In this document: positions 1-64,000 of the stretch, in pieces
How positions within the stretch are numbered: the stretch's first letter is position 1
How the letters are laid out: every line of letters begins with the position of its first letter
NCBI GenBank assembly: GCA_019748195.1
Contig: JAIEPW010000016.1
Coordinates: forward strand, 124,001-188,000
Direction: 5' to 3'
DNA: 64,000 nucleotides
From: Bryobacteraceae bacterium
GTDB taxonomy: Bacteria; Acidobacteriota; Terriglobia; Bryobacterales; Bryobacteraceae
Translations under genes and position numbers: made by a program
Notes under the pieces: model-generated
The model's database searches: none
What the model was told of the DNA's origin: nothing
Seen by the model: the letters and a program-made list of their open reading frames with translations, nothing else

Positions 1-216
1 GGGCGCCAGGGCATCGGATCGGCGCTATACGAGGTGCTGTTCGCTGAGCTCGAGTCGAAGGGCATGCATGCGGCGATCGGGGGGATCGCGCTGCCCAACG
101 AAGCGAGCATTGCGCTGCATGAGAAGTTTGGACTGCGCAAGGTGGCGCATTTCGAGGAGGTCGGGTTCAAGTTCGGCCGCTGGGTGGATGTGGGGTACTG
201 GCAGCGGGTGTTTTGA
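1..216 (+). CDS. GNAT N-acetyltransferase, C-terminal part (5' end outside window)
   Basis: The frame is open from the first base and ends in TGA, so this is the 3' end of a gene that begins outside the window. The visible 71 residues start with GRQGIGSALY, which matches the acetyl-CoA pyrophosphate-binding loop (Q/R-x-x-G-x-G/A) of GNAT enzymes. They continue with ALPNEASIALHEKFGL, a typical motif B, and end with a W-V-D-V-G-Y-W-Q segment. That ending is characteristic of phosphinothricin/methionine sulfoximine acetyltransferase-like members. The enzyme would transfer acetyl from acetyl-CoA to an amino group of a small molecule in the cytoplasm. The substrate cannot be fixed from this fragment. 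Confidence 0.85.
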   Translation, partial: GRQGIGSALYEVLFAELESKGMHAAIGGIALPNEASIALHEKFGLRKVAHFEEVGFKFGRWVDVGYWQRVF

Positions 217-251
217 CGGTGGCAAAGTTGTGCCGGGGGCTGTCGTGGCAC

Positions 252-286
252 GGGACGGCCGTCCCTCGGCGGCGCTGAAGCGCCGC
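252..286. repeat. Two adjacent dyads in the intergenic gap
   Basis: A 14-bp perfect palindrome (252-265, GGGACGGCCGTCCC) is followed by a 7-bp GC stem with a TGAA loop (269-275 with 280-286). They lie between the acetyltransferase stop and the next gene. No T-run follows, so a strong intrinsic terminator is not indicated. It may slow or end transcription, or be a REP-like element. Nothing else is recognisable between 217 and 399. Confidence 0.35.
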
Positions 287-399
287 GCCCGGTGAACGCG
301 GCTCTAACGGGCGAAGCTTCAGGGTAAGTGCTTGAGGCCGTTTCGCCCGAATGGGGCGAGATCCTGAAACTCGCTGCGCTCTCATGCGTATCGAGCATC

Positions 400-1305
400 A
401 TGAACTCCCGACTACTCTTTTTCTGCGCGGTGATTTGTTCGGCGCAGGAAATTGTTGAGCGAAAGCCGGTAGAGCTTCCGGACTTTGGGGCCAACCGCGA
501 GATCGCGCGATATGCCACGGCCGCGGAATACGACGAAGCACGCGCCGATGATTCATATCGCTATGAACGGCTACTGTACCGGAGTTCAGGCGCGGTGGTT
601 TCCGGCTATCTGTATGCGCCGAAGTCGCACAGCGGCAAGCTCCCGGTGATTGTCTTTTCGCGCGGCAGCCTGGTGGTGAACAACCAGGCCCCGCTGATGC
701 TGACGATGTTGCGCCGGCTGGCGCGCGCGGGTTTCCTGATCTTCGCGCCGATGTTTCGCGGCAGCGACGGAATGGAGGGGCGGGACGAGCTCGGCGGCGC
801 CGACCTCGACGACTTGAAGAACGCCATCGAGCTGGTGAAAACACTGCCGGGAGCCGATGCCGGCAACGTCTTCCTGTACGGCATCTCGCGGGGCGGCATG
901 ATGAGCTACTTCGGTGTTCGCGAGAACTGGGCGGTGCGCGCGGCGGCAGTGGTGGGTGCGATCACCGACGTAGAGGAGTACCTCAAGGTGACGGACCCGG
1001 AACTGAAGCTGGCGCGCTCGGTGTGGCCCAACTACGATGCGGACAAGGAGCGGATCCATGCTGTGCGGTCCGCCGTGCGCTGGCCGGAAAAGATCAACAA
1101 GCCGGTGCTGATCCTGCACGGCGGCGCGGATCCGCAGGTCTCGCCGGTGCACGCGCTGAACCTGGCAAGGGCGCTGACGGAGCTGAAGAGTCCGTATTCG
1201 CTGGTGATCTTCGCGAACGACAACCACCATGCGCATGCCAACCGGGAGAAGCGGGACGCGCTGGTGGCGGAATGGTTCAAGCAGCATCAGGACCCGCGGC
1301 GGTAA
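400..1305 (+). CDS. Secreted prolyl-oligopeptidase-family (S9) alpha/beta hydrolase
   Basis: The 301-residue product starts with a short signal-peptide-like segment (MNSRLLFFCAVICSAQ), the reason for choosing the ATG at 400 over an upstream in-frame start at 328. The alpha/beta hydrolase fold shows the nucleophile elbow GISRG (Ser), an Asp in HGGADPQVS, and a His in the DNHHAH segment near the C-terminus, so the triad is complete and in the usual order. Family S9 members cleave peptide or ester bonds; the absence of the beta-propeller makes this a short hydrolase of the dienelactone hydrolase/acyl-peptidase kind. It is probably periplasmic. The substrate is unknown. It converges on the next gene with only 15 bp between stops. 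Confidence 0.8.
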   Translation: MNSRLLFFCAVICSAQEIVERKPVELPDFGANREIARYATAAEYDEARADDSYRYERLLYRSSGAVVSGYLYAPKSHSGKLPVIVFSRGSLVVNNQAPLMLTMLRRLARAGFLIFAPMFRGSDGMEGRDELGGADLDDLKNAIELVKTLPGADAGNVFLYGISRGGMMSYFGVRENWAVRAAAVVGAITDVEEYLKVTDPELKLARSVWPNYDADKERIHAVRSAVRWPEKINKPVLILHGGADPQVSPVHALNLARALTELKSPYSLVIFANDNHHAHANREKRDALVAEWFKQHQDPRR

Positions 1306-1320
1306 GCTTCCGGAAGCGGG

Positions 1321-2532
1321 TCAGCGGGCGGCGGGACGCTTCACGAAAGCCCCGGCGATGTTCAGCGCGACGGCATGCGTATCCGCGTAGGAGATATTGG
1401 AGACAACCGCCACGGCGAGCCGGTGCTGGGGAAACCACATCAGCGACACCACGTTGCCGCCCAGCACATCGCCGTCATGACCAGCCATGCGCGCCGGCCG
1501 GCCGGCCAGGGTAACGGTCTCGAGTTCCCAGCCCAGGCCATACCCCGTTTCCTCGCCGGAGGCGAGGCGCTGAGGAGTTTGGAGGAGTTCGAGCGTGGCG
1601 GGCCGCAGCAGCTTACCCTGGTTCACGGCGATCAGAAAACGCACCAGATCGGATGGCGTGGAAAGGAAAGCGCTCGCTCCCGCGTAGCAGGAGTAATCCA
1701 CGTCGCGTAGCAGGTGCAGGCCGTACTTTGGGTCGGCTGCGAAGCGGGGGAAGTAGGACGTCGCCAGGTCCGGGACCGGAACGGTGGTGGAATGCGGGAC
1801 CGTATCCTCCATGCCGAGAGGCTCAAAGACCTGCTTCTTCATCAGGGTGAGGAAGGGCTGGCCGGAAGCGGACTCGAGGAAAGCGCTCATCAGGATCCAG
1901 TTGTAGACGGAGAATCGGTAGCGGGTCCCCGGTTCGAACAGCAGCTTCTGGCCGGCGAAGGCATCGAAGCCCTCCACCGGGCGCGCGCAATGCCTGGAAA
2001 GGAGCGCGCCTTCGTCGCCGCCGTCATTGCGAATCCCGGAGGTGTGGCTCATCAGATGGCGGAAGGTGACGGGCCATTCCTTGTCGGGGAACCCGGGAAT
2101 GTGGTTCTGGACCGCGTCGTCGAGCTTGAGGCGGCCTTGCTCGATCAGGAGGCCGGCGGCAACGGATGTGAGCGCCACGGAGGCGGTGCCGATACGGAAG
2201 CGGGTTTCGGGTGCGATGGCGGTCTTCTTCTCGAGGTCGGCCCAACCGAAGCCTTCGGCCCAAACGATATTGCCGCCGGATCCCACGGCAACGGAGAGCC
2301 CTGGCAAATTCTGTTCGGACAGGGCCGCGCGGACGACCTGGCGCGCCTCTCCCGTGGCGGAGGACCACTTCGGCGGCGGGGGCCCGCTGGCGTCGGACGG
2401 AACCTCGGCCGGATTGGGGTGGTAGCGGGGGGCAGTGGCGGCGTTGAACAGGAACAGCGCCGGGATTCCGACGAGAAGCAGCCCGGCGGGGACGAGGATG
2501 AGGGCGAGCCAGCGGCTTCGGGAAATTGCCAT
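1321..2532 (-). CDS. Class-C beta-lactamase-fold protein with degenerate catalytic motif
   Basis: The 403-residue protein has an N-terminal membrane anchor (about residues 8-30) and a Pro-rich stretch, then a serine-hydrolase/beta-lactamase fold resembling the LACTB/esterase group. The segment normally reading R-I-G-S-x-S-K reads RIGTASV at residues 113-119, so the nucleophile Ser is Thr116 and the general-base Lys is Val119. The second motif region (normally Y-x-N) reads RFSVYNW, and the third motif is present as HDG. The fold is otherwise well kept (LLIEQGRLKLDDAV, LMSHTSGI, GYGLGWE). This suggests a non-hydrolytic or altered binding protein facing the periplasm rather than a working peptidase or lactamase. 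I checked the substituted codons on the DNA, and they are not a frame artefact. Confidence 0.8.
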   Translation of the reverse strand: MAISRSRWLALILVPAGLLLVGIPALFLFNAATAPRYHPNPAEVPSDASGPPPPKWSSATGEARQVVRAALSEQNLPGLSVAVGSGGNIVWAEGFGWADLEKKTAIAPETRFRIGTASVALTSVAAGLLIEQGRLKLDDAVQNHIPGFPDKEWPVTFRHLMSHTSGIRNDGGDEGALLSRHCARPVEGFDAFAGQKLLFEPGTRYRFSVYNWILMSAFLESASGQPFLTLMKKQVFEPLGMEDTVPHSTTVPVPDLATSYFPRFAADPKYGLHLLRDVDYSCYAGASAFLSTPSDLVRFLIAVNQGKLLRPATLELLQTPQRLASGEETGYGLGWELETVTLAGRPARMAGHDGDVLGGNVVSLMWFPQHRLAVAVVSNISYADTHAVALNIAGAFVKRPAAR

Positions 2533-2647
2533 ACCGCTCTACATTACGACGCAAAGCACTCTGTGTCAACTCGGGGTGGCGCGTCGGGCTGCCCGGCGAG
2601 TGGCGATGCCGGTGTGATCACTTGCCTCACCCCGTACAATGGGCCTT

Positions 2648-3094
2648 ATGCCGCTACTGGAACGGATTCAGAAAGACATGGTGGAAGCCATGAAGGCCAA
2701 GGACGAAATGCGCCTGGGCACGGTTCGCATGGTGAAGACCGCCCTGCAGAAGTATCAGGTGGATTCGATGAAAGCGTTGGATGAAGAAAGCGAGCTGAAA
2801 GTGTTGTCGTCGTTGCTGAAGCAGAGACGGGAAGCGGCCGAGATGTTCCGGCAGGGCGGGCGTGAGGAGCTTGCCGTGAAGGAGGAAGCCGAAGCCGCGC
2901 TGATCCAGACTTACATGCCGGAGGCGCCCAGCGAGGCGGAGATCGCCGCCGCTGTGGAGGCCGCGATGACGGAAACCGGCGCCAGCTCCGCCAAGGACAT
3001 GGGCAAGGTGATCGCGGCGGCGCGGGGGAAGCTGACGGGCAAAAGGATTGACGGCAAGGTGTTGAGCGATGCGGTGAAAAGCCGGCTTGCTTAG
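2648..3094 (+). CDS. yqeY: GatB/YqeY domain-containing protein
   Basis: The product is 148 residues if translation starts at the ATG at 2648 (MPLLERIQKDMVEAMKAKD), which matches the usual YqeY N-terminus; another ATG lies three codons upstream. The whole length fits the YqeY family: an N-terminal helical half with the LRLGTVRMVKTALQ segment, then the C-terminal helical domain (YMPEAPSEAEI, DMGKVIAAARGKLTGKRIDGKVLSDAVK). That C-terminal domain resembles the tRNA-binding tail of GatB and GatE. The family is often associated with tRNA-dependent amidation, but its biochemical role is not settled. The gene lies immediately upstream of the ilv leader region and reads in the same direction. Confidence 0.9.
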   Translation: MPLLERIQKDMVEAMKAKDEMRLGTVRMVKTALQKYQVDSMKALDEESELKVLSSLLKQRREAAEMFRQGGREELAVKEEAEAALIQTYMPEAPSEAEIAAAVEAAMTETGASSAKDMGKVIAAARGKLTGKRIDGKVLSDAVKSRLA

Positions 3095-3132
3095 GGAATG
3101 CTCGCATAAGCGCTTTTAATGCGGTTGCCCTC

Positions 3133-3161
3133 TTGCATTTGCCGGACTTCTGCCTTACTCT
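3133..3161 (+). promoter_or_regulatory. Candidate promoter of the ilv leader
   Basis: TTGCAT (3133-3138) and TACTCT (3156-3161) are separated by 17 bases and lie 15 bases before the leader-peptide ATG. The matches to a sigma-70 consensus are modest. The placement, between the yqeY stop and the leader peptide, is what supports the call. Confidence 0.4.
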
Positions 3162-3176
3162 AGAACCCAAGAAGCG

Positions 3177-3269
3177 ATGTCTCTGGTCCAACCCAACCCG
3201 GTAAATCGACTTGAGGCTCTTCTGCTATCCGTTCGGATTATTGGGGTAGTAATCGCTCACCCCGCCTGA
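3177..3269 (+). CDS. ilv operon leader peptide (attenuator peptide)
   Basis: A 30-codon ORF, too short for usual gene calling, starts with ATG at 3177 and ends with TGA at 3267-3269. It contains 13 branched-chain residues, and the core LLLSVRIIGVVI has 9 Leu/Ile/Val in 12 codons. The preceding AAGAAG is a weak ribosome-binding site. The ORF sits between yqeY and ilvB, and its last codons lie inside the hairpin region described in the next entry. A peptide with this composition, in front of acetolactate synthase and a terminator hairpin, is the hallmark of ribosome-mediated attenuation by Leu/Ile/Val-tRNA charging. The peptide itself is probably of no function after translation. Confidence 0.85.
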   Translation: MSLVQPNPVNRLEALLLSVRIIGVVIAHPA

Positions 3270-3338
3270 ACGGACCAAAGATCTTAAACGAACTTGGCCA
3301 CTGGCGGGGAACCAAACCCGCCAGTGGCCATTTTCGTT
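3228..3338 (+). promoter_or_regulatory. Transcription attenuator of ilvBNC (pause hairpin, antiterminator, terminator)
   Basis: The terminator is a perfect 14-bp stem (3295-3308 with 3317-3330, loop GAACCAAA) followed by TTTTCGTT. The 5' arm of this stem (GGCGGGG, 3303-3309) is also complementary to CCCCGCC at 3260-3266, at the end of the leader ORF. TTGG (3294-3297) can pair with CCAA (3275-3278) inside that, giving an antiterminator that excludes the terminator. A third structure pairs 3228-3234 with 3268-3274 (TCCGTTC/GAACGGA) and 3243-3247 with 3259-3263, and would sequester the antiterminator strand. A ribosome stalled on the Leu/Ile/Val codons would free 3260-3278 to form the antiterminator. 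This is the classical four-segment attenuator logic. The pairings are seen in the sequence; the mechanism is inferred. Confidence 0.82.
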
Positions 3339-3408
3339 GCGTTTCTGAAGAAAACAGGTGGCCCGACATCGAATGAATGACAAGACAGGACATTTCAGGG
3401 GTGAAGTG

Positions 3409-5121
3409 ATGAACGGCGCTCGGATGTTGCTGGAGTGCCTGGCGCGGGAGCAGGTGGATTGCATTTTCGGCTATCCGGGCGGGGTCACTTTACCCTTTTA
3501 TGACGCGATGTACGATCATCCGATCCGCCACGTTCTGGTGCGGCATGAGCAGAACGCGGCGTTCGCGGCTTCGGGATACGCGCGGGCGACGGGCAGGGTA
3601 GGGGTGTGCTGCGCGACTTCGGGTCCGGGCGCGACCAACCTGGTGACGGGGCTGGTGGACTCGCTGATGGATTCCATTCCGGTGGTGGCGATCACCGGGC
3701 AGGTGGCGACGCGGCTGATCGGGTCCGACGCCTTCCAGGAAGCGGATACATTCGGCATCACCCGGAGCTGCACGAAGCACAATTATCTGGTGAAAAACCT
3801 GGCGGACTTGCCGCAGATCGTGCACGAGGCGTTTCACATCGCGAGCTCGGGCAGGCCGGGTCCGGTGCTGGTGGACATCGCCAAGGACGTTTTCCAGGGG
3901 CAGGGAAGGTACGAGCCGGTGAGCGCGATTCATCTGCCCGGCTACAAGGTGGTGGTGGACGGTCACGCGGGGCAGGTCCGGCGGGCGGCGCAGATGATGT
4001 GGGAGGCCGAGCGTCCGCTGGTGTACGCGGGCGGCGGGATCATCGCGGCGGCGGCGCACGAGGAACTGCGGGAGCTGGTGGAGGCGCTGGACGCCCCGGC
4101 GGTGTGCACGCTGATGGGCCTGGGCGGCCTGTCGAGCGGGCATCCCAACTTCATTTCGATGCCGGGGATGCACGGCAGCTACGCGGCTAACATGGCGATG
4201 ACGGAAACGGACCTGCTGATCGCGCTGGGCGTGCGGTTTGATGACCGTGTCACGGGTCGTCTGAGCGCGTTTGCGCCGAAGGCTCGCGTGATACACGTGG
4301 ATATCGATCCGGCGGAGATCGGCAAGAACCGCGCGGCGGACATACCGATCGTGGGCGATGTGAAACGGGTATTGAAGCGGCTGACCCAATCGCTGGCCGA
4401 GACCAAGGACGAGATGAGAGCCGCGGGCGGGGCGGCGCGGAAGGCCTGGAAGCGGCAGGTGCGGGGCTGGATGGAAGAGCATCCGCTGACTCCGGAGGTT
4501 TCGGCGGATGAGATCAAGCCGCAGCATCTGATGGCGGAGATCGACCGTCTGTCGGGGGGAGAGGCGATCGTAACGGTGGATGTCGGGCAGCACCAGATGT
4601 GGGCGGCGCAGTTCATCCGGTTCCATCATCCGCGGCTGTGGATCAACTCCGGAGGTCTGGGCGCCATGGGCTTCGGCCTGCCGAGCGCCATGGGAGCGCA
4701 ATTCGCTCATCCGGACCGGCTGGTGTTTTCGATCGTGGGGGATGGGGGATTTCAGATGTCGGTGCCCGAGCTAGCGACCATCGTGAATCACGGCCTGCCG
4801 CTGAAGATCATCATCATGAACAACGGCTACCTGGGAATGGTGCGGCAGTGGCAGGAGCTGTTTTACAACAACCGGCTGAGCTCGGTGCAACTGGACAACT
4901 TCCCGGACGCGGCGCTGTTGGCGGCCGCGTACGGATTTCGGGGGCGGACGATTGAGCACCCGCGGGAGCTCGCGCCGGCGCTGGAGGAATGCATCCAGGA
5001 GCCTGGTCCGTACCTGTTGAACGTGCGGGTGACGCCGTTTGAGAACGTGTATCCGATGGTTCCCGCCGGCGCGGCGATCCATGAGATGGTGCTGCGTCCG
5101 CCGCAGCCGGTGGAGGCGTAG
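3409..5121 (+). CDS. ilvB: Acetolactate synthase (AHAS) large, catalytic subunit
   Basis: The 570-residue ThDP-dependent enzyme condenses two pyruvates to acetolactate, or pyruvate with 2-ketobutyrate to acetohydroxybutyrate. This is the first common step of Val/Leu/Ile synthesis. The start at 3409 (MNGARMLLECLARE) follows an AGGGG ribosome-binding site and gives the usual family length; in-frame starts at 3358 (GTG) and 3373 exist. Glu47, in VRHEQNAAFAASG, is the conserved ThDP-activating glutamate. The three-domain order is clear: Pyr domain, central FAD domain (about residues 190-330) and PP domain. The PP domain carries the ThDP/Mg motif GDGGFQMS...NNGYLGMVRQW. It opens the ilvBNC operon behind an attenuator. 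Confidence 0.97.
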   Translation: MNGARMLLECLAREQVDCIFGYPGGVTLPFYDAMYDHPIRHVLVRHEQNAAFAASGYARATGRVGVCCATSGPGATNLVTGLVDSLMDSIPVVAITGQVATRLIGSDAFQEADTFGITRSCTKHNYLVKNLADLPQIVHEAFHIASSGRPGPVLVDIAKDVFQGQGRYEPVSAIHLPGYKVVVDGHAGQVRRAAQMMWEAERPLVYAGGGIIAAAAHEELRELVEALDAPAVCTLMGLGGLSSGHPNFISMPGMHGSYAANMAMTETDLLIALGVRFDDRVTGRLSAFAPKARVIHVDIDPAEIGKNRAADIPIVGDVKRVLKRLTQSLAETKDEMRAAGGAARKAWKRQVRGWMEEHPLTPEVSADEIKPQHLMAEIDRLSGGEAIVTVDVGQHQMWAAQFIRFHHPRLWINSGGLGAMGFGLPSAMGAQFAHPDRLVFSIVGDGGFQMSVPELATIVNHGLPLKIIIMNNGYLGMVRQWQELFYNNRLSSVQLDNFPDAALLAAAYGFRGRTIEHPRELAPALEECIQEPGPYLLNVRVTPFENVYPMVPAGAAIHEMVLRPPQPVEA

Positions 5122-5124
5122 GCC

Positions 5125-5673
5125 ATGATGCAACTGATTTCCCTGTTGATGGAGAACAAGCCGGGCGCGCTGATGCGGGTGACGGGCCTGCTTACCGCGC
5201 GCGGATACAACATTGAGAGCCTGACGGTGGCGCGCACGACGGACCCGGCGCTTTCACGCATGAGCATCCTGGTGGATGTCGAGCCGCACCAGAAGGCGCT
5301 GGTGATCAAGCAGATGAGCCGGCTGGTGAACGTACTGCAGGCGGCCGATCTGAGCGAGGCTCCGGCGGCGCGGAGGGAGCTGTTGCTGGCGCGCATCAAG
5401 GCCCCGTTGCCGAACCGCGCGGCGATTCTGAAGGAAGCTGAAATTTTCGGCGCGCGCGCCATTGACTCCTCGCCCGAGGGGTTTGTGCTGGAGGTGACCA
5501 GCGAGGGCGAGAAGCTGGACGAGTTCATCGAAATTCTGGGACATTACGGCGAGCTGGAAGTGACGCGTTCGGGCATGGTGGCGGTGCCGCTGGAACCCAA
5601 GAAGCTGAAGCTTTCCCGGCCTCGCGAAGTGGGCCCGGCGCTGGAAACCGAACCCGCGGGAGCGAACAGATAA
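5125..5673 (+). CDS. ilvN: Acetolactate synthase small, regulatory subunit
   Basis: The 182-residue protein begins with an ACT domain (LMENKPGALMRVTGLLTARGYNIESLTVART), the valine-binding module that gives feedback inhibition of AHAS. A C-terminal regulatory domain follows (RAAILKEAEIFGARAIDSSPEGFVLEVTSEGEKLDEFIEIL). It starts three bases after the ilvB stop and ends directly against the ilvC start, so the subunits are almost certainly co-translated. The C-terminal tail is longer and more basic than in short IlvH proteins. Confidence 0.96.
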   Translation: MMQLISLLMENKPGALMRVTGLLTARGYNIESLTVARTTDPALSRMSILVDVEPHQKALVIKQMSRLVNVLQAADLSEAPAARRELLLARIKAPLPNRAAILKEAEIFGARAIDSSPEGFVLEVTSEGEKLDEFIEILGHYGELEVTRSGMVAVPLEPKKLKLSRPREVGPALETEPAGANR

Positions 5674-6702
5674 ATGGCAAGACGTTTCTACGAAAAAGAC
5701 GGCGATCCGAGCCGGCTCGAAGGCCGGACGGTGGCGATTATCGGCTACGGCAGCCAGGGTCACGCGCACGCGCTGAATCTGCGGGATTCCGGCGTGAAGG
5801 TGGTTGTGGGCCTGTACCCGGGGTCGGGCAGCCGGGCGAAGGCCGAAGCCGAGGGCTTGCTTGTGATGAGCACCGCGGATGCCGCCGCCGCGGCAGACGT
5901 GGTGATGATCCTGGTGGCGGATCACATTCAGGCGGACCTGTACCGCCGCGACATCGAGCCGGAACTGACGCCGGGCAAGACGCTGATGTTCGCGCACGGC
6001 TTCAACATTCATTTCGGCGAGATCGCCGCGCCGGAGGGCGTCGACGTCAGCATGGTGGCGCCGAAAGCGCCGGGGCACCGGGTGCGGGAATTGTTCACCG
6101 AGGGAGTGGGCGTGCCGGCGCTGGTGGCGGTGCACCAGGACGCGAGCGGGCAGGCGCTGGCGAATGCGCTGGCGTATGCGCTGGCGCTGGGATGCCTGAA
6201 GGCGGGCGTGATCGAAACCAGCTTCCGGGAGGAGACCGAGAGCGACCTGTTCGGCGAGCAGGCGGTGCTTTGCGGCGGCGTCAGCCGGCTGATTCAAGCC
6301 GGCTTCGAGACTCTGGTGGAGGCGGGCTACGATCCCGAAATCGCCTACTTCGAGTGCCTGCACGAATTGAAGCTGATTGTCGATCTTATACAGGAAGGCG
6401 GCCTGGGCTACATGCGCTACTCGATTTCCGACACGGCGGAGTACGGCGATTACTCGCGGGGCTCGCGCGTGGTGACGGACGAGACCAAGGGCGAGATGAA
6501 GAAGATCCTGGGCGAGATCCAGTCGGGCGCCTTCGCCCGCGAGTGGATGGCCGAGAATCGCAGCGGCCGGAAGCGGTTTCTGGCGATGCGGGAGGCGGGC
6601 CACCATCATCCCATCGAGCGGGTGGGGGCGGAATTGCGCGAGATGATGACGTTCCTCAAGAAACGGAAGGAAGCCGGCGTTCCCGCCGGCGGCGCGAGGT
6701 AA
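5674..6702 (+). CDS. ilvC: Ketol-acid reductoisomerase (NADP+)
   Basis: At 342 residues this is a class I (short) ketol-acid reductoisomerase, which isomerises and reduces acetolactate to dihydroxyisovalerate. The Rossmann motif [17 protein letters not shown] lies at about residues 25-41. The Mg-binding and catalytic acids are in the C-terminal knotted domain ([16 protein letters not shown], then [12 protein letters not shown]). ATG follows the ilvN stop without a gap. The last residues ([12 protein letters not shown]) form a non-conserved tail. Confidence 0.97.
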
Positions 6703-6707
6703 CTACG

Positions 6708-7358
6708 ATGACCAACCAATATCCAGCCGATCCCGATGTGCAAGTTCTGTACCGTCTGCATCCCACCGGAGCGCAGCATTTGGCCGACCTGCTCGATGCC
6801 CGTGCGCGGCGCGAGTTGCGGGACCTGATCCAGCACCTGGAGCGCGAAGGGTACGACCTGACGCAGGCCGACGGTACGCTGGAGCTGATGGTCCGCGAGG
6901 CGCTGAGCCCCGGCGTGCGCTTCTTCGAGATCACGCATTTCGAGGTTTCGACGCGCATGACCGGATCGCGGCAGACGGAGAGCCGCGCCGAGGTCGCGGT
7001 GGCGATTCAGGATCAGGCCTACCGCGCCGAAGCCGAGGTGAAGGGCGGCGCGATCAACGCGCTGGATGTAGCCTTGCGCAAGTGTCTCGCGGGACGCTAC
7101 CCGGCGATCGCGAATGTGAAGCTCACCGATTACCGGGTGCGCATTCTGGATGCTCGCGAGGGCACGGCCGCGCGCGCCGAGGTATTGATCGGTTGGGCCG
7201 ACGGCAAGCGCCGCTGGGTGACGGCGGGTGTGTCGGACAACGTGGTTCACGCGAGCTGGCTGGCGCTGGTGGATGCGATGAAACTGGAGCTGATCCGGTT
7301 GGCGGAACACGACGCGACGGTGGAGCGCGTGGTGGAGGAGTACTGCTGGGGCGTCTGA
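6708..7358 (+). CDS. Free-standing citramalate/isopropylmalate synthase regulatory domain
   Basis: The 216-residue product corresponds to the C-terminal part of (R)-citramalate synthase (CimA type) without the catalytic TIM barrel. The linker helix region (LRDLIQHLEREGYDLTQADG, residues 36-55) is followed by LMVREALSPGVRFFEITHFEV. The LeuA allosteric (dimerisation) domain then carries AINALDVALRKCL, LTDYRVRILDAREGTAA and VTAGVSDNVVHASWLALVDAM. In CimA and LeuA this domain binds Ile or Leu and inhibits the synthase in trans-subunit fashion. It starts 5 bases after ilvC and is the last gene of the operon. No catalytic leuA/cimA gene is in the window. It could act in trans on a separate synthase or sense an amino acid by itself; neither is proven. 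Confidence 0.85.
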   Translation: MTNQYPADPDVQVLYRLHPTGAQHLADLLDARARRELRDLIQHLEREGYDLTQADGTLELMVREALSPGVRFFEITHFEVSTRMTGSRQTESRAEVAVAIQDQAYRAEAEVKGGAINALDVALRKCLAGRYPAIANVKLTDYRVRILDAREGTAARAEVLIGWADGKRRWVTAGVSDNVVHASWLALVDAMKLELIRLAEHDATVERVVEEYCWGV

Positions 7359-7377
7359 GGTATGCGAATCTGAAGTC

Positions 7378-9030
7378 ATGAGGGTGTTCGTTGTTGCCCT
7401 CCTGGCGATCCCCGGCTTCGGCCAACTTCGCGATCTGTTCACCACATCGTCGGGCGATTCAGTCCTGTTCGTTTCCGAGTCGCGGCAGAGTGGATCGGAG
7501 CAGCTTCTGACGCCGAAGATCTTCGCCGCGGGGCCGGATGGCGTGCGCCTGGTGAAGCAGATCGCCCGCGAGGGCGGGCCGGGGTTCAGCAACCATTACC
7601 GTCTGTATCAACCGGTCGCTTCCGAGGGGCTGCGACGAATCGCGTGGAGCGCGCTGCGTGAGTGCGCCGGCGGCAGTTCCTGCTTTCTCAACGAACAGTC
7701 GGTGGGCACGCTGCACCGCGAGGACGGCTCCGAGAGCTTCCACGGCGGGCGCGCGGTGATCAGCCGGAACGGCCGTTACCTATTCGAACATTCTTCGGTA
7801 AGCCCGATCCTGTACCGCGCCGCGCGCGTCGATCTGCAGACGGGCGCGCGCGTGGATCTGAGCAGCGGCGTGTCGCGAGCCGGGCGGTCGCGCGCGATGG
7901 TAGCGTCCAACGGCTTTGTGCTTCTCACCGGACACCCCTTGCAGGTGTGGACGCCCGCGGGCGCAATTTCGATCACCAGCGAACCGTATCGCGCGGCGGC
8001 GATGGACGAATCGGGCGCAACCGTGATTTACGAAACGGCGGAGCCGCGGCGGTTGTTCGTGGTCCGCTGGAATGAGCAGCGGCGCTGGCAGTTGGGTCCT
8101 GGCGATCGCGAGAGTTTCGGAGCCTCGATCAGCGATGACGGAGGCCGGGTGGCGTACCTGACGCGATTGGGAGATGTCGCGCAGGTGATCGTGTCGGGCG
8201 TGGACGGCGCGAACTGGAAGCAGGTGACGGCGGAGCCGGAAGGGATCGCGGAAGTGGCGCTGTCGGGCGACGGCACGACGCTGTGGGCGGCGACCATGCG
8301 TGGCGGGCTGCTGAAGATCGACGTGGCGACGGGCGCGAGCACGGAAGTGATTGCCGCGCCGCCCCGGATCACGCGCCACCTGGGGTCGCTGACGCCCGGC
8401 TCATACAACGTGATCGAAGGCTTGGACCTGAAGGGCGCCGATCCGGTGGCGGTGCTGATGGACCGCCGCGAGATGCATTTGCTTTCGGCCTCGCCGGGCA
8501 GGATCGAGTTTCAGGTTCCATGGGAACTGGAAGTTCCAGGCAGCGATCCGGTGCGCGCGCTCGATGCCGTTTTGTCGGTCCGCGGCGGCGCTGGAGTGTT
8601 CGAGGCAGCGCGGGCGGTGAGCCTGGCCAACGTCGCGCCGCGGGCGTTTCCACTCACCGCTGAAGACGGCTTCAGCCTGCCGCTGATCGCGATCCATGAG
8701 GACTGGTCCGGGCTGGTGACGGGCGACAATCCGGCGCGCCCGGGCGAAATCATACACCTGTATGTCAGCGGGCTGGGTCCAGTGGAGCCGCCTGTGAGGA
8801 CCGGCGAGCGCGCGGGCGTGCTTCACCCCGTTACGCTGCCGTTCCGCTGGGTTTACACCGACGTAGGTACGCATCCGCTGGAGGTGCTGTACGCCGGGCT
8901 GGCGCCGGGGTTGACGGGCGTTTACCAGATCGACGCGCGGATGCCGGCTGGTTTTACGGGGCCGTTGCTGTCGATTGGCATTTACCTCGACTCGGCCGCG
9001 TGGTCGCTGGGACCGCTGCCGGTGCGGTGA
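7378..9030 (+). CDS. Secreted beta-propeller protein with TIGR03437-type C-terminal domain
   Basis: The 550-residue protein opens with a signal peptide (MRVFVVALLAIPGFGQ). Residues of about 20-330 contain repeated blocks of the kind seen in WD40-like/TolB propellers (SISDDGGRVAYLTR, VALSGDGTTLWAAT). The last ~220 residues form the Ig-like domain described as TIGR03437, common in Solibacter and relatives, with the signature NPARPGEIIHLYVSGLGPVEP. The start 19 bases after the preceding stop allows read-through from the ilv operon, but there is no functional link. The protein is likely periplasmic or extracellular; the partner is unknown. Confidence 0.8.
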   Translation: MRVFVVALLAIPGFGQLRDLFTTSSGDSVLFVSESRQSGSEQLLTPKIFAAGPDGVRLVKQIAREGGPGFSNHYRLYQPVASEGLRRIAWSALRECAGGSSCFLNEQSVGTLHREDGSESFHGGRAVISRNGRYLFEHSSVSPILYRAARVDLQTGARVDLSSGVSRAGRSRAMVASNGFVLLTGHPLQVWTPAGAISITSEPYRAAAMDESGATVIYETAEPRRLFVVRWNEQRRWQLGPGDRESFGASISDDGGRVAYLTRLGDVAQVIVSGVDGANWKQVTAEPEGIAEVALSGDGTTLWAATMRGGLLKIDVATGASTEVIAAPPRITRHLGSLTPGSYNVIEGLDLKGADPVAVLMDRREMHLLSASPGRIEFQVPWELEVPGSDPVRALDAVLSVRGGAGVFEAARAVSLANVAPRAFPLTAEDGFSLPLIAIHEDWSGLVTGDNPARPGEIIHLYVSGLGPVEPPVRTGERAGVLHPVTLPFRWVYTDVGTHPLEVLYAGLAPGLTGVYQIDARMPAGFTGPLLSIGIYLDSAAWSLGPLPVR

Positions 9031-9063
9031 ACCCGGGGTCCGCCTTCGCGTCATACTAAGAGC

Positions 9064-10482
9064 TTGCGCCGCAACTGGCTTCTGCTGTTTCTTCTCGCGA
9101 TCGTTTACATCTACGGGCTGGACCGCGCGGGCATGCTCGGTCCGGATGAGCCACGGTATGCGGCCGTGGGGTTGGAGATGGCGCGATCGGGGGACTGGGT
9201 CACGCCCCGGCTGTGGGGGGAGGCGTGGTTCGAGAAACCGCCGCTGCTGTACTGGCTGGTGGGGGCGGGGAATACCGCGGGGCTTCCCGATCCCTGGTCC
9301 GCCCGGCTGCCGGTAGCGATGGTATCGATCGCTTTTCTGGCGTTCTTTTTCCGGGAACTGCGGCGGGAGTGGAATGGGGAGATCGCGCTGGCGGCGTCGA
9401 TGATGTTGGCGACGTCGGCGGGGTGGCTGGCTTTTTCCCAGATCGCGGTGACGGATCTGCCGATGTCGGCGGCGCTATTCGCGGCGGTGCTGCTGGCGGT
9501 GCAGGGGGAATTGACGCTCCGGCGGGCGGCGCTGTCGGGTTTGCTGCTGGGGCTCGCAGCCCTGGGTAAAGGATTGGTTGCATTGGTGTTGTTCGCACCG
9601 GTGGCATGGCATCGGCGAGCCGAATGGAGGCGATTAGGGGTGCTGGCGGCGCTTTCCGCCGCCACGGCCGGACCCTGGTATGCCGCCTGTTACGCAGTGA
9701 ACGGTTGGCCGTTTGTGGAAGAATTGTTCGTCAAGCATCACTTCGCACGGTTCGCGACCGGTGAACTTTTGCATGAGCAGCCGTTCTGGTTTTACCTCCC
9801 CGTGCTGGCGGGGGCGATTTTTCCCTGGACGCCGCTAGCCGGAGCGGTTTTTGTTCGTAAGCCCGAGCCGCGGCTTGGATTCTGGTGGATCTGGCTCTCC
9901 TGGGGATTTCTGTTCTTTTCGCTATCGCGCAATAAGCTTCCGGGATACGTGCTGCCGCTGGCGCCCGCGCTGGCGCTGATCATGGCGGTGGCGGTGTCGC
10001 GGATGCCGAATGCACGAGCCCTGCTGGCGGCAGCGGCGTTCCTGCTGATCCTGACCCCGCTGATTACGCAAGTGCTTCCGGGGGCGCTGCTGAGTGGTTT
10101 GACGCGCGCGGAATTCCTCCTGGATGGGACGGATCTTTTGGCCGGAGCGGGGGCGTTGGTTGCATGGCTGGCGTTCGTGTACTGGCTAGGCCACAAGCCG
10201 CCGCTCGCCGCGTCCGTGACAGCGCTGGGCTTGCTGATGGGAGGCGCGGTACTGTACGCGAAAGCGCGGGTGCTGCCGGTGCTGGATCGCGAGGTCTCGG
10301 CGCGTCCGTACTGGCTTTCGATCGCGCGGGAAGCGGATAGGTATTGCCTGGGCGAAGTGCGGCGGGCCTGGGTGTACGGCCTGAACTATTATGCCGGCCG
10401 GTCACTCCCCGCTTGCATGGAGGGTGATGGCCGGCATCGCATTACGACGGAGGCAATCGAGAAGTCCGGCTCGAAGCCCTGA
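9064..10482 (+). CDS. Glycosyltransferase family 39 (ArnT/PMT-like) membrane protein
   Basis: The 472-residue integral membrane protein has about ten hydrophobic helices. The first periplasmic loop carries GPDEPRYAAVGLEMARSGDWVTPRLWG, the acidic DE motif of GT-C fold enzymes of family 39, followed by WFEKPPLLYWL. ArnT/PMT-type enzymes move a sugar from an undecaprenyl- or dolichyl-phosphate carrier to lipid A or protein on the outer face of the inner membrane. The acceptor here is unknown. The start is a TTG at 9064, the first codon before the first hydrophobic helix; no ATG gives the same N-terminus. Confidence 0.85.
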   Translation: MRRNWLLLFLLAIVYIYGLDRAGMLGPDEPRYAAVGLEMARSGDWVTPRLWGEAWFEKPPLLYWLVGAGNTAGLPDPWSARLPVAMVSIAFLAFFFRELRREWNGEIALAASMMLATSAGWLAFSQIAVTDLPMSAALFAAVLLAVQGELTLRRAALSGLLLGLAALGKGLVALVLFAPVAWHRRAEWRRLGVLAALSAATAGPWYAACYAVNGWPFVEELFVKHHFARFATGELLHEQPFWFYLPVLAGAIFPWTPLAGAVFVRKPEPRLGFWWIWLSWGFLFFSLSRNKLPGYVLPLAPALALIMAVAVSRMPNARALLAAAAFLLILTPLITQVLPGALLSGLTRAEFLLDGTDLLAGAGALVAWLAFVYWLGHKPPLAASVTALGLLMGGAVLYAKARVLPVLDREVSARPYWLSIAREADRYCLGEVRRAWVYGLNYYAGRSLPACMEGDGRHRITTEAIEKSGSKP

Positions 10483-10486
10483 GGGG

Positions 10487-11665
10487 CTAACTTCGCTTGG
10501 AGGAGCGCGCCGATTGGGTCCGGAGCGGCTCGGCGGAGGCGCCGGCGTAGGCGGCGGCCGGGAACACCACTTCGGTATCGACGAACTTCACCATTTCGTG
10601 GATGGGCATGCCCTCTGCTTCCTTATTGAAGAGCAGGGCGCTTCCGGCTTCGTCGAATTCGACGCGAATCCAGTCGCCGCCGCGCACCTGGTCGGTGGCG
10701 ATCAGGTTGGACATGGGCTGCACCAACAGGCGTTCGATGGCGCGCTTCAGGTGGCGGGCGCCGTACTTAACGTCGGTCCCTTCCCGCAGCAGAAAGTCCT
10801 TGCTGGAATCGGAGAGCGTGAAGACAAAGGACCGCTCCGGCGCATTGTTGAAGATGCGCTGCTGCACCTGGTTGAGCTCGATGTCCAGGATCTTGCGAAG
10901 CTGATCCTGGCCGAGTGGCTTGAAGACGACGACCTTGTCGAGCCGGTTCATGAACTCGGGCGTGAATTTCTTACGCGCGGCTTCGACGCCGGAGCTTTTG
11001 ATCTTGGCGTCGATTTTCTCGTCGAGGACGCCGGCGACAGCCTTGAGCCTGGTTTCCGAGGAGGCGAATCCCATTCTGGGATTCAAAAGAGAACTCATTT
11101 CGCTCGCGCCCAGGTTGGAGGTCATGAAGATGAGCGCCCGGGAGAAATCCACCTTACGATTGTCGCCGAGGGTGAGCGTGGCCTTGTCCAGGATCCCAAG
11201 GAGCAGGTTCCAGAGGGCGTCGGACGCTTTTTCGATTTCGTCGAAGAGGATGAAGCTGAGCTTCATCGAGTCGGTGTGATACTGATTGATCACTTCCTGA
11301 CTCAGCAGCGGATGGGTCTCGCGGTGTCCCAGGTATCCGGGGGGGGAGCCGATCAGCTTGGCGATTTCATGGGAGTGCTGGAACTCTGCGCAATCGATTT
11401 TGATGACGGCGCGCGGGTTCCGGAGAAGAGCTTCGGCGGTGGCTTCGACAATGCGGGTCTTGCCGGAGCCGGTTGGCCCCAGGAAGAGAAAGTTACCGAT
11501 CGGCCTTCCGGAAGCTGTCATTCCAGTCAGATGCATCTGATAAATGTTGACAATCTGCTGAATTGCCTCGTCCTGACCTACTATGAGTCTCTTGAGGTTA
11601 TGTTCGAGGTTGACTGCTTCCCGGCCGGTACGGCTCGGGTCTAGCGGGACGTTCGTGCGAACCAT
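10487..11665 (-). CDS. Single-ring Clp/Hsp100-type AAA+ ATPase
   Basis: The 392-residue protein (start at 11665, preceded by AAAGGGG) has one AAA+ module of the ClpA/ClpB second-ring type. It shows Walker A GPTGSGKT, Walker B ILFDEIEKA, sensor 1 in FMTSNLG, and the C-terminal D2-small domain with YGARHLKRAIERLL (sensor 2 Arg). There is no N-terminal ClpN domain, no first AAA ring and no obvious IGF loop for ClpP docking, so it may be a stand-alone remodelling ATPase. An in-frame start 28 codons upstream is less likely. The gene converges on the glycosyltransferase with 4 bases between stops. Confidence 0.88.
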   Translation of the reverse strand: MVRTNVPLDPSRTGREAVNLEHNLKRLIVGQDEAIQQIVNIYQMHLTGMTASGRPIGNFLFLGPTGSGKTRIVEATAEALLRNPRAVIKIDCAEFQHSHEIAKLIGSPPGYLGHRETHPLLSQEVINQYHTDSMKLSFILFDEIEKASDALWNLLLGILDKATLTLGDNRKVDFSRALIFMTSNLGASEMSSLLNPRMGFASSETRLKAVAGVLDEKIDAKIKSSGVEAARKKFTPEFMNRLDKVVVFKPLGQDQLRKILDIELNQVQQRIFNNAPERSFVFTLSDSSKDFLLREGTDVKYGARHLKRAIERLLVQPMSNLIATDQVRGGDWIRVEFDEAGSALLFNKEAEGMPIHEMVKFVDTEVVFPAAAYAGASAEPLRTQSARSSKRS

Positions 11666-11790
11666 CTTCTGCCCCTTTCTCTCTCTTGCGGACCGGCGAA
11701 CTCGGAATCCGCCGTCGTTCCACAAATCCTCAGGCAAGCCGTATACCATTTCGATTCGTCCCCGCCCCTTCCTGTTTCAGCAATGTTCAA

Positions 11791-12510
11791 TTACTTACGC
11801 GGCGGGCGCGATGGCCGCACTTCCACACGGCTGACTAAAGTTCGCTCCGGCAAAGCCAGCAGGTCCATGACGATCTGGGCGAGGTCGCGCGGATGAATCT
11901 TCCAGTCCGCTCCCGCCGCCGATCCTCCGAACTCGGTGTCCACGCTTCCCGGCATGATATAGGTAACCCGGACCCCATCCGCGCGATGGTCCAGCATTAC
12001 CGCTTCACTGAAACCGTTCAATCCAAACTTGCTGGCGTTGTACGCCGCGCCGCCCGCGAACGGGTTTTTCCCCGCCAGGCTGCTGATGTTGATAAGGTAA
12101 CCGCCGCCCGCCAGGCGAAACCGCTGGAGCGCTTCCCGGGTGCAATAGAAAGCGCCGTTCAGGTTCACATCGATTACCTTGCGCCACTCCTCCGGCGTCA
12201 ACTCCGCGGCCGGCTTGAAGATCCCGATACCCGCGTTGTTCACCAGAAGATCCAGCCCGCCGAGCTGCTCGTCGGTCCAACGGAACAGCCCTGCCACCGA
12301 CTCACTGCTGGATACATCGGCAATTGTGCCGACGACTTTACCGGAGCGGCTACCCCCCAATGCGGTGACCGCCTCCCGCAAATCCCTCTCGTTGCGCCCG
12401 CAGATCGCCACAACGGCTCCGGCGTGCGACAATTTGTCCGCGATCGCGTATCCGATGCCGCGCGATCCGCCGGTGACTATTACGCGCTTCCCCGCAAGAT
12501 TCTGGTTCAT
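11791..12510 (-). CDS. Short-chain dehydrogenase/reductase
   Basis: The 239-residue classical SDR carries the cofactor motif TGGSRGIG near residue 12, NNAG in strand 4, and the catalytic SSLAGKN...YNASKFG with Ser, Tyr and Lys in place. The sequence most resembles 3-oxoacyl-ACP reductase-type SDRs that use NAD(P)H; the substrate is not determined. The ATG at 12510 is chosen because AGGA lies 9-10 bases upstream; a GTG six codons earlier would absorb that site. It reads away from the haem operon, with about 100 bp between the two starts. Confidence 0.88.
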   Translation of the reverse strand: MNQNLAGKRVIVTGGSRGIGYAIADKLSHAGAVVAICGRNERDLREAVTALGGSRSGKVVGTIADVSSSESVAGLFRWTDEQLGGLDLLVNNAGIGIFKPAAELTPEEWRKVIDVNLNGAFYCTREALQRFRLAGGGYLINISSLAGKNPFAGGAAYNASKFGLNGFSEAVMLDHRADGVRVTYIMPGSVDTEFGGSAAGADWKIHPRDLAQIVMDLLALPERTLVSRVEVRPSRPPRK

Positions 12511-12612
12511 GCTGTGATCCTGACACAACGCTGGTACCGGGTATACGAAACCGCGGGAAGAACTGTAGGAAACGGAACAATCGCGCCGCGCGTACTAGAA
12601 TGAAATTTGGAG

Positions 12613-13434
12613 ATGATCGAAACCAGCGTTCTCTGGCTGCGCGTCGCCACGGCGCTCTATGGAGTCGGTCTCGCCCATTCGCTCACCGTCATTTTGCGGC
12701 GGGAGAGCCGGACCTTTCGCTTCGCGCTGGGAGCGTTCCTGGCGGGTGCGATGCTGCACCTGGTGTCCCTGGTGGAACACGGGCTGGCTGTCGGCCACCT
12801 CCCGATCGAGAATTTTTTCCAATCCGTTTCGCTGTGCGGGTTCCTGCTGGCGGCGGGTTTCCTGATCGTCCATGCCCGGTACCGCTTCACCGGGCTCGCG
12901 GTTTCGCTGTTTCCGCTGGTGTTTCTGATGGCGCTGGTGGGCAGCATGGAGGTGGCCGTGCCGGGCTGGTCCGACCCGCGGTATCGCAACGCCTGGCTGT
13001 TGGTGCACGTGCTGCTGATCCTGCTCGGCTACGCCGCGCTGGTGGTGACGGCGATCGCGTCTGTTTTCTACCTGCTGCGGGAGCGCCACCTGAAACGGAA
13101 GACGCTGCCCACGGCGGCGACGCGCGCCATTCCGCCGCTGGCGACGCTGGACGAGATCATCTCGCGCTCCATGGGCTTCGGCTTCGTGTTTCTGACGCTG
13201 GGGCTGATCGCCGCGATTACATGGGCGTTCATTGAATCGGGAACCACCTGGATTGGCGACGCCAAGATCGCCATCTCGGTGCTCACCTGGGTGCTGTGCA
13301 TGGTGATGATCTTCCTGCGGGCGTCCGCGGGCTGGCGAGGACGGAAAGCGGCGATTCTCGCCATCGGCGTGCTGTGCAGCTCCGCGGTCACCTGGGTGGC
13401 GCACTCCGGCTTGCGCGAGGCGTTCCTGAAATGA
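12613..13434 (+). CDS. HemX/CcsA-like cytochrome c assembly membrane protein
   Basis: The roughly 273-residue protein has eight hydrophobic segments and belongs to the CcsA/CcmC/HemX haem-handling family. It keeps the N-terminal F-F-Q-S helix region and the late tryptophans, but the haem-binding WWD motif typical of true CcsA/CcmC reads ITWAFIESGTTWIGDAK. That degeneracy is what HemX-type members show. Its position directly before hemA, hemC and hemD parallels the hemAXCDBL operon of Bacillus, where HemX influences the level of glutamyl-tRNA reductase. A role in controlling HemA or in haem traffic is therefore more likely than cytochrome c ligation. The start could also be TTG at 12607. Confidence 0.75.
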   Translation: MIETSVLWLRVATALYGVGLAHSLTVILRRESRTFRFALGAFLAGAMLHLVSLVEHGLAVGHLPIENFFQSVSLCGFLLAAGFLIVHARYRFTGLAVSLFPLVFLMALVGSMEVAVPGWSDPRYRNAWLLVHVLLILLGYAALVVTAIASVFYLLRERHLKRKTLPTAATRAIPPLATLDEIISRSMGFGFVFLTLGLIAAITWAFIESGTTWIGDAKIAISVLTWVLCMVMIFLRASAGWRGRKAAILAIGVLCSSAVTWVAHSGLREAFLK

Positions 13435-13441
13435 GGCCCTC

Positions 13442-14707
13442 GTGCGATTCCTGATCACCGGACTGAATCACCGTACGGCGCCGGTGGAGATTCGCGAGCG
13501 GCTGGCGTTCGGCGATCAGATGTTGCCGGACGCGCTCGACCGCCTGAAGCGGAGGCCGGGCGTGCTGGAGGGCATGATCCTGTCCACCTGCAATCGCGTG
13601 GAGGTGATGACCACAGCCGACGATCGCAGCGATGTGGAAGGATCGCTGGAGTCGTTTCTGGCCGAGTGCCGGGACGTGGAGCGGACCTGGGTGTCGCCGT
13701 ATCTGTATCAGTTCGACGGGCGGGACGCGATCCGCCATTTGTTCCGCGTCGCCGCGAGCCTGGATTCGATGGTGGTGGGCGAGCCGCAGATTCTGGGACA
13801 GCTCAAGAGCGCCTACGCACTGGCCAAGGAGCGGGGCGCGGTGGCGAGTTTCCTGGACCTGATGCTCACGCGCGCCTTCAATGTGGCCAAGCGGGTGCGC
13901 ACGGAAACCGAGATCGGGCAGAGCGCGGTGTCGGTGAGCTACGCGGCGGTGGAACTGGCGCGCGAGATTTTCGGCTCCCTTTCCGGGAAGCGGGTGATGG
14001 TGATCGGAGCCGGCAAGATGTCGGAGTCGGCGCTGCGCCATCTGCGGCGCGCGGGCGTCAGCCACATTCTGGTGACCAATCGCACGCGGCCGAGGGCGGA
14101 AGCGCTGGCGGCCGAGGTGAACGGAAGCGTTGTGGATTACGCCGGATTCCCGCGGGCGCTGCCCGACGTGGATATCGTGATCACCTCCTCCGGAGCCCCC
14201 GACTACGTGCTGACGCGGGAGATCCTGCGTCCCGTGCTTTCCGCGCGGCGCCGGCGGCCGATGTTCCTGATCGATATCGCGGTGCCGCGCAATGTCGATC
14301 CCCAGGTGAACGAGCTGGAAGGCGTGTTCCTCTACGATATCGACGATCTCGAGAAGGTGGTGCACGCAAACGTGGAGAACCGGCTGCAGGTGGCCGAGAA
14401 CGCCGAGAGGATCATCACGGAGGAAGTGGATCGCATGATGGTGCGCCTGAAGGCTCGCGAGGTGGTGCCGACCATCGTGGGGCTGCAGGAGCAGTTCGAA
14501 CTGGTGCGGCAGGCCGAGCTGGACCGGGTCCGCAACAAGCTGGGCCCGCTGAGCCCGGACCAGGAGCAGGCGATTGAAGCGCTAACGCGGGGCATCGTGA
14601 ATAAGATCGCGCACGGTCCCATTTCGGAACTGCGGCGCCACGCGGCGGATCCGGAGGGTCACCGCCTGGCGGGAATGCTGCGCAAACTTTTCCGGTTGGG
14701 CGAATGA
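13442..14707 (+). CDS. hemA: Glutamyl-tRNA reductase
   Basis: The 421-residue enzyme reduces glutamyl-tRNA(Glu) to glutamate-1-semialdehyde with NADPH, the committed step of C5-pathway tetrapyrrole synthesis. The start is GTG at 13442 (MRFLITGLNHRTAPVEIRE). Cys50 in ILSTCNRVEV is the nucleophile forming the thioester. The NADPH domain carries VMVIGAGKMSESALRHL, and the C-terminal dimerisation helix region is complete. It lies seven bases after the hemX-like gene and overlaps hemC by four bases (ATGA). Confidence 0.97.
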   Translation: MRFLITGLNHRTAPVEIRERLAFGDQMLPDALDRLKRRPGVLEGMILSTCNRVEVMTTADDRSDVEGSLESFLAECRDVERTWVSPYLYQFDGRDAIRHLFRVAASLDSMVVGEPQILGQLKSAYALAKERGAVASFLDLMLTRAFNVAKRVRTETEIGQSAVSVSYAAVELAREIFGSLSGKRVMVIGAGKMSESALRHLRRAGVSHILVTNRTRPRAEALAAEVNGSVVDYAGFPRALPDVDIVITSSGAPDYVLTREILRPVLSARRRRPMFLIDIAVPRNVDPQVNELEGVFLYDIDDLEKVVHANVENRLQVAENAERIITEEVDRMMVRLKAREVVPTIVGLQEQFELVRQAELDRVRNKLGPLSPDQEQAIEALTRGIVNKIAHGPISELRRHAADPEGHRLAGMLRKLFRLGE

Positions 14708-15615
14708 GGGATCCTGAAGCGATTATCATCGGGAGCCGCGGCTCCGCACTGGCGTTGTGGCAGGCGAACTGGATCAAGGACCGGCTGGCCGGAGCCGCCG
14801 GCGACATCAAGGTGATCCGCACCACCGGGGACCGCATCACCGATGTGCCGCTGGCGCAGGTGGGCTCCAAGGGGTTGTTTACCAAGGAGATTGAGGAAGC
14901 GCTGCTGGCCGCCGAAATCGATGTCGCGGTGCACTCGCTAAAGGACATGCCGACGGAGCTTCCCGAAGGTCTGACGCTGGCCGCCATCCCGGAGCGGGAG
15001 GACGTGCGCGACGCGATGGTCGGCCTGCGGCTCGATCAATTGAAGCCCGGCGCGCGGGTGGGCACCAGTTCGCTGCGCCGTTCGGCGCAGTTGAAAGCGA
15101 TGCGTCCGGACCTCGTAATGCGCCCGATCCGAGGCAATGTCGACACGCGGATCCGCAAGCTGGACGAAGGCGAATTCGAGGCCATCGTACTGGCGGCGGC
15201 AGGGCTTCGACGGCTGGGGCTGGCGGGGCGGATCGCCGAGCTGCTGGAGCCTTCGGTGATGCTTCCCGCCGCCGGACAAGGCGCCCTCGCCGTGGAGACT
15301 CGCAGCGGCGGACGCGGCTTCGAGCAGGTGCAGGCGCTGAATCATTTTCCCACTCGCGCGGCGGCGACCGCGGAACGGGCGATGCTGCGTGCGCTGGGCG
15401 GCGGGTGTCAGGTTCCCATCGGCGGCTATGCCCGCGAGCGCAACGGGAGCGTGGAGCTCGACGGTTTGGTCATCGCGCCGGATGGATCGCGGGTGGTTCG
15501 CGCGTCGGAACGCGGCGCGGCGGCGGATGCCGAAGCCGTCGGCGAGGCGCTGGCGCGGCGGCTGCGCGAGCTCGGCGCGGAAGCAATTCTGGAAGCGGTG
15601 TACGGGCCGAAGTGA
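14704..15615 (+). CDS. hemC: Porphobilinogen deaminase (hydroxymethylbilane synthase)
   Basis: The 303-residue enzyme polymerises four porphobilinogens to hydroxymethylbilane. Its N-terminus, IIIGSRGSALALWQANWI, is diagnostic. SLKDMPTELPEGL carries the catalytic Asp region. Cys235 in GGGCQVPIGGYA is the anchor for the dipyrromethane cofactor. It overlaps hemA by ATGA and hemD by GTGA, so the three are translationally coupled. Confidence 0.97.
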   Translation: MRDPEAIIIGSRGSALALWQANWIKDRLAGAAGDIKVIRTTGDRITDVPLAQVGSKGLFTKEIEEALLAAEIDVAVHSLKDMPTELPEGLTLAAIPEREDVRDAMVGLRLDQLKPGARVGTSSLRRSAQLKAMRPDLVMRPIRGNVDTRIRKLDEGEFEAIVLAAAGLRRLGLAGRIAELLEPSVMLPAAGQGALAVETRSGGRGFEQVQALNHFPTRAAATAERAMLRALGGGCQVPIGGYARERNGSVELDGLVIAPDGSRVVRASERGAAADAEAVGEALARRLRELGAEAILEAVYGPK

Positions 15616-16343
15616 AGCTTCGCGGACAGCGGGTGGTGGTCACGCGCGATCGCTCGCAGTCGGGCGGGCTCGCGGACCTGCTGGCACAGGCGGGCGCCGA
15701 AGTGGTGGAGCTGCCGGTGATCGCGATCCGGCCGCCGCCCGATCCGGAGCCGCTGCGGGCGGCCGCCAGAAGCGCATCCTGCTATCAATGGCTGGTGTTC
15801 ACCAGCGCCAACGCGGTGAAGTTTTTCTTCGAGGCCGGCCCGGCGATGCCGCTGCCCGCTGTCTGCGCGATCGGCCCCGCGACGGCGCGCGCGGTGACGG
15901 CGCATGGAGCGACGGTCGCGCTGCAGCCCGCGGACGCCGTTGCGGAGTCGCTGGTGGAGGCTTTGCGGGATGCGCGGCTGGAAGGCGCACGCGTGCTGTT
16001 GCCCCAGGCTCGGGGCGCCCGCGAGGTGGTAGCGGTGGGACTGCGCGCTCTGGGGGCCAAGGTGGACGTGGTGGAGGCGTATCGCAACGTGACGCCGGAG
16101 GGTCTTACGGAAGCGGCGGAGCGGGTTTTCGGGTCCGGGGTGGATTGGGTGACATTCACCAGCGGATCGACGGTGAAGAACCTGTTGGCGGCGGTCTCGC
16201 CGGACGCGCTGGCCGGTGTACGACTGGCTTCGATCGGGCCGGTGACTTCGGAGTGGTTGCGCCGGCACGGGCTGCGCGTGGATGCGGAGGCGCGGCCGCA
16301 CACGGCGGAGGGGTTGGTGGCGGCAATGGAGGGGCGCCCGTAG
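15612..16343 (+). CDS. hemD: Uroporphyrinogen-III synthase
   Basis: The start is the GTG overlapping the hemC stop (GTGA), giving 243 residues (MKLRGQRVVVTRDRSQSGGLADLL), the normal length for HemD. The two-lobed fold is recognisable from VVVTR at the start, YQWLVFTSANAVKFF in lobe 1, and VDWVTFTSGSTVKNLL plus RLASIGPVTSEWLRRHGL in lobe 2. The enzyme closes hydroxymethylbilane with inversion of ring D. The family is poorly conserved, so context adds much to the call. Its stop abuts the stop of the convergent kinase gene without any spacer. Confidence 0.93.
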   Translation: MKLRGQRVVVTRDRSQSGGLADLLAQAGAEVVELPVIAIRPPPDPEPLRAAARSASCYQWLVFTSANAVKFFFEAGPAMPLPAVCAIGPATARAVTAHGATVALQPADAVAESLVEALRDARLEGARVLLPQARGAREVVAVGLRALGAKVDVVEAYRNVTPEGLTEAAERVFGSGVDWVTFTSGSTVKNLLAAVSPDALAGVRLASIGPVTSEWLRRHGLRVDAEARPHTAEGLVAAMEGRP

Positions 16344-18578
16344 TCAGCAGCCGCCGTCGCCGGCCTGCTCCACCGCTTTGGAGAATGCCTGGAAGGCGGC
16401 CTGCGTGGCTTCGAAGTCGCGGGTTCGCGCGGCCTCTTCGAGCGCCGATCCGGCCAGCCCGATGACCGGGAATCCGAATCCCTTGCCGATTCCCTTGCAA
16501 TTGTGTCCGATGGTCTGGAGAACGGGGAAGTCGGAAGCGGCGAGCGCTTCGCGCAGGCGAACCAGGTCGGCGCGACGTTTCTCGAGGAACTCGCGGCGTC
16601 TGGCCGGGGTGATTTGAGAGCCGCCGCCGCGGGGTTCGGCGGGCATGGCCGAGGTGTGGCGGGCGATGGCTTCCACCAGGTCCTCGCGCTCCACCGGTTT
16701 CGGCAGGTGTGCGTCGCAGCCGGCCTCGCGGGCCTCGGCGGCGGCGCCGGTGAGAGCGTGCGCCGTCAGCGCGACAACCGGGACTGGAGGACGCCCGTTG
16801 GCTTTCTCCCAGGCGCGGATCTCGCGGGTGGCCGTGTAGCCGTCCATCACGGGCATCTGGATATCCATCAGGACCAGATCGTAGTCCTGCGTGCGCCGCT
16901 TGCGCACGGCGTCCGCGCCGTCTTCGGCGAAGTCGAGCAGCAGCGGCAGATCCTCCAGGTAGGTCTGGACGAGGAAGCTGTTTTCGGGGTTGTCCTCGGC
17001 CAGCAGGATGCGGGTGCCGGGGCGGATCAAGGATGGCCGGGGAGCGGCGCGGCGCGGCTTCTTGCGGGCCGGGTAGACCGCTTCGCGCGAGCACTTGGGC
17101 AAGAAGATGCTGAACACGAACGTGGAACCGGGGCCGCGGCGGTCGGCGAGCCAGATGTCGCCGCCCATCAGCCGGACAAAGCTGCGTGCGATGGCGAGCC
17201 CGAGCCCGGTGCCTTCATAGCGGCGGTTGATGGCGCCGTCGCCCTGCTGAAAGCTCTCAAAGATCAGCTTGCTTTGCGCGGCGGGCACGCCGCAGCCGGT
17301 ATCGGCGACTTCGAACTGCAATCCCTCTTCTCCGTCGGCGCGTTGCGCTTTTTTCACGCGAATCTCGATCCGGCCGCGTTCGGTGAACTTTTCCGCGTTG
17401 CCGATCAGGTTGAGCAGCACCTGCTGGAGACGTTCCGGATCGCCGATCCAGTAGCGCCAGACCGTGCTTTCGATATCCAGCCCAAACTCGAGGCCTTTCT
17501 GCCGGATGGCGGCGGAGATGGTGGCCACGCATTCATCCAGTACTTCATCCAGGCTGAACGGATTCGCCTCCACGAGCAGTTTGCCGGCCTCCACCTTGGA
17601 CAGATCGAGAATACCGTTGATGAGCCGCAGCAGGCGTTTCACGTTGCGATGGCAGATGTCGAGATGCTGGCGCTGACGCTCCGTGAGGTTGCTTTCGAGC
17701 AGCATGGCGTTCATGCCCAGGATGAGGTTCATGGGCGTGCGGATCTCATGGCTCATTCGCGCCAGGAAGTCGGACTTGGCGCGATTGGCCGCTTCGGCCG
17801 CCTGGCGCGCCATTTCGATCTCGTTTTCATAGCGCACGCGTTCGGCGATGTCGATCACGGTGACCACCACCAGCCGCGCCGTGGGCGTATCGATCGTGTT
17901 CAAGTAGACCTGCAGCGGGATCTCGGCGCCGTCGCGGCGGCGTCCCACCAGATCCCGGGCATCCATGGCGGGCATCTTCAGGTGAGGGTCCAGGGACTGC
18001 CGGTGCCGTAGGTGCTTTTCGCGGAATCGCTCCGGCACCAGGATTTCCACCGTCTGTCCGGCGAGTTCCTGGCGGGAGTAGCCGAAGATCCTTTCCACGG
18101 CCGCGTTGGTCATCTGGATGCGCCCTTCGCCGTCGAGCAGCAGCAGGCCGCTGGGCGCGGACTCGACGGCCAGGGCCAGGGCATCGCGGTTGGCGCGGTA
18201 GCCGGAGATATCGTGGCGGATGAACAGCGCTCCGCCGTCCGGGAAGGGGCGGGGGACGACGGTCAGGGCCATTTCCCGCTCTCTGCCGCCGGCGCAGAGC
18301 GAGCGGACCTCCAGGTAGCGCGCGACGCCGGCGAGGGCGGATCGCACCGCGTCCGCCATACGCTGTTGATCGCCGGGGTGGATTAAGGATCTCCAATCGC
18401 GGCCTTTCAGCCTCCGCGAGGTCCAGCCCACGGCGCGGGCGAACGCCGGGTTGACCTCTTGCACGCATTCATCCGGCCCGATGCGCGCCAGCCCGATGCC
18501 GGCGGCGTCCACCGCGTACAGCAGATCTCCGAGAAACAATGGGGATGATCCGGAGCCGGGGGTCTTGGTTCCTCTCAT
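16344..18578 (-). CDS. Hybrid sensor histidine kinase (PAS-PAS-HisKA-HATPase-REC-Hpt)
   Basis: The 744-residue cytoplasmic hybrid kinase starts at MRGTKTPGSG; longer in-frame starts would overlap the divergent gene. Two PAS domains (about residues 17-140 and 145-265) precede a HisKA helix with His277 in RMSHEIRTPM. The HATPase_c domain has N box IGNAEKF, G1 DTGCGVP and G2 GTGLGLAIA. The receiver domain has Asp572 in LMDIQMPVMDG and Lys in LPKPVE. A C-terminal Hpt domain carries His692 in GHNCKGIGKG. All phosphorelay residues are present, so it is a full His-Asp-His module that needs an external receiver. There are no transmembrane segments. The divergent single-domain regulator is the obvious candidate partner. 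Confidence 0.93.
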   Translation of the reverse strand: MRGTKTPGSGSSPLFLGDLLYAVDAAGIGLARIGPDECVQEVNPAFARAVGWTSRRLKGRDWRSLIHPGDQQRMADAVRSALAGVARYLEVRSLCAGGREREMALTVVPRPFPDGGALFIRHDISGYRANRDALALAVESAPSGLLLLDGEGRIQMTNAAVERIFGYSRQELAGQTVEILVPERFREKHLRHRQSLDPHLKMPAMDARDLVGRRRDGAEIPLQVYLNTIDTPTARLVVVTVIDIAERVRYENEIEMARQAAEAANRAKSDFLARMSHEIRTPMNLILGMNAMLLESNLTERQRQHLDICHRNVKRLLRLINGILDLSKVEAGKLLVEANPFSLDEVLDECVATISAAIRQKGLEFGLDIESTVWRYWIGDPERLQQVLLNLIGNAEKFTERGRIEIRVKKAQRADGEEGLQFEVADTGCGVPAAQSKLIFESFQQGDGAINRRYEGTGLGLAIARSFVRLMGGDIWLADRRGPGSTFVFSIFLPKCSREAVYPARKKPRRAAPRPSLIRPGTRILLAEDNPENSFLVQTYLEDLPLLLDFAEDGADAVRKRRTQDYDLVLMDIQMPVMDGYTATREIRAWEKANGRPPVPVVALTAHALTGAAAEAREAGCDAHLPKPVEREDLVEAIARHTSAMPAEPRGGGSQITPARRREFLEKRRADLVRLREALAASDFPVLQTIGHNCKGIGKGFGFPVIGLAGSALEEAARTRDFEATQAAFQAFSKAVEQAGDGGC

Positions 18579-18651
18579 GTGTGGACTTATCGACGCGCAC
18601 GGAGGTGCATTTTGACTCACATTCCGCGCCGCCGCGCCGACAAGAGTGCAT
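18579..18651. promoter_or_regulatory. Divergent promoter region between kinase and response regulator
   Basis: The 73-bp gap separates the start codons of the hybrid kinase (leftward) and the receiver protein (rightward), so both promoters must lie here or within the neighbouring coding ends. It contains no convincing -10 box. The shared gap implies joint control of the pair. Confidence 0.45.
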
Positions 18652-19194
18652 ATGACCACGATTGAGAGGCTTCCCCTTGCCGGAGACGCGTTTCCGAGGG
18701 GGGAGACGTTCGCGCCGTTGCCCTCCGGGCCACCCATCCGGATTCTCTTGATCGAGGACAGCGAGGAGCACGCCCATTGGGTGAAGAACCTGCTGTCGTC
18801 ACGGATGGCGGAGCGGCTGCAGTTGACGTGGGCGGCGAGCGTGACGGAAGCAAGCTCGCGGCTGCGGCGCGCGAACCTGGACCTGGTTCTGCTGGATCTC
18901 GGCCTGCCGGATCTAAGCGGTTATCGCACGCACCGGGCGGTGCGGCTGCTGGCGCCGGAACTGCCGATTGTGATTCTGACCAGCAATGACGGCACGCTGT
19001 CACGCGACATGGCGCTGCTGAACGGCGTAGTCGAATATCTGGTCAAGAGCGATCTCACTTCCGAGCAGCTCTGCAGCGCCATCTGGCGCGCCTACAGTTC
19101 CACCAACGGAGTAATGCCCGGCGCGCCGCATCCGCTGCGCAAAGGGCGCATCCGCCGCCGCGGCGGCGACGAGGCGAACGCTACCTCGGCATGA
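18652..19194 (+). CDS. Single-domain response regulator
   Basis: The roughly 180-residue protein has a receiver domain at about residues 28-145. It shows the acidic pair in LLIEDSEEH, the phospho-acceptor Asp in LVLLDLGLPDLSGY, the Thr/Ser in VILTSND and the Lys in EYLVKSDL. A 25-residue N-terminal extension precedes it, and a short basic tail (RKGRIRRRGG) follows; there is no output domain. It probably acts by protein-protein contact or as a phosphorelay intermediate. Being divergent from a kinase ending in Hpt suggests phosphate transfer from that Hpt. The start is ATG at 18652; a GTG two codons upstream is possible. Confidence 0.9.
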   Translation: MTTIERLPLAGDAFPRGETFAPLPSGPPIRILLIEDSEEHAHWVKNLLSSRMAERLQLTWAASVTEASSRLRRANLDLVLLDLGLPDLSGYRTHRAVRLLAPELPIVILTSNDGTLSRDMALLNGVVEYLVKSDLTSEQLCSAIWRAYSSTNGVMPGAPHPLRKGRIRRRGGDEANATSA

Positions 19195-19201
19195 GGAGTC
19201 A

Positions 19202-19600
19202 TCAACCCTGCCGCGCCGGCTGCTTCCGCCAGTCCTCCAGAAACTGACCCCCGGCGGGAGCGTAAGTCCGGCGCGGCATCAACGCCGCGAAGCCGCTTAC
19301 CCAAGCGCGGAACTCGATCTCCCGCACCGAGTTCATATCCATGAATCGCGGCAGAAAATGACGCCGCGACTCCGGCGAACACAGGCCGGGATCGCAGGTG
19401 GTCGCCGTCTCCACTCCACAACCCTCCAGCCATCCGCCGAACTCCTCCAGGTAATTGCCACCCGGATAACAGAAATGAACCGCGCCGGCCCCCGCCGCCG
19501 CGCGCACGCGCTCCCGATTCTCCACGATCTCCCGCGTGAACCACTCCTGATCCCGCGAGACCCGGTGCCGGTGCGTGTGCAACTGCATGTCGAAACCCGC
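19202..19600 (-). pseudogene. Polysaccharide deacetylase, C-terminal fragment
   Basis: About 130 residues of a NodB-fold deacetylase are visible, beginning at AAGFDMQLHTHRHR. That segment contains the second metal-binding motif (H-x-x-x-H), and is followed by VHFCYPGGNY and TTCDPGLCSP, typical motif 3 and 4 regions. The N-terminal part with the catalytic Asp pair is missing. Upstream, at about 19600, the sequence runs directly into a different coding region in another reading frame. This is a remnant, or the product of a deletion joining two genes. The family would N-deacetylate a polysaccharide or peptidoglycan sugar in the periplasm, but this copy cannot. Confidence 0.7.
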
Positions 19601-19604
19601 CGCG

Positions 19605-20390
19605 GCCGATGCGCAGGAAGAACGCGCCGGCGGATTGGGGCGTCTGACGAAGGTAAGCCAGATCGGGTGAAATCGCTTCGAGCGCGGGATCGAAGAACCA
19701 GGAGCCGCTGATCAAGCCCTGGAGACGCGGGTTCGCTTCCAGCAGCTCTCCCGCCAGGCGATAACATTCCAGCCAGCCGCCGGGCGTGAAGCTCTTGAGC
19801 AGCGGGGTATGCGTATGGGCTTCGAGGAATGGCGCGAAGCGCAGCCGCGAGTTCAACGCCAGGGAAAGCAATTGGGGCGCAGCCTGGGGGAAACGCGCAA
19901 GGGCCAGGGAACGCGAAATGCCCGCCCGCGGGTCCAGGACTTGGGCGGCGCAGGGAAACAGGCGTATCTGGCAGAGGCCCAGGTCCTTCAAGTAGACGTC
20001 ATTGTCGATCTCGAGGTGTTGAGCGCGGCGGGCGGCGAGACCGCTCAAAACGCGATTCAGCTCCACCGCGATGCGAGGGCGAAGGGAATTGGGGACGGGA
20101 TGGCGGCTAAGGAGTCGCGGGGTTTCCGAAACGCACGCGGCGAGCAGCCAGCGGGCGGCGACGGCGCGCTGAGCGGGGTCGAAGGGCGCCGAGAGATCGC
20201 GCCAGCGCGCCAGCGCCGCGGGGGGTAGGTCATAGTAGGGGCGGCCGGCGAAGCTCGGGTCAAGGTCCTGCGCGAAGCGGCGTAGCGCGGCGACGGTTTC
20301 CGGCCCCTGCCCCTCCAAGGGAACCAGGAGCCTGGCGGCGATGTCAGCGGCGTTTTCCGCCGCCCGCTGGATCTCCGGATCGCCGTTCAC
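19605..20390 (-). pseudogene. Truncated conserved protein of unknown function, fused out of frame to the deacetylase remnant
   Basis: A GTG at 20390 starts about 262 residues of plausible coding sequence (LLVPLEGQGPETVAAL ... FTPGGWLECYRLAGELLEANPRLQGLISGSWFFDPALEAISPDLAYLRQTPQSAGAFF). The frame then continues as low-quality Gly/Arg/Ala-rich sequence to 19092, overlapping the response regulator. At the same point the +1 frame becomes deacetylase sequence. The parsimonious reading is that the 3' half of this gene and the 5' half of a deacetylase gene have been lost. I do not recognise the function. It lies 6 bases after the small Cys-rich gene and reads with it. Confidence 0.65.
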
Positions 20391-20396
20391 GGAAGC

Positions 20397-20612
20397 TTAG
20401 AGCCCTTCGTAACAGCGGCGGGTTTCGTTGCACTCGTACTCGTCGGCGATCTTGCCGTCGGGGCCGATCGCCTGCTGCGTTTCGTTGCACCAGAATAGGC
20501 GATCCCCGGAGTGGGGAATCGATTCGTCCCACTCCGAGGGAATGTACATGCCCTTCCACCGCAGGCAGCGGCAGCGATCATCGTCGAGCGGATGGAAGGC
20601 GGACTGCTCCAT
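20397..20612 (-). CDS. Small Cys-rich protein of the molybdenum hydroxylase operon
   Basis: The 71-residue product has five cysteines (C-R-C near residues 14-16, one in LFWCNETQ, two in DEYECNETRRCYEG) and several Trp/Tyr/Asp, with no signal peptide. The spacing suggests a metal-binding or disulphide-stabilised mini-domain. It starts 6 bases after the stop of the FAD subunit and ends 6 bases before the next start, so it is transcribed with the oxidoreductase genes. The tight packing and the compositional bias are the reasons to treat it as real. A maturation or electron-transfer role for the neighbouring enzyme is a guess. Confidence 0.6.
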   Translation of the reverse strand: MEQSAFHPLDDDRCRCLRWKGMYIPSEWDESIPHSGDRLFWCNETQQAIGPDGKIADEYECNETRRCYEGL

Positions 20613-20618
20613 GATCCG

Positions 20619-21590
20619 CTAGGCCCTGGCCGCGGCGAGCAGAGCTCGCTTCACGGCGACCTTCACCAGTTGCACCTTGTAGGCGTTGCCGGAGAGCGGC
20701 TGGGCGCCGTCGGCGGCCGCATCGCCCGCCGCCGCGGCGGTGGTTTCGTCGATCGACTTACCCGTCAGGAAGGCTTCCGCCTTGGCCGCGCTCCAGGGCG
20801 TGGGCGCGACATGTCCGAGCACGATCTTCGCCGACTTTACCCGGGATCCGTCCATGGTGAGGGCCACGGATGCGGCCGTGAGAGGCCAGTCGAGCGCCTC
20901 CTTCTGCCGGACTTCATAGGTGAAGTTCCGGGTCTTCACCAGCGGAACCGTGATGTCGGCCAGGATTTCGCCAGGTCTAAGGTCCACTTCGCGCTGTTCC
21001 GGCGTCTGGGGGGAGACGAAGAACCGGGCAGCCTCGACGGTCCGCTCCCCGGCGGCCGAGACCAGGCGGAGCTTGGCGTTCAGGGCCACCAGAGCCGGCC
21101 CCAGGCTGGAGGCGGATACAAAGTAAGCCGGGCCGCCGCCGAAGATGGCGTGGTAGCGGTTGTCGCCTTCGGGCACCAGGCTCTTGCCGTCCTTAATAGC
21201 CAGCAGGCCGTTGCCCGTCCGATAGAACCAGCAGCGGGGACGCTGGCACAGGTCGCCGCCGGCGGTTCCCATGTTGCGGATCTGCGGGCTGGTCACGCCC
21301 AGAACAGCCTCGGTGAGGGCCGGGAACTCAGCGCGAACGGCGGCGCTGGAGGCGAGGTCGTCGAAGGTGGCGGCGGCGCCGATGCGGAGGGCGCCGCCCT
21401 TCCTCGCGATTCCGCCGAGCTCGGCGATGTTCTTGATGTTCACCAGGCGCCGGGGCGAGACCAGCAGATCCTTCATCATGCTGATCAGATCCGTTCCGCC
21501 GGCGAGCACGGCCGCGTCGTTCCACGAGGGGCCGAGCAGCGCGACCGCGTCCTTCAGCGTCGTTGGATTGGCGTATTCCAAGGCGTTCAT
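20619..21590 (-). CDS. Molybdenum hydroxylase FAD-binding subunit (PaoB/CoxM-like)
   Basis: The 323-residue protein has the FAD-binding domain of the vanillyl-alcohol-oxidase fold (VLAGGTDLISMMKD, then IRNMGTAGGDLCQRPRC) and the CO-dehydrogenase flavoprotein C-terminal domain. It would pass electrons from the [2Fe-2S] centres to FAD. PaoB of periplasmic aldehyde oxidoreductases adds a [4Fe-4S] cluster held by four Cys; only the first two (C-Q-R-P-R-C) remain here, and the protein has no other Cys. The start at 21590 overlaps the stop of the molybdopterin subunit by one base (TAATG). Confidence 0.88.
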   Translation of the reverse strand: MNALEYANPTTLKDAVALLGPSWNDAAVLAGGTDLISMMKDLLVSPRRLVNIKNIAELGGIARKGGALRIGAAATFDDLASSAAVRAEFPALTEAVLGVTSPQIRNMGTAGGDLCQRPRCWFYRTGNGLLAIKDGKSLVPEGDNRYHAIFGGGPAYFVSASSLGPALVALNAKLRLVSAAGERTVEAARFFVSPQTPEQREVDLRPGEILADITVPLVKTRNFTYEVRQKEALDWPLTAASVALTMDGSRVKSAKIVLGHVAPTPWSAAKAEAFLTGKSIDETTAAAAGDAAADGAQPLSGNAYKVQLVKVAVKRALLAAARA

Positions 21591-23734
21591 TACGCTTTCC
21601 TCCCTGCCAGCGCGCCGAGCACCCGGTGCGGTGTCAGCGGCACCATGTTGACGCGGACGCCGATCGCGTTGGCGACGGCGTTGGCGATGGCGGCGATGGT
21701 GCCCACTGTGGGCGGTTCCCCGATGCCGATCACTCCGCGCTTGTCGTTCTCCTCGTCGATTTCCAGATGCACGACGATTTCGCCGATATCGCCCAGGCCG
21801 GCCAGCTTGTAGAATTCCATGTCGGCGTTCAGCCAGCGTCCGGTTTGCTGATCGAGGATGCGTTCCTCGTAGAGCGCGCCGCAAACGTTCATAATGCAGG
21901 CGCCGTACACCTGGCTTTCGGTGAGCTTCGGATTCACGATCAGGCCGCAATCCTGCACGGCCACGATGCGGTTCATCTTGACTACGCCGGTCTCGATATC
22001 GACCGATACATCCGCGATCTGGACTCCCGCCGCGCCCTGGTTCATCAGGCCTTCCTCGCGCCAGCGGCGGACGTTGGAGTCGCCGGTTTCCGAAACCGGC
22101 ATGGTCCCCAGCTTGGCGCAGGCCTGCTTCCAGGTGAGGCTCTTGGCGGGGGCGCCCTTCACCTGAATGCGGCCGTCAGTGGCTTCCAATTGTTCCGGGG
22201 GCGCTCCGAGTGATGCGGCTACCGTCTGAAACAGCTTGTCCAGTGCATTTAGCGAAGACTTGCGTGTCGCCGCCGAGACGCCGCCCACGGTCGTGGACCC
22301 GCCCGAGGGTCCGGATGCGGGGTAGCGGTTGTCGCCGATGCGCACGGTAACCGCGTTCAGCGGCAAGCCCAGCGACTCAGCCGCGATCTGCGCGATCACC
22401 GTGCGCGTGCCGACACCCAGGTCCTGGGTGCCGCATTCGAGCAGGACGCCGCCATCGGGCTGGATGGTGGTGCGAACCTGGCTCTGGTGTCCGAGTCCGC
22501 CCCAACTGTTCACGCCGATGCCCAAGCCGCGCTTGACCGGACCGGCGGTGCGATCGCCGCGCGGGTGCCAGAGCTTCCGCCATTCGGCGAGTTCCGCCGC
22601 CTTGTTCAACTGCCGGCGGTACACTTCCGGACGGTTGGTGTAATCGGCGTTCTTGAGGAACAGGTCGAGAGCACTGATCCCCAGCTTGTCCGCGACGTCC
22701 TCGAACGCGGAGCAGGTGATATAGGAAAGCTGCGGATGGTTGGGAGCGCGCCAGGCGCGCGCGCTGCCGGCGTTGATGGACACGGAGGTATGGTTGATCC
22801 GCCGGTTGGGCACCTTGCGGTGAACGTAAGGCAGCAGGTCGGCGCCGACGCCGCCCCCGCCCACTCCGCCGGTGGCCCAGGTCTCGGACTGCCACGCGGT
22901 GACGGTGCCGTCCTTCTTCGCGGCGACCTTGACCTTGGAGAAGACGCTGGGGCGGCAGCCGGCAATCTGCAACTCCGTGGCGCGATCAAGGAACAGCTTC
23001 ACCGGACGACCACCGCTTGCCTTGGACAGCTTGGCGCAGACCGCGCCCCACAGGTCGGCCGGGAATTTGGAGCCGAAGCCGCCGCCCATATAGTCCATGT
23101 TCACGTGGATGTCGGCCGCGGGGATCTTCAGGGAGCCGCCGAGGTCGGTGGCGATGGTCGACACCGACTGGGTGGAGGGCCAGTATTCCAACTTGTCGCC
23201 CCAGGCGATCACCTGGCCGTGCGGCTCCAGGCAGCAATGCGTGAGCACGGCGATGTTGTAGTTTCCGGCGATCACCGCATCGGCTTCCTGGAAGGCTTTG
23301 TCCGGATCGCCGTCGATCTGCTCGCCGGCGGGCTTGGCGCGGTTACCCGCCTTGCCCAGATCGTCTTCGCGCACCAGGTGCGCCTGAACGTCGTACTCTA
23401 CCTTGATCCTGCGCACCGCATCCCGCGCGATTTCCTCGGAGGTGGCGGCTACGGCGGCGATTTCCGCTCCTTGCCACTGCAATTCCCTGCCGGGGGGCCA
23501 GATGACTTCGATGGCGGTGACGCCGGGCATGGCCTTGGCTTCGCTGATATCGATCGATTTGAGAAAGGCGTGCGCGTGGGGGCACGTCAGCAGGGCCGCG
23601 TGCAGCAAGTTCGGCGGATTCTGATCCGACGGATAACGCGCCGCGCCGGTCGCCTTGGGCATTCCATCCAGCCTGCTGATGCGCCGCCCCATCTGGCGCC
23701 GCGAGTCCATTTTGGGCCAAGAATAATCAGGCAT
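21590..23734 (-). CDS. Xanthine dehydrogenase-family molybdopterin-binding subunit
   Basis: The 714-residue catalytic subunit belongs to the xanthine oxidase/aldehyde oxidoreductase family. The start at 23734 (MPDYSWPKMD) has a strong GGGAGG site six bases upstream. The N-terminal a/b hammerhead domain (ATGAARYPSD) is followed by the Moco-binding domains: MGGGFGSKFPADLWG, ECGTQDLGVGTRT and GPSGGSTT. The catalytic base Glu lies in GVIGIGEPPTVGT. It hydroxylates aldehydes or N-heterocycles with water as oxygen source; the substrate is not deducible. It overlaps the [2Fe-2S] subunit gene by 8 bases. Confidence 0.93.
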   Translation of the reverse strand: MPDYSWPKMDSRRQMGRRISRLDGMPKATGAARYPSDQNPPNLLHAALLTCPHAHAFLKSIDISEAKAMPGVTAIEVIWPPGRELQWQGAEIAAVAATSEEIARDAVRRIKVEYDVQAHLVREDDLGKAGNRAKPAGEQIDGDPDKAFQEADAVIAGNYNIAVLTHCCLEPHGQVIAWGDKLEYWPSTQSVSTIATDLGGSLKIPAADIHVNMDYMGGGFGSKFPADLWGAVCAKLSKASGGRPVKLFLDRATELQIAGCRPSVFSKVKVAAKKDGTVTAWQSETWATGGVGGGGVGADLLPYVHRKVPNRRINHTSVSINAGSARAWRAPNHPQLSYITCSAFEDVADKLGISALDLFLKNADYTNRPEVYRRQLNKAAELAEWRKLWHPRGDRTAGPVKRGLGIGVNSWGGLGHQSQVRTTIQPDGGVLLECGTQDLGVGTRTVIAQIAAESLGLPLNAVTVRIGDNRYPASGPSGGSTTVGGVSAATRKSSLNALDKLFQTVAASLGAPPEQLEATDGRIQVKGAPAKSLTWKQACAKLGTMPVSETGDSNVRRWREEGLMNQGAAGVQIADVSVDIETGVVKMNRIVAVQDCGLIVNPKLTESQVYGACIMNVCGALYEERILDQQTGRWLNADMEFYKLAGLGDIGEIVVHLEIDEENDKRGVIGIGEPPTVGTIAAIANAVANAIGVRVNMVPLTPHRVLGALAGRKA

Positions 23735-24380
23735 TGCCGCCTCCCGTAACCTTTCCGCCCATCGTCTTGGCTGCTTCCAGCACTGCCTTGCGGATGCCCA
23801 CGTAGGTGCCGCAGCGACACAGGTTGCCGCCCAAGCCACGTTTCACCTGCTCATAGGTGGGATTCGGATTGCGTTCCAGGAATCCCTTGGCGGCCATCAC
23901 GAAGCCGGGAGTGCAATAGCCGCACTGCTGGGCATCGTTGTTCACCCAGGCCACGGAAACGGGGTGGGGCTTGCCCTGGCTGATGCCTTCGATGGTTTCG
24001 ATCTTCTTGCCCTGGGCGTCGATAGCGAGCACGGTGCAGGCGTAGATCACCTTGCCGTTCATGAGGACGGTGCAGGCGCCGCAGGTTCCGCGATCGCAGA
24101 CGCGCTTGGCGCCAGTCAGGTCCAGCTTGTTGCGCAGCGTATCGAGCAGGGTGGCGCGCGGCTCCACGCTGACCTGATGCGGCCGGTTGTTGATGTCGAG
24201 TTGAATCGGCGTCAAGCCCGGTCCCTGAACAGCGACCTTGGACTGCGCCTGCGCTTCCTCTTCCAGCACTCCCGCGGCGCCGAGGACGCCAGTTGAGAGG
24301 CTGACTCCTTTAACGAAGCCGCGGCGGGAAAAACGCCCGCCTGACTTGGTGCGAATATCGTCGTCTTGTTTGGAACTCAC
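23727..24380 (-). CDS. Tat-exported [2Fe-2S] subunit of molybdenum hydroxylase (PaoA/CoxS-like)
   Basis: The 217-residue protein begins with a twin-arginine signal (FSRRGFVKGVSLSTGV), ending near EEEAQAQ. The plant-type ferredoxin domain carries CDRGTCGACTVLMNG plus a later Cys, and the C-terminal helical domain binds the second cluster through CGYCTPGF and LCRCGTY. The other two subunits have no signal, so the folded complex probably crosses by hitch-hiking on this subunit, as known for the E. coli PaoABC aldehyde oxidoreductase. It is the first gene of a leftward operon of at least four genes. Confidence 0.93.
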   Translation of the reverse strand: MSSKQDDDIRTKSGGRFSRRGFVKGVSLSTGVLGAAGVLEEEAQAQSKVAVQGPGLTPIQLDINNRPHQVSVEPRATLLDTLRNKLDLTGAKRVCDRGTCGACTVLMNGKVIYACTVLAIDAQGKKIETIEGISQGKPHPVSVAWVNNDAQQCGYCTPGFVMAAKGFLERNPNPTYEQVKRGLGGNLCRCGTYVGIRKAVLEAAKTMGGKVTGGGNA

Positions 24381-24948
24381 GGATGCCCCTTTCCGGCCTT
24401 CGGGTCCGACGGAGATTGAACTCGGATTCGACTAGTTATATCAGAAGTCGCGCTCGGACGTGGGTGGGAAGTACACGCCGGCAGATGCCCGGAGAGGCCA
24501 TTCCCCAGAACGGTTGTTCCTGACGGAAACCGTTGGCGGGCGATGACACCCGCCTGCGTTTCGTTATAAGCCCTGATCCTACATCAATCGTACTGGAGTA
24601 CTACTAGGACATCCGAAGGCAATGTACTATAATCCTGAGAACGCTGTATCTCAAGCCAAGGCAGTATTCACCCGATGTTATCTGGGGTGAATACAGTAGC
24701 TGGTATTAGGACAGCGAATTCCGCCCACTGGGAGTGATGGTAAGTAGATGAAAAATAATGGTGTGAGGATGGCAGCGGAGATCCCGACCCGCTCCCTCGC
24801 GAACACCTGCTGCGAGGCATCATGAACGGCTTGAGCCTAGAGAGGACTCAGTCCCTCCGCTTATAGGTCGAACATGATTCTCAAAGTACTATACCTACAC
24901 ACAGTTACCGGTGCGAGCAAGCACCTTTGAAGGAACACGGAGAACGTA
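24381..24948. other. 568-bp divergent intergenic region with a 10-bp dyad
   Basis: This gap lies between the Tat-exported oxidoreductase operon (leftward) and the metalloprotease gene (rightward). I find no coding sequence in it. A perfect inverted repeat GTATTCACCC / GGGTGAATAC lies at 24664-24673 and 24685-24694 with an 11-base spacer and no T-run, which suits an operator better than a terminator. A good -10 hexamer TATAAT lies at 24628-24633 on the plus strand, 31 bases before the dyad. A GGAG site lies about 8 bases before the protease ATG. Confidence 0.55.
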
Positions 24949-27111
24949 ATGAGAGCCTTTTTCCCGAGCTTTTGGATAAGTGTATGCGCATGTGCGCTTC
25001 TAGCCCCACTGGGGGCGGCCGGCCAGTCTGCTAAAGGACTGGGCCACAATCAGTTAGCCGAATCGCCGCTGATCCTTGCGGGGGAAGCAGCAGCCGCCGA
25101 GGAGAAGACTACTTCAGGGAACATTTTCAAAGTACCGCAACCGGAGCCGGCCACGGATTTCCGGATTCAGACCGAGGAGGACGGTTCCCGGTTTATGATG
25201 ATCCGCTTCCGGGCGGACGGCGCGGAGGGCGTCAGGGTTTATTTTGACCGGTTTAGTCTTCCTGAGGGGGCGCGGGTCTACGTTTATGACAGCAATGGAA
25301 CGGGCGAGCGGGTGGTTTTCGGACCCTACACGGCCCAGGGGCCGGATCGGAGCGGCGCCTTTTGGACGCCGGCGGTTTCCGGAAATGAGCTGGTGGTGGA
25401 ACTGCAATTCGGCGAGGCAAACATCGCCGACCTCCCTTTCAACGTGGCTCAATTGGAAGTCCTGACGGCAGAGGAACTTGCCGAGGCGCAGAACCGGGAG
25501 CGGGAGATCCGCGGCGAAGTGCAAAAGGAGTTGGAAGGATCCGCGGTTGAGGCGGAGAGGCGTTTTTCCCTGTTCCGGGGGGTTGCCCTGGAGCACGAAG
25601 TGCTGAACGACCTGGCGGTTTTCGAAGGCGACATCATTCTGGGCCGCGCCGATGAGCTTGCGCCCGCCGATTCCTCCAAAACCAATGAGCGTCAGGGCCT
25701 GGTAATCAGCGGATCGTTCTACCGCTGGCCTAACGGGCGCATGCCATACGAAATCGCGCCGGATGTTCCGAATCAGCAGCGCATTTTCGATGCGATCAAT
25801 CACTGGAATCAGCATCTGGCCGGATCCATCAGCATCGTCCCCCGCACGGCGCAGGACACTGCGTATGTCTTGTACCGGCGCTCCGGCTCCGGCTGCTCCT
25901 CATTCGTGGGGCGCACCGGGAGCATGCAAGCGATCAATCTGGCGGACAACTGCAGCACGGGTAACGCCATTCATGAGACCGGCCATGCGCTGGGGCTGTG
26001 GCACGAACAGGGCCGCGAGGATCGCAACAATTACATCCGCGTGTTTACGAGCAACATTCAACCCACCGCGCTCTTCAACTTCAATCAGAACATCACCAAC
26101 GGCGACGATGTGGGCGCCTATGATTACGGCTCCATCATGCATTACGGCGCGTTCGCGTTTTCCGTAAACGGGCAGCCCACGATCGAAACGATTCCTCCGG
26201 GCATTCCGATCGGGCAGCGAAGCGGTCTGTCTCCGGGTGATATCGCTACCATTCGCGCGATCTATCCGTCGACATCGCAGCCGGCTCCGGCTCCGGCTCC
26301 GGCGCCTGCTCCAACACCGGCTCCGGCCCCTGCTCCGGCTCCGGCGCCTGCACCGGCGCCTGCGCCTGCGCCAGCGCCCACCCCGACGGTTGCCAGCTAC
26401 ACCATCACCTTCCTGTCGAACCCGACGGGACAGGGACTGATGGTGGATGGCAGCCATGTGACCACACCGGCTTCCTTCACCTGGCAACAGGGCACCAACC
26501 ACACGGTTGCGCCGGTGGCGCCCGCCGCGGGTGACACGCGCCTGGTGTTCGTAAGCTGGTCCGACTTCGGTCCGGCGAGCCGCACCATAACCGTGGGCAC
26601 GTCGAACGCCACCCTGGTAGCGACGTACCAGTTGCAGTATCGCGTGGAGGCCGCGGCGAATCCGCCTTCGCTCGGCCGGGTCACGATGCTCCCGAGTTCG
26701 CCGGACGGCTATTACCCGGCGAATTCGTCTTTGACCTTGCGGGCCGAGCCGAACCCTGGGGCATGCTTCGGGCAATGGTCCGGCATCCTGTCCCTGGACT
26801 CGACGGTGAACCTCACGGTGGCTCGCGCCATCTCGGCCACCGCCTCCTTCGGGCAGGGCAGTTTCTCGCCGACGCCGATCATCGTGGCCCCGGCGGTCTG
26901 GGGCGGTCGAGTGGTGTACTTCATCCAGTCCTCGGGTTGCCCTTGGACGGCCCGCAGCAATTCGAGCTGGATTCAACTGAGTTCCGCGTCGTCAGGCACC
27001 AGTAACGCCTACGTCTTCTTCTTCGTCAGCGCGAACACGACAGGCGCCCCGCGAACGGGCACCGTGACGCTGGGCGGACAGACATTCAGCATTACGCAGC
27101 CTGGCGCTTAA
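24949..27111 (+). CDS. Secreted astacin-type (M12A) metalloprotease with Pro-Ala linker and BACON-like C-terminus
   Basis: The 720-residue product opens with a signal peptide (about residues 1-25). A ~200-residue N-terminal region, possibly a pro-domain, is followed by an astacin catalytic domain. That domain has the zinc motif HETGHALGLWHEQGRED (ligands His342, His346, His352; base Glu343) and the Met-turn SIMHY ending in Tyr399. All hallmark residues are present. A Pro-Ala-Thr linker (near residues 445-480) joins an InlB-like beta-repeat region. The end is a BACON-type domain (CPWTARSNSSWIQL ... GTVTLGGQTFSITQ), usually carbohydrate- or protein-binding. It is probably an extracellular degradative protease. 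It is followed by an intrinsic terminator. Confidence 0.92.
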   Translation: MRAFFPSFWISVCACALLAPLGAAGQSAKGLGHNQLAESPLILAGEAAAAEEKTTSGNIFKVPQPEPATDFRIQTEEDGSRFMMIRFRADGAEGVRVYFDRFSLPEGARVYVYDSNGTGERVVFGPYTAQGPDRSGAFWTPAVSGNELVVELQFGEANIADLPFNVAQLEVLTAEELAEAQNREREIRGEVQKELEGSAVEAERRFSLFRGVALEHEVLNDLAVFEGDIILGRADELAPADSSKTNERQGLVISGSFYRWPNGRMPYEIAPDVPNQQRIFDAINHWNQHLAGSISIVPRTAQDTAYVLYRRSGSGCSSFVGRTGSMQAINLADNCSTGNAIHETGHALGLWHEQGREDRNNYIRVFTSNIQPTALFNFNQNITNGDDVGAYDYGSIMHYGAFAFSVNGQPTIETIPPGIPIGQRSGLSPGDIATIRAIYPSTSQPAPAPAPAPAPTPAPAPAPAPAPAPAPAPAPAPTPTVASYTITFLSNPTGQGLMVDGSHVTTPASFTWQQGTNHTVAPVAPAAGDTRLVFVSWSDFGPASRTITVGTSNATLVATYQLQYRVEAAANPPSLGRVTMLPSSPDGYYPANSSLTLRAEPNPGACFGQWSGILSLDSTVNLTVARAISATASFGQGSFSPTPIIVAPAVWGGRVVYFIQSSGCPWTARSNSSWIQLSSASSGTSNAYVFFFVSANTTGAPRTGTVTLGGQTFSITQPGA
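26281..26390 (+). repeat. Low-complexity Pro-Ala codon repeat
   Basis: About 110 bases of alternating CCG/CCT/CCA and GCT/GCC/GCG codons encode an uninterrupted (Pro-Ala)n linker with occasional Thr. It separates the catalytic and accessory domains of the metalloprotease. Such a tract is prone to slippage and length variation between strains. Confidence 0.9.
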
Positions 27112-27133
27112 ACACCAGCGGACTGCTTTTTTC

Positions 27134-27173
27134 GGGCGTTCCGCGCCACCCGCGCGGGACGCCCTCTCTCTTT
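27134..27173 (+). terminator. Intrinsic terminator of the metalloprotease gene
   Basis: A 13-bp stem (27134-27146 with 27152-27164, one G-U pair, loop CACCC) is followed by TCTCTCTTT. It begins 22 bases after the protease stop and precedes the permease gene by about 55 bases, isolating the two units. Confidence 0.75.
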
Positions 27174-27227
27174 GGATCTCCTTGTACTTAGCGTCATCTA
27201 ACGGAAAGTTGAGTAAGCTGGTGGGGG

Positions 27228-28484
27228 ATGGCGCATTATTACCATACGGCGTTGACCGCTTTCCGCGTGGCGTTCGACTCGTTGCGCGCACATAAGCTGC
27301 GCACCTTCCTCACCTTGTTGGGTGTCATCATCGGCGTATCGAGCGTGGTGATGGTCGGCGCGGCGATCGAAGGCCTGGGTAACTTCGCCGAACAAACGAC
27401 GGCCAAGACTTTTGGATCCGACAGCTTCCTGTTCGCTCAAATTGCTACGGGTCAACGACTTACGGCGAAAGAGCGAGCCGACAAGCTGCGCCGGAACAAG
27501 CCTGTCCGTTCTGACGATCTGGACTATTTGCGCATCACCACCGGCGACCAGATCTTGTATTCTCCGTACGTTCAGAAGTTTGAAGACGTCAAGGGACTCG
27601 CCGGGGGCGTGCTGGAAGCCTGCACGGTGATTGGCGCGTCGGCGACTCTCCCCGAGATTCGAGACCTGGTAATCGACGAAGGCCGATTCTTCACGGAACT
27701 GGAGGAGCGCTCCAGCCAGGCTGTGGCCGTGGTCGGGCAGGACATCCGCAAGGAACTGTTTCCCGCCACTAATCCCATCGGTAAGTACATCAAGATTTCG
27801 GGAATCGACTTCCGGATCGTCGGATTGCAGGAAAAGCTGGGAACCGGCGCCACCGGGGGCAGCCAGGACAACCAGGTGATTATCCCGATCACGGTCTACG
27901 ACCGGCTTTGGGGAACGCAACGCGGCATGAGCGTGTTCGGGCGTCCGAGGCCGGGGGGCGGACTGACCCTGGAAGAAGGGGTGGATATCTCGCGGTCGGC
28001 TCTGCGAACACGGTTCCGCGCGAAACCCGGGCAGGCGGACAATTTCGACGTGGTTACGCCGGATTCGCAGCGGGCCTTTATCGGGCAGATCATCGCCCTG
28101 GTGAGCGCGGTGGTGGTGCCGATCACGGCGATTTCGCTGGTGGTCGGCGGCATCGTAATCATGAATATCATGCTGGTGAGCGTAACGGAACGGACCAAGG
28201 AAATTGGCCTGCGCAAGGCGATGGGCGCGCGCCGCAGCGACCTGATGCTGCAGTTTCTGATCGAGGCGGCGATGATGTCCAGCCTGGGAGGGCTGATCGG
28301 CTTGTCGATCGGATGGGTAGTGACCGCGGTGCTCTCCGCGATTATCGGCACCGAGCTGGAAATCACGCCTTTGTACGTGTTCATCTCGCTTTTCGTGTCC
28401 GGCGCCACGGGGATTCTGTCTGGTTGGTACCCGGCATCCCGCGCGGCCCGGCTCGATCCGGTAGTCGCCCTGAGGCAGGAGTAA
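27228..28484 (+). CDS. ABC transporter permease, MacB/FtsX type (first of pair)
   Basis: The 418-residue protein has an N-terminal transmembrane helix (TFLTLLGVIIGVSSVVMVGA), a ~230-residue periplasmic MacB_PCD domain, then three C-terminal FtsX-type helices. The C-terminal region carries the hallmark IMNIMLVSVTERTKEIGLRKAMGARR. This fold works as a mechanotransmission permease driven by a MacB/LolD-type ATPase, moving substrates or signals on the periplasmic side. No ATPase gene is adjacent. It overlaps the next permease by one base (TAATG). Confidence 0.93.
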   Translation: MAHYYHTALTAFRVAFDSLRAHKLRTFLTLLGVIIGVSSVVMVGAAIEGLGNFAEQTTAKTFGSDSFLFAQIATGQRLTAKERADKLRRNKPVRSDDLDYLRITTGDQILYSPYVQKFEDVKGLAGGVLEACTVIGASATLPEIRDLVIDEGRFFTELEERSSQAVAVVGQDIRKELFPATNPIGKYIKISGIDFRIVGLQEKLGTGATGGSQDNQVIIPITVYDRLWGTQRGMSVFGRPRPGGGLTLEEGVDISRSALRTRFRAKPGQADNFDVVTPDSQRAFIGQIIALVSAVVVPITAISLVVGGIVIMNIMLVSVTERTKEIGLRKAMGARRSDLMLQFLIEAAMMSSLGGLIGLSIGWVVTAVLSAIIGTELEITPLYVFISLFVSGATGILSGWYPASRAARLDPVVALRQE

Positions 28485-29737
28485 TGCGGATCAGCTTCGG
28501 CGAGAACGTTCAAATCGCGCTGGACTCGGTGTGGTCCCACCGTTTTCGCGCGTTTCTCACCATCGTCGGGATTGTGATCGGGATCACGACTGTGGTGACG
28601 GTATCGTCCTTGCTGGCGGGGTTGCGGCAGGGCATCGTGACGTTTTTCCAGGAGTTCGGTCCGGACAACATCTTCATCAATCGCGTTTCCGGCGATCCCA
28701 GCGGCTCCACCGCCCGCCCCAAGGAGCTGAAGCGCAAGCAGCTTCGCGCCGAATACGCGCCGGCCATCAAGAAGCTCTCCCCCACCGTGCTGGAGGTGAG
28801 CGTGCAGATGTTCGTTCCGCCGGTGCAGCGCGGCAGGGCGATGAGCGCCAAGGTGCCCGGCTTTGAGACCGACAACATTCTGATCACCGGCGCGTCCGCC
28901 TCGTCTTTCGTTACACAACCGCGCGAGCTGAGGGCCGGACGCTACTTCTCTCAGGAAGAGGAGAACCGCGCGGCGAAAGTCGCCTTGATCGGTTCCGACA
29001 TCGCGGACGCGCTGTTCCCGGAAGGCGATCCCATCGGCCGCAGCTTCCTCGCCGATGGCGCCGAGTTCACGGCGATCGGCGTTTTCGAGAAGGCCAAGGG
29101 AGGCTTTTTCGGGCAAAACGGGCTGGACCGGCAGATCATGATCCCGTATGCCACGGCGGAACTGCGCTATCCGCAGGTGCAGACGATATTCCTGACCGCT
29201 CGGGCAAAGCCTGGCGAGCGGGATCAGGCGTTTGAAGAAGTCCGCCAAGCTTTGCGCCGCATCCGCAACGTCCCGCCAGGGGAGGAAGACGATTTCTCCA
29301 TCTCCACCGCGGATCAGATCGTGCAGAGTTTCGACGGGATCACCCGGGTGGTGGGTCTGGTGTCGTTCGCCATCTCCGGCCTGGGACTGCTGGTGGGCGG
29401 CATCGGGGTGATGAACATCATGCTGGTGAGCGTCACGGAACGGACGCGCGAAATCGGAGTCCGGAAGGCGATCGGGGCACGGAGGCTCGATATCGTCGTT
29501 CAGTTTCTGATGGAAGCGATCACGCTGACCGGAATGGGCGGCGTCCTCGGGGTGCTGGTTTCGATGCTGGTGGTGGCGCTGGTCGGGCTGCTGGCGCCTT
29601 TCCTGCAGACCTCGGTTCCTACTTGGGCGGTGGTGACCGGATTCACGGTCTCGGTCATGATTGGGCTGTTTTTCGGCGTCTGGCCGGCGGTCAAGGCATC
29701 TCGCCTGGACCCGGTGGAAGCACTCCGCTACGAATAG
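28484..29737 (+). CDS. ABC transporter permease, MacB/FtsX type (second of pair)
   Basis: The 417-residue protein has the same architecture as its upstream neighbour: an N-terminal helix (FLTIVGIVIGITTVVTVSSLL), a periplasmic MacB_PCD domain, and a FtsX domain with IMNIMLVSVTERTREIGVRKAIGARR. The two share order and motifs but are clearly diverged, so they probably form a heterodimeric permease. The start overlaps the previous stop. Its own stop directly abuts the stop of the convergent small gene. Confidence 0.93.
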   Translation: MRISFGENVQIALDSVWSHRFRAFLTIVGIVIGITTVVTVSSLLAGLRQGIVTFFQEFGPDNIFINRVSGDPSGSTARPKELKRKQLRAEYAPAIKKLSPTVLEVSVQMFVPPVQRGRAMSAKVPGFETDNILITGASASSFVTQPRELRAGRYFSQEEENRAAKVALIGSDIADALFPEGDPIGRSFLADGAEFTAIGVFEKAKGGFFGQNGLDRQIMIPYATAELRYPQVQTIFLTARAKPGERDQAFEEVRQALRRIRNVPPGEEDDFSISTADQIVQSFDGITRVVGLVSFAISGLGLLVGGIGVMNIMLVSVTERTREIGVRKAIGARRLDIVVQFLMEAITLTGMGGVLGVLVSMLVVALVGLLAPFLQTSVPTWAVVTGFTVSVMIGLFFGVWPAVKASRLDPVEALRYE

Positions 29738-30064
29738 TCAATCCAGGTTGTGGATCTTGGGCAGTGGCCGGGGCGTCTGCCTGGGGTTGAATCGGCCGGC
29801 CTCAAAGCGCGGAGTCGATCGTGGCAATACGATCCGCTGCGGGCGCATCGGCTCACTGGGGCGATAGCTTTGGGCGCGGAAGCTGCCTCGAGGGATGTTC
29901 ATCTTGTAGGACCCGGAGTTCCCCCAGCCCTGGTTGCCCCTGCGGATGCCCCAATCGCGGTTGCTGCCGGCGGCCTTCCAATCGGTGCTTCGGGACAGGG
30001 TTTGCGCTTGGAGCATCAAGCCCCCGCCCAGCAGGACCAACGACAGCGCGCGATGGTACGACAT
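29738..30064 (-). CDS. Small secreted protein of unknown function
   Basis: The 108-residue product has a signal peptide (MSYHRALSLVLLGGGLMLQAQ) followed by a low-complexity region rich in Arg, Pro, Ser and Asn (WGIRRGNQGWGNSG, RPSEPMRPQRIVLPRSTPR). No domain is recognised. Support comes from the signal peptide and the tidy abutting stop; there is no good ribosome-binding site. Plus-strand ORFs over the same bases look worse. Confidence 0.5.
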   Translation of the reverse strand: MSYHRALSLVLLGGGLMLQAQTLSRSTDWKAAGSNRDWGIRRGNQGWGNSGSYKMNIPRGSFRAQSYRPSEPMRPQRIVLPRSTPRFEAGRFNPRQTPRPLPKIHNLD

Positions 30065-30171
30065 TGGATATCAGGCTAAAGCGAAAGAGCCCGCGCCACA
30101 ATCGGGGTTACACCTGAGATCAGGTCTACGGCGCCTGTTCCCTCTGCGCGGGGATTGGATCGGCCACTGCC

Positions 30172-31095
30172 TTAGCCTGGGTAGGCGAAGGCGTAGCGGA
30201 AGGAATTGGCGGCGATTACCTCCAACTCCGGAATGCTAAATCCGAACTGCCGTTCCGCCAGGGCGAATTCGCCGGTCAAGGTGCAATCAAACAATGCGGG
30301 ATCGTCGGTATTCAGCAGGAGGGGCACGCCTGCTTCATGGAGCCGGCGCACGGGGTGCTCGTCCAAGGACGAGACCACCGCGGTGCGCACATTGCTGGTG
30401 ATGCAGATTTCGAGCGGGATGTCGCGGCGCTTCAGTTCCTGGATCAGACGGGGATCCTCGATGGAGCGAATGCCGTGTCCAATACGCTCCGCCCCGATCT
30501 CCAGCGCCTGCCAGACGCTTTCCGGACCGGTACTTTCGCCGGCGTGGGCGGTAAGCCGGAGCCCGGCGTCTCGAGCCTCGCGAAACAGGTCCTTGAAGTC
30601 GATGGCGGGTCCGCGCGCTTCATCGCCGCCGATGCCGATGGCCACCACGCCTTCGCCGACGCGCTCCGCCGCGAGGCGGATGACCGGCTTGGCGGCCTCC
30701 ACGCCCCACTGGCGTACCGCGTCGATGACCCATCGGACTTGCACGCGCGATCGTCCGGCTTCGCGATTCACAGCTTCATAAATAGGCGGAAACTCCTGCT
30801 GCTTCCAAAGAACGACGCCGGCCGAGAGCGTAAGCTCCACGTAGGTGACGCCTTCCCCTTCGAGATGCTCCAGGAGCCGGCGGGTGGCGATCGCGTAATG
30901 TCCTGGCGTTAGAAGTTGGCGCGTCACCCAGGCGTAGCTCTTCAGAAATCCAAGGAAGTCCGAGTAGCGGAACGCGGCGTCCACCTCTTCGCGGCTCAGG
31001 GACGGGTTGATTTCGAGGACCGTTTCGCGGTCCACCGCGCCTTCCAAATGCAGGTGAAGCTCAGCCTTGGGAAGCGCGCGGAAGCGGTGGGGCAT
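30172..31095 (-). CDS. add: Adenosine deaminase family protein
   Basis: The 307-residue metal-dependent hydrolase starts at [19 protein letters not shown], with zinc ligands His14 and His16. It also shows HAGES (catalytic His and Glu region), CITSNVRT and [11 protein letters not shown] (the Asp pair), the full set of adenosine deaminase signatures. It would convert adenosine to inosine, or a related aminopurine/aminodeoxyfutalosine; the latter cannot be excluded by sequence alone. The start lies only 20 bp from the divergent glgB start. Confidence 0.88.
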
Positions 31096-31115
31096 CTTCT
31101 TGCCATAATACGGCC
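31096..31115. promoter_or_regulatory. 20-bp divergent start region of add and glgB
   Basis: The gap between the two start codons contains CATAAT (plus strand, 31104-31109) and the overlapping TATTAT (minus strand, 31110-31105). These are potential -10 boxes for both directions in the same few bases. If used, both transcripts would have almost no 5' leader. No clear -35 boxes are seen. Confidence 0.35.
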
Positions 31116-33392
31116 ATGACCAAGCCACGCGTGGAGCAATTGATCGCGGGGACCAACGGCGATCCGTTCTCGATCTTGGGACCCCACCTGGACGGCGATC
31201 ATTGGGCGGTCCGCGTGTTCGCGCCGGGAGCATCGCGCGTGGATGTGCTGGTGGACGGGTTGGCCCGTCCGGCGGAATTGCTTGACCCGGCCGGCTTTTT
31301 CTGCGCGCGGCTGGAGGATCACCCGGAGGATTACCGGCTGCGGATCGACGGCGGCGATCCCGTCGCGGATCCGTATCGCTTCCCGCCGTTGATTTCCGAG
31401 TTCGATCTGCACCTGTTCGGCGAGGGCACGCATTACGCCGCTTACAATTTTCTGGGGGCGCACCTGTGCGAGTGCGAGGGGGTCGGCGGCGTGTGCTTCG
31501 CAGTGTGGGCGCCCAATGCCGATGCCGTGCAGGTGATCGGAGACTTCAATGACTGGTCCCCCACGCGGCATCCCATGCGGCTCCGTAATGCGGGTGTGTG
31601 GGAATTGTTTCTTCCCGGTCTGGGAGAAGGCGCGCAATACAAGTACCGGATTTCCGCCCGGGGAGGCGCGTCCCTGGACAAAGCCGACCCGTACGCGGTG
31701 TACTGCCAGAGGCCTCCCGCCACGGCGAGCATCGTTTCCGACCTGGGCAGGTACGAGTGGTCCGATCAGGAGTGGATGACCCGCCGCGCGGAGCGAAACT
31801 GGCTGGAAGCGCCGCTGTCGATCTACGAAGTGCACCTGGAAAGCTGGATGCACAAGGACGGCGAGAAGCCGCTGACATACCGGGAACTGGCGCGAACGCT
31901 GGTGGATTACGTGCTCGAGATGGGCTACACGCACATCGAGTTGATGCCTATCCTGGAGCACCCTTATTCCGGGTCGTGGGGCTATCAGGTGACCGGGTTC
32001 TTCGCGCCGACGTCGCGGTTCGGCGCTCCGGACGATTTCCGCTACTTCGTGGACGCGTGTCACCGGGCCGGGATCGGCGTCCTGCTGGACTGGGTGCCGG
32101 GTCATTTTCCCAAGGACGCACACGGCCTGGGGTACTTCGACGGTACGGCGCTGTATGAACATGAAGATCCCCGGCAGGGCGAGCATCGCGACTGGGGCAC
32201 GCTGATCTTCAACTACGGCCGCAATGAGGTGCAGTGCCTGCTGCTGTCCAGCGCGACCCTGTGGTTTGAGCAATATCACCTGGACGGAATGCGCGTGGAC
32301 GCGGTGGCGTCGATGATCTACCTGGATTTCGGCCGCGATCCAGGCGACTGGATTCCCAACCGCTACGGTGGGTCCGAGAACCTGGAGGCGATCGCCTTCC
32401 TGCGCCGTTTCAACGAACTTGCCCACGGGTTTCCGGGCGTAATCACCATCGCGGAGGAGTCCACGGACTTTCCCGGAGTCTCGAAGCCGGTGTACTTGAA
32501 CGGCCTGGGATTCACCATGAAGTGGAACATGGGCTGGATGCACGACATGTTCGCTTACTTCAAGCGCGACCCGGTATATCGCAAGTACCACCAGAATCAC
32601 GTCACGTTCAGCCTGTGGTACGCATTCAATGAGAATTACGTGCTGCCCATCTCGCACGATGAGGTGGTGCATTTGAAGAAGTCGCTGCTTTCGAAGATGC
32701 CGGGAGATGAGTGGCAGCGTTTCGCCAACGTCCGGGCGTTTCTCGGTTACATGTTCACGCATCCCGGAAAAAAGCTGCTGTTCATGGGGTGCGATCTTGG
32801 CATGTACGAGGAATGGAACTGGCAGGGGCAGCTTCCCTGGTATCTGTTGCAATACGATTATCACCGCAAGCTGCACGCCTATGTGCGCGAGCTCAACCGT
32901 CTGGTGCGCCGCGAGCCAGCGCTGCACGAGGTCGACTTCGAATCCGCCGGCTTCCAGTGGATCGACTTCCGGGACCTGGAGATGTCCACGTTGTCGTTCC
33001 TGCGCTTCGCTCGGGACCGGGAGGACTTTCTGGTGATCGTCTGTAACTTCACTCCGGTTCCGCGGAGCGGGTATCGGGTGGGCGTTCCGCGTCCGGGCAA
33101 GTATCTGGAGATCTTTAACTCCGATTCGGAGATGTTCCACGGGTCGAACATGGGCAACTCGGGACTGGCGGTGGCCGATGCTATCTGGGCGCATGAACGG
33201 CCGTTCAGCATGCCCATCACACTGCCTCCGTTCGGCGTGGTGGTGTTCAAGCCGGAGCCGCTTCCGAAGCCGCCGCGAATCGAAGCCGCGGCCGCGGAAT
33301 TGCCGGTTGCCCTGGATCTCGAGCTGGAGGTTCTGAAAGAAGAGTTGACGGGGGAAGAGGCCGAGGAACTAATAGCGGAGCCCGAAGTCTGA
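31116..33392 (+). CDS. glgB: 1,4-alpha-glucan branching enzyme
   Basis: The 758-residue GH13 branching enzyme has tandem N-terminal carbohydrate-binding (CBM48-type) modules: the [10 protein letters not shown] start, then [22 protein letters not shown]. The TIM barrel contains Asp395 (GMRVDAV), Glu447 (TIAEEST) and Asp515 ([10 protein letters not shown]) as the catalytic set. The C-terminal beta domain is complete. An unusual ~35-residue acidic tail follows ([18 protein letters not shown]). It introduces alpha-1,6 branches into glycogen. No other glg gene is present, and the stop overlaps the lutA start (TGATG). Confidence 0.96.
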
Positions 33393-34099
33393 TGCGTGTT
33401 TCGCTGTTCGTCACCTGCCTGGTGGATCAATTGTTTCCGCGCGTGGGGCTCGCCATGGCGGAGGTGCTGGAACGCGCCGGGTGTGAATTGGAGTTTCGCG
33501 AGGCGCAAACCTGTTGCGGACAGCCCGCGTTCAACTCGGGATTCCTGGCGGAGGCGCGGGAGGTGGCCAGCCATTTCGTGGAGGTCTTCGCGGATGCGGA
33601 GTACATCGTCGCGCCCTCGGGGAGTTGCGCGGCGATGGTCGGGCATCATTATGCGCGGTTGCTGCCCGGCGATTCGCGCGCCGCGGCGATCGCGGCCCGG
33701 ACGTACGAATTCTCCACATTTCTGCTGGATGTGCTCGGAGCCGAGGACTGCGGAGCGCGTTTCCCGGCGACGGTGACGTATCATGACTCCTGCCATGCAC
33801 TGCGCGAGCTGAGGATTCAGGACGGTCCGCGGCGGTTGCTGGGGAAGGTGCGCGAGTTGAAGCTGACGGAAATGGACACACCGGCCGAGTGCTGCGGTTT
33901 CGGGGGAACGTTTTCCGTCAAGTTCCCCGAGATCTCCGGTTCGATGGTGCGGTCCAAAGTGGATTCCATTCTGGCGTCGGGCGCCGACGCCGTAGTGTCC
34001 ACCGATGTCAGTTGCCTGATGCATATCGAAGGCGCGATGCGGCGCGGCGGCCACCCGATGCGAGCGGTCCATCTGGCCGAGGTTCTGGCATCGCGATGA
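33392..34099 (+). CDS. lutA: Lactate utilisation protein A (Fe-S oxidoreductase)
   Basis: The 235-residue protein carries two CCG domains: QTCCGQPAFNSG at about residues 36-47 and AECCGFGGTFSVK at about residues 164-177. This is the LutA/LldE pattern that binds Fe-S and interacts with electron carriers. Together with LutB and LutC it oxidises L-lactate to pyruvate. Its ATG overlaps the glgB stop by one base, and its own stop overlaps lutB by four (ATGA). Confidence 0.94.
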   Translation: MRVSLFVTCLVDQLFPRVGLAMAEVLERAGCELEFREAQTCCGQPAFNSGFLAEAREVASHFVEVFADAEYIVAPSGSCAAMVGHHYARLLPGDSRAAAIAARTYEFSTFLLDVLGAEDCGARFPATVTYHDSCHALRELRIQDGPRRLLGKVRELKLTEMDTPAECCGFGGTFSVKFPEISGSMVRSKVDSILASGADAVVSTDVSCLMHIEGAMRRGGHPMRAVHLAEVLASR

Positions 34100-35481
34100 A
34101 AGCGCCGGCCGCTATTCCGGGCACGGTCGCCGACGTTCGGCTGCAGACAGCCATCCGTTCCGCCACCGGACGCCTGGTCGCGAATCGCCGCGTGGCGGTC
34201 GCCGGCCTCGACGGCTTCGAGGACTTGCGCACCCGCGCGCATGAAGTGAAGAAGCACGCGCTGGCACACCTGGACCACTATTTGGTGGAGCTCGAGCGGA
34301 ACGTGATCGCCAGGGGCGGGCATGTTCATTGGGCTCGCGACGGGGGCGAAGCCTGCAGGCAGATTGTCGACATCGTCCGGGCGGCCGGCGCGCGGCTCGC
34401 GGTGAAATCGAAGTCCATGACGTCGGAGGAGATCCATCTCAACGACGCGCTACAGGCGGCGGGCGTGGAGGCGGTGGAGACCGACCTGGGCGAGTACATC
34501 CTGCAGCTTGCCGGGGAAGCTCCGTACCACATCATCGCGCCCGCGTTGCACAAGACGCGGCAGGACGTCGCCGATTTGTTCGAGCAGAAACTGGGGCTGC
34601 CGAGGGAGACCGAGATCCCGCGGCAGACGGCGCAGGCTCGCGCGGTGCTGCGCCGCAAGTTCCTGGATGCCGCGGTGGGCATCACCGGCGCGAATTTCCT
34701 GGTAGCGGATTCGGGCGCGATCGTGATTGTCGAGAACGAAGGAAACGGGCGGCTCTCGTCGAGCGCGCCGGGGATTCACATCGCGATCGCGGGTATCGAG
34801 AAGGTGATTCCACGGGCGCAGGATCTCGCGCTATTCCTGAAACTGCTGGCGCGTAGCGCCACCGGACAACCGCTATCGGTTTACACGTCGATTCTGGCGC
34901 CTCCGCGGCGGGAAGGGGAACACGACGGCCCGGTGCAGTTCCATCTCATCCTGCTCGACAACGGCCGCACGCGTTTGCTGGCGGACGAGCAGAAACGGGA
35001 GTCCTTGTACTGCATCCGCTGCGGCGCCTGCCTGAATCACTGCCCGGTGTACCGGCGGATCGGCGGGCACAACTACCCGTGGGTTTACTCGGGACCCATC
35101 GGCGCGATCCTGACCCCGCAGTACATGGGGCTGAAACAGGATCCCTGGCTTCCGTTCGCCTCCAGCCTGTGCGGCGCCTGCGGCGAGGTGTGCCCGGTAA
35201 AGATCGACATTCCCCGCGTGCTGCTGGAACTGCGCGCGGAGATCGCTCCCGCGCAGTCCTCCGTTGCCGAGCGGGCGGTGTTCCAGGCATGGAGTTGGGT
35301 GATGCGCCACCCGTGGGCGTATGAGCGAATGGGAGCCATCGCGGCCGGCGCCGCGCCCCGGGAGTGGATCTCGGAGCCGGAGAACGCGGTGGCGCCGCTG
35401 CGCGCCTGGCTGAGCCAGCGGGATCTGCCGGTGCCTGCGCCCAGGAGTTTTCGGGAGTTGTGGCGGGAGCGAAGAGGCTAA
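34096..35481 (+). CDS. lutB: Lactate utilisation protein B (LUD domain plus two [4Fe-4S] centres)
   Basis: The 461-residue protein has an N-terminal LUD domain (about residues 60-300, GANFLVADSGAIVIVENEGN) and a ferredoxin-like domain with CIRCGACLNHCPVY and CGACGEVCPVKID for two [4Fe-4S] clusters. It ends with the LutB helical tail (FRELWRERRG). The start at 34096 is the ATG overlapping the lutA stop. It is the central electron-transfer subunit of the LutABC lactate oxidase system. Confidence 0.95.
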   Translation: MKAPAAIPGTVADVRLQTAIRSATGRLVANRRVAVAGLDGFEDLRTRAHEVKKHALAHLDHYLVELERNVIARGGHVHWARDGGEACRQIVDIVRAAGARLAVKSKSMTSEEIHLNDALQAAGVEAVETDLGEYILQLAGEAPYHIIAPALHKTRQDVADLFEQKLGLPRETEIPRQTAQARAVLRRKFLDAAVGITGANFLVADSGAIVIVENEGNGRLSSSAPGIHIAIAGIEKVIPRAQDLALFLKLLARSATGQPLSVYTSILAPPRREGEHDGPVQFHLILLDNGRTRLLADEQKRESLYCIRCGACLNHCPVYRRIGGHNYPWVYSGPIGAILTPQYMGLKQDPWLPFASSLCGACGEVCPVKIDIPRVLLELRAEIAPAQSSVAERAVFQAWSWVMRHPWAYERMGAIAAGAAPREWISEPENAVAPLRAWLSQRDLPVPAPRSFRELWRERRG

Positions 35482-35484
35482 CCC

Positions 35485-36090
35485 ATGTCCCGGGACCACA
35501 TACTCCATCGCATCCGGACGGCGCTGGGGCGCACTTCGACCTCCGCGGCGGCGCCGCCGCCCGCGGCCCACCTCGAGCTTCGCCCGGTTCCGTTCGAACA
35601 GCGGCTGGAGCAGTTCCGGTCGGCGGTGCAGGCGCTGGCGGGCTATGTCCACTCGAAGTCTGACGCTCGCTCGACTGTGGAACAGATTCTGGACGGTCGC
35701 TCCGCCGTCTGCGCCGATGCACCGCTGCTGCGTGAGTGGAACATCGATACCATCGCGGGCGTTATTCCATTCACCAGGGAGAACGCGGCCACGGCGGACG
35801 TGGGCATTACGCTGGCCGAGTACGCGCTGGCCGACACCGGATCCTTGGCGGTGTTCGCGTCGGCGGCGCAGCCGAGGCTGGCTTCGCTGCTGCCGCCCTG
35901 TCACGTCGCGCTGGTTCGCCGGGAAAACCTGCTGACGGGGTTGGACGAATTGCTCGGGCTGCATCCGCAACCGCTGGACGGCGCCTCGTCGCTGGTCCTG
36001 ATCACGGGACCCAGCCGCACCGCCGACATTGAGATGATCCTGGTGCGCGGGGTGCATGGTCCGGGCGAGCTGCACGTGATTCTGGTGTAA
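35485..36090 (+). CDS. lutC: Lactate utilisation protein C
   Basis: The 201-residue LUD-domain protein begins MSRDHILHRIRTALG, typical for LutC. It carries the conserved ITLAEYALADTGSLAVFAS and LLGLHPQ...LVLITGPSRTADIEMILVRGVHGPGELHVIL. It starts three bases after lutB and completes the lut operon. Confidence 0.94.
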   Translation: MSRDHILHRIRTALGRTSTSAAAPPPAAHLELRPVPFEQRLEQFRSAVQALAGYVHSKSDARSTVEQILDGRSAVCADAPLLREWNIDTIAGVIPFTRENAATADVGITLAEYALADTGSLAVFASAAQPRLASLLPPCHVALVRRENLLTGLDELLGLHPQPLDGASSLVLITGPSRTADIEMILVRGVHGPGELHVILV

Positions 36091-36145
36091 CGTTGCCGGG
36101 ACGGGGGGCATCTACAGCCCAGGCGGGAATGCCGCCTCGGAAATC

Positions 36146-36733
36146 ATGCGAATCGCCCTCGCGCTGTTTCTTCTGACCCTTCCCGCGCTACCGCAGGCCC
36201 TGGAAGTGTTCGTTTCCGGAGGGCCGACCTTCGTGAACAACGCGAACATCGGCCAGTTCGCGGCGACTCCGGACCAGCCCCGCTACCGGCTCACCGACGG
36301 TTTCCGCATATCGATCATGGCGGGGCTGAACACAGGCAGCCGCATCGGACATGAAGTCGGATATGCGTACCTGCGAACGCAACTTCGCTCCGAACTGGCC
36401 GGCGAGAGTCTGGAGTCGGGGATGGCGGCGCACCAGGCGATCTATAACTTCGTGTTCCACCTGACGCGAGACGGCACACGTGTCCGGCCTTATGTGCTCG
36501 GCGGCGCGAACCTGTCCAACTATGTCCCGCCCGGGGTGGGCGTGGCCTCCGGGGGCGGCGACACCAAGTTCGGCCTGCAGTACGGCGGCGGGGTTAAGAT
36601 ACGCTTCTACGAGATTTTCGGATTCCGCATCGGAGCGCACCAGTTCACCTCGCCCAAGCCATTCCATCTCACCGGGCGCAGCGGCTGGATCCGCTTTTCG
36701 GAAATCAGCGTGGGCTTTGGTCTGATGCTGTAG
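36146..36733 (+). CDS. Outer-membrane beta-barrel protein
   Basis: The 195-residue product begins with a signal peptide (MRIALALFLLTLPALPQ). The remainder shows alternating hydrophobic/polar strands (FRISIMAGLNTGSRIGHEVGYAYL, TRVRPYVLGGANLSNYV, KFGLQYGGGVKIRFY) that end in an aromatic/Leu C-terminus. This is the pattern of small OmpA/OmpW-like barrels with about eight strands. The function is not known. It lies 55 bases after lutC and may be read with it. Confidence 0.7.
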   Translation: MRIALALFLLTLPALPQALEVFVSGGPTFVNNANIGQFAATPDQPRYRLTDGFRISIMAGLNTGSRIGHEVGYAYLRTQLRSELAGESLESGMAAHQAIYNFVFHLTRDGTRVRPYVLGGANLSNYVPPGVGVASGGGDTKFGLQYGGGVKIRFYEIFGFRIGAHQFTSPKPFHLTGRSGWIRFSEISVGFGLML

Positions 36734-36888
36734 CCGCCTGATAGCCGGAGCAGTGGAGCACCGGCAGGCGCGGGTACTTCTGGAATCGCGGATCGGTTTT
36801 CGATTTCGCGCAGAGATAGAACACGCTGCCCCGGTCCGAGGTGATCACGGTGCGCCAGGCGCAGGTGTCGCAGAGGCCGGCCGGCGGT

Positions 36889-36908
<20 letters not shown>
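36705..36908 (-). CDS. Small zinc-ribbon-like protein downstream of hemL
   Basis: The 67-residue protein has CDTCAW and a later C-x-K-S plus HCSGY, four Cys in all, arranged like a zinc ribbon. It starts with GTG at 36908, 20 bases inside the hemL 3' end, and overlaps the convergent barrel gene by 29 bases at its own 3' end. The balanced Cys spacing and the hemL linkage argue for a real gene. Its role is unknown; metal binding is an inference. Confidence 0.62.
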
Positions 36909-38151
<1,243 letters not shown>

Positions 38152-38156
38152 TTTGG

Positions 38157-39329
38157 TTAACGGGGCGGCGCCTCGGGAACAACCCGATGCAGCAGCGCGC
38201 TCATCGCCATCTCCTGCAGGGTGCCGTTCAGGTTCTCGAGCAGGCGCGATTTCAAGCCTGAGTACGGCTGCGTTCCGGCGAACAGGTCGCCTACAATCGA
38301 CCGCAGGCGCGGGCTGCGGCGCAGAAACTGGATCATGCGGGCGGGCACGCTTCCGAACAGGAAGTGGTCGCGGAAGAACCTTTTCGCCAGGCGGGAAGCG
38401 TATTCCAGATCGCCGGCGAACTCCCGGCGCAGCAGATTGCGATACGCCTCCTCGGGCGCATCGGCGCCGGCGTTCAAGGCGCGGCTGGCCAGATCGCCGG
38501 ACCGCATCGCGTAGTACAAGCCCTCGCCGGTGACCGGATCCACCAGTCCGCCGGCATCGCCTACCGCGAGCCAGCCTTCGCCCGCCACCCGGTTCGACTT
38601 CCAGCTCGGCGCGTCGAGCGACGGCAGCATGTGACTATAGAACTCCGACCCCTGATAAGCGATGCCTTTGCGCCGCAAATAGCCTTCGAGTCGCGAGCGC
38701 AACCGCTGGGCCGGCTCACCCCTGCCGCAAATTCCGGCTGAAAGGTGGCCGCATCGCGGAAACAGCCAGAGGTAACCCTCGAACTGCTCAAAGAACTGAA
38801 TGTCGATGGCGGCGCTGTCGCAGGGAATGTAGTAGCCCAGCGCGAGCATGGTATTCGCCGTCGTGTAGCGCGTCCCCATGTCGCGCAGGGGATTTCGGGC
38901 GCCGGTGGCCACCACGCAGTAATCCGCCTCGTCCATTCCGTCGCGGGTCCGGATCTTCCAGCGTCCGCCGGTGCGTTCCAAGCCCAACACCCGCGTCTTC
39001 TCGATCTGAGCCCCCGCCGCTTCCGCGCGGCGCAGCAGCATGCCGTTCAAGTCGGCGCGCGCGTAGATCAACAGGGGCTGGGGCAGAGTCATCTGAACCT
39101 CGCCGGCGGTGGGCGCCGCCAGACGCGTCTCGGTCACCAGTTTCTTCGGCGCGGGATTGTCAAGCAGGTACGGATACTGCTGATAGGCTTTGAAGGTAAC
39201 GCCGCCGCCGCAGGGCTTCTCCCAGGCGAGCTTTTCCTCGTAGATCCGGGTTCGCCAGCCCGCGCGAGCCAGGCGTTCGGCCGCGAACGACCCAGCCGGT
39301 CCGCCGCCAAGCACGGCTACGCGGCTCAT
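38157..39329 (-). CDS. FAD-dependent oxidoreductase, geranylgeranyl reductase family
   Basis: The 390-residue flavoprotein has the Rossmann motif [20 protein letters not shown] at its start, followed by [14 protein letters not shown], typical of the geranylgeranyl reductase group. The second FAD motif is [27 protein letters not shown]. Such enzymes saturate isoprenoid chains of quinones, lipids or chlorophyll. The substrate is uncertain here, with menaquinone side chains a reasonable option. It sits 5 bases before hemL in the same direction and overlaps the lipoprotein gene by four bases. Confidence 0.85.
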
Positions 39330-39721
39330 TTCTTGACAGGCGGATGATCAGGCGGCACAGCACCGCCTTGCGGCTGCGCCGGAGCGGGAGTCTGCGGCAT
39401 TCCTTCCGAGCCATGCGACTTGCCCGGGGTGGAGGAACGACCCTTTACTTCCCACTTGCCGCCCTTGCGCTCCAGCGTGTAATTCATCTGCATCGCTCCG
39501 CCGCCGCCGTTCTTCGGCTGGAACGAAACCGTCGCCACCGCCTGCCCGTTCTCAAACTGGATGGAGCTGACATCGACATCCATGGCCGCCATGTTCAGGC
39601 CGGTTTGTTGCTGCCGCGCGTTCAGGTAATCCATCACGCCCTGGCGCACCGCGTCTTTGTTCTGGATGTCTTTCGCGCATCCGGCGAAGAGAATCGCAAT
39701 AGCGAGTCCAAACTTCTTCAC
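39326..39721 (-). CDS. Small lipoprotein of unknown function
   Basis: The 131-residue product has a lipoprotein signal with lipobox LFAGC near residue 15. A compact domain follows (DAVRQGVMDYLNARQQQTGLNM ... AVATVSFQPKNGGGGAMQMNYTLERKGGKWEVKG), and the tail is Pro/Gly-rich. The TLERKGGKWEVKG strand resembles NTF2/DUF4878-like lipoproteins. It overlaps the next gene by ATGA and starts the leftward unit lipoprotein - flavoprotein - hemL. Confidence 0.72.
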   Translation of the reverse strand: MKKFGLAIAILFAGCAKDIQNKDAVRQGVMDYLNARQQQTGLNMAAMDVDVSSIQFENGQAVATVSFQPKNGGGGAMQMNYTLERKGGKWEVKGRSSTPGKSHGSEGMPQTPAPAQPQGGAVPPDHPPVKK

Positions 39722-39751
39722 GAACGAATTATACCTTTTCGGTCGCTAACC

Positions 39752-40489
39752 ATGCGAGAATTGAGCACTCGCTTCATGTCATTCTCCACAGTCACCCGTT
39801 CCCGCGCCCGGGATCTGCGCACGTTCAAGAGCTTCGACCTGCTGCTCGCGATTTTCGTGGTGGTTCTGCTGATCTCCAACCTGGTGGCGCAGAAGATTGT
39901 CGCGCTGGGTCCCTTTCGCGTCAGCGGCGCGCAACTGATGTTCCCGCTTACCTACATCTTCGGCGACATTTTCACCGAGGTGTACGGGTACTCGGCGTCG
40001 CGCCGCGCCATCTGGCTGGGTTTTCTGGCTTCCGGGCTGATGGCGGCAATGGGCCTGGCGATCGTGGCGCTTCCTCCGGCGCCGGATTGGCCGCATCAGG
40101 AAGCCTTCGCCACCGTCTTCGGATTCGTGCCGCGGCTGGTAGTGGCCAGCCTGATCGCCTACTGGTGCGGCGAATTCGCCAATTCGTTCGTGATGGCCAA
40201 GATGAAGGTGATGACGGACGGCAAGTACCTGTGGATGCGGACCATCGGCTCCACGGTGGCCGGGCAGTTGGTGGATACCGTGGTGGTCATGATCGTTGCC
40301 TTCGGCGGGTCGGTCTCGTGGTCGACGCTCGCCAACCTGATCGCCTCCGGCTACGGCTTCAAGGTGCTGTACGAGGTTGCCTCCACGCCGCTCACGTACC
40401 TCATCGTGAACGGGCTGAAGCGATACGAAGGCGTGGACATCTACGACAAGGAAAGCGATTTCAACCCCTTCCACGTCACAAAGACTTGA
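39752..40489 (+). CDS. Queuosine precursor transporter (YhhQ/vut_1 family)
   Basis: The 245-residue integral membrane protein has six or seven helices. FDLLLAIFVVVLLISNLVAQKIV and FPLTYIFGDIFTEVYGY are the diagnostic N-terminal segments of the QPTR family. The conserved charged segment FGDIFTEVYG and the late GKYLWMRTIGSTVAGQ are present. It imports preQ0/preQ1-type 7-deazaguanines for queuosine tRNA modification. The start may be ATG 39752 or 39776. A TATACC box lies about 20 bases upstream of 39752, so a short leader is possible. Confidence 0.88.
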   Translation: MRELSTRFMSFSTVTRSRARDLRTFKSFDLLLAIFVVVLLISNLVAQKIVALGPFRVSGAQLMFPLTYIFGDIFTEVYGYSASRRAIWLGFLASGLMAAMGLAIVALPPAPDWPHQEAFATVFGFVPRLVVASLIAYWCGEFANSFVMAKMKVMTDGKYLWMRTIGSTVAGQLVDTVVVMIVAFGGSVSWSTLANLIASGYGFKVLYEVASTPLTYLIVNGLKRYEGVDIYDKESDFNPFHVTKT

Positions 40490-40513
40490 TCGCGGTTGTG
40501 CTCGAATAACTTC

Positions 40514-41848
40514 ATGATCCGCTTACTTCCGTTGGTGCTGGCGGCGGCCGCCGCGAACGGACAGCCGTTCCTGGTGAAGCCCTATCTGCAGTTCGGCGAC
40601 AACCCGGCCGATCCGCGAAAAATGTCGGTGCTGTGGCACACCACCGATCGTGACGGACCGTTCGCGGTGCAGTGGCGGCAGGGCGGCGGCAAGTGGTCCC
40701 GGCCGTCGCCGGCTTCCTATCATCGGATCGCGGTGCGCTCCATCGAGCCCCATCGCGTGTGGCTGGCGGCCTTGTCCGGCCTGAAACCCGGTACGGCCTT
40801 CGACTACCAGGTGCTGGAAGGCGGCAAGGCGGTGTTTCAGGCCACCGCGAAGACGCGCAAGTCCGCCCGCCAGCCCTACCGGTTCGCCCTGTTCGGCGAT
40901 TCCGGGGCGGGCACTCCGGAGCAGCGGACGATCGCCGCCCGGGTTGCGGCTGCGCAACCCGACTTTGTTTTCATTACCGGGGACATCGTTTACTCGCGGG
41001 GGCGGATCAGCGAATATCGCGAGAAGTACTTCCCTTTCTATGAAAGCCTGATTGCCTCCGTCCCGGTGGCCGCGGCTCCCGGCAATCACGATATCGCCAC
41101 TCCCGACGTCCGCGGAAACCCGGATGCGATGGGCTACTTCCATTACTTCAACCTGCCGCTGAACGGACCGGACGGCGTGAACGCACCGCCGCTCGAAGGC
41201 CCGGAGCAGGACCGTTCGGCGGTCATCGCCGCGTCCAACGGCAAGTTTCCCCGGATGGCGAATTACTCGTTCGACTATGGGAACTCTCATTGGCTGGTGA
41301 TCGACGCCAACCGCTGGGTGGATTTCAAGGATGCGAGGCTGCGGGCGTGGATCGCCGCCGACCTGGAGAAGTCGCGGGCCACCTGGAAGTTCGCCGCCGT
41401 ACATCAACCCGGCTTCAACTCCTCCGACGCGCATTTCAATGAGCAGCGCACCCGGCTGGCGTCGGACCTGTTCGAGGCGGGCGGGGTGGACGTCGTGTGG
41501 GCGGGGCATGTTCACAACTACCAGCGATCCTTCCCCATGAGGTTCGCCAACGCTTCCGGACCCGACCTCCGCGGCCGGGTTTCCGGCGATTGGACTCTGG
41601 ACAAGAACTTCGACGGCGTCGCCCGCACGCGCCCCAACGGGCCCATCTATATCGTGAGCGGCGCGGGCGGGGCGGGGCTGTACGATAAGGAGCAGGAAGC
41701 CAAACCGGGCTCCTGGCAGCCGTTCACGTACAAGTTCCTGTCCACGACGCACTCGTTCACGGTGGCGGACATCGACGGGAAAAAGCTAACGGTCCGGCAG
41801 CTCGATTCGCAGGGAAGAGAACTCGACCGCTTCGTGATCACCAAGTAG
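40514..41848 (+). CDS. Secreted purple-acid-phosphatase-like metallophosphoesterase
   Basis: The 444-residue protein has a signal peptide (MIRLLPLVLAAAAANGQ). An N-terminal Fn3-like domain (SVLWHTTDRDGPFAVQW) precedes a calcineurin-like phosphoesterase domain. Its metal ligands are visible in order: FGDSGAG, ITGDIVY, APGNHD, VHQPGFNS and WAGHVHNYQRSFP. This is the layout of purple acid phosphatases. It probably releases phosphate from organic phosphates in the periplasm. It overlaps the convergent sulfatase by 11 bases. Confidence 0.9.
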   Translation: MIRLLPLVLAAAAANGQPFLVKPYLQFGDNPADPRKMSVLWHTTDRDGPFAVQWRQGGGKWSRPSPASYHRIAVRSIEPHRVWLAALSGLKPGTAFDYQVLEGGKAVFQATAKTRKSARQPYRFALFGDSGAGTPEQRTIAARVAAAQPDFVFITGDIVYSRGRISEYREKYFPFYESLIASVPVAAAPGNHDIATPDVRGNPDAMGYFHYFNLPLNGPDGVNAPPLEGPEQDRSAVIAASNGKFPRMANYSFDYGNSHWLVIDANRWVDFKDARLRAWIAADLEKSRATWKFAAVHQPGFNSSDAHFNEQRTRLASDLFEAGGVDVVWAGHVHNYQRSFPMRFANASGPDLRGRVSGDWTLDKNFDGVARTRPNGPIYIVSGAGGAGLYDKEQEAKPGSWQPFTYKFLSTTHSFTVADIDGKKLTVRQLDSQGRELDRFVITK

Positions 41849-43454
41849 CGCGTACTACGTCGCTGTCGGCGAATCCCAGGCGGCCGGCGCGCGCGCGGAT
41901 CTCGCCCGTGCCGGCTACCGGCCCCGTGTACAGCCGCCAGGGACCATTGGCGATCGCGTACTCGACCGTCGCGCCTTCGGTGGCGCAGGAGATGATGGCG
42001 CGGTTCCCCTCGAGGCGGATCACCGGCGGGGCGGTCTTCTGCCAGACGCCTCCGGGACGCCAGCGGGACAGCAGTTCCCGCTCCTCGACAGCGCCCAGGT
42101 CGCCGGTGCGCTGTTCCCAGTCCCGCAGAGCCTTGCGCATGCGTCGCAGCGTTCCCTGGTATGGCTTGGAATCCGCCAGGTTGCGAATTTCATGCGGATC
42201 CGCGACGCAGTCGTACAATTCCTCCGGCGGCTTGCGATCGGAGAAGAACTGGGCCTGGACCGGGTTCAGGCGCCCTTCCTGATGCATTCTGCGCCATTCC
42301 TTCATGGACGGCATCTGGTCCATGTAGGCGATGGCCTGGGCGTAGGGGCGCTCCGGCCGGTAGTTGCGAATGTACTTAAAGCGCTCATCGCGGACGGAGC
42401 GAATGCGATCCGGCTGTTCATCCATGCGATCCCGCACGCCGAAGATATACCGCGGGCTGCTCGCCTTGCGGGCGCCGAGGAACGGGCGGCCCTGCATGTA
42501 CTTCGGGACCGGAATGCCGGCGATGGAAAGCATGGTGGGGGCGAGGTCGATGAGGTTGATAAGCTCGCTGCTCGTGCTTCCCGGTGTGACGCGCCCCGGC
42601 CAGCGCACAATCAGCGGCACGTGAATTCCGGAATCGTAGAGCCAGCGCTTGGCGCGCGGCAGCCCGCGGCCGTGATCGCTCCAGAAGAACACGATGGTCT
42701 CGCGCTCCAGGCCGTCTTCGCGCAACTCGTCGAGGACCCGGCCCACACGCTGATCCACCGCGGTCACCAGGTCGTGATACGTCGCCCAGTCCTTGCGCAC
42801 CAGTTCCGTATCGGGATAGTAGGGCGGCAGCACGGCGCGAGCCGGATCGTGCTTCTGCTCCACCGCGGCGAGAACGGTGCGCGCGTCCGCCTCGCCGCGA
42901 ATGCGGCCCTCGTGCGATTGCTCGAAGTTGAACACGGCAAAGAAAGGGACACCGGCCGGACGGTCTCGCCAGTGCGCGCGGATGCTCGACTCATCCCAGC
43001 AACCCACGGGAGGCTGGAAGAACGGCGCGCGGTTCCAGAGATCCGGCGCGTTCGGATCCGGCCGCCCGGTCGCCGGCTGACCCAGGTTGTAGTCCGTCTT
43101 GGATCGATTCGTGCAGTAATAGCCCGCCGCCCGCAAGTACTCGGGAAAGCATTTGACGAAAGGCGGCGGCACGCCCTGGCTCCGCATGTGATGCGTGCCA
43201 ATTGAGGTGGGATACATGCTCGTGATGATTCCGGACCGCGAAGGCGCGCATACGCCGGCCACCGAGAACGCCCGCAGGTAGCGCATGCCTTCCGACGCCA
43301 GCCTGTCGATGCGCGGCGTGCGCGCGTAGGGATCACCGTAGCAGCCTAGGTCCGGACTCATGTCCTCGCAGCTCAGCCAGAGGATGTTTGGACGGGGGGC
43401 TGCTCCTCGCAGCGGAAGTCCCGCCGCCGCCAGAACAAAATCGCGCCGCTTCAC
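41838..43454 (-). CDS. Type I sulfatase (FGly-dependent)
   Basis: The 538-residue alkaline-phosphatase-fold enzyme begins MKRRDFVLAAAGLPL, a secretion signal with a twin-arginine look. Cys69 in VCAPSRSG matches the C-x-P-S-R formylglycine motif. RPNILWLSCEDMSPDLGCYGD supplies metal-binding Asp residues, and FWSDHGRGLPRAKRWLYDSG carries the distal Asp/His. It would hydrolyse sulfate esters of polysaccharides or small molecules. No sulfatase-maturing radical SAM gene is adjacent. It overlaps the next gene by four bases. Confidence 0.92.
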   Translation of the reverse strand: MKRRDFVLAAAGLPLRGAAPRPNILWLSCEDMSPDLGCYGDPYARTPRIDRLASEGMRYLRAFSVAGVCAPSRSGIITSMYPTSIGTHHMRSQGVPPPFVKCFPEYLRAAGYYCTNRSKTDYNLGQPATGRPDPNAPDLWNRAPFFQPPVGCWDESSIRAHWRDRPAGVPFFAVFNFEQSHEGRIRGEADARTVLAAVEQKHDPARAVLPPYYPDTELVRKDWATYHDLVTAVDQRVGRVLDELREDGLERETIVFFWSDHGRGLPRAKRWLYDSGIHVPLIVRWPGRVTPGSTSSELINLIDLAPTMLSIAGIPVPKYMQGRPFLGARKASSPRYIFGVRDRMDEQPDRIRSVRDERFKYIRNYRPERPYAQAIAYMDQMPSMKEWRRMHQEGRLNPVQAQFFSDRKPPEELYDCVADPHEIRNLADSKPYQGTLRRMRKALRDWEQRTGDLGAVEERELLSRWRPGGVWQKTAPPVIRLEGNRAIISCATEGATVEYAIANGPWRLYTGPVAGTGEIRARAGRLGFADSDVVRATW

Positions 43455-43888
43455 GGCGTCTTCGGCGCCATCGGCGACCGCAGTTGCATGCCCCAGTGCC
43501 CGTTTTGCCGGGTAAGCACGTAGAAGGTGCGGCCCGTCATGTAGCGCTTTCCGTCTTTGAGATAGCGGCTGTAAGTGACCATGATGTGGAGCTTGTCCGC
43601 GGTCGAGCCCGGCGTTACGTCGATGGCATCCAGCGTCGACGATGCCCAGTTCTCGGTGCGCCTCAAGGCATCAAAATCCTGGCTGAACTCCTCCGCCTTC
43701 ATCGCGATCTGCGCCGCGCCGTTGCGCCCGAGCGTCACGAATGGGAAGTTCATGCTCTTGCGAAGTTCAACGTTGTCGGCCTTGTTCCAGGCGACGAAGA
43801 AAGGCTCCATTACGGAGCGGGCGGTCTTTTCGGGATCTTCAGCCGCCAGGCACATGGCGGCGCCCAGCAGGATCAGCGGCAGCCTCAT
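43451..43888 (-). CDS. Secreted NTF2-like protein of unknown function
   Basis: The 145-residue protein has a signal peptide (MRLPLILLGAAMCLAAE). Its small alpha+beta fold (MEPFFVAWNKADNVELRKSMNFPFVTLG ... TFYVLTRQNGHWGMQLRS) resembles SnoaL/NTF2-like domains. Its function is unknown. Its stop overlaps the sulfatase start by ATGA, so it is the upstream gene of a two-gene unit with the sulfatase. Confidence 0.7.
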   Translation of the reverse strand: MRLPLILLGAAMCLAAEDPEKTARSVMEPFFVAWNKADNVELRKSMNFPFVTLGRNGAAQIAMKAEEFSQDFDALRRTENWASSTLDAIDVTPGSTADKLHIMVTYSRYLKDGKRYMTGRTFYVLTRQNGHWGMQLRSPMAPKTP

Positions 43889-43971
43889 GGTTTCTCAAGC
43901 TATCACGATGCCGCGCCGCGCGGCACTTGGTGCGCGCCGGCCGGGCCGGGTATCATGGTCAAACCTTATTC

Positions 43972-44163
43972 ATGGCCCGGACTCTGAAAGCAGGCACACA
44001 CGTCATCGGGGAAGGGGAGTCGCTTGCCTCGGTGGCCGAGGCGTCAGGCTTCTTTGAGCTTACGCTCTGGCAACTGCCCGACAACGCGGGCCTGCGATCG
44101 GCCCGCAAGTGGCCGAACGTCCCACCAGCCCGCTCTTGGTCGCCGGCCAAAAAACATTCTCGG
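43972..44163 (+). pseudogene. LysM-like domain remnant
   Basis: An ATG at 43972 opens about 40 residues that resemble the start of a LysM-type module (AGTHVIGEGESLASVAEASGFFELTLWQLPDNAGLRSARKWPNV). Where the family continues with a hydrophobic Pro-Gly turn, this frame degenerates. A neighbouring frame gives SPLLVAGQKTFSAEM, which would fit the missing strand. A single-base frameshift is the simple explanation. Confidence 0.5.
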
Positions 44164-44203
44164 CCGAAATGTTTTTGCGGTACAATCGGCCTGTTACGAG
44201 CTT

Positions 44204-44518
44204 ATGCCCGTCTACCGCATCTTCCGCCTCCGCCCGCACTTGAAGCAAGGCTTCCGCAACGCGCCTCACGTCGGCGGGCTTACCAGTGTGAAGCCTAGGG
44301 ACTACGAGGAATCAGAAGAGGTCGTTGCGCCGTCTCACTATGCAGCGTGGTTCCAGATGCGGAAAGGCGACGCGCCACTCGAAGTCGGTGATATTTTAGA
44401 CTCCAACGAGGGCCTGTGCATCGTAAAGTATGTAGGGTTTGAGGCCGCCCAGTGGGTGCAGCCTGATTCCAAACCCGATCAGGAACCAGCCCCGGCGGCG
44501 GTTAGCGCCGAAAGGTAG
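44204..44518 (+). CDS. Conserved-looking protein of unknown function
   Basis: The 104-residue product (MPVYRIFRLRPHLKQGFRNAPHVGG ... SHYAAWFQMRKGDAPLEVGDILDSNEGLCIVKYVGFEAAQWV) has a strong mix of aromatic and charged residues and a normal coding look, but no recognised domain. A TACAAT box lies 18 bases upstream. An in-frame extension back to 44024 overlaps the LysM remnant and is unlikely. The gene is followed 15 bases later by the 2H phosphoesterase gene in the same direction. Confidence 0.7.
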   Translation: MPVYRIFRLRPHLKQGFRNAPHVGGLTSVKPRDYEESEEVVAPSHYAAWFQMRKGDAPLEVGDILDSNEGLCIVKYVGFEAAQWVQPDSKPDQEPAPAAVSAER

Positions 44519-44533
44519 GATAATAGGTTAGGT

Positions 44534-45136
44534 ATGCATTGTAGTCCGGGCGATGGAGAACGGATCAACTCCTTCGCTCTCGTTTCCTATATCCCTGATC
44601 CGCTGGGCAGGTACCTCTCCAACCTCCGCCAGCAACTGGTTCCCGCCTGTAACGCCCTCTCCCACGTTACTGTTCTGCCCCCCCGCTGTCTGGCGGACCC
44701 CCGGAAAGCCTGGGATCAAACCCTGGCCAGGCTCGGGCAATTCTCCTCCTTCGACCTGCATCTGACCGACATCGAGGTTTTTCCAGCCACGCAGGTGATT
44801 TACTTGGCTCTAGGCCAGGGGTATGACCAGCTCGTGGAGATCCACAACGCCCTGAACTCCGACGCCATGGCCTTTGCCGAGCCCTACGAATATCACCCGC
44901 ATGTCACGCTGGCGCAAGATCTTACGTCCGCGAATCTGGCTGAGACGCTGCAAGCCGCGCGGCGCAGTTGGGCGGAGTGTCCCTTTGAGCGAAGCTACAC
45001 GGTAAGCCCCTTAATGTTCGTGCAAAATGCGCTACACACTCCCACGGGCCGGAGTTTTTGGATCGATCTGGAGCAGCATCGTTTGAACGGACATCCCATC
45101 CCTGATCAACCGGTTAGCGCCCACCTGTTGGCCTGA
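44534..45136 (+). CDS. 2'-5' RNA ligase/2H phosphoesterase superfamily protein
   Basis: The 200-residue protein carries the two H-x-T motifs of the 2H superfamily: SHVTVLPP at about residues 43-50 and HPHVTLAQ at about residues 120-127. They are in symmetric lobes, with the usual FDLHLTDIEVF strand between them. Such enzymes act on 2',3'-cyclic or 2'-5'-linked RNA ends or related nucleotides; the substrate is not known here. Confidence 0.82.
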   Translation: MHCSPGDGERINSFALVSYIPDPLGRYLSNLRQQLVPACNALSHVTVLPPRCLADPRKAWDQTLARLGQFSSFDLHLTDIEVFPATQVIYLALGQGYDQLVEIHNALNSDAMAFAEPYEYHPHVTLAQDLTSANLAETLQAARRSWAECPFERSYTVSPLMFVQNALHTPTGRSFWIDLEQHRLNGHPIPDQPVSAHLLA

Positions 45137-45140
45137 TTCT

Positions 45141-45620
45141 TTAGCTTTCAAACATCGGCAACTGCCGCTGATCTTCGGCCTTCTTACCCGGTTTTCGCTG
45201 CCGCAGAGGACTTCCGATGACGCCCAGCACCTGAACCTCGTGGAGCGCAGCGCGCGGCACGAAAAGCTTTTGATTCTGCGGCGTTACCACCGTGAACCCG
45301 TCCGCTTCCAACTGCATCAGGTTATTGCTTACCAGCCCCTCCAAGGTCTCGCCGGTGCGGAAGAAAAGCTTCAGCCACAAACCCGAAGTCTTTGGCCGCG
45401 AAGGAAAAAAGCGATGGTCGCGCCAGCCCTCCGCGGCGTCGAAGTCGCGCACGAAACTGACCGCGACCACCTCGCTCAGCGGTATGGTCAGAATCGTCCC
45501 CGAGGGGCTAAGTAGCTCAATTCCCGACGCTTGCACGAAGTTCTGCGGGTTGACGAAACCGCTCAGCGGCTCCCGGTCCAACCGGGAAACCACCACCTTC
45601 TTGTTCGTCGACCCCGCCAA
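45141..45620 (-). CDS. Conserved protein of unknown function
   Basis: The 159-residue protein (LDREPLSGFVNPQNFVQASGIELLSPSG ... FFPSRPKTSGLWLKLFFRTGETLEGLVSNNLMQLEADGFTVVTPQNQKLFVPRAALHEVQVLG) looks like two small beta-barrel repeats. No catalytic motif is seen. The TTG start at 45620 is supported by AAGGAA six bases upstream; no ATG is available. The basic tail (RQRKPGKKAEDQRQ) could contact nucleic acid, which is only a suggestion. Confidence 0.75.
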   Translation of the reverse strand: MAGSTNKKVVVSRLDREPLSGFVNPQNFVQASGIELLSPSGTILTIPLSEVVAVSFVRDFDAAEGWRDHRFFPSRPKTSGLWLKLFFRTGETLEGLVSNNLMQLEADGFTVVTPQNQKLFVPRAALHEVQVLGVIGSPLRQRKPGKKAEDQRQLPMFES

Positions 45621-45683
45621 GCTATTCCTTTCCGGGAAGATACCCTTCCAAACAATTTCGCGGATATTGTATCATTGGCACAA

Positions 45684-46568
45684 ATGAGCAGTGCGGCGTT
45701 GGCCGTCCAGGTGCGCTGCTTCCTCGACTTCTGCCGGGTCGAGAAAGGTTTGGCGCCCAACTCGATATCCGCCTACCGGCGCGACCTTGAACGGTTCGCC
45801 GCCAACACTGCTGTTTGGCCCCTAACTGCTGAGGCGCTAAGAACTTACGTCGACGGATTGACCGCCTCCGGGATGCATCCCCGAACCGCCGCGCGGCACA
45901 TCACAACCCTTCGCAACTTCTCCCGGTTCCTGGTCCGGGAGGGCGTGGCCACCGAAGATCCCAGCCAGTTCCTGAGTCTGCCGCGGCAATGGGTGCAGCT
46001 TCCTAAGTATCTGAATTCGAACGAGATCGAAGCTTTGCTAGCCGCGCCTGCGCCCTCCAGCCCGGAGTGCTTGCGAGACATCGCCATGTTGCAGCTCCTG
46101 TACGCCACCGGATTGCGTGTCAGCGAGTTGTGTGGCGTCCTCACCGCCGACCTGGACCTCGATCTAGGCACGGCTCGCGTTGTTGGAAAAGGACGCAAAA
46201 CCCGTATTGTCCCGGTCGGAAGCCATGCCATCGCCGCTCTCCGCGCCTACCTCTCCGGCGGCCGGGGCCAAATCCTGAAAGGCCGGATCAGCCCCTATCT
46301 GTTCGTCACCCGCCTGGGCGGCTGCATGACCCGGCAGGGCTTCTGGAAACTGCTCCGCGGCTACGGGCGGAAAGCGGGGATCCGGCGCAAGCTGACGCCC
46401 CATATCCTTCGCCACAGCTTCGCTACCCACCTGGTGGAGGGGGGAGCCGACTTGCGCAGCGTCCAAGTGATGCTGGGCCACGCCGATATCGGCACAACAC
46501 AGATCTATACACACGTGGCGCGTTCCAGGCTGCGCGGCACCATTGATCAACATCATCCGAGGGCTTGA
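45684..46568 (+). CDS. xerD: Tyrosine recombinase XerD
   Basis: The 294-residue recombinase has an N-terminal SAM-like core-binding domain ([26 protein letters not shown]) and a catalytic domain with the full set of residues: Arg in ATGLRVSEL, Lys in [18 protein letters not shown] (His and Arg), His in [13 protein letters not shown] and the nucleophile Tyr. The length and the QIYTHV ending fit XerD/XerC, which resolve chromosome dimers at dif. It is chromosomal housekeeping rather than a mobile integrase: no attachment site or phage gene is nearby. The cca start lies 3 bases after its stop. Confidence 0.9.
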
Positions 46569-46571
46569 CCG

Positions 46572-47879
46572 GTGAGCGACTACTTGTTCATGTTGGAGAA
46601 CCACCTGAGCGCGGAACAGTCCGCCGTGGTGGCCGAGGTCCAGGCGGCGGCCGCGCACGCGCACGCCAATCTGTTTCTGACGGGCGGCGCCATGCGCGAC
46701 ATGCTGGCCGGATTCCCCATCCGCGACCTCGATTTCCGCGTCGAAGGCAGCGGGATCAAACTCGCCAAGGCGCTCGAGAAAGCGGGGGCCAAGGTCCTGA
46801 CCACCGACGAAAACCGCAAGCTGGCCGACCTGCTGTTCCCCAACGGTGTCACCGTCGAGATCAGCATGGCCCGCAAGGAGCGCTTCCCCAAACCCGGCGC
46901 CAAACCCCAGGTGCAACCCGCCTCCATTCATGAGGACCTCCGCGGCCGCGACTTCACCATCAACTCCATCGCCCTCTCACTGAACGCCGGCTCCAAGGGC
47001 CTGCTGCTCGATCCCAACAACGGCCAGAGCGATATCCAGCAGCGCGAACTGCGCGCCATCAATAATTACGTCTTCTACGACGATCCAGTGCGCCTGCTGC
47101 GCCTCATTCGTTTCCAGGTGCGCATGGGCTACGCGGTGGAGGAGCGCACCCGCATGCAGTTCGAAAACGCCCGCGACGCCGGGATGCTCGCGCGGATCAC
47201 GTCCGACCAGCTCGCTTCCGAACTGCGCGCCGTCGCCGAGGAGCCCAATATCGCCGACCTCATCGAAGCGCTGGAACGCGAGAAGATGATCGAACTGTTC
47301 TCACCCGCGCTCACCGGGCCCAAACTCAACCTGCCGGCCTTCCACAAGCTGCAAAAGGCCAAGCAGTTGATCTCCGTCGGCGTGCCGGTTCCCGTGCGCG
47401 ACTTCCCGCTGTTTCTGGCCGTGCTGATCGAGAAGCTGAACGCGAAAGAGCGTACCGCGCTCTCCAAGACCGCCTTGCTCACCCGCGGCGATTTCGGCAA
47501 CATCCAGAAGCTTGAAGCAGCCGCCAAGAAGGCGGAACGCGATCTGAAATCAGCCAAGGTGACCAAGCCCTCGCACATTTACCACGCCATCCTGGCAATG
47601 CCTGGCGAGGTGATTTTGTACCTGCTGCTCCATTCCCAACAGAGAATCGTGCAAGACCGAATCCGGAACTACTTCCAGAAGTACCTGATTACGGCAATCG
47701 AGGTGACGGACAAGGAGGTCGCGGCCACGGGCGTGGCGCCGGGCTCGCCGAAGTTCGCCAAGGCGAAGGAAGCGCTGATTGTCGCGCGGTTGGATGGACG
47801 CGCGAAGAAACCCGCTCCCCCGCCGGAGCCTCCGCCTCCGCCCCCGGCGCCCACCGGCGCCTTCGCCCGGCGGCACTAA
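46572..47879 (+). CDS. cca: CCA tRNA nucleotidyltransferase/poly(A) polymerase family
   Basis: The 435-residue class II nucleotidyltransferase starts with GTG at 46572. It shows LTGGAMRDMLAG (the G-G-x-x-R-D motif), RDLDFRVEG (the catalytic D-x-D), LRGRDFTINSIAL and the RNA-binding segment DDPVRLLRLIRFQVRMGY. The ~150-residue C-terminal region is non-canonical and ends with a Pro-rich tail (PPPEPPPPPPAP). It adds or repairs CCA on tRNA 3' ends, or adds poly(A); these paralogues cannot be distinguished here. Confidence 0.92.
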   Translation: MSDYLFMLENHLSAEQSAVVAEVQAAAAHAHANLFLTGGAMRDMLAGFPIRDLDFRVEGSGIKLAKALEKAGAKVLTTDENRKLADLLFPNGVTVEISMARKERFPKPGAKPQVQPASIHEDLRGRDFTINSIALSLNAGSKGLLLDPNNGQSDIQQRELRAINNYVFYDDPVRLLRLIRFQVRMGYAVEERTRMQFENARDAGMLARITSDQLASELRAVAEEPNIADLIEALEREKMIELFSPALTGPKLNLPAFHKLQKAKQLISVGVPVPVRDFPLFLAVLIEKLNAKERTALSKTALLTRGDFGNIQKLEAAAKKAERDLKSAKVTKPSHIYHAILAMPGEVILYLLLHSQQRIVQDRIRNYFQKYLITAIEVTDKEVAATGVAPGSPKFAKAKEALIVARLDGRAKKPAPPPEPPPPPPAPTGAFARRH

Positions 47880-47961
47880 TCCGCCCCTCCCGGGAACCGC
47901 GGAACGCTTGAGACGTAATGAGCCGGCAGCAGACCTGTAAATGGACTGTTAAGGCTCTACC

Positions 47962-49263
47962 ATGCATCCTTACCGTTGTTTCCGTTTTCTGAGTGCGCTG
48001 ACACTAATGGGCGGGTGCGCCGCGAACGAGTCCCCGTCGCCCACCACTGCCTGGATCAACGGGCGCTGGTTCGATGGCGCTACCTTCGTGTCACGCACCG
48101 TGTATACGCAGGGAGGAAGGCTCACCCTGAAGCCGCCTGCCTCGATCGACCGGACCGTCGACCTGCGGCAGGGCTACGTTACCCCCGCTTTCGCCGAGGC
48201 GCACAACCACAACATCCCCAGCCCGGACACCGCCGCCACCATCCGGACCTACCTCTCGCAGGGAATTTTCTACGTGATGATCCAGGAAAACCAGCCGGGC
48301 ACGCGCGAACGTCTCGCTGGAACCATCAAACGTTCCAAGCTCAGTCGATGTCGCCTTCGCCAACGGGGCGTTTACCGCGCCGGGAGGGCATCCTTCGGCG
48401 CTCGTCGCGCGGAACATCCAACGCGGCGGCATGACCGAGCTCGACCGCGACGGCGGGTTCCTGCTCCCGGTCGCCACCGTCGCTGACGTGGAAAGACAAT
48501 GGGCGCAGCGGGTCCGGGTTCAGAAGCCCGACTTCATCAAGATCATGCTGGTCTACTCTGAGGACCGTGCGGCCCGCCGTCCGCGACCGGATGGCGACCG
48601 GCACGGCCTCGACCCCGATAAGCTCCCGCGCCGGATTGCACAACTCGCGCACCGCGACGGCCTTCGAGTGTCGGCCCACGTGGAAAGCGCCCACGACTTC
48701 GCAGTCGCGGTGGCCGCAGGCGCGGATTTAATCGCGCACATGCCCGGCTTCTGGCCCGACCCCGAGCGCATTGCCAAGTACGGGCTGGACCTCTACAAGA
48801 TCTCTGAAGAGTTCGCGCGGCGCGCCGCACGCCGGAAAATCACCGTAGTGACCACGCTCGGCGAGTCTTGCGGCTTCTGGCGGATACCACCGGCGAATCC
48901 GAAAAGCGATTCCCGGGACTGGGGAAGGTTCGCGGTCCCTTACTCGACCTGTACCGCCACAACATCTCAGTGCTGGCGCGGAACGGTGTGCGCCTCGCCA
49001 TCGGGAGCGATTCCTTCCGTGGGACCTCGGTTGCGGAGGCACTGGCCATCCATCAGACGGGCTTGATGCCGGCCGCCGATTTGCTTCGGGCTCTCTCGAC
49101 GAACGGCGCTGTCGCGGTGTTCCCCAGGCGAGCCCCGTTCGGCCTCGCCGAGGGCGCGCCGGCCGACTTCCTGGTTCTCGATCAAGATCCGCTCGCCGAT
49201 TTCAACGCCATCACCCGCATCCGGACCCGGGTTAAGTCCGGCCAGGAGCTTCTCGTGCAGTAA
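47962..49263 (+). pseudogene. Amidohydrolase-type lipoprotein with two compensating frameshifts
   Basis: The gene opens with a lipoprotein signal (lipobox LMGGC near residue 19). WINGRWFDG and YVTPAFAEAHNHNI, the metal-binding H-x-H of amidohydrolases, follow. Near 48330-48345 the coding frame moves by one (SVDVAFANGAFTAPGGHPSAL continues in frame 2), runs through DGLRVSAHVESAHDFAVAVAAGADLIAHMPGF, and near 48862-48868 returns to the first frame (TTGESEKRFPGLG ... GVRLAIGSDSF ... ADFLVLDQDPL). Without the shifts it would be a complete ~430-residue periplasmic metal-dependent hydrolase. Either a decaying gene or two sequencing errors explain it. Confidence 0.85.
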
Positions 49264-49316
49264 GCTTCCAGCGCCGCGCGAGAGAGGAATGCTTCCGGAA
49301 TCGCACTAATACAGTG

Positions 49317-49688
49317 ATGACCTGGTTATTGTCGCTGATCCTGTTGCTTCCTCCCGCGGACGCGAAGCCCGCCGCCCCCGCGTCCACCAAGGCACAGCTT
49401 TCCGATACCCAAATAGAAAAGGACATCCGCGCCCGTCTGGCGCGCTCCAAAATGGCCGCCGACAACTTCACCGTCCGCGTGCAAGGCGGTATCGCGACCT
49501 GGGAAGGCAAGACCGACGTGATCCAACGGAAAGGCGCGGCCACGCGCATGGCCAGGTCAGCGGGAGCGAAGGCCGTGGTCAACAACATCAAGGTGAGTGA
49601 AGCGGCGCGCCGCCGGGCCTCCGCCGGGCTCGACAAGGGCGCGCGTCGCGCCCAGGTGAAACGAACCGAAGTGCCCAATCGCAACTAG
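49317..49688 (+). CDS. Secreted BON-domain protein
   Basis: The 123-residue protein has a signal peptide (MMTWLLSLILLLPPADA). A BON domain follows (about residues 30-95: DTQIEKDIRARLARSKMAADNFTVRVQGGIATWEGKTDVIQRKGAATRMARSAGAKAVVNNIKV), and the tail is basic. BON domains bind phospholipid or serve as periplasmic stress proteins (OsmY type). Its stop overlaps the bshC stop by two bases of a shared CTAG. Confidence 0.88.
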   Translation: MTWLLSLILLLPPADAKPAAPASTKAQLSDTQIEKDIRARLARSKMAADNFTVRVQGGIATWEGKTDVIQRKGAATRMARSAGAKAVVNNIKVSEAARRRASAGLDKGARRAQVKRTEVPNRN

Positions 49689-51235
49689 AGCGTCAGCACC
49701 TGGTGATCCGGGCAGTCCAGGTGCACATGCTCGTACAACCGGGCGGGGAGATCCAGGCCGTGCTGCGCCAGGAACGGCAGCATGGAGTAAAAACGCTCCT
49801 GCAGGTGCTCGTGCGGATATAGCAGTCCGCCCAGATACGCTGCTTCCGCCTGGGCGCGCTCATCCCGGCGCAGCGCCTCGCGAGCGGTTTTCTTGGCCAT
49901 GCGGTCCAACTGGTACAGAATCTTGGCGCGGCTCTTCTTCATTGCCTTAGCCAGCGACGGATCGAAACGGAGCAGGTCCGCGATCAGCGTATCGACATTG
50001 CGGCCGATCTGATCGTTGGCGGAGGCGAAATGCTTTTCCAGCACCACCGGCACCAGGGCCGCGGAGATATGCTCCTTCAACGTCTCGCGGTGCACCGTCA
50101 CATCGGGCACGCTAAGCCGGTAGCGGTCCAGCAGCTTCCGGCCGCGCGAATCGAGCAGCGTAAACCCGGCCCGCGGAATGGAGACCGGCATCCGGCCCAG
50201 CAGTTTCTCATATAGAACGTGCGATTGCCCCAGATAGGCGATCTCCGCCGGACCGCCGACATAAGCCACCGTGGGCAGCAGGTAATCCTGCATCACCGGC
50301 CGCAGCAGCGCATTTGGCGAAAGCGCGTGTGGACGCTGCGAGAAATCGGCGAAATCCGGATCACCCAGGCGCAGCGTGCGGCGCACCCCGTCCGCCAGGT
50401 GGAAGAACATGTGCGATCTGCCGTCCACCAGAACCTGGGAATGGTAGCCCGCGGCCTCCAGTTCCTGGCTGCGCGTCTTCAATGCATCCAGCAGGCTGGC
50501 GGCTTTCTCGAACGCCAGCGCGAGGAACGGGCTGGCGGTATCCCGGACCTGCGGATCCAGCGGGTCCAGGAAAATCAGGCCGAAGGGGGCCAGCAGGTCG
50601 CGGATCAGGTTTGCGAACGCCCGTCCCAGGGTCTCGCCCGGCTGATACGCCCGTTCCACCTTGGCGATCACTTCCGCCGCGAACGGGAACTCGGCCAGCG
50701 CCGCGCGCAGCGATTCCACCGGCGAATGCTCGATCACCACCGTGCCCGCCGGCTGACCTTGCTTCGGCGTCGCGCCCACTTCCAACGACACCGGCTGGCG
50801 ATTGGCGTCAAAGGTCCAGGCGCGGCGGATCTCTTCGTAGTCGTGATCCTCGGTTGCCAGCCAGAAGATCGCCACGGCGGGCTGTCCGCTGTCCCGCAGC
50901 CGGGACGCTAAACGCGCTGCCGTCAACGCTTTATAGATCGTGTAAGCGGGGCCGCCGAAAAGCCCCACCTGTTGCCCGGTAACCACCGCGACCGTTCCCG
51001 GCTGCTCGAACAGGTCGATCCACGGGGAGGGGCCGTTGGCCGCGCGCAGCGCCTCCGCCATGGCGGATCTGCGATCCTGAGGGTACTGAATTTCCGCCGC
51101 CGCCCGCTCCAGCGACGCCGGATCGAACGGGTTGTGGCGATAGAACCGCTCCACCCGGTCAAAATGGGTCAGGTAGTCCGCGAACAGGCGGCTGATACCA
51201 GGCAATCGGTGCTGCGGAAGACACTGAGCTTCCAT
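49685..51235 (-). CDS. bshC: Bacillithiol biosynthesis cysteine-adding enzyme BshC
   Basis: The 516-residue protein fits the BshC family over its whole length: the nucleotide-fold domain with VVTGQQVGLFGGPAYTIYKALTA, then FWLATEDHDYEEI, LPTVAYVGGPAEIAYLGQ, and a C-terminal coiled-coil region (residues ~400-480, MKKSRAKILYQLDRMAKKTAREAL). It adds cysteine to glucosaminyl-malate, the last step of bacillithiol synthesis. Neither bshA nor bshB is in the window. Confidence 0.94.
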   Translation of the reverse strand: MEAQCLPQHRLPGISRLFADYLTHFDRVERFYRHNPFDPASLERAAAEIQYPQDRRSAMAEALRAANGPSPWIDLFEQPGTVAVVTGQQVGLFGGPAYTIYKALTAARLASRLRDSGQPAVAIFWLATEDHDYEEIRRAWTFDANRQPVSLEVGATPKQGQPAGTVVIEHSPVESLRAALAEFPFAAEVIAKVERAYQPGETLGRAFANLIRDLLAPFGLIFLDPLDPQVRDTASPFLALAFEKAASLLDALKTRSQELEAAGYHSQVLVDGRSHMFFHLADGVRRTLRLGDPDFADFSQRPHALSPNALLRPVMQDYLLPTVAYVGGPAEIAYLGQSHVLYEKLLGRMPVSIPRAGFTLLDSRGRKLLDRYRLSVPDVTVHRETLKEHISAALVPVVLEKHFASANDQIGRNVDTLIADLLRFDPSLAKAMKKSRAKILYQLDRMAKKTAREALRRDERAQAEAAYLGGLLYPHEHLQERFYSMLPFLAQHGLDLPARLYEHVHLDCPDHQVLTL

Positions 51236-51345
51236 AAGTGTTCTCGCCGTCGATTGCTGGCGACGGTTCCAAGGGTAACAGATGAAGCTTCTAGGACGAA
51301 AGTATCGGAAAAAGGTTATGGTGTAATGAATCCGAGAAGACCGTG

Positions 51346-51672
51346 ATGGATGAACAGGAATTTCAGCGCCGGGCCGATGAGGCGATCCAGGGCTTGTACC
51401 GGCAGCTCAACAAAGCCTCCGACAACTGGGACTTCGAAGCCGACCTCAACTCCGGCGCGCTGGCGATCGAGTTCGAAGAGCCCAAAGCCAAGTTCGTGGT
51501 CAGCCCCAACTCGCCCGTCCGCCAGATCTGGGTCTCCGCCCACTCCACTTCCTTCAAGCTCGACTGGAACCCGGAACGCAGCGCCTTCGTGCTTTCCGCC
51601 ACCGGGCAAAGCCTCAGGGAGCTGATCGAGGACGCCATCCGCAAGCAAACAGGCGAGGAAGTCAAGCTGTAA
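51346..51672 (+). CDS. cyaY: Frataxin-like iron donor protein CyaY
   Basis: The 108-residue frataxin fold has an N-terminal helix with acidic residues (MDEQEFQRRADEAIQGLYRQL), strands with FEADLNSGALAIEFEEPKAKFVVSPNSPVRQIWVSAHSTSFKLDW and the final helix SLRELIEDAIRKQTG. It modulates iron delivery and IscS activity in Fe-S cluster assembly. It starts at the ATG at 51346, with a GTG one codon upstream, and lies seven bases before hemW, whose product needs an Fe-S cluster. Confidence 0.9.
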   Translation: MDEQEFQRRADEAIQGLYRQLNKASDNWDFEADLNSGALAIEFEEPKAKFVVSPNSPVRQIWVSAHSTSFKLDWNPERSAFVLSATGQSLRELIEDAIRKQTGEEVKL

Positions 51673-51678
51673 CCAACC

Positions 51679-52776
51679 ATGCCCGGCGTGTACCTGTCAT
51701 TTCCGTTCTGCGGCCAGAAGTGTACTTATTGCAACTTCGGGTCGGGTGTATTTCCGCAAAGCCTTTCCGAAGAGTACCTGGCGGCGCTGAAGCATGAGAT
51801 CGCCGCTTTCGGCTGGAACTGGACGCCAGACACGCTCTTCCTCGGCGGCGGCACGCCCAGCCTGATGGAACCCGACGTGATCGAGGACCTGCTGGACGCT
51901 GTGCCGGGCAAGCCCTGGCGGGAAGCGACGCTCGAAGCCGCCCCCGGTTCCTTCGACGCCGCCAAGGTGCAAGCCTGGATTCGCGGCGGCGTCAATCGCG
52001 TCAGCCTCGGCGCGCAGTCCTTCGTAACCGCCGAACTCCGCCGCACGGGACGCCGGCATACCGCCCAGACCGTCGAAGCCGATTGCGCCCTGCTGCGCGA
52101 TCGCGGCATCACCAATTTCAACCTGGACCTGATCGCGGGACTTCCGGGCCAGACGCCGGCCAGCTTTCAGGAATCGCTCGACGAAATCGCGAGGCTCGAT
52201 CCGCCGCACGTCTCCGTCTATATGCTGGAAGTCGATGAAGATTCGCGGCTCGGCCTCGAGATCCTGAACCATGGCTCGCGCTACGGCGCGGGCGATGTCC
52301 CCGGCGACGACGCCATCGTCGAGATGTACGAAACCGCGGTGGACCGCCTGGCCGCGCTCGGCATGCATCGCTACGAAATCTCCAATTTCGCCAAGCCCGG
52401 CTTTGAGTCGGAGCACAACCTGAAATACTGGCGTCTGGAGCCATACGCCGGCTTCGGCGCGGACGCTCATTCGCTGGACGGCGGCGTGCGATGGCGCAAC
52501 GTGGAATCGCCGTCCGAGTATGTGAAGCGCTGGCGCGAGGGCCGGTCCCCCGCCGAAGACCGCACCGAGGCGTGCTTCGCCGAGGAGAAGTTTTTCGTCG
52601 GCCTGCGCCTTTCCGAAGGCGTCCGCGCAACCGACACGGAACGCGACTTCTATCGTGAACCCATCGCACGCTTCATTGAGCAGGGGCTGCTCGAAGACGG
52701 CGGCGGCGTTCTGCGGCTTACGCGGCGCGGCGTCCTGCTGTCCAACGAAGTGTTTGAGGAGTTTGTAAACCCATGA
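51679..52776 (+). CDS. hemW: Radical SAM haem chaperone HemW
   Basis: The 365-residue protein has the radical SAM motif in [11 protein letters not shown] (Cys-x3-Cys-x2-Cys), GGGTPSLM (SAM binding), the LGAQSF region and the C-terminal HemW domain ([17 protein letters not shown]). Family members were long annotated as oxygen-independent coproporphyrinogen III oxidases, but HemW lacks that activity and inserts haem into respiratory enzymes. The extra Cys that follows CxxxCxxC in HemN is Gly-Ser here, favouring HemW. It overlaps the aldolase by ATGA. Confidence 0.9.
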
Positions 52777-53816
52777 TCGACCTCCGCAGCGATACCGTAA
52801 CCCGGCCCACCCCGGCCATGCGCGCCGCCATGAGCAATGCCGAAGTCGGCGACGATGTTTACGGCGAGGATCCCACCGTCAACCGCCTGGAGCGGCGCGC
52901 CGCTGAGATCGCCGGCAAGGAAGCGGCCCTCTTCGTCCCCACCGGCACCATGGGCAACACCATCGCCATCAAGCTCCACACCGTGCACGGGCAGGAGGTG
53001 ATTTGCGACTGGCAGTCCCACATACTCGATTGGGAGCTGTCGATGAGCGCCTGGTTCTCCGGCTGTCTCATCCGCGCTATTCCTACCGCGGACGGGATGC
53101 TGCGCTGGAGCGAAATCGAAAAGTTCCTGCGTCCCGACGGTCCGCATTGCGCCCCCACCACGCTGGTGGAGATCGAGAACACGCACAACTTCGCGGGCGG
53201 CGCCGTGTATCCGCAGGAAACCATCGACGAGATCTGCCGCGGGGCGCACGCGCGAGGCCTGGCCGTCCACATGGACGGCGCGCGCGTGTTCAATGCCGCG
53301 GCCGCTACCGGAACGCCGGTGGCGCGCATCGCCCGCGACGTCGACACCCTCATGTTCTGCCTGTCCAAGGGACTCGGCGCTCCGGTGGGATCGATGCTGT
53401 GCGGCTCCGCGGCTCTAATGAGCAAGGCTCGCATGTACCGCAAGCGTCTGGGAGGCGGCATGCGGCAGGCCGGAGTCCTGGCCGCCGCCGGGCTGATCGC
53501 GCTGGAGGAGATGCCCGCCCGCCTGGGCGAGGATCACGCCAACGCCGCCTATCTTGCCGCCGAGCTCGCGAAACTGCCCGGCGTCCATGTGAAACCCGTC
53601 GCCACCAACATCATCATCTTTGATCTCGCGGCGGACCTGGACGCCCCCGCTCTCACCGGCGCGCTGAAGGATCGCGGCATCTTGATGAGCGCCTTCGGCC
53701 CCACCCGCGTGCGCGCCGTCACGCACTTCGATGTCTCACGCGAGGACTGCACCCGCGCCGTGGAGGCGATCGCCCAACTGACGGCCACCGCCGCCGGCTC
53801 CGCAAAAGCAAAATAG
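52773..53816 (+). CDS. ltaE: Low-specificity L-threonine aldolase
   Basis: The 347-residue PLP enzyme starts [20 protein letters not shown], the family signature. It shows [28 protein letters not shown], and the PLP Lys in [15 protein letters not shown]. It cleaves threonine (and allo-threonine) to glycine and acetaldehyde. It overlaps hemW by four bases. A hairpin overlapping its stop codon lies between it and the convergent TPR gene. Confidence 0.95.
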
Positions 53817-53841
53817 CCGGAGGTCACAGGGACCCCCGGCT
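53815..53841 (-). terminator. Intrinsic terminator of the TPR gene
   Basis: The hairpin pairs AGCCGG (53815-53820) with CCGGCT (53836-53841) and GGTC (53822-53825) with GACC (53831-53834), with one A-C mismatch and a five-base loop. Read on the minus strand it is followed by TATTTTGCTTTTGC, a T-rich tail. It therefore serves the leftward TPR gene and overlaps the ltaE stop codon. Confidence 0.6.
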
Positions 53842-53857
53842 TCCAGGAGCACGGCGG

Positions 53858-55492
53858 CTAAAGCGATGCGATGCTTAACTTCACGCCCGCCGGCTTCCAC
53901 ACGGAATCCAACTCGCGGCTGACCCACTCCACCGAGTCGGCCTTGCCCTGCGCCCGCAGGCACTCCACCAGTCCGAACAGCGACCTCGGATTGCGGGGAT
54001 ACCGCTCCAGGTTCTCGCGGAACATGGCCTCGGCTTCCGCGTGCTTGCCCGCGCGATATAGCGTCGCGGCCAGCGATTCGCGAACCGGGTAATACCACGC
54101 CGGAGGCTCGTCGTACACCAGCTCGTCCTGAATGCGAACCGCTTCGCGCCACAGCGCGATGGCCTTCTCGCGGTCGCCGTTCAACTCCGCCAGCCGCGCG
54201 TCCAATTGCCGCGCCGCCAGATCGAACACCTGCTTGGCCATGTTGTTGGCGCCCCAAGGCATATCCGCGGGCAGGGAAGTGCGCGCGGTCTCGAACCTGG
54301 CTCGCTCGGCCTTCGCCTTCTGGGCGTCCTTCAGGCCCGCATACGCCAGCGTCCGGCTGAAGTGCCACAGCGCGCGCAGCACTCCTGGCGGAGCATCGGG
54401 CTCCGGCTCCGCCAGGATCTCATTCCAGCGCTCGCCCCGCGACATGGTCATCAGAGGGACCGCCGCGAACGCCTCCAGCATCGCCATCTCCTTGAGATAC
54501 GGCTTCACGTTCGACGCCATCTCCCGAGCCGCCTTCATCGCTTCTTCGTGTCGCCCCTGTTCGGCGCGCGCATACGCGATGAAGTGGAAGTTGTGATTGA
54601 AGTACATTGCCGGGTAGATTCCGGACGCGCCGGATTGCGCGATCATTCTGCGGTCCGACTCGACGGCCGCCACGTTCGTCACCGCCGCCGCCTCGAAGTC
54701 GCCCGTGCGCAAGTAGATGTGACCCGGCATGTGCACCAGGTGACCCGCCGCCGGAACCAGCGCCTTCAGCCGCTCCGCGCTGGGCAGCGCGCGCTCCGGG
54801 TTCGGACCCGCTTCCACCGCGTGAATGAAGTAGTGATTCGCGCCCGGATGATGCGGGTTGCGCCGCAGCACGCCTTCCAGCACGCGGATGATCTCCTCGG
54901 TGCCCTCCGCGGGCTTTCCGTCCGAGGTCCACAGCTTCCAGGGATTCAGGTTCATCATCGATTCCGCGTACAGGGTGGCCGCGTCCAGGTCGTCCGGATA
55001 GCGCCGCAGCAGGTCCGCCATCGCGTTCTTGTACGCCAGCCCGAGCTGCCGAGGATCCGCCTTCGGGTCCGCCGAGTAGCGTGCCGCCAACGCCTTCACA
55101 TACGCCTGCTCCGGCGCGGGCACGTTCCCGATCATGCCTAGCGCGCGCTGGATGGTCTCGTGCGCCCGCTGGTTGCGATCCCCGCTGCCGGGGTCGTTAT
55201 AGTTCGCGCCCAGCACCAGCGCCATGCCCCACAGCGGCATCGGCGATTTCGGATCCAATTGCGCCGCGCGCTCAAACGATCGCAGCGCCTCATCGTGGTT
55301 GAAGCCGTAGAGCAGAATCAGGCCCTGGCTGAAGTACTTCTGCGCTTCCGGCGAATCGGTCTTGATGATGTGCTTGTGATCGCCGATTCCTTCGTACAGC
55401 CGCACCGGCGGCTGCGACCCCTTCGGGCTGTGACCGTGCTGCGCCTGCAGCACGCCCCCCAGCAAACAGACGAGTAGCATTGTGTACCGCAT
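53858..55492 (-). CDS. Secreted tetratricopeptide-repeat protein
   Basis: The 544-residue protein has a signal peptide (MRYTMLLVCLLGGVLQAQ). TPR-like helical pairs follow: QLDPKSPMPLWGMALVLGANY, YPDDLDAATLYAESMMNLNPW, GRHEEAMKAAREMA and AGKHAEAEAMFRENLERYPRNPRSLFGLVECLRAQGK. No catalytic domain is seen. It is probably a periplasmic scaffold. A longer in-frame start at 55564 would lose the signal peptide. Confidence 0.85.
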   Translation of the reverse strand: MRYTMLLVCLLGGVLQAQHGHSPKGSQPPVRLYEGIGDHKHIIKTDSPEAQKYFSQGLILLYGFNHDEALRSFERAAQLDPKSPMPLWGMALVLGANYNDPGSGDRNQRAHETIQRALGMIGNVPAPEQAYVKALAARYSADPKADPRQLGLAYKNAMADLLRRYPDDLDAATLYAESMMNLNPWKLWTSDGKPAEGTEEIIRVLEGVLRRNPHHPGANHYFIHAVEAGPNPERALPSAERLKALVPAAGHLVHMPGHIYLRTGDFEAAAVTNVAAVESDRRMIAQSGASGIYPAMYFNHNFHFIAYARAEQGRHEEAMKAAREMASNVKPYLKEMAMLEAFAAVPLMTMSRGERWNEILAEPEPDAPPGVLRALWHFSRTLAYAGLKDAQKAKAERARFETARTSLPADMPWGANNMAKQVFDLAARQLDARLAELNGDREKAIALWREAVRIQDELVYDEPPAWYYPVRESLAATLYRAGKHAEAEAMFRENLERYPRNPRSLFGLVECLRAQGKADSVEWVSRELDSVWKPAGVKLSIASL

Positions 55493-55566
55493 GTATCTGT
55501 TGTAGCGCGGCCCAAGCTTTTGAGTCCTGCGCCTCCGGTCAGGCATCGGTAAGGAAGTTATCAACG

Positions 55567-56022
55567 ATGCTGCGCTTCGAACACTCTTCCCTGGTGCGCG
55601 CGCCGCTGCCCGCCGTGTTTGCCTTTCACGAGGATCCGCGGGCGCTGGAGCGGCTTACCCCGCCCGACCCGCCCGTGGAAGTGGTGCGGCGCAGCGGCGG
55701 CATCCGCCCCGGCGGAGTCACCGTCCTCCGCATCGGCCGAAAGCCCCTGCGGCTCACCTGGATCGCCCGCCATACCGATTTTGAACAGGATCGTTTCGTC
55801 ACCGATGTCCAGGATCGCGGTCCGTTCGCGTTCTGGCGGCATCGCCATCACTTCGCCGCGGAGAACGGCGCCACGCGAATGACGGATTCCATCGACTTCT
55901 CGCTGCCGCTGGGATTCCTAGCCGATCCGCTGTTCGGCTGGCTGGCGAAACGGCAGTTGCGGAAGATGTTCGAGTACCGCCACGCGCAGGTGAAGCGCTT
56001 CCTCGAGTCCGGTCACTCGTAA
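55567..56022 (+). CDS. SRPBCC (START-like) cyclase/dehydrase family protein
   Basis: The 151-residue protein has the START/SRPBCC fold: FEHSSLVRAPLPAVFAFHEDPRALERLTPPDPPVEVV, then FVTDVQDRGPFAFWRHRHHFAAENGATRMTDSIDFSLPLGFLADPLFG. It belongs to the cell-division-inhibitor/ligand-binding-like SRPBCC group and probably binds a hydrophobic ligand. It overlaps the convergent dnaB by ten bases. Confidence 0.8.
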   Translation: MLRFEHSSLVRAPLPAVFAFHEDPRALERLTPPDPPVEVVRRSGGIRPGGVTVLRIGRKPLRLTWIARHTDFEQDRFVTDVQDRGPFAFWRHRHHFAAENGATRMTDSIDFSLPLGFLADPLFGWLAKRQLRKMFEYRHAQVKRFLESGHS

Positions 56023-57383
56023 GGCGCGGCGTCCACGTCCTCGGCGCGATTCTCGAACTTGGTGCATTCCTTCAGGAACACCAGCGGCACCCGCCCGATC
56101 GGACCGTTGCGCTGCTTGGCCAGCAGCAGGTCCGCCAGACCGCGCAAATCCTCGCGATCCGGCTTGTACACTTCCTCGCGATAAATGAACGCCACCAGGT
56201 CGGCATCCTGCTCGATCGAGCCCGAATCGCGCAGATCGCTCAGAATCGGCTTGTGATCGCCCTGCCGCGTCTCCGAAGCCCGGCTCAACTGCGACAAAAC
56301 GATCATCGGGACGCGCAACTCCTTGGCCAGCAGCTTCAACCCTCGCGAAATCTGGCTCACTTCCTGGTTGCGATTCTCGTTCCGCCCGCGCCCGCTCATC
56401 AGTTGCAGATAGTCGATCACCACCAGGTCCAGCCCGCGTTCATTCTTTAGGCGCCGCAGCTTGGAATGCACGTCCATCAGGTTCGCGCCGGAGGTATCGT
56501 CAATGTACAGCGGCGCTTCCGTGATGTCGTTCAGCGCCACCGCCAGCCGCCGCCGTTCGTCCTGATTCAGAAAGCCGCTGCGGAACCGCTGCTGATCCAC
56601 GCGCGCCTGCGCGCAAACCATGCGCGTCAGCAGGCTTTCCGCCGACATTTCGAGTGAAAACACCGCCACCGTCTTGCGCAGCTTCGGATGCGTCGCCACG
56701 TGCTGCGCGATGTTCAGCGCGAACGCCGTCTTACCCATGGACGGCCGCGCCGCCAGGATGAACAACTCGCCTTCGTGCAGCCCGCCGGTCATTTCGTCCA
56801 GCTTCGCGAACCCCGTCGAAATGCCCTTCAGCCGCTTCGACGGGTCCAGGAACGCGTTGATCCCCCCAGGGAACTTGTCGATGATTTCGACCGTGCCCAG
56901 CAGCCGGTCGCCCGACTTGGAATCGCCCAGCCGCAGCAACTCCTCCTCGGCGCCCGCCAGGATCTCATCCGGCTCCTGCTCGCCAAGCAGGCAACGCTGC
57001 TTCAGGTTCTCCGCCGTGAAGATCAGCCGCCGCAGCGTGGACTTGTCCTTCACCAGCCGGATCGGACTTTCCAGATGGGTGATCTCCGGCAGCCCTTCGT
57101 CGAGCGACGCCAGATAGCTCATCCCGTCCACCGATTCGAGCTGCCCCCGCTTCATCAGCTCGTTGACCAGCGTCAGGTGTTCGATCCGCTCGCCGCGCTC
57201 GAACAGCTCGGACATTCTCGCGAAGATCCGCCGGTGCTTCTCGATGGCGAAGTCTTCCGCGGTCAGCGTCCCGGCGATCTGAATGAAGGCGGAATCGTTG
57301 CGCAGAATCGAGCCCAGCAGAAACCGCTCGGCCTCCACATTGGCGGGCAATCCTTTTTCGAGGGTGAGATCAGCGGCGGACAT
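56013..57383 (-). CDS. dnaB: Replicative DNA helicase DnaB
   Basis: The 456-residue hexameric helicase has the N-terminal DnaB domain (PANVEAERFLLGSILRNDSAF), a linker, and the RecA-like C-terminal domain. The latter carries Walker A AARPSMGKTAFALNIA, Walker B LVVIDYLQLM, and an Arg-finger region near SGSIEQDADLVAFIYREE. It unwinds DNA at the fork and loads at the origin with DnaC/DnaI-type help. No helicase loader gene is present. DnaA-box-like sites lie 66-140 bases upstream of its start. Confidence 0.96.
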   Translation of the reverse strand: MSAADLTLEKGLPANVEAERFLLGSILRNDSAFIQIAGTLTAEDFAIEKHRRIFARMSELFERGERIEHLTLVNELMKRGQLESVDGMSYLASLDEGLPEITHLESPIRLVKDKSTLRRLIFTAENLKQRCLLGEQEPDEILAGAEEELLRLGDSKSGDRLLGTVEIIDKFPGGINAFLDPSKRLKGISTGFAKLDEMTGGLHEGELFILAARPSMGKTAFALNIAQHVATHPKLRKTVAVFSLEMSAESLLTRMVCAQARVDQQRFRSGFLNQDERRRLAVALNDITEAPLYIDDTSGANLMDVHSKLRRLKNERGLDLVVIDYLQLMSGRGRNENRNQEVSQISRGLKLLAKELRVPMIVLSQLSRASETRQGDHKPILSDLRDSGSIEQDADLVAFIYREEVYKPDREDLRGLADLLLAKQRNGPIGRVPLVFLKECTKFENRAEDVDAAPYE

Positions 57384-57448
57384 CCGAGAAAGACCTGTTT
57401 ACGGTAACCGGCCCGAAACCGGCGCGCAAGCGCTCGCCATCAGGTTTC

Positions 57449-57523
57449 TGTGGAAACCGCGAATCCTGATTTCCACAATGAAGACAAATAACATACCGCC
57501 GGTCTTCCACAGGGTTATGCACA
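57449..57523. promoter_or_regulatory. Cluster of DnaA-box-like sites upstream of dnaB
   Basis: TTATGCACA at 57515-57523 matches the DnaA box consensus TTATnCACA exactly. TTCCACA occurs at 57471-57477 and 57505-57511, and in reverse (TGTGGAA) at 57449-57455; each is a 7/9-type partial box. Four sites fall in 75 bases in the non-coding gap between dnaB and the XRE regulator gene. They may place dnaB under DnaA control or mark an accessory DnaA-binding locus. No AT-rich unwinding element typical of oriC is evident. Confidence 0.5.
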
Positions 57524-57584
57524 ACAGAATAGCCGCACTTTGTTTTGGCGGCAACCGAGCGGGCGATGGTGCGCCAGCTGTTCG

Positions 57585-57905
57585 TCACCGCCGGCGCGAT
57601 CCCAACCGGATGCGTTGCGGAAGATGCTCTTCCTCCAGCACTCGCCCGGTCGTATCGTGAGTCGCATCCGCCACCGCAGCCAGCCGGTCGATCAACCCCA
57701 GCGCAAACAGTACCGTGGCATAGTTTCCGGCGGAGACGCCTGCATCCCCCTTCTCGATCCGGTGCAGGGTGGTCCGGCTGATGGAGGCACGCTCCGCTAG
57801 GATCGCCACCGGGATACGGCGCCGCCGGCGGGCGTCCCGGATGTCCTCCCCCAGTTTGCGAAGCGCCCGGCCCACGGGAAGAGGTAGATTGGTTACGTCC
57901 ATCAT
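57585..57905 (-). CDS. XRE-family helix-turn-helix regulator
   Basis: The 106-residue protein has an HTH_XRE domain at about residues 18-75 (LGEDIRDARRRRRIPVAILAERASISRTTLHRIEKGDAGVSAGNYATVLFALGL). It resembles HipB-type antitoxins that precede hipA. No hipA or toxin gene follows: the sequence downstream on this strand is the dnaB upstream gap. It may be an orphan regulator. A 12-bp palindrome overlaps its promoter. Confidence 0.85.
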   Translation of the reverse strand: MMDVTNLPLPVGRALRKLGEDIRDARRRRRIPVAILAERASISRTTLHRIEKGDAGVSAGNYATVLFALGLIDRLAAVADATHDTTGRVLEEEHLPQRIRLGSRRR

Positions 57906-57923
57906 ACGAAACCTTATTGCTTA

Positions 57924-57935
57924 TACAGTACCGTA
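57924..57935. promoter_or_regulatory. Palindromic operator candidate of the XRE gene
   Basis: TACAGTACCGTA is a 12-bp dyad (TAC-n-GTAC-n-GTA), 19 bases before the XRE ATG. It overlaps the candidate -10 box TATAAG on the minus strand. This is the expected place for autorepression by the XRE protein. Confidence 0.45.
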
Positions 57936-57944
57936 AAATGGACG

Positions 57945-59186
57945 CTAAGATCTAGCCTTACGCGGCTCCCGCCGCAACACCAGCGCCGCCAGCACGAACG
58001 CCGCCGCCATCAACGCCGCCGAGAGCAGAAACGGCGCCCCCGGTTGCCGCAGCGACCTCCCCGGATCGATAAACAAGGCGAAAGTTTGCGTAAACACCGT
58101 CGGGCCGATCATGCCCGTGATCCCCCGCAAGCTCTGTAGCGCGCCCTGCAACTGCCCCTGCTCGCCCTGCTCCACGCGCCGGCTCATCAAACCCTGCGAC
58201 GAAGGACCCGACAGGAACCACAGCGCCATCACCGGCAGGCCGATCAGGAACGCCACCCCCGTGGGCGCGAGCCCGTAAATCGCCAGCCCGGCGCTCCCCG
58301 CCAGCAATCCCAGCAGCAGACAGGCGCGCTCCCCCAGCCGCGCGATCATTGGCCGGATCAGCGCCCCCTGCACCGCCGCCGAACTCACCCCCACCGCCGC
58401 CAGCGTTAGCCCGATCTCGCGCTCGCCCCATTGATACCGGTATCCGGCGTAAAGCACGAACACGCTCGGCAGCACCTCATGCGCCAGGTAGTACAGGAAG
58501 TTGACCCCGGCCAGCCCCAGCAGCGTGGGATGCGCCCGCAACAATCGCAGCGATCCCACCGGATTCGCTCTCGCCCAGGAGAACGCGGTCCGCTTCTCCT
58601 TCGCAAGCGATTCCGGCAGCACGAAGTACCCATAGGTCGCGTTCAGCAAGCTGAGCGCCGCCGCCACCCAAAACGGCAGCCGCGGATCGACGGCGCCCAA
58701 CAAGCCTCCGAATCCGGGACCCAGAATGAAGCCGAGGCCGAATGCCGCGCCCAGCAACCCGAACGCCGCGGCGCGGCCCGAGGGCGGCGTGACGTCGGCG
58801 ATATACGCGTATGCCGTGGGAATGCTCGCCGCCGTGATGCCCGAAATCACCCGGCCCACGAACAGCCAGGCCAGGTCCGGCGCCAGCGCCATCAACACGT
58901 AATCCAACCCGAGTCCGAAGTTCGACAGCAGAATCACCGGCCGGCGGCCGAACCGGTCCGACAGCGCGCCCAGCATCGGCGAAGCGGCGAACTGCATCAG
59001 CGCCCAAACCGTGCCGAACACGCCGTACACGCGCGCCGCGGAGGCCGTGTCGCCCCCCAGGAAAATCTCCACCAGCTTGGGCAGCACCGGCACAATCATC
59101 CCCAGCGCGATCAGATCCAGCGCGACCGTGATCAGGATGAATGCCACTGCGGCCTTGCGAGGGCCTTGTGGCTGAGCGGAGGTCAC
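57945..59186 (-). CDS. MFS transporter of the TetA (TCR/Tet) type
   Basis: The ~413-residue, 12-helix transporter has the A motif GALSDRFGRRPV between helices 2 and 3, typical of drug/H+ antiporters, and a TetA-like N-terminal segment (ITVALDLIALGMIVPVLPKL). It may export tetracycline-like or other small molecules by proton exchange; the substrate is not proven. The start is uncertain: GTG 59186 or GTG 59210. It follows no obvious regulator of its own; the XRE gene lies downstream in the same direction. Confidence 0.88.
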   Translation of the reverse strand: MTSAQPQGPRKAAVAFILITVALDLIALGMIVPVLPKLVEIFLGGDTASAARVYGVFGTVWALMQFAASPMLGALSDRFGRRPVILLSNFGLGLDYVLMALAPDLAWLFVGRVISGITAASIPTAYAYIADVTPPSGRAAAFGLLGAAFGLGFILGPGFGGLLGAVDPRLPFWVAAALSLLNATYGYFVLPESLAKEKRTAFSWARANPVGSLRLLRAHPTLLGLAGVNFLYYLAHEVLPSVFVLYAGYRYQWGEREIGLTLAAVGVSSAAVQGALIRPMIARLGERACLLLGLLAGSAGLAIYGLAPTGVAFLIGLPVMALWFLSGPSSQGLMSRRVEQGEQGQLQGALQSLRGITGMIGPTVFTQTFALFIDPGRSLRQPGAPFLLSAALMAAAFVLAALVLRREPRKARS

Positions 59187-59219
59187 GTGCCATTGTGCCA
59201 CGCGCCGCACGGTGTCGAG

Positions 59220-59369
59220 CTATTCAGACCCGGGTCGGCCAAAAGCGGCTTCAAACTCGCTCGCCAGGATCGGCAGGAAGTCCCGGTAAGCGGCGGCAAG
59301 TTCATCAGCCGAGGTTGCCGGTGCCAGTTCCACCTGTTCCACGAAAGTCCTGGTGATCAGGAGGAGAGT
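59220..59369 (-). pseudogene. Possible 3' remnant of a coding region
   Basis: On the minus strand the last ~49 codons before TAG at 59220 read ITRTFVEQVELAPATS, ADELAAAYRDFLPILASEFEAAFGRPGSE and similar, with a natural amphipathic look. There is no start codon, and an in-frame TAG lies just upstream. It may be what is left of a deleted gene. Confidence 0.25.
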
Positions 59370-59705
59370 CTATCCGCCGCAGGGCCCGCTGATTCCACAG
59401 CCCTTCTACAATGCGGCAATCGCGAATTAGCGCCGATCGCCCCGAGGACGAGCTGCTGATTCCTGGTCCAGGCAACTCTCCTCGGAACAGCCGTAATTCC
59501 GAACTTCGGCGTCGGCGCCAGTTTCACCGGCTCCATATCCCCGGCATAAGGAGCAATACTTGTTTCGCCACATCCCCTGCGCTTTTTCAGTAACTTGCCA
59601 CCGCCTTAGCCTCCGGAATCCGCGATTGAGCTGCCAGTTGGGCTAGGGATCCACACCCCAACCGGGACATCCGGATCTGGCTCCCGAGCTCAGGCGCGCG
59701 AGGCC

Positions 59706-59725
59706 AAAAAAGGCGCCCCAGCGCC
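59706..59725 (-). terminator. Short GC hairpin with T-tract on the minus strand
   Basis: GGCGC (59712-59716) pairs with GCGCC (59721-59725) around a four-base loop. On the minus strand it is followed by six T residues (A6 at 59706-59711 on plus). It could end leftward transcripts that run past the VWA gene. Confidence 0.4.
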
Positions 59726-59834
59726 GCGCCCTACCCTGTCCGCCCCAGCCCGTTCGTCGCAACCGTCTTCCCCGAGGCGCCGTCAACCAAGCGAGTCCAG
59801 AACATCTTCGCGGACTCGGGAAAGGCGCTTCGAC

Positions 59835-60203
59835 ATGAGGAAACTGGTAACGATCGCACCCTTACTTGGCCTTGGACTCCTGCTGGCAGCATCGGCGGCA
59901 GCCGGGGACCGCGCCGGTTCCCGGTATGCAGGTTCCCGCGGTATTGCTTATGACCGGGATGCCTGGGACGAGCGCGAGCGGTGGAGCGACTGGGCCGGCG
60001 CCGATCGCGAATATGACCAGGACCGCCGCAAAGCCCTTCGGAAGCGTGAGAAGCAGTGGCAGAAGGAATGGCGGGAACAAGCGAAGGCGGATCGCAAATT
60101 CCTGCGCCAGGAAAACAAGGCCCGGCGGCATTGGCTGAAGGACCGCGACAAAGTGGAGCGCCAGTATTGGAAGGACTTCCGGAAGCGGGACCGTAATTGG
60201 TAG
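59835..60203 (+). CDS. Secreted, highly charged small protein of unknown function
   Basis: The 122-residue product has a clear signal peptide (MRKLVTIAPLLGLGLLLAASAAAG). A strongly charged, helix-prone region dominated by Lys, Arg, Glu, Asp and Trp follows (KALRKREKQWQKEWREQAKADRKFLRQENKARRHWLKDRDKVERQYW). A long single helix or coiled coil in the periplasm is likely. No known family is recognised. Confidence 0.65.
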   Translation: MRKLVTIAPLLGLGLLLAASAAAGDRAGSRYAGSRGIAYDRDAWDERERWSDWAGADREYDQDRRKALRKREKQWQKEWREQAKADRKFLRQENKARRHWLKDRDKVERQYWKDFRKRDRNW

Positions 60204-60223
60204 GCTGAGCGCGGAACACCGGC

Positions 60224-61870
60224 TTACTTGGGAAGCGGCAGCGCCACACGAATCAATCTCACCAGCTCAACCCGGTCCGGGTTGCCCAGCGTGTGAGCTC
60301 CCGCCCGCGCGGCGGCGCTCTCGAAAGAGGCCGAGCCCGTGTGCGGCCATCCGCTCAACAACAACCCGAACTCCGCCACCGCCGCCGCAAACTGAAAATC
60401 CGCCGACGGCGTTGCCGTCTCGGCGACCCCAGGCAGAGTCATCTCCACGCCCTGATTCCGCAACGGCGCCTTGTAGCGAAGCTGCACCTGGAACGCATCG
60501 GCGCTCAATGCGGCGTCATCGTGCGGCACAATTTCGTACAGCGCCGTTACGGAGTGGCCCGCGCCCAGGTCGCCCGCGTCCTTTCGATCGTCGCGGAAAT
60601 CCTCGGTCCGCAGCCGGCGGTTCTCGTACCCGATCAGCCGGTAGCTCCGCACCCGGCCGGGATTGAAGCGCACCTGCGCCTTCACGTCCTTGGCTATCGT
60701 CTCCAGCGTCCCGCCGAGCTGCTCGACGAAAACCCTCCGCGCCTCCAGCGCCGAATCGATGTAGGCGTACTGCCCGTTCCCATGATCGGCAAGACTCTCC
60801 AGTTTGCGATCCCGATGATCGCCCATGCCGAAGCCGAGCACGGTGAGAAACACACCGTCCTCGCGCTCGGACTCGATCAGCTTCACCAGATCCGCCTGGG
60901 AGCTGACACCCACATTGAAATCACCGTCCGTGGCCAGAATCACGCGGTTGTTCGCCTCCTGGCGGAACATGCCCCGCGCCGTCGCGTACGCGAGCTGAAT
61001 TCCCGCGCCCCCGGCCGTCGAGCCGCCCGCTTCCAGCCGCTCCATCGCATCCAGGATGGCCTGCTTCTGGGAGCCCGCCGTGGGAGGCAGCACCAGCCCC
61101 GCGTTGCCGGCGTACACGACAATCGCTACCGAATCTTGCGGCCGCATTTGCTCCACCAGCAGCGCGAAAGCCTTCTTCACCAGCGGCAGCTTATCCGGCG
61201 CGTCCATCGAGCCGGAAACATCGATCAGGAACGTCAGATGCGCCGGGCGCATCCGCGAGGTAGGGATCGGCGTGGCTTTCAGGCCGATCTTCAGCAGCCG
61301 GTTCCGCGGATTCCACGGGCAAACGGACAGCTCCGCGTGCGCCGCGAACGGCTCGCCCGGCTTGGGGTCCGGATAGTGGTACGCAAAGTAGTTCAGAAGC
61401 TCTTCGACGCGGACCTCATCGGGAGGCGGCAGTGAGCCCGCCGAAAGATACCGGCGGACCTTGGCGTAGGACGCCGTGTCCACATCGATCGAGAAAGTGG
61501 AGAGAGGCTCCGCGGCGGCTTCGACGAAGGATCTGTGGGCCGTGGCTGATCCCTCTTGCTCATATGGCCTGACGTCCGGCGCGATGCCGCCCATCAAGCC
61601 GCCGGAAACGCCGCCAGGGGCTCCGCCGATGACTCCATATACAGCTTTGGGCGCGGCATGGGGCGCCTGTTGGGATGCCGAAAATTTGCGCTGATTCCAC
61701 ATCGATCTTGGATCAAACGACAGCGGTTCCCGCGCAACCGCGCCCAAGCCGGTGGACGGTTCCATCTCTATGGTGCGCTGACGATCCACGTACCTTAGCG
61801 CGACGAATATGGCCGCGGAAAGCGCCGCCAAGCCGATCGGAATCCACCACCGGATCTTGAAAATTCGCAT
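60224..61870 (-). CDS. VWA-domain protein (YfbK-like)
   Basis: The 548-residue protein has an N-terminal signal anchor (MRIFKIRWWIPIGLAALSAAIFVAL). A Gly/Ala-rich region and the VWA-preceding domain follow (FSIDVDTASYAKVRRYLSAG...PPPDEVRVEELLNYFAYHYP). The von Willebrand A domain has an intact MIDAS motif (LIDVSGSMDAPDK ... ATDGDFNVGV). A C-terminal DUF3520-type domain completes the YfbK layout. The frame is open for another 141 codons upstream (to 62293) without a convincing start. It is likely a membrane-anchored metal-dependent adhesion or assembly protein. Confidence 0.88.
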   Translation of the reverse strand: MRIFKIRWWIPIGLAALSAAIFVALRYVDRQRTIEMEPSTGLGAVAREPLSFDPRSMWNQRKFSASQQAPHAAPKAVYGVIGGAPGGVSGGLMGGIAPDVRPYEQEGSATAHRSFVEAAAEPLSTFSIDVDTASYAKVRRYLSAGSLPPPDEVRVEELLNYFAYHYPDPKPGEPFAAHAELSVCPWNPRNRLLKIGLKATPIPTSRMRPAHLTFLIDVSGSMDAPDKLPLVKKAFALLVEQMRPQDSVAIVVYAGNAGLVLPPTAGSQKQAILDAMERLEAGGSTAGGAGIQLAYATARGMFRQEANNRVILATDGDFNVGVSSQADLVKLIESEREDGVFLTVLGFGMGDHRDRKLESLADHGNGQYAYIDSALEARRVFVEQLGGTLETIAKDVKAQVRFNPGRVRSYRLIGYENRRLRTEDFRDDRKDAGDLGAGHSVTALYEIVPHDDAALSADAFQVQLRYKAPLRNQGVEMTLPGVAETATPSADFQFAAAVAEFGLLLSGWPHTGSASFESAAARAGAHTLGNPDRVELVRLIRVALPLPK

Positions 61871-62311
61871 GGTCTCAGGCTCCAGTGGCGTAGACACCGC
61901 GCCCAGCGCGAAAGATCCGGCCGTTGCGTCAGCCGCATATCGCCAGGGTTTCTGGTCTTTCAAACACCGGCGCCACGCGCTTTGTGACAACTTCCAGACC
62001 CGGTCGGTGACCCGCTCGCTCCGAACCGATGCTTTCGGTCGCGCACCTCCCAGCGAGGATCCAGGAGCCAGCAGCAGCCGAACGTCGTCTTCGCTGTCCG
62101 TGTCCTCCAGGACGCGTTCCGCCGCGGACAGCAGCCGCGGCAATTCCATCAACGGCGGGATCTTTCGGGTCGCGTGCGGCGCAAGGAATGAACCGCCTTT
62201 CTTCACGGCGAAACGGAGCGCTCCCTGACACAAGGTCATCGCCAAAGCGTACGCATCTGAAGCGCCGGGTTTCCGGGTACAGCCAGGCCGCATACGGTCG
62301 CGACAGGCAAA
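61871..62311. other. 441-base gap between the kinase and VWA genes, open in the VWA frame
   Basis: The VWA reading frame continues upstream without a stop through this gap. The product would contain MELPRLLSAAERVLEDTDSEDDVRLLLAPGSS and no signal or domain I recognise. I therefore treat it as mostly non-coding, with a possible N-terminal extension. No promoter stands out. Confidence 0.4.
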
Positions 62312-63991
<1,680 letters not shown>

Positions 63992-64000
63992 CCGTCCCAT

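Follow-up and report, generated by a model that had tools for sequence, protein, structure and literature searches.

In the enteric ilvGMEDA and ilvBN operons, a leader peptide rich in Leu, Val and Ile precedes an antiterminator and a terminator that share one strand, and attenuators are expected to use rare control codons. The attenuator of the Corynebacterium glutamicum ilvBNC operon is read from a leaderless transcript whose start lies a single base away from the start codon of the leader (PMC11857589), and the corresponding motif, ilvB-II, has been published as confined to Corynebacterium (PMC11857589, PMC10272879). Candidate ilvB leaders, consisting of short ORFs with runs of Ile, Val and Leu plus a terminator, have been listed for Mycobacterium, Streptomyces and Corynebacterium, and substitution of leader codons in S. 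coelicolor had no effect (PMC1262725). A broad survey also listed acidobacterial attenuators, with almost no associated functions (PMC2965389).

The element described here precedes ilvBNC in a 64,000-nucleotide stretch of DNA (the window) from a soil bacterium of the Bryobacteraceae. With the C. glutamicum attenuator and ilvB-II it shares the operon, a leader rich in branched-chain amino acid (BCAA) codons and a three-hairpin logic (PMC11857589, PMC10272879), and the C. glutamicum control codons CUU and GUA are codons over-used here (PMC11857589); the likeness to ilvB-II is one of description, and a cmscan search of Rfam, a library that may lack ilvB-II, gave no match. The two differ in leader length, 15 codons in C. 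glutamicum against 30 here, a number variable in relatives, and in that the C. glutamicum attenuator has been tested by mutation whereas ours is predicted from sequence. The enteric attenuators have in common with it the BCAA-rich leader and the shared strand, but differ in operon order, sequences and leader; set against them, the antiterminator strand here coincides with the leader's final seven coding bases. In the actinobacterial candidates the ORFs overlap the terminator hairpins, and how regulation is brought about was left open there (PMC1262725), whereas here all elements are present and covary. The ilvB-OMG and Leptospira ilvB motifs, likewise proposed attenuators with a BCAA-rich upstream ORF before ilvB, belong to other lineages and are threonine-rich too, and their likeness to the present element may not be one of descent (PMC10272879). 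The first-pass annotation of the window knew of no established case in this phylum, and no earlier description of an ilvB attenuator in Acidobacteria was found in the literature searched, an absence that is not proof because coverage was incomplete, most subscription journals lying outside the search. The mechanism is thus a familiar one, and the lineage apparently undescribed before.

Results

The leader region of ilvBNC

The leader region (3095-3409) was inspected base by base in the sequence (Table 1). The Pfam domains encoded downstream assign to the ilvBNC products the synthesis of Val, Ile and Leu, the same amino acids for which codons are clustered in the short predicted leader ORF, and the 30-codon leader with nine branched-chain codons among the 12 of its core, as annotated at first pass, was confirmed to the base.

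Table 1. Features of the ilvBNC leader region and its neighbours (window coordinates).
Feature	Position	Strand	Basis or remark
yqeY	ends 3094	+ (ilv strand)	gene preceding the ilv leader
Conserved A/T-rich imperfect dyad, consensus ATNA-N6-TTNAT, ~12 bases 5' of TTGCAT	3106..3120	+	comparison, 89 loci
Putative ilv promoter, TTGCAT (3133-3138), 17-nt spacer, TACTCT (3156-3161)	3133..3161	+	comparative inference
Predicted leader peptide ORF MSLVQPNPVNRLEALLLSVRIIGVVIAHPA*, 30 codons	3177..3269	+	ATG 3177, TGA 3267-3269; BCAA frame bias across 102 leaders
Control codons CTT CTG CTA TCC GTT CGG ATT ATT GGG GTA GTA ATC = LLLSVRIIGVVI	3219..3254	+	BCAA-rich positions and codon bias in relatives
Upstream (protector, 1:2) hairpin, 3228-3236 with 3266-3274, inner stem 3242-3247 with 3259-3264	3228..3274	+	folding
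Region 2, antiterminator 5' strand CCCCGCC, last 7 coding bases of leader	3260..3266	+	folding and covariation
Antiterminator helper stem CCAA/UUGG, 3275-3278 with 3294-3297	3275..3297	+	fold in window; stem signal in 102 loci
Intrinsic terminator hairpin, 14 bp, 8-nt loop	3295..3330	+	followed by U-tract UUUUCGUU (3331-3338)
Region 3, GGCGGGG, common to antiterminator and terminator 5' arm	3303..3309	+	folding and covariation
ilvB, acetolactate synthase large subunit	3409..5121	+	ATG 3409; Pfam TPP_enzyme_N/M/C
ilvN/ilvH, acetolactate synthase small subunit	5125..5673	+	ALS_ss_C, ACT_AHAS_ss
ilvC, ketol-acid reductoisomerase	5674..6702	+	KARI_N, KARI_C

Between the leader and the first gene lies an intrinsic terminator of -33.6 kcal/mol (z -8.0 against dinucleotide shuffles), whose 14 base pairs were those annotated and whose U-tract (UUUUCGUU) is present but modest and short, a point that counts against the attenuator reading. 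The proposed antiterminator also folds as claimed: its two strands, CCCCGCC and GGCGGGG, are exactly complementary, and in RNA cut before the terminator 3' arm the segment 3255-3315 reaches -22.1 kcal/mol (z -4.0) with the helper stem included. The antiterminator shares a strand with the terminator, excludes it and covaries. As for the upstream hairpin (-22.4 kcal/mol, z -3.2), the pairing 3228-3234/3268-3274 first put forward is real and has been refined by the addition of the inner stem, which directly sequesters the antiterminator strand; the window thus has this protector hairpin, and among relatives it is statistically supported yet variable. Nearly right, finally, was the statement that the leader ends exactly inside the antiterminator strand, since that strand comprises the last seven coding bases, just before the stop. 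The arrangement of folds is not due to chance, because it is found again in more than 100 related genomes.

Following ilvC on the same strand (6705-7358), the window encodes a stand-alone LeuA_dimer (PF08502) protein, in a slot that in four relatives (L317-L320) holds a full-length citramalate-synthase-like protein of ~530 aa; relative to these, the catalytic part is missing from the predicted product in the window. The sole HMGL-like gene found in the genome encodes a LeuA of ~390 aa (contig 116, L315), which itself stops short of the C-terminal domain. No leader with terminator was seen at leuA (L315) or ilvD (L316) of this genome.

Occurrence among Bryobacterales

Of 150 genomes searched in the order, 138 contained IlvB, and the comparison drew on 130 upstream regions. 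An automatic rule, demanding at least seven Leu, Ile or Val in the last 24 codons and, 15-45 bases beyond the stop, a U-tract hairpin below -20 kcal/mol, picked 103 loci, one of which was dropped for a wrongly chosen reading frame; leader plus terminator thus stand at 102 of the 130 loci, 94 of them in the window's own family. Relaxing the U-tract rule there added 11 loci with leader and hairpin and three with a leader, for totals of 105 of 111 untruncated loci with leader and hairpin and 108 of 111 with at least a leader, so that what had been taken as a single case is refined to a family-wide occurrence (~105-108/111); only L031, L051 and L065 have no recognisable element, and L093 is truncated.

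The second family of the order (17 loci, L120-L136) has leader ends of the form ...SPG/PGPG; the full set is present in seven, and the terminator is undetected in ten. Most loci without the full set keep leader-like ends such as PVAVACPG* with no detected U-tract terminator, and these terminator-less leaders are possibly a degenerated or Rho-type version. The acidobacterial origin suggested at first pass is upheld by the closest records, which are Bryobacterales and Acidobacteria MAGs and among which an Acidobacteriia MAG (L234) has the same attenuator. A Bryobacterales MAG (L233) is without it; there, a promoter-like block (CTTGCATAAAAATAACTTCTAGGCTACGG) precedes ilvB and no leader plus terminator is visible at 640-1010, an apparent loss or replacement of the attenuator.

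Conservation of the reading frame and of RNA pairing

Alignment of the region with its relatives, the check suggested together with the original annotation, revealed conserved leader codons and stems with compensatory changes. In the 102 leaders, the fraction of Leu, Ile and Val at codons -4 to -16 from the stop is 0.62 in frame versus 0.21 and 0.04 in the other frames; BCAA codons are concentrated at -5 to -17 and seldom occur at -1 to -4. The description of a Leu/Ile/Val leader is borne out with the refinement that the control codons of the relatives are chiefly Val and Ile (450 Val, 285 Ile, 93 Leu). The stop keeps its place but varies in type (TGA/TAG/TAA, 83/14/5), and the leader is accordingly conserved as a predicted protein-coding frame. 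Compared with ilvB at the same 30 loci, leaders reverse the usage of the gene by strongly favouring otherwise rare codons, with GTA at 49% versus 6%, GTG at 5% versus 43%, ATT at 70% versus 20% and CTT at 39% versus 8%.

Of the peptide sequence itself, little is conserved beyond the identity of its BCAA residues and an end that follows the RNA pairing. Its terminal ...GPA* varies to SPG, VPV, GLA or APA with pairing retained; a conserved GPA end serving as a peptide signal was considered and rejected since it changes jointly with its RNA pairing partner, and we take it to be kept as RNA rather than as peptide because the residues change while the pairing persists.

In the alignment of the 102 sequences, the terminator pairs in 86% of cells as against 28-58% in slid controls, with 90 double-change cells versus 36 in shuffles. 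For the antiterminator, plain MAFFT columns give 83% paired (slid versions, 44-64%), an undercount because one subgroup is shifted by one base; a register shift of up to two bases was therefore allowed, in the permuted control likewise. With this freedom, 660 of 714 possible pairs form versus 613.8 +/- 3.6 after leader ends have been exchanged between loci, and none of 5000 permutations reached 660, the permutations ignoring relatedness. Set against that disregard, the compensating changes are varied: CCTCGCC/GGCGAGG, CCCCGTC/GACGGGG and GCCCGCC/GGCGGGC occur, as does CCCCGGC/GCCGGGG in the second family. In 95% of the 102 loci, the inner stem that lies between the stop of the leader and the base of the terminator exceeds its shuffled counterparts in strength, and upstream pairing of region 2 stands at 0.59 in relatives versus 0.44 after codon shuffling.

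A promoter-like block upstream of the leader

In 89 of 130 loci the leader has before it a block of the form TTGCATTT-N6-CTTnT-N4-TAnnCT; these loci were chosen by their TTGCATTT-like and TA..CT boxes, so that the conservation of those columns stems partly from the choice and that of the other columns does not. Among these other columns are those of the dyad, conserved at -27/-26 (AT) in 99%, -24 (A) in 89%, -16 (T) in 97% and -14/-13 (AT) in 100% of the 89 loci, and for which a regulator site or UP-like element is a possible candidate role. The promoter core is single in its own genome even with one mismatch allowed, and the dyad plus TTGCATNT occurs once in 5.8 Mb. A generic sigma-70 scan of the window region found no promoter, hence the comparative nature of the assignment. 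Between the -10-like box and the first in-frame start codon lie 8 bases in the median and 15 in the window, which leads us to expect a leaderless or nearly leaderless transcript, and the leader is probably translated from such an mRNA, in keeping with the C. glutamicum case (PMC11857589). A transcription start downstream of 3269 had been named as an outcome that would undo the annotation; no conserved promoter-like block was seen other than the one 5' of the leader, where the start would be placed.

Ribosome position and the choice of fold

Base-pair probabilities of the RNA 3' of the ribosome were calculated for a ribosome placed in turn with its A site on every codon of the leader, assuming a footprint of 12 nt 3' of the A site. 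Under this assumption, the mean antiterminator probability is 0.00 while the A site occupies codons 0 to -4, 0.19 at -5, 0.66 at -6 and ~0.9 at -7 to -11, the window following the mean at these positions. By this calculation, and given the footprint assumed, a stall with the A site at codon -6/-7 or farther 5' frees the antiterminator, whereas it is lost once the ribosome stands at the stop. Since BCAA codons lie mainly at -5 to -17 and seldom at -1 to -4, the control run closely fits the computed stall window. One misfit is the most conserved Val codon, that at -5 (GTA in 78/102), where stalling scarcely frees the antiterminator. Without a ribosome and before synthesis of the terminator 3' arm, the equilibrium antiterminator probability averages 0.63, is 1.0 in the window, and often beats the upstream hairpin; low basal read-through would thus have to depend on the upstream hairpin folding first.

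Distribution beyond the order

Similar predicted arrangements occur in several other acidobacterial families, as judged from a sample of ilvB-bearing genomes across the phylum. Leader plus terminator stand directly upstream of ilvB at L141, L149, L151, L197 and L200 and, in weaker form, at L152; leader-like runs with no called terminator are present at L146, L188 and L199; at L219 and L222 the arrangement lies farther upstream, its link to the ilvB operon being only putative. A further sampled family of the same class, represented by 18 genomes, showed no such arrangement immediately before ilvB, a negative that covers only this region because several of the 18 have another gene (an ilvD-like end) before ilvB. 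The RNA model R1 matched one element in the own genome, its other matches (its reverse strand, hairpins near other ORFs) scoring at most 23 bits, and it transfers poorly to other families, which makes it a poor phylum-wide probe. In yet another acidobacterial family, a leader-like ORF (SAGVVFGFVGVVVLVVRPTG*) with a terminator was seen at L220 (reverse strand, ~1500-1611), ahead of a gene that by eye resembles prephenate dehydratase.

Discussion

The anatomy of the element and its conservation, together with covariation, the constraint on the coding frame and the computed dependence on ribosome position, argue that the ilvBNC operon is controlled by a ribosome-mediated transcription attenuator of the classical kind, a reading to which we assign a probability of about 0.92. 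The original proposal that the position of the ribosome decides the fold is supported.

That the hairpin should be the plain terminator of yqeY and the short ORF a product of chance would accord with the position of that gene, which has the same orientation and ends at 3094, and of the hairpin, which precedes ilvB; among the relatives, however, the promoter-like block, leader, stop and terminator stay in register with one another, only one frame is enriched in BCAA codons and the antiterminator covaries, comparative data that speak strongly against this view and leave it very improbable. Slighter still is the chance of a metabolite or tRNA sensor (a T-box, a ppGpp riboswitch or another riboswitch) acting without a translated leader. 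A ppGpp riboswitch does control ilvB in some bacteria (PMC10272879), but cmscan against Rfam returned no T-box, riboswitch or other curated leader of this pathway, with neither a family at its curated score nor a plausible match up to E = 5, and what is conserved resembles a reading frame, its codons skewed and its stop codons interchangeable.

Somewhat less remote, though still improbable, is that the element works partly by another route, with the peptide acting in trans, or with ribosome release feeding Rho- or translation-linked control, the terminator being one output among several. Trans-acting leader peptides are known, as in the case of peTrpL (PMC7298713), and members of the second family combine leader-like ends (..PVAVACPG*) with no detected terminator; against this stands the poor conservation of the peptide beyond BCAA identity and its pairing-linked end.

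Under the attenuator reading, transcription would start ~10 bases 5' of the leader start codon and a ribosome would load at once onto the all but leaderless mRNA. A shortage of charged Val-, Ile- or Leu-tRNA would stall the ribosome in the control run (3219-3254), leaving region 2 free to pair with region 3, aided by the helper stem; the terminator would be blocked and RNA polymerase would continue into ilvBNC. With all three amino acids plentiful, the ribosome would instead reach the stop (3267-3269) and cover region 2, the 14-bp terminator would fold and the transcript would end near 3338. Were no ribosome present, the upstream hairpin would form first and hold 3259-3264, again permitting termination. 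The model thus predicts the start site, actual termination or read-through and a response of the operon when amino acids run short.

A bolder proposal, which we advance only tentatively, is that of a lineage-specific cassette independent of actinobacterial and enteric origins and nearly universal in Bryobacterales, in which a dedicated promoter with its A/T dyad and a near-leaderless, immediately translated leader of rare codons would couple a putative regulator with the sensing of BCAA-tRNA, converging on the GUA and CUU codons of C. glutamicum.

These findings supply a class of acidobacterial attenuators with a function and suggest that near-leaderless ilv attenuators reach beyond Corynebacterium. 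They also make available more than 100 natural variants with which the co-tuning of leader codons, ribosome footprint and antiterminator could be tested, and they imply that many of the short ORFs before ilvB in these genomes deserve annotation as leader peptides.
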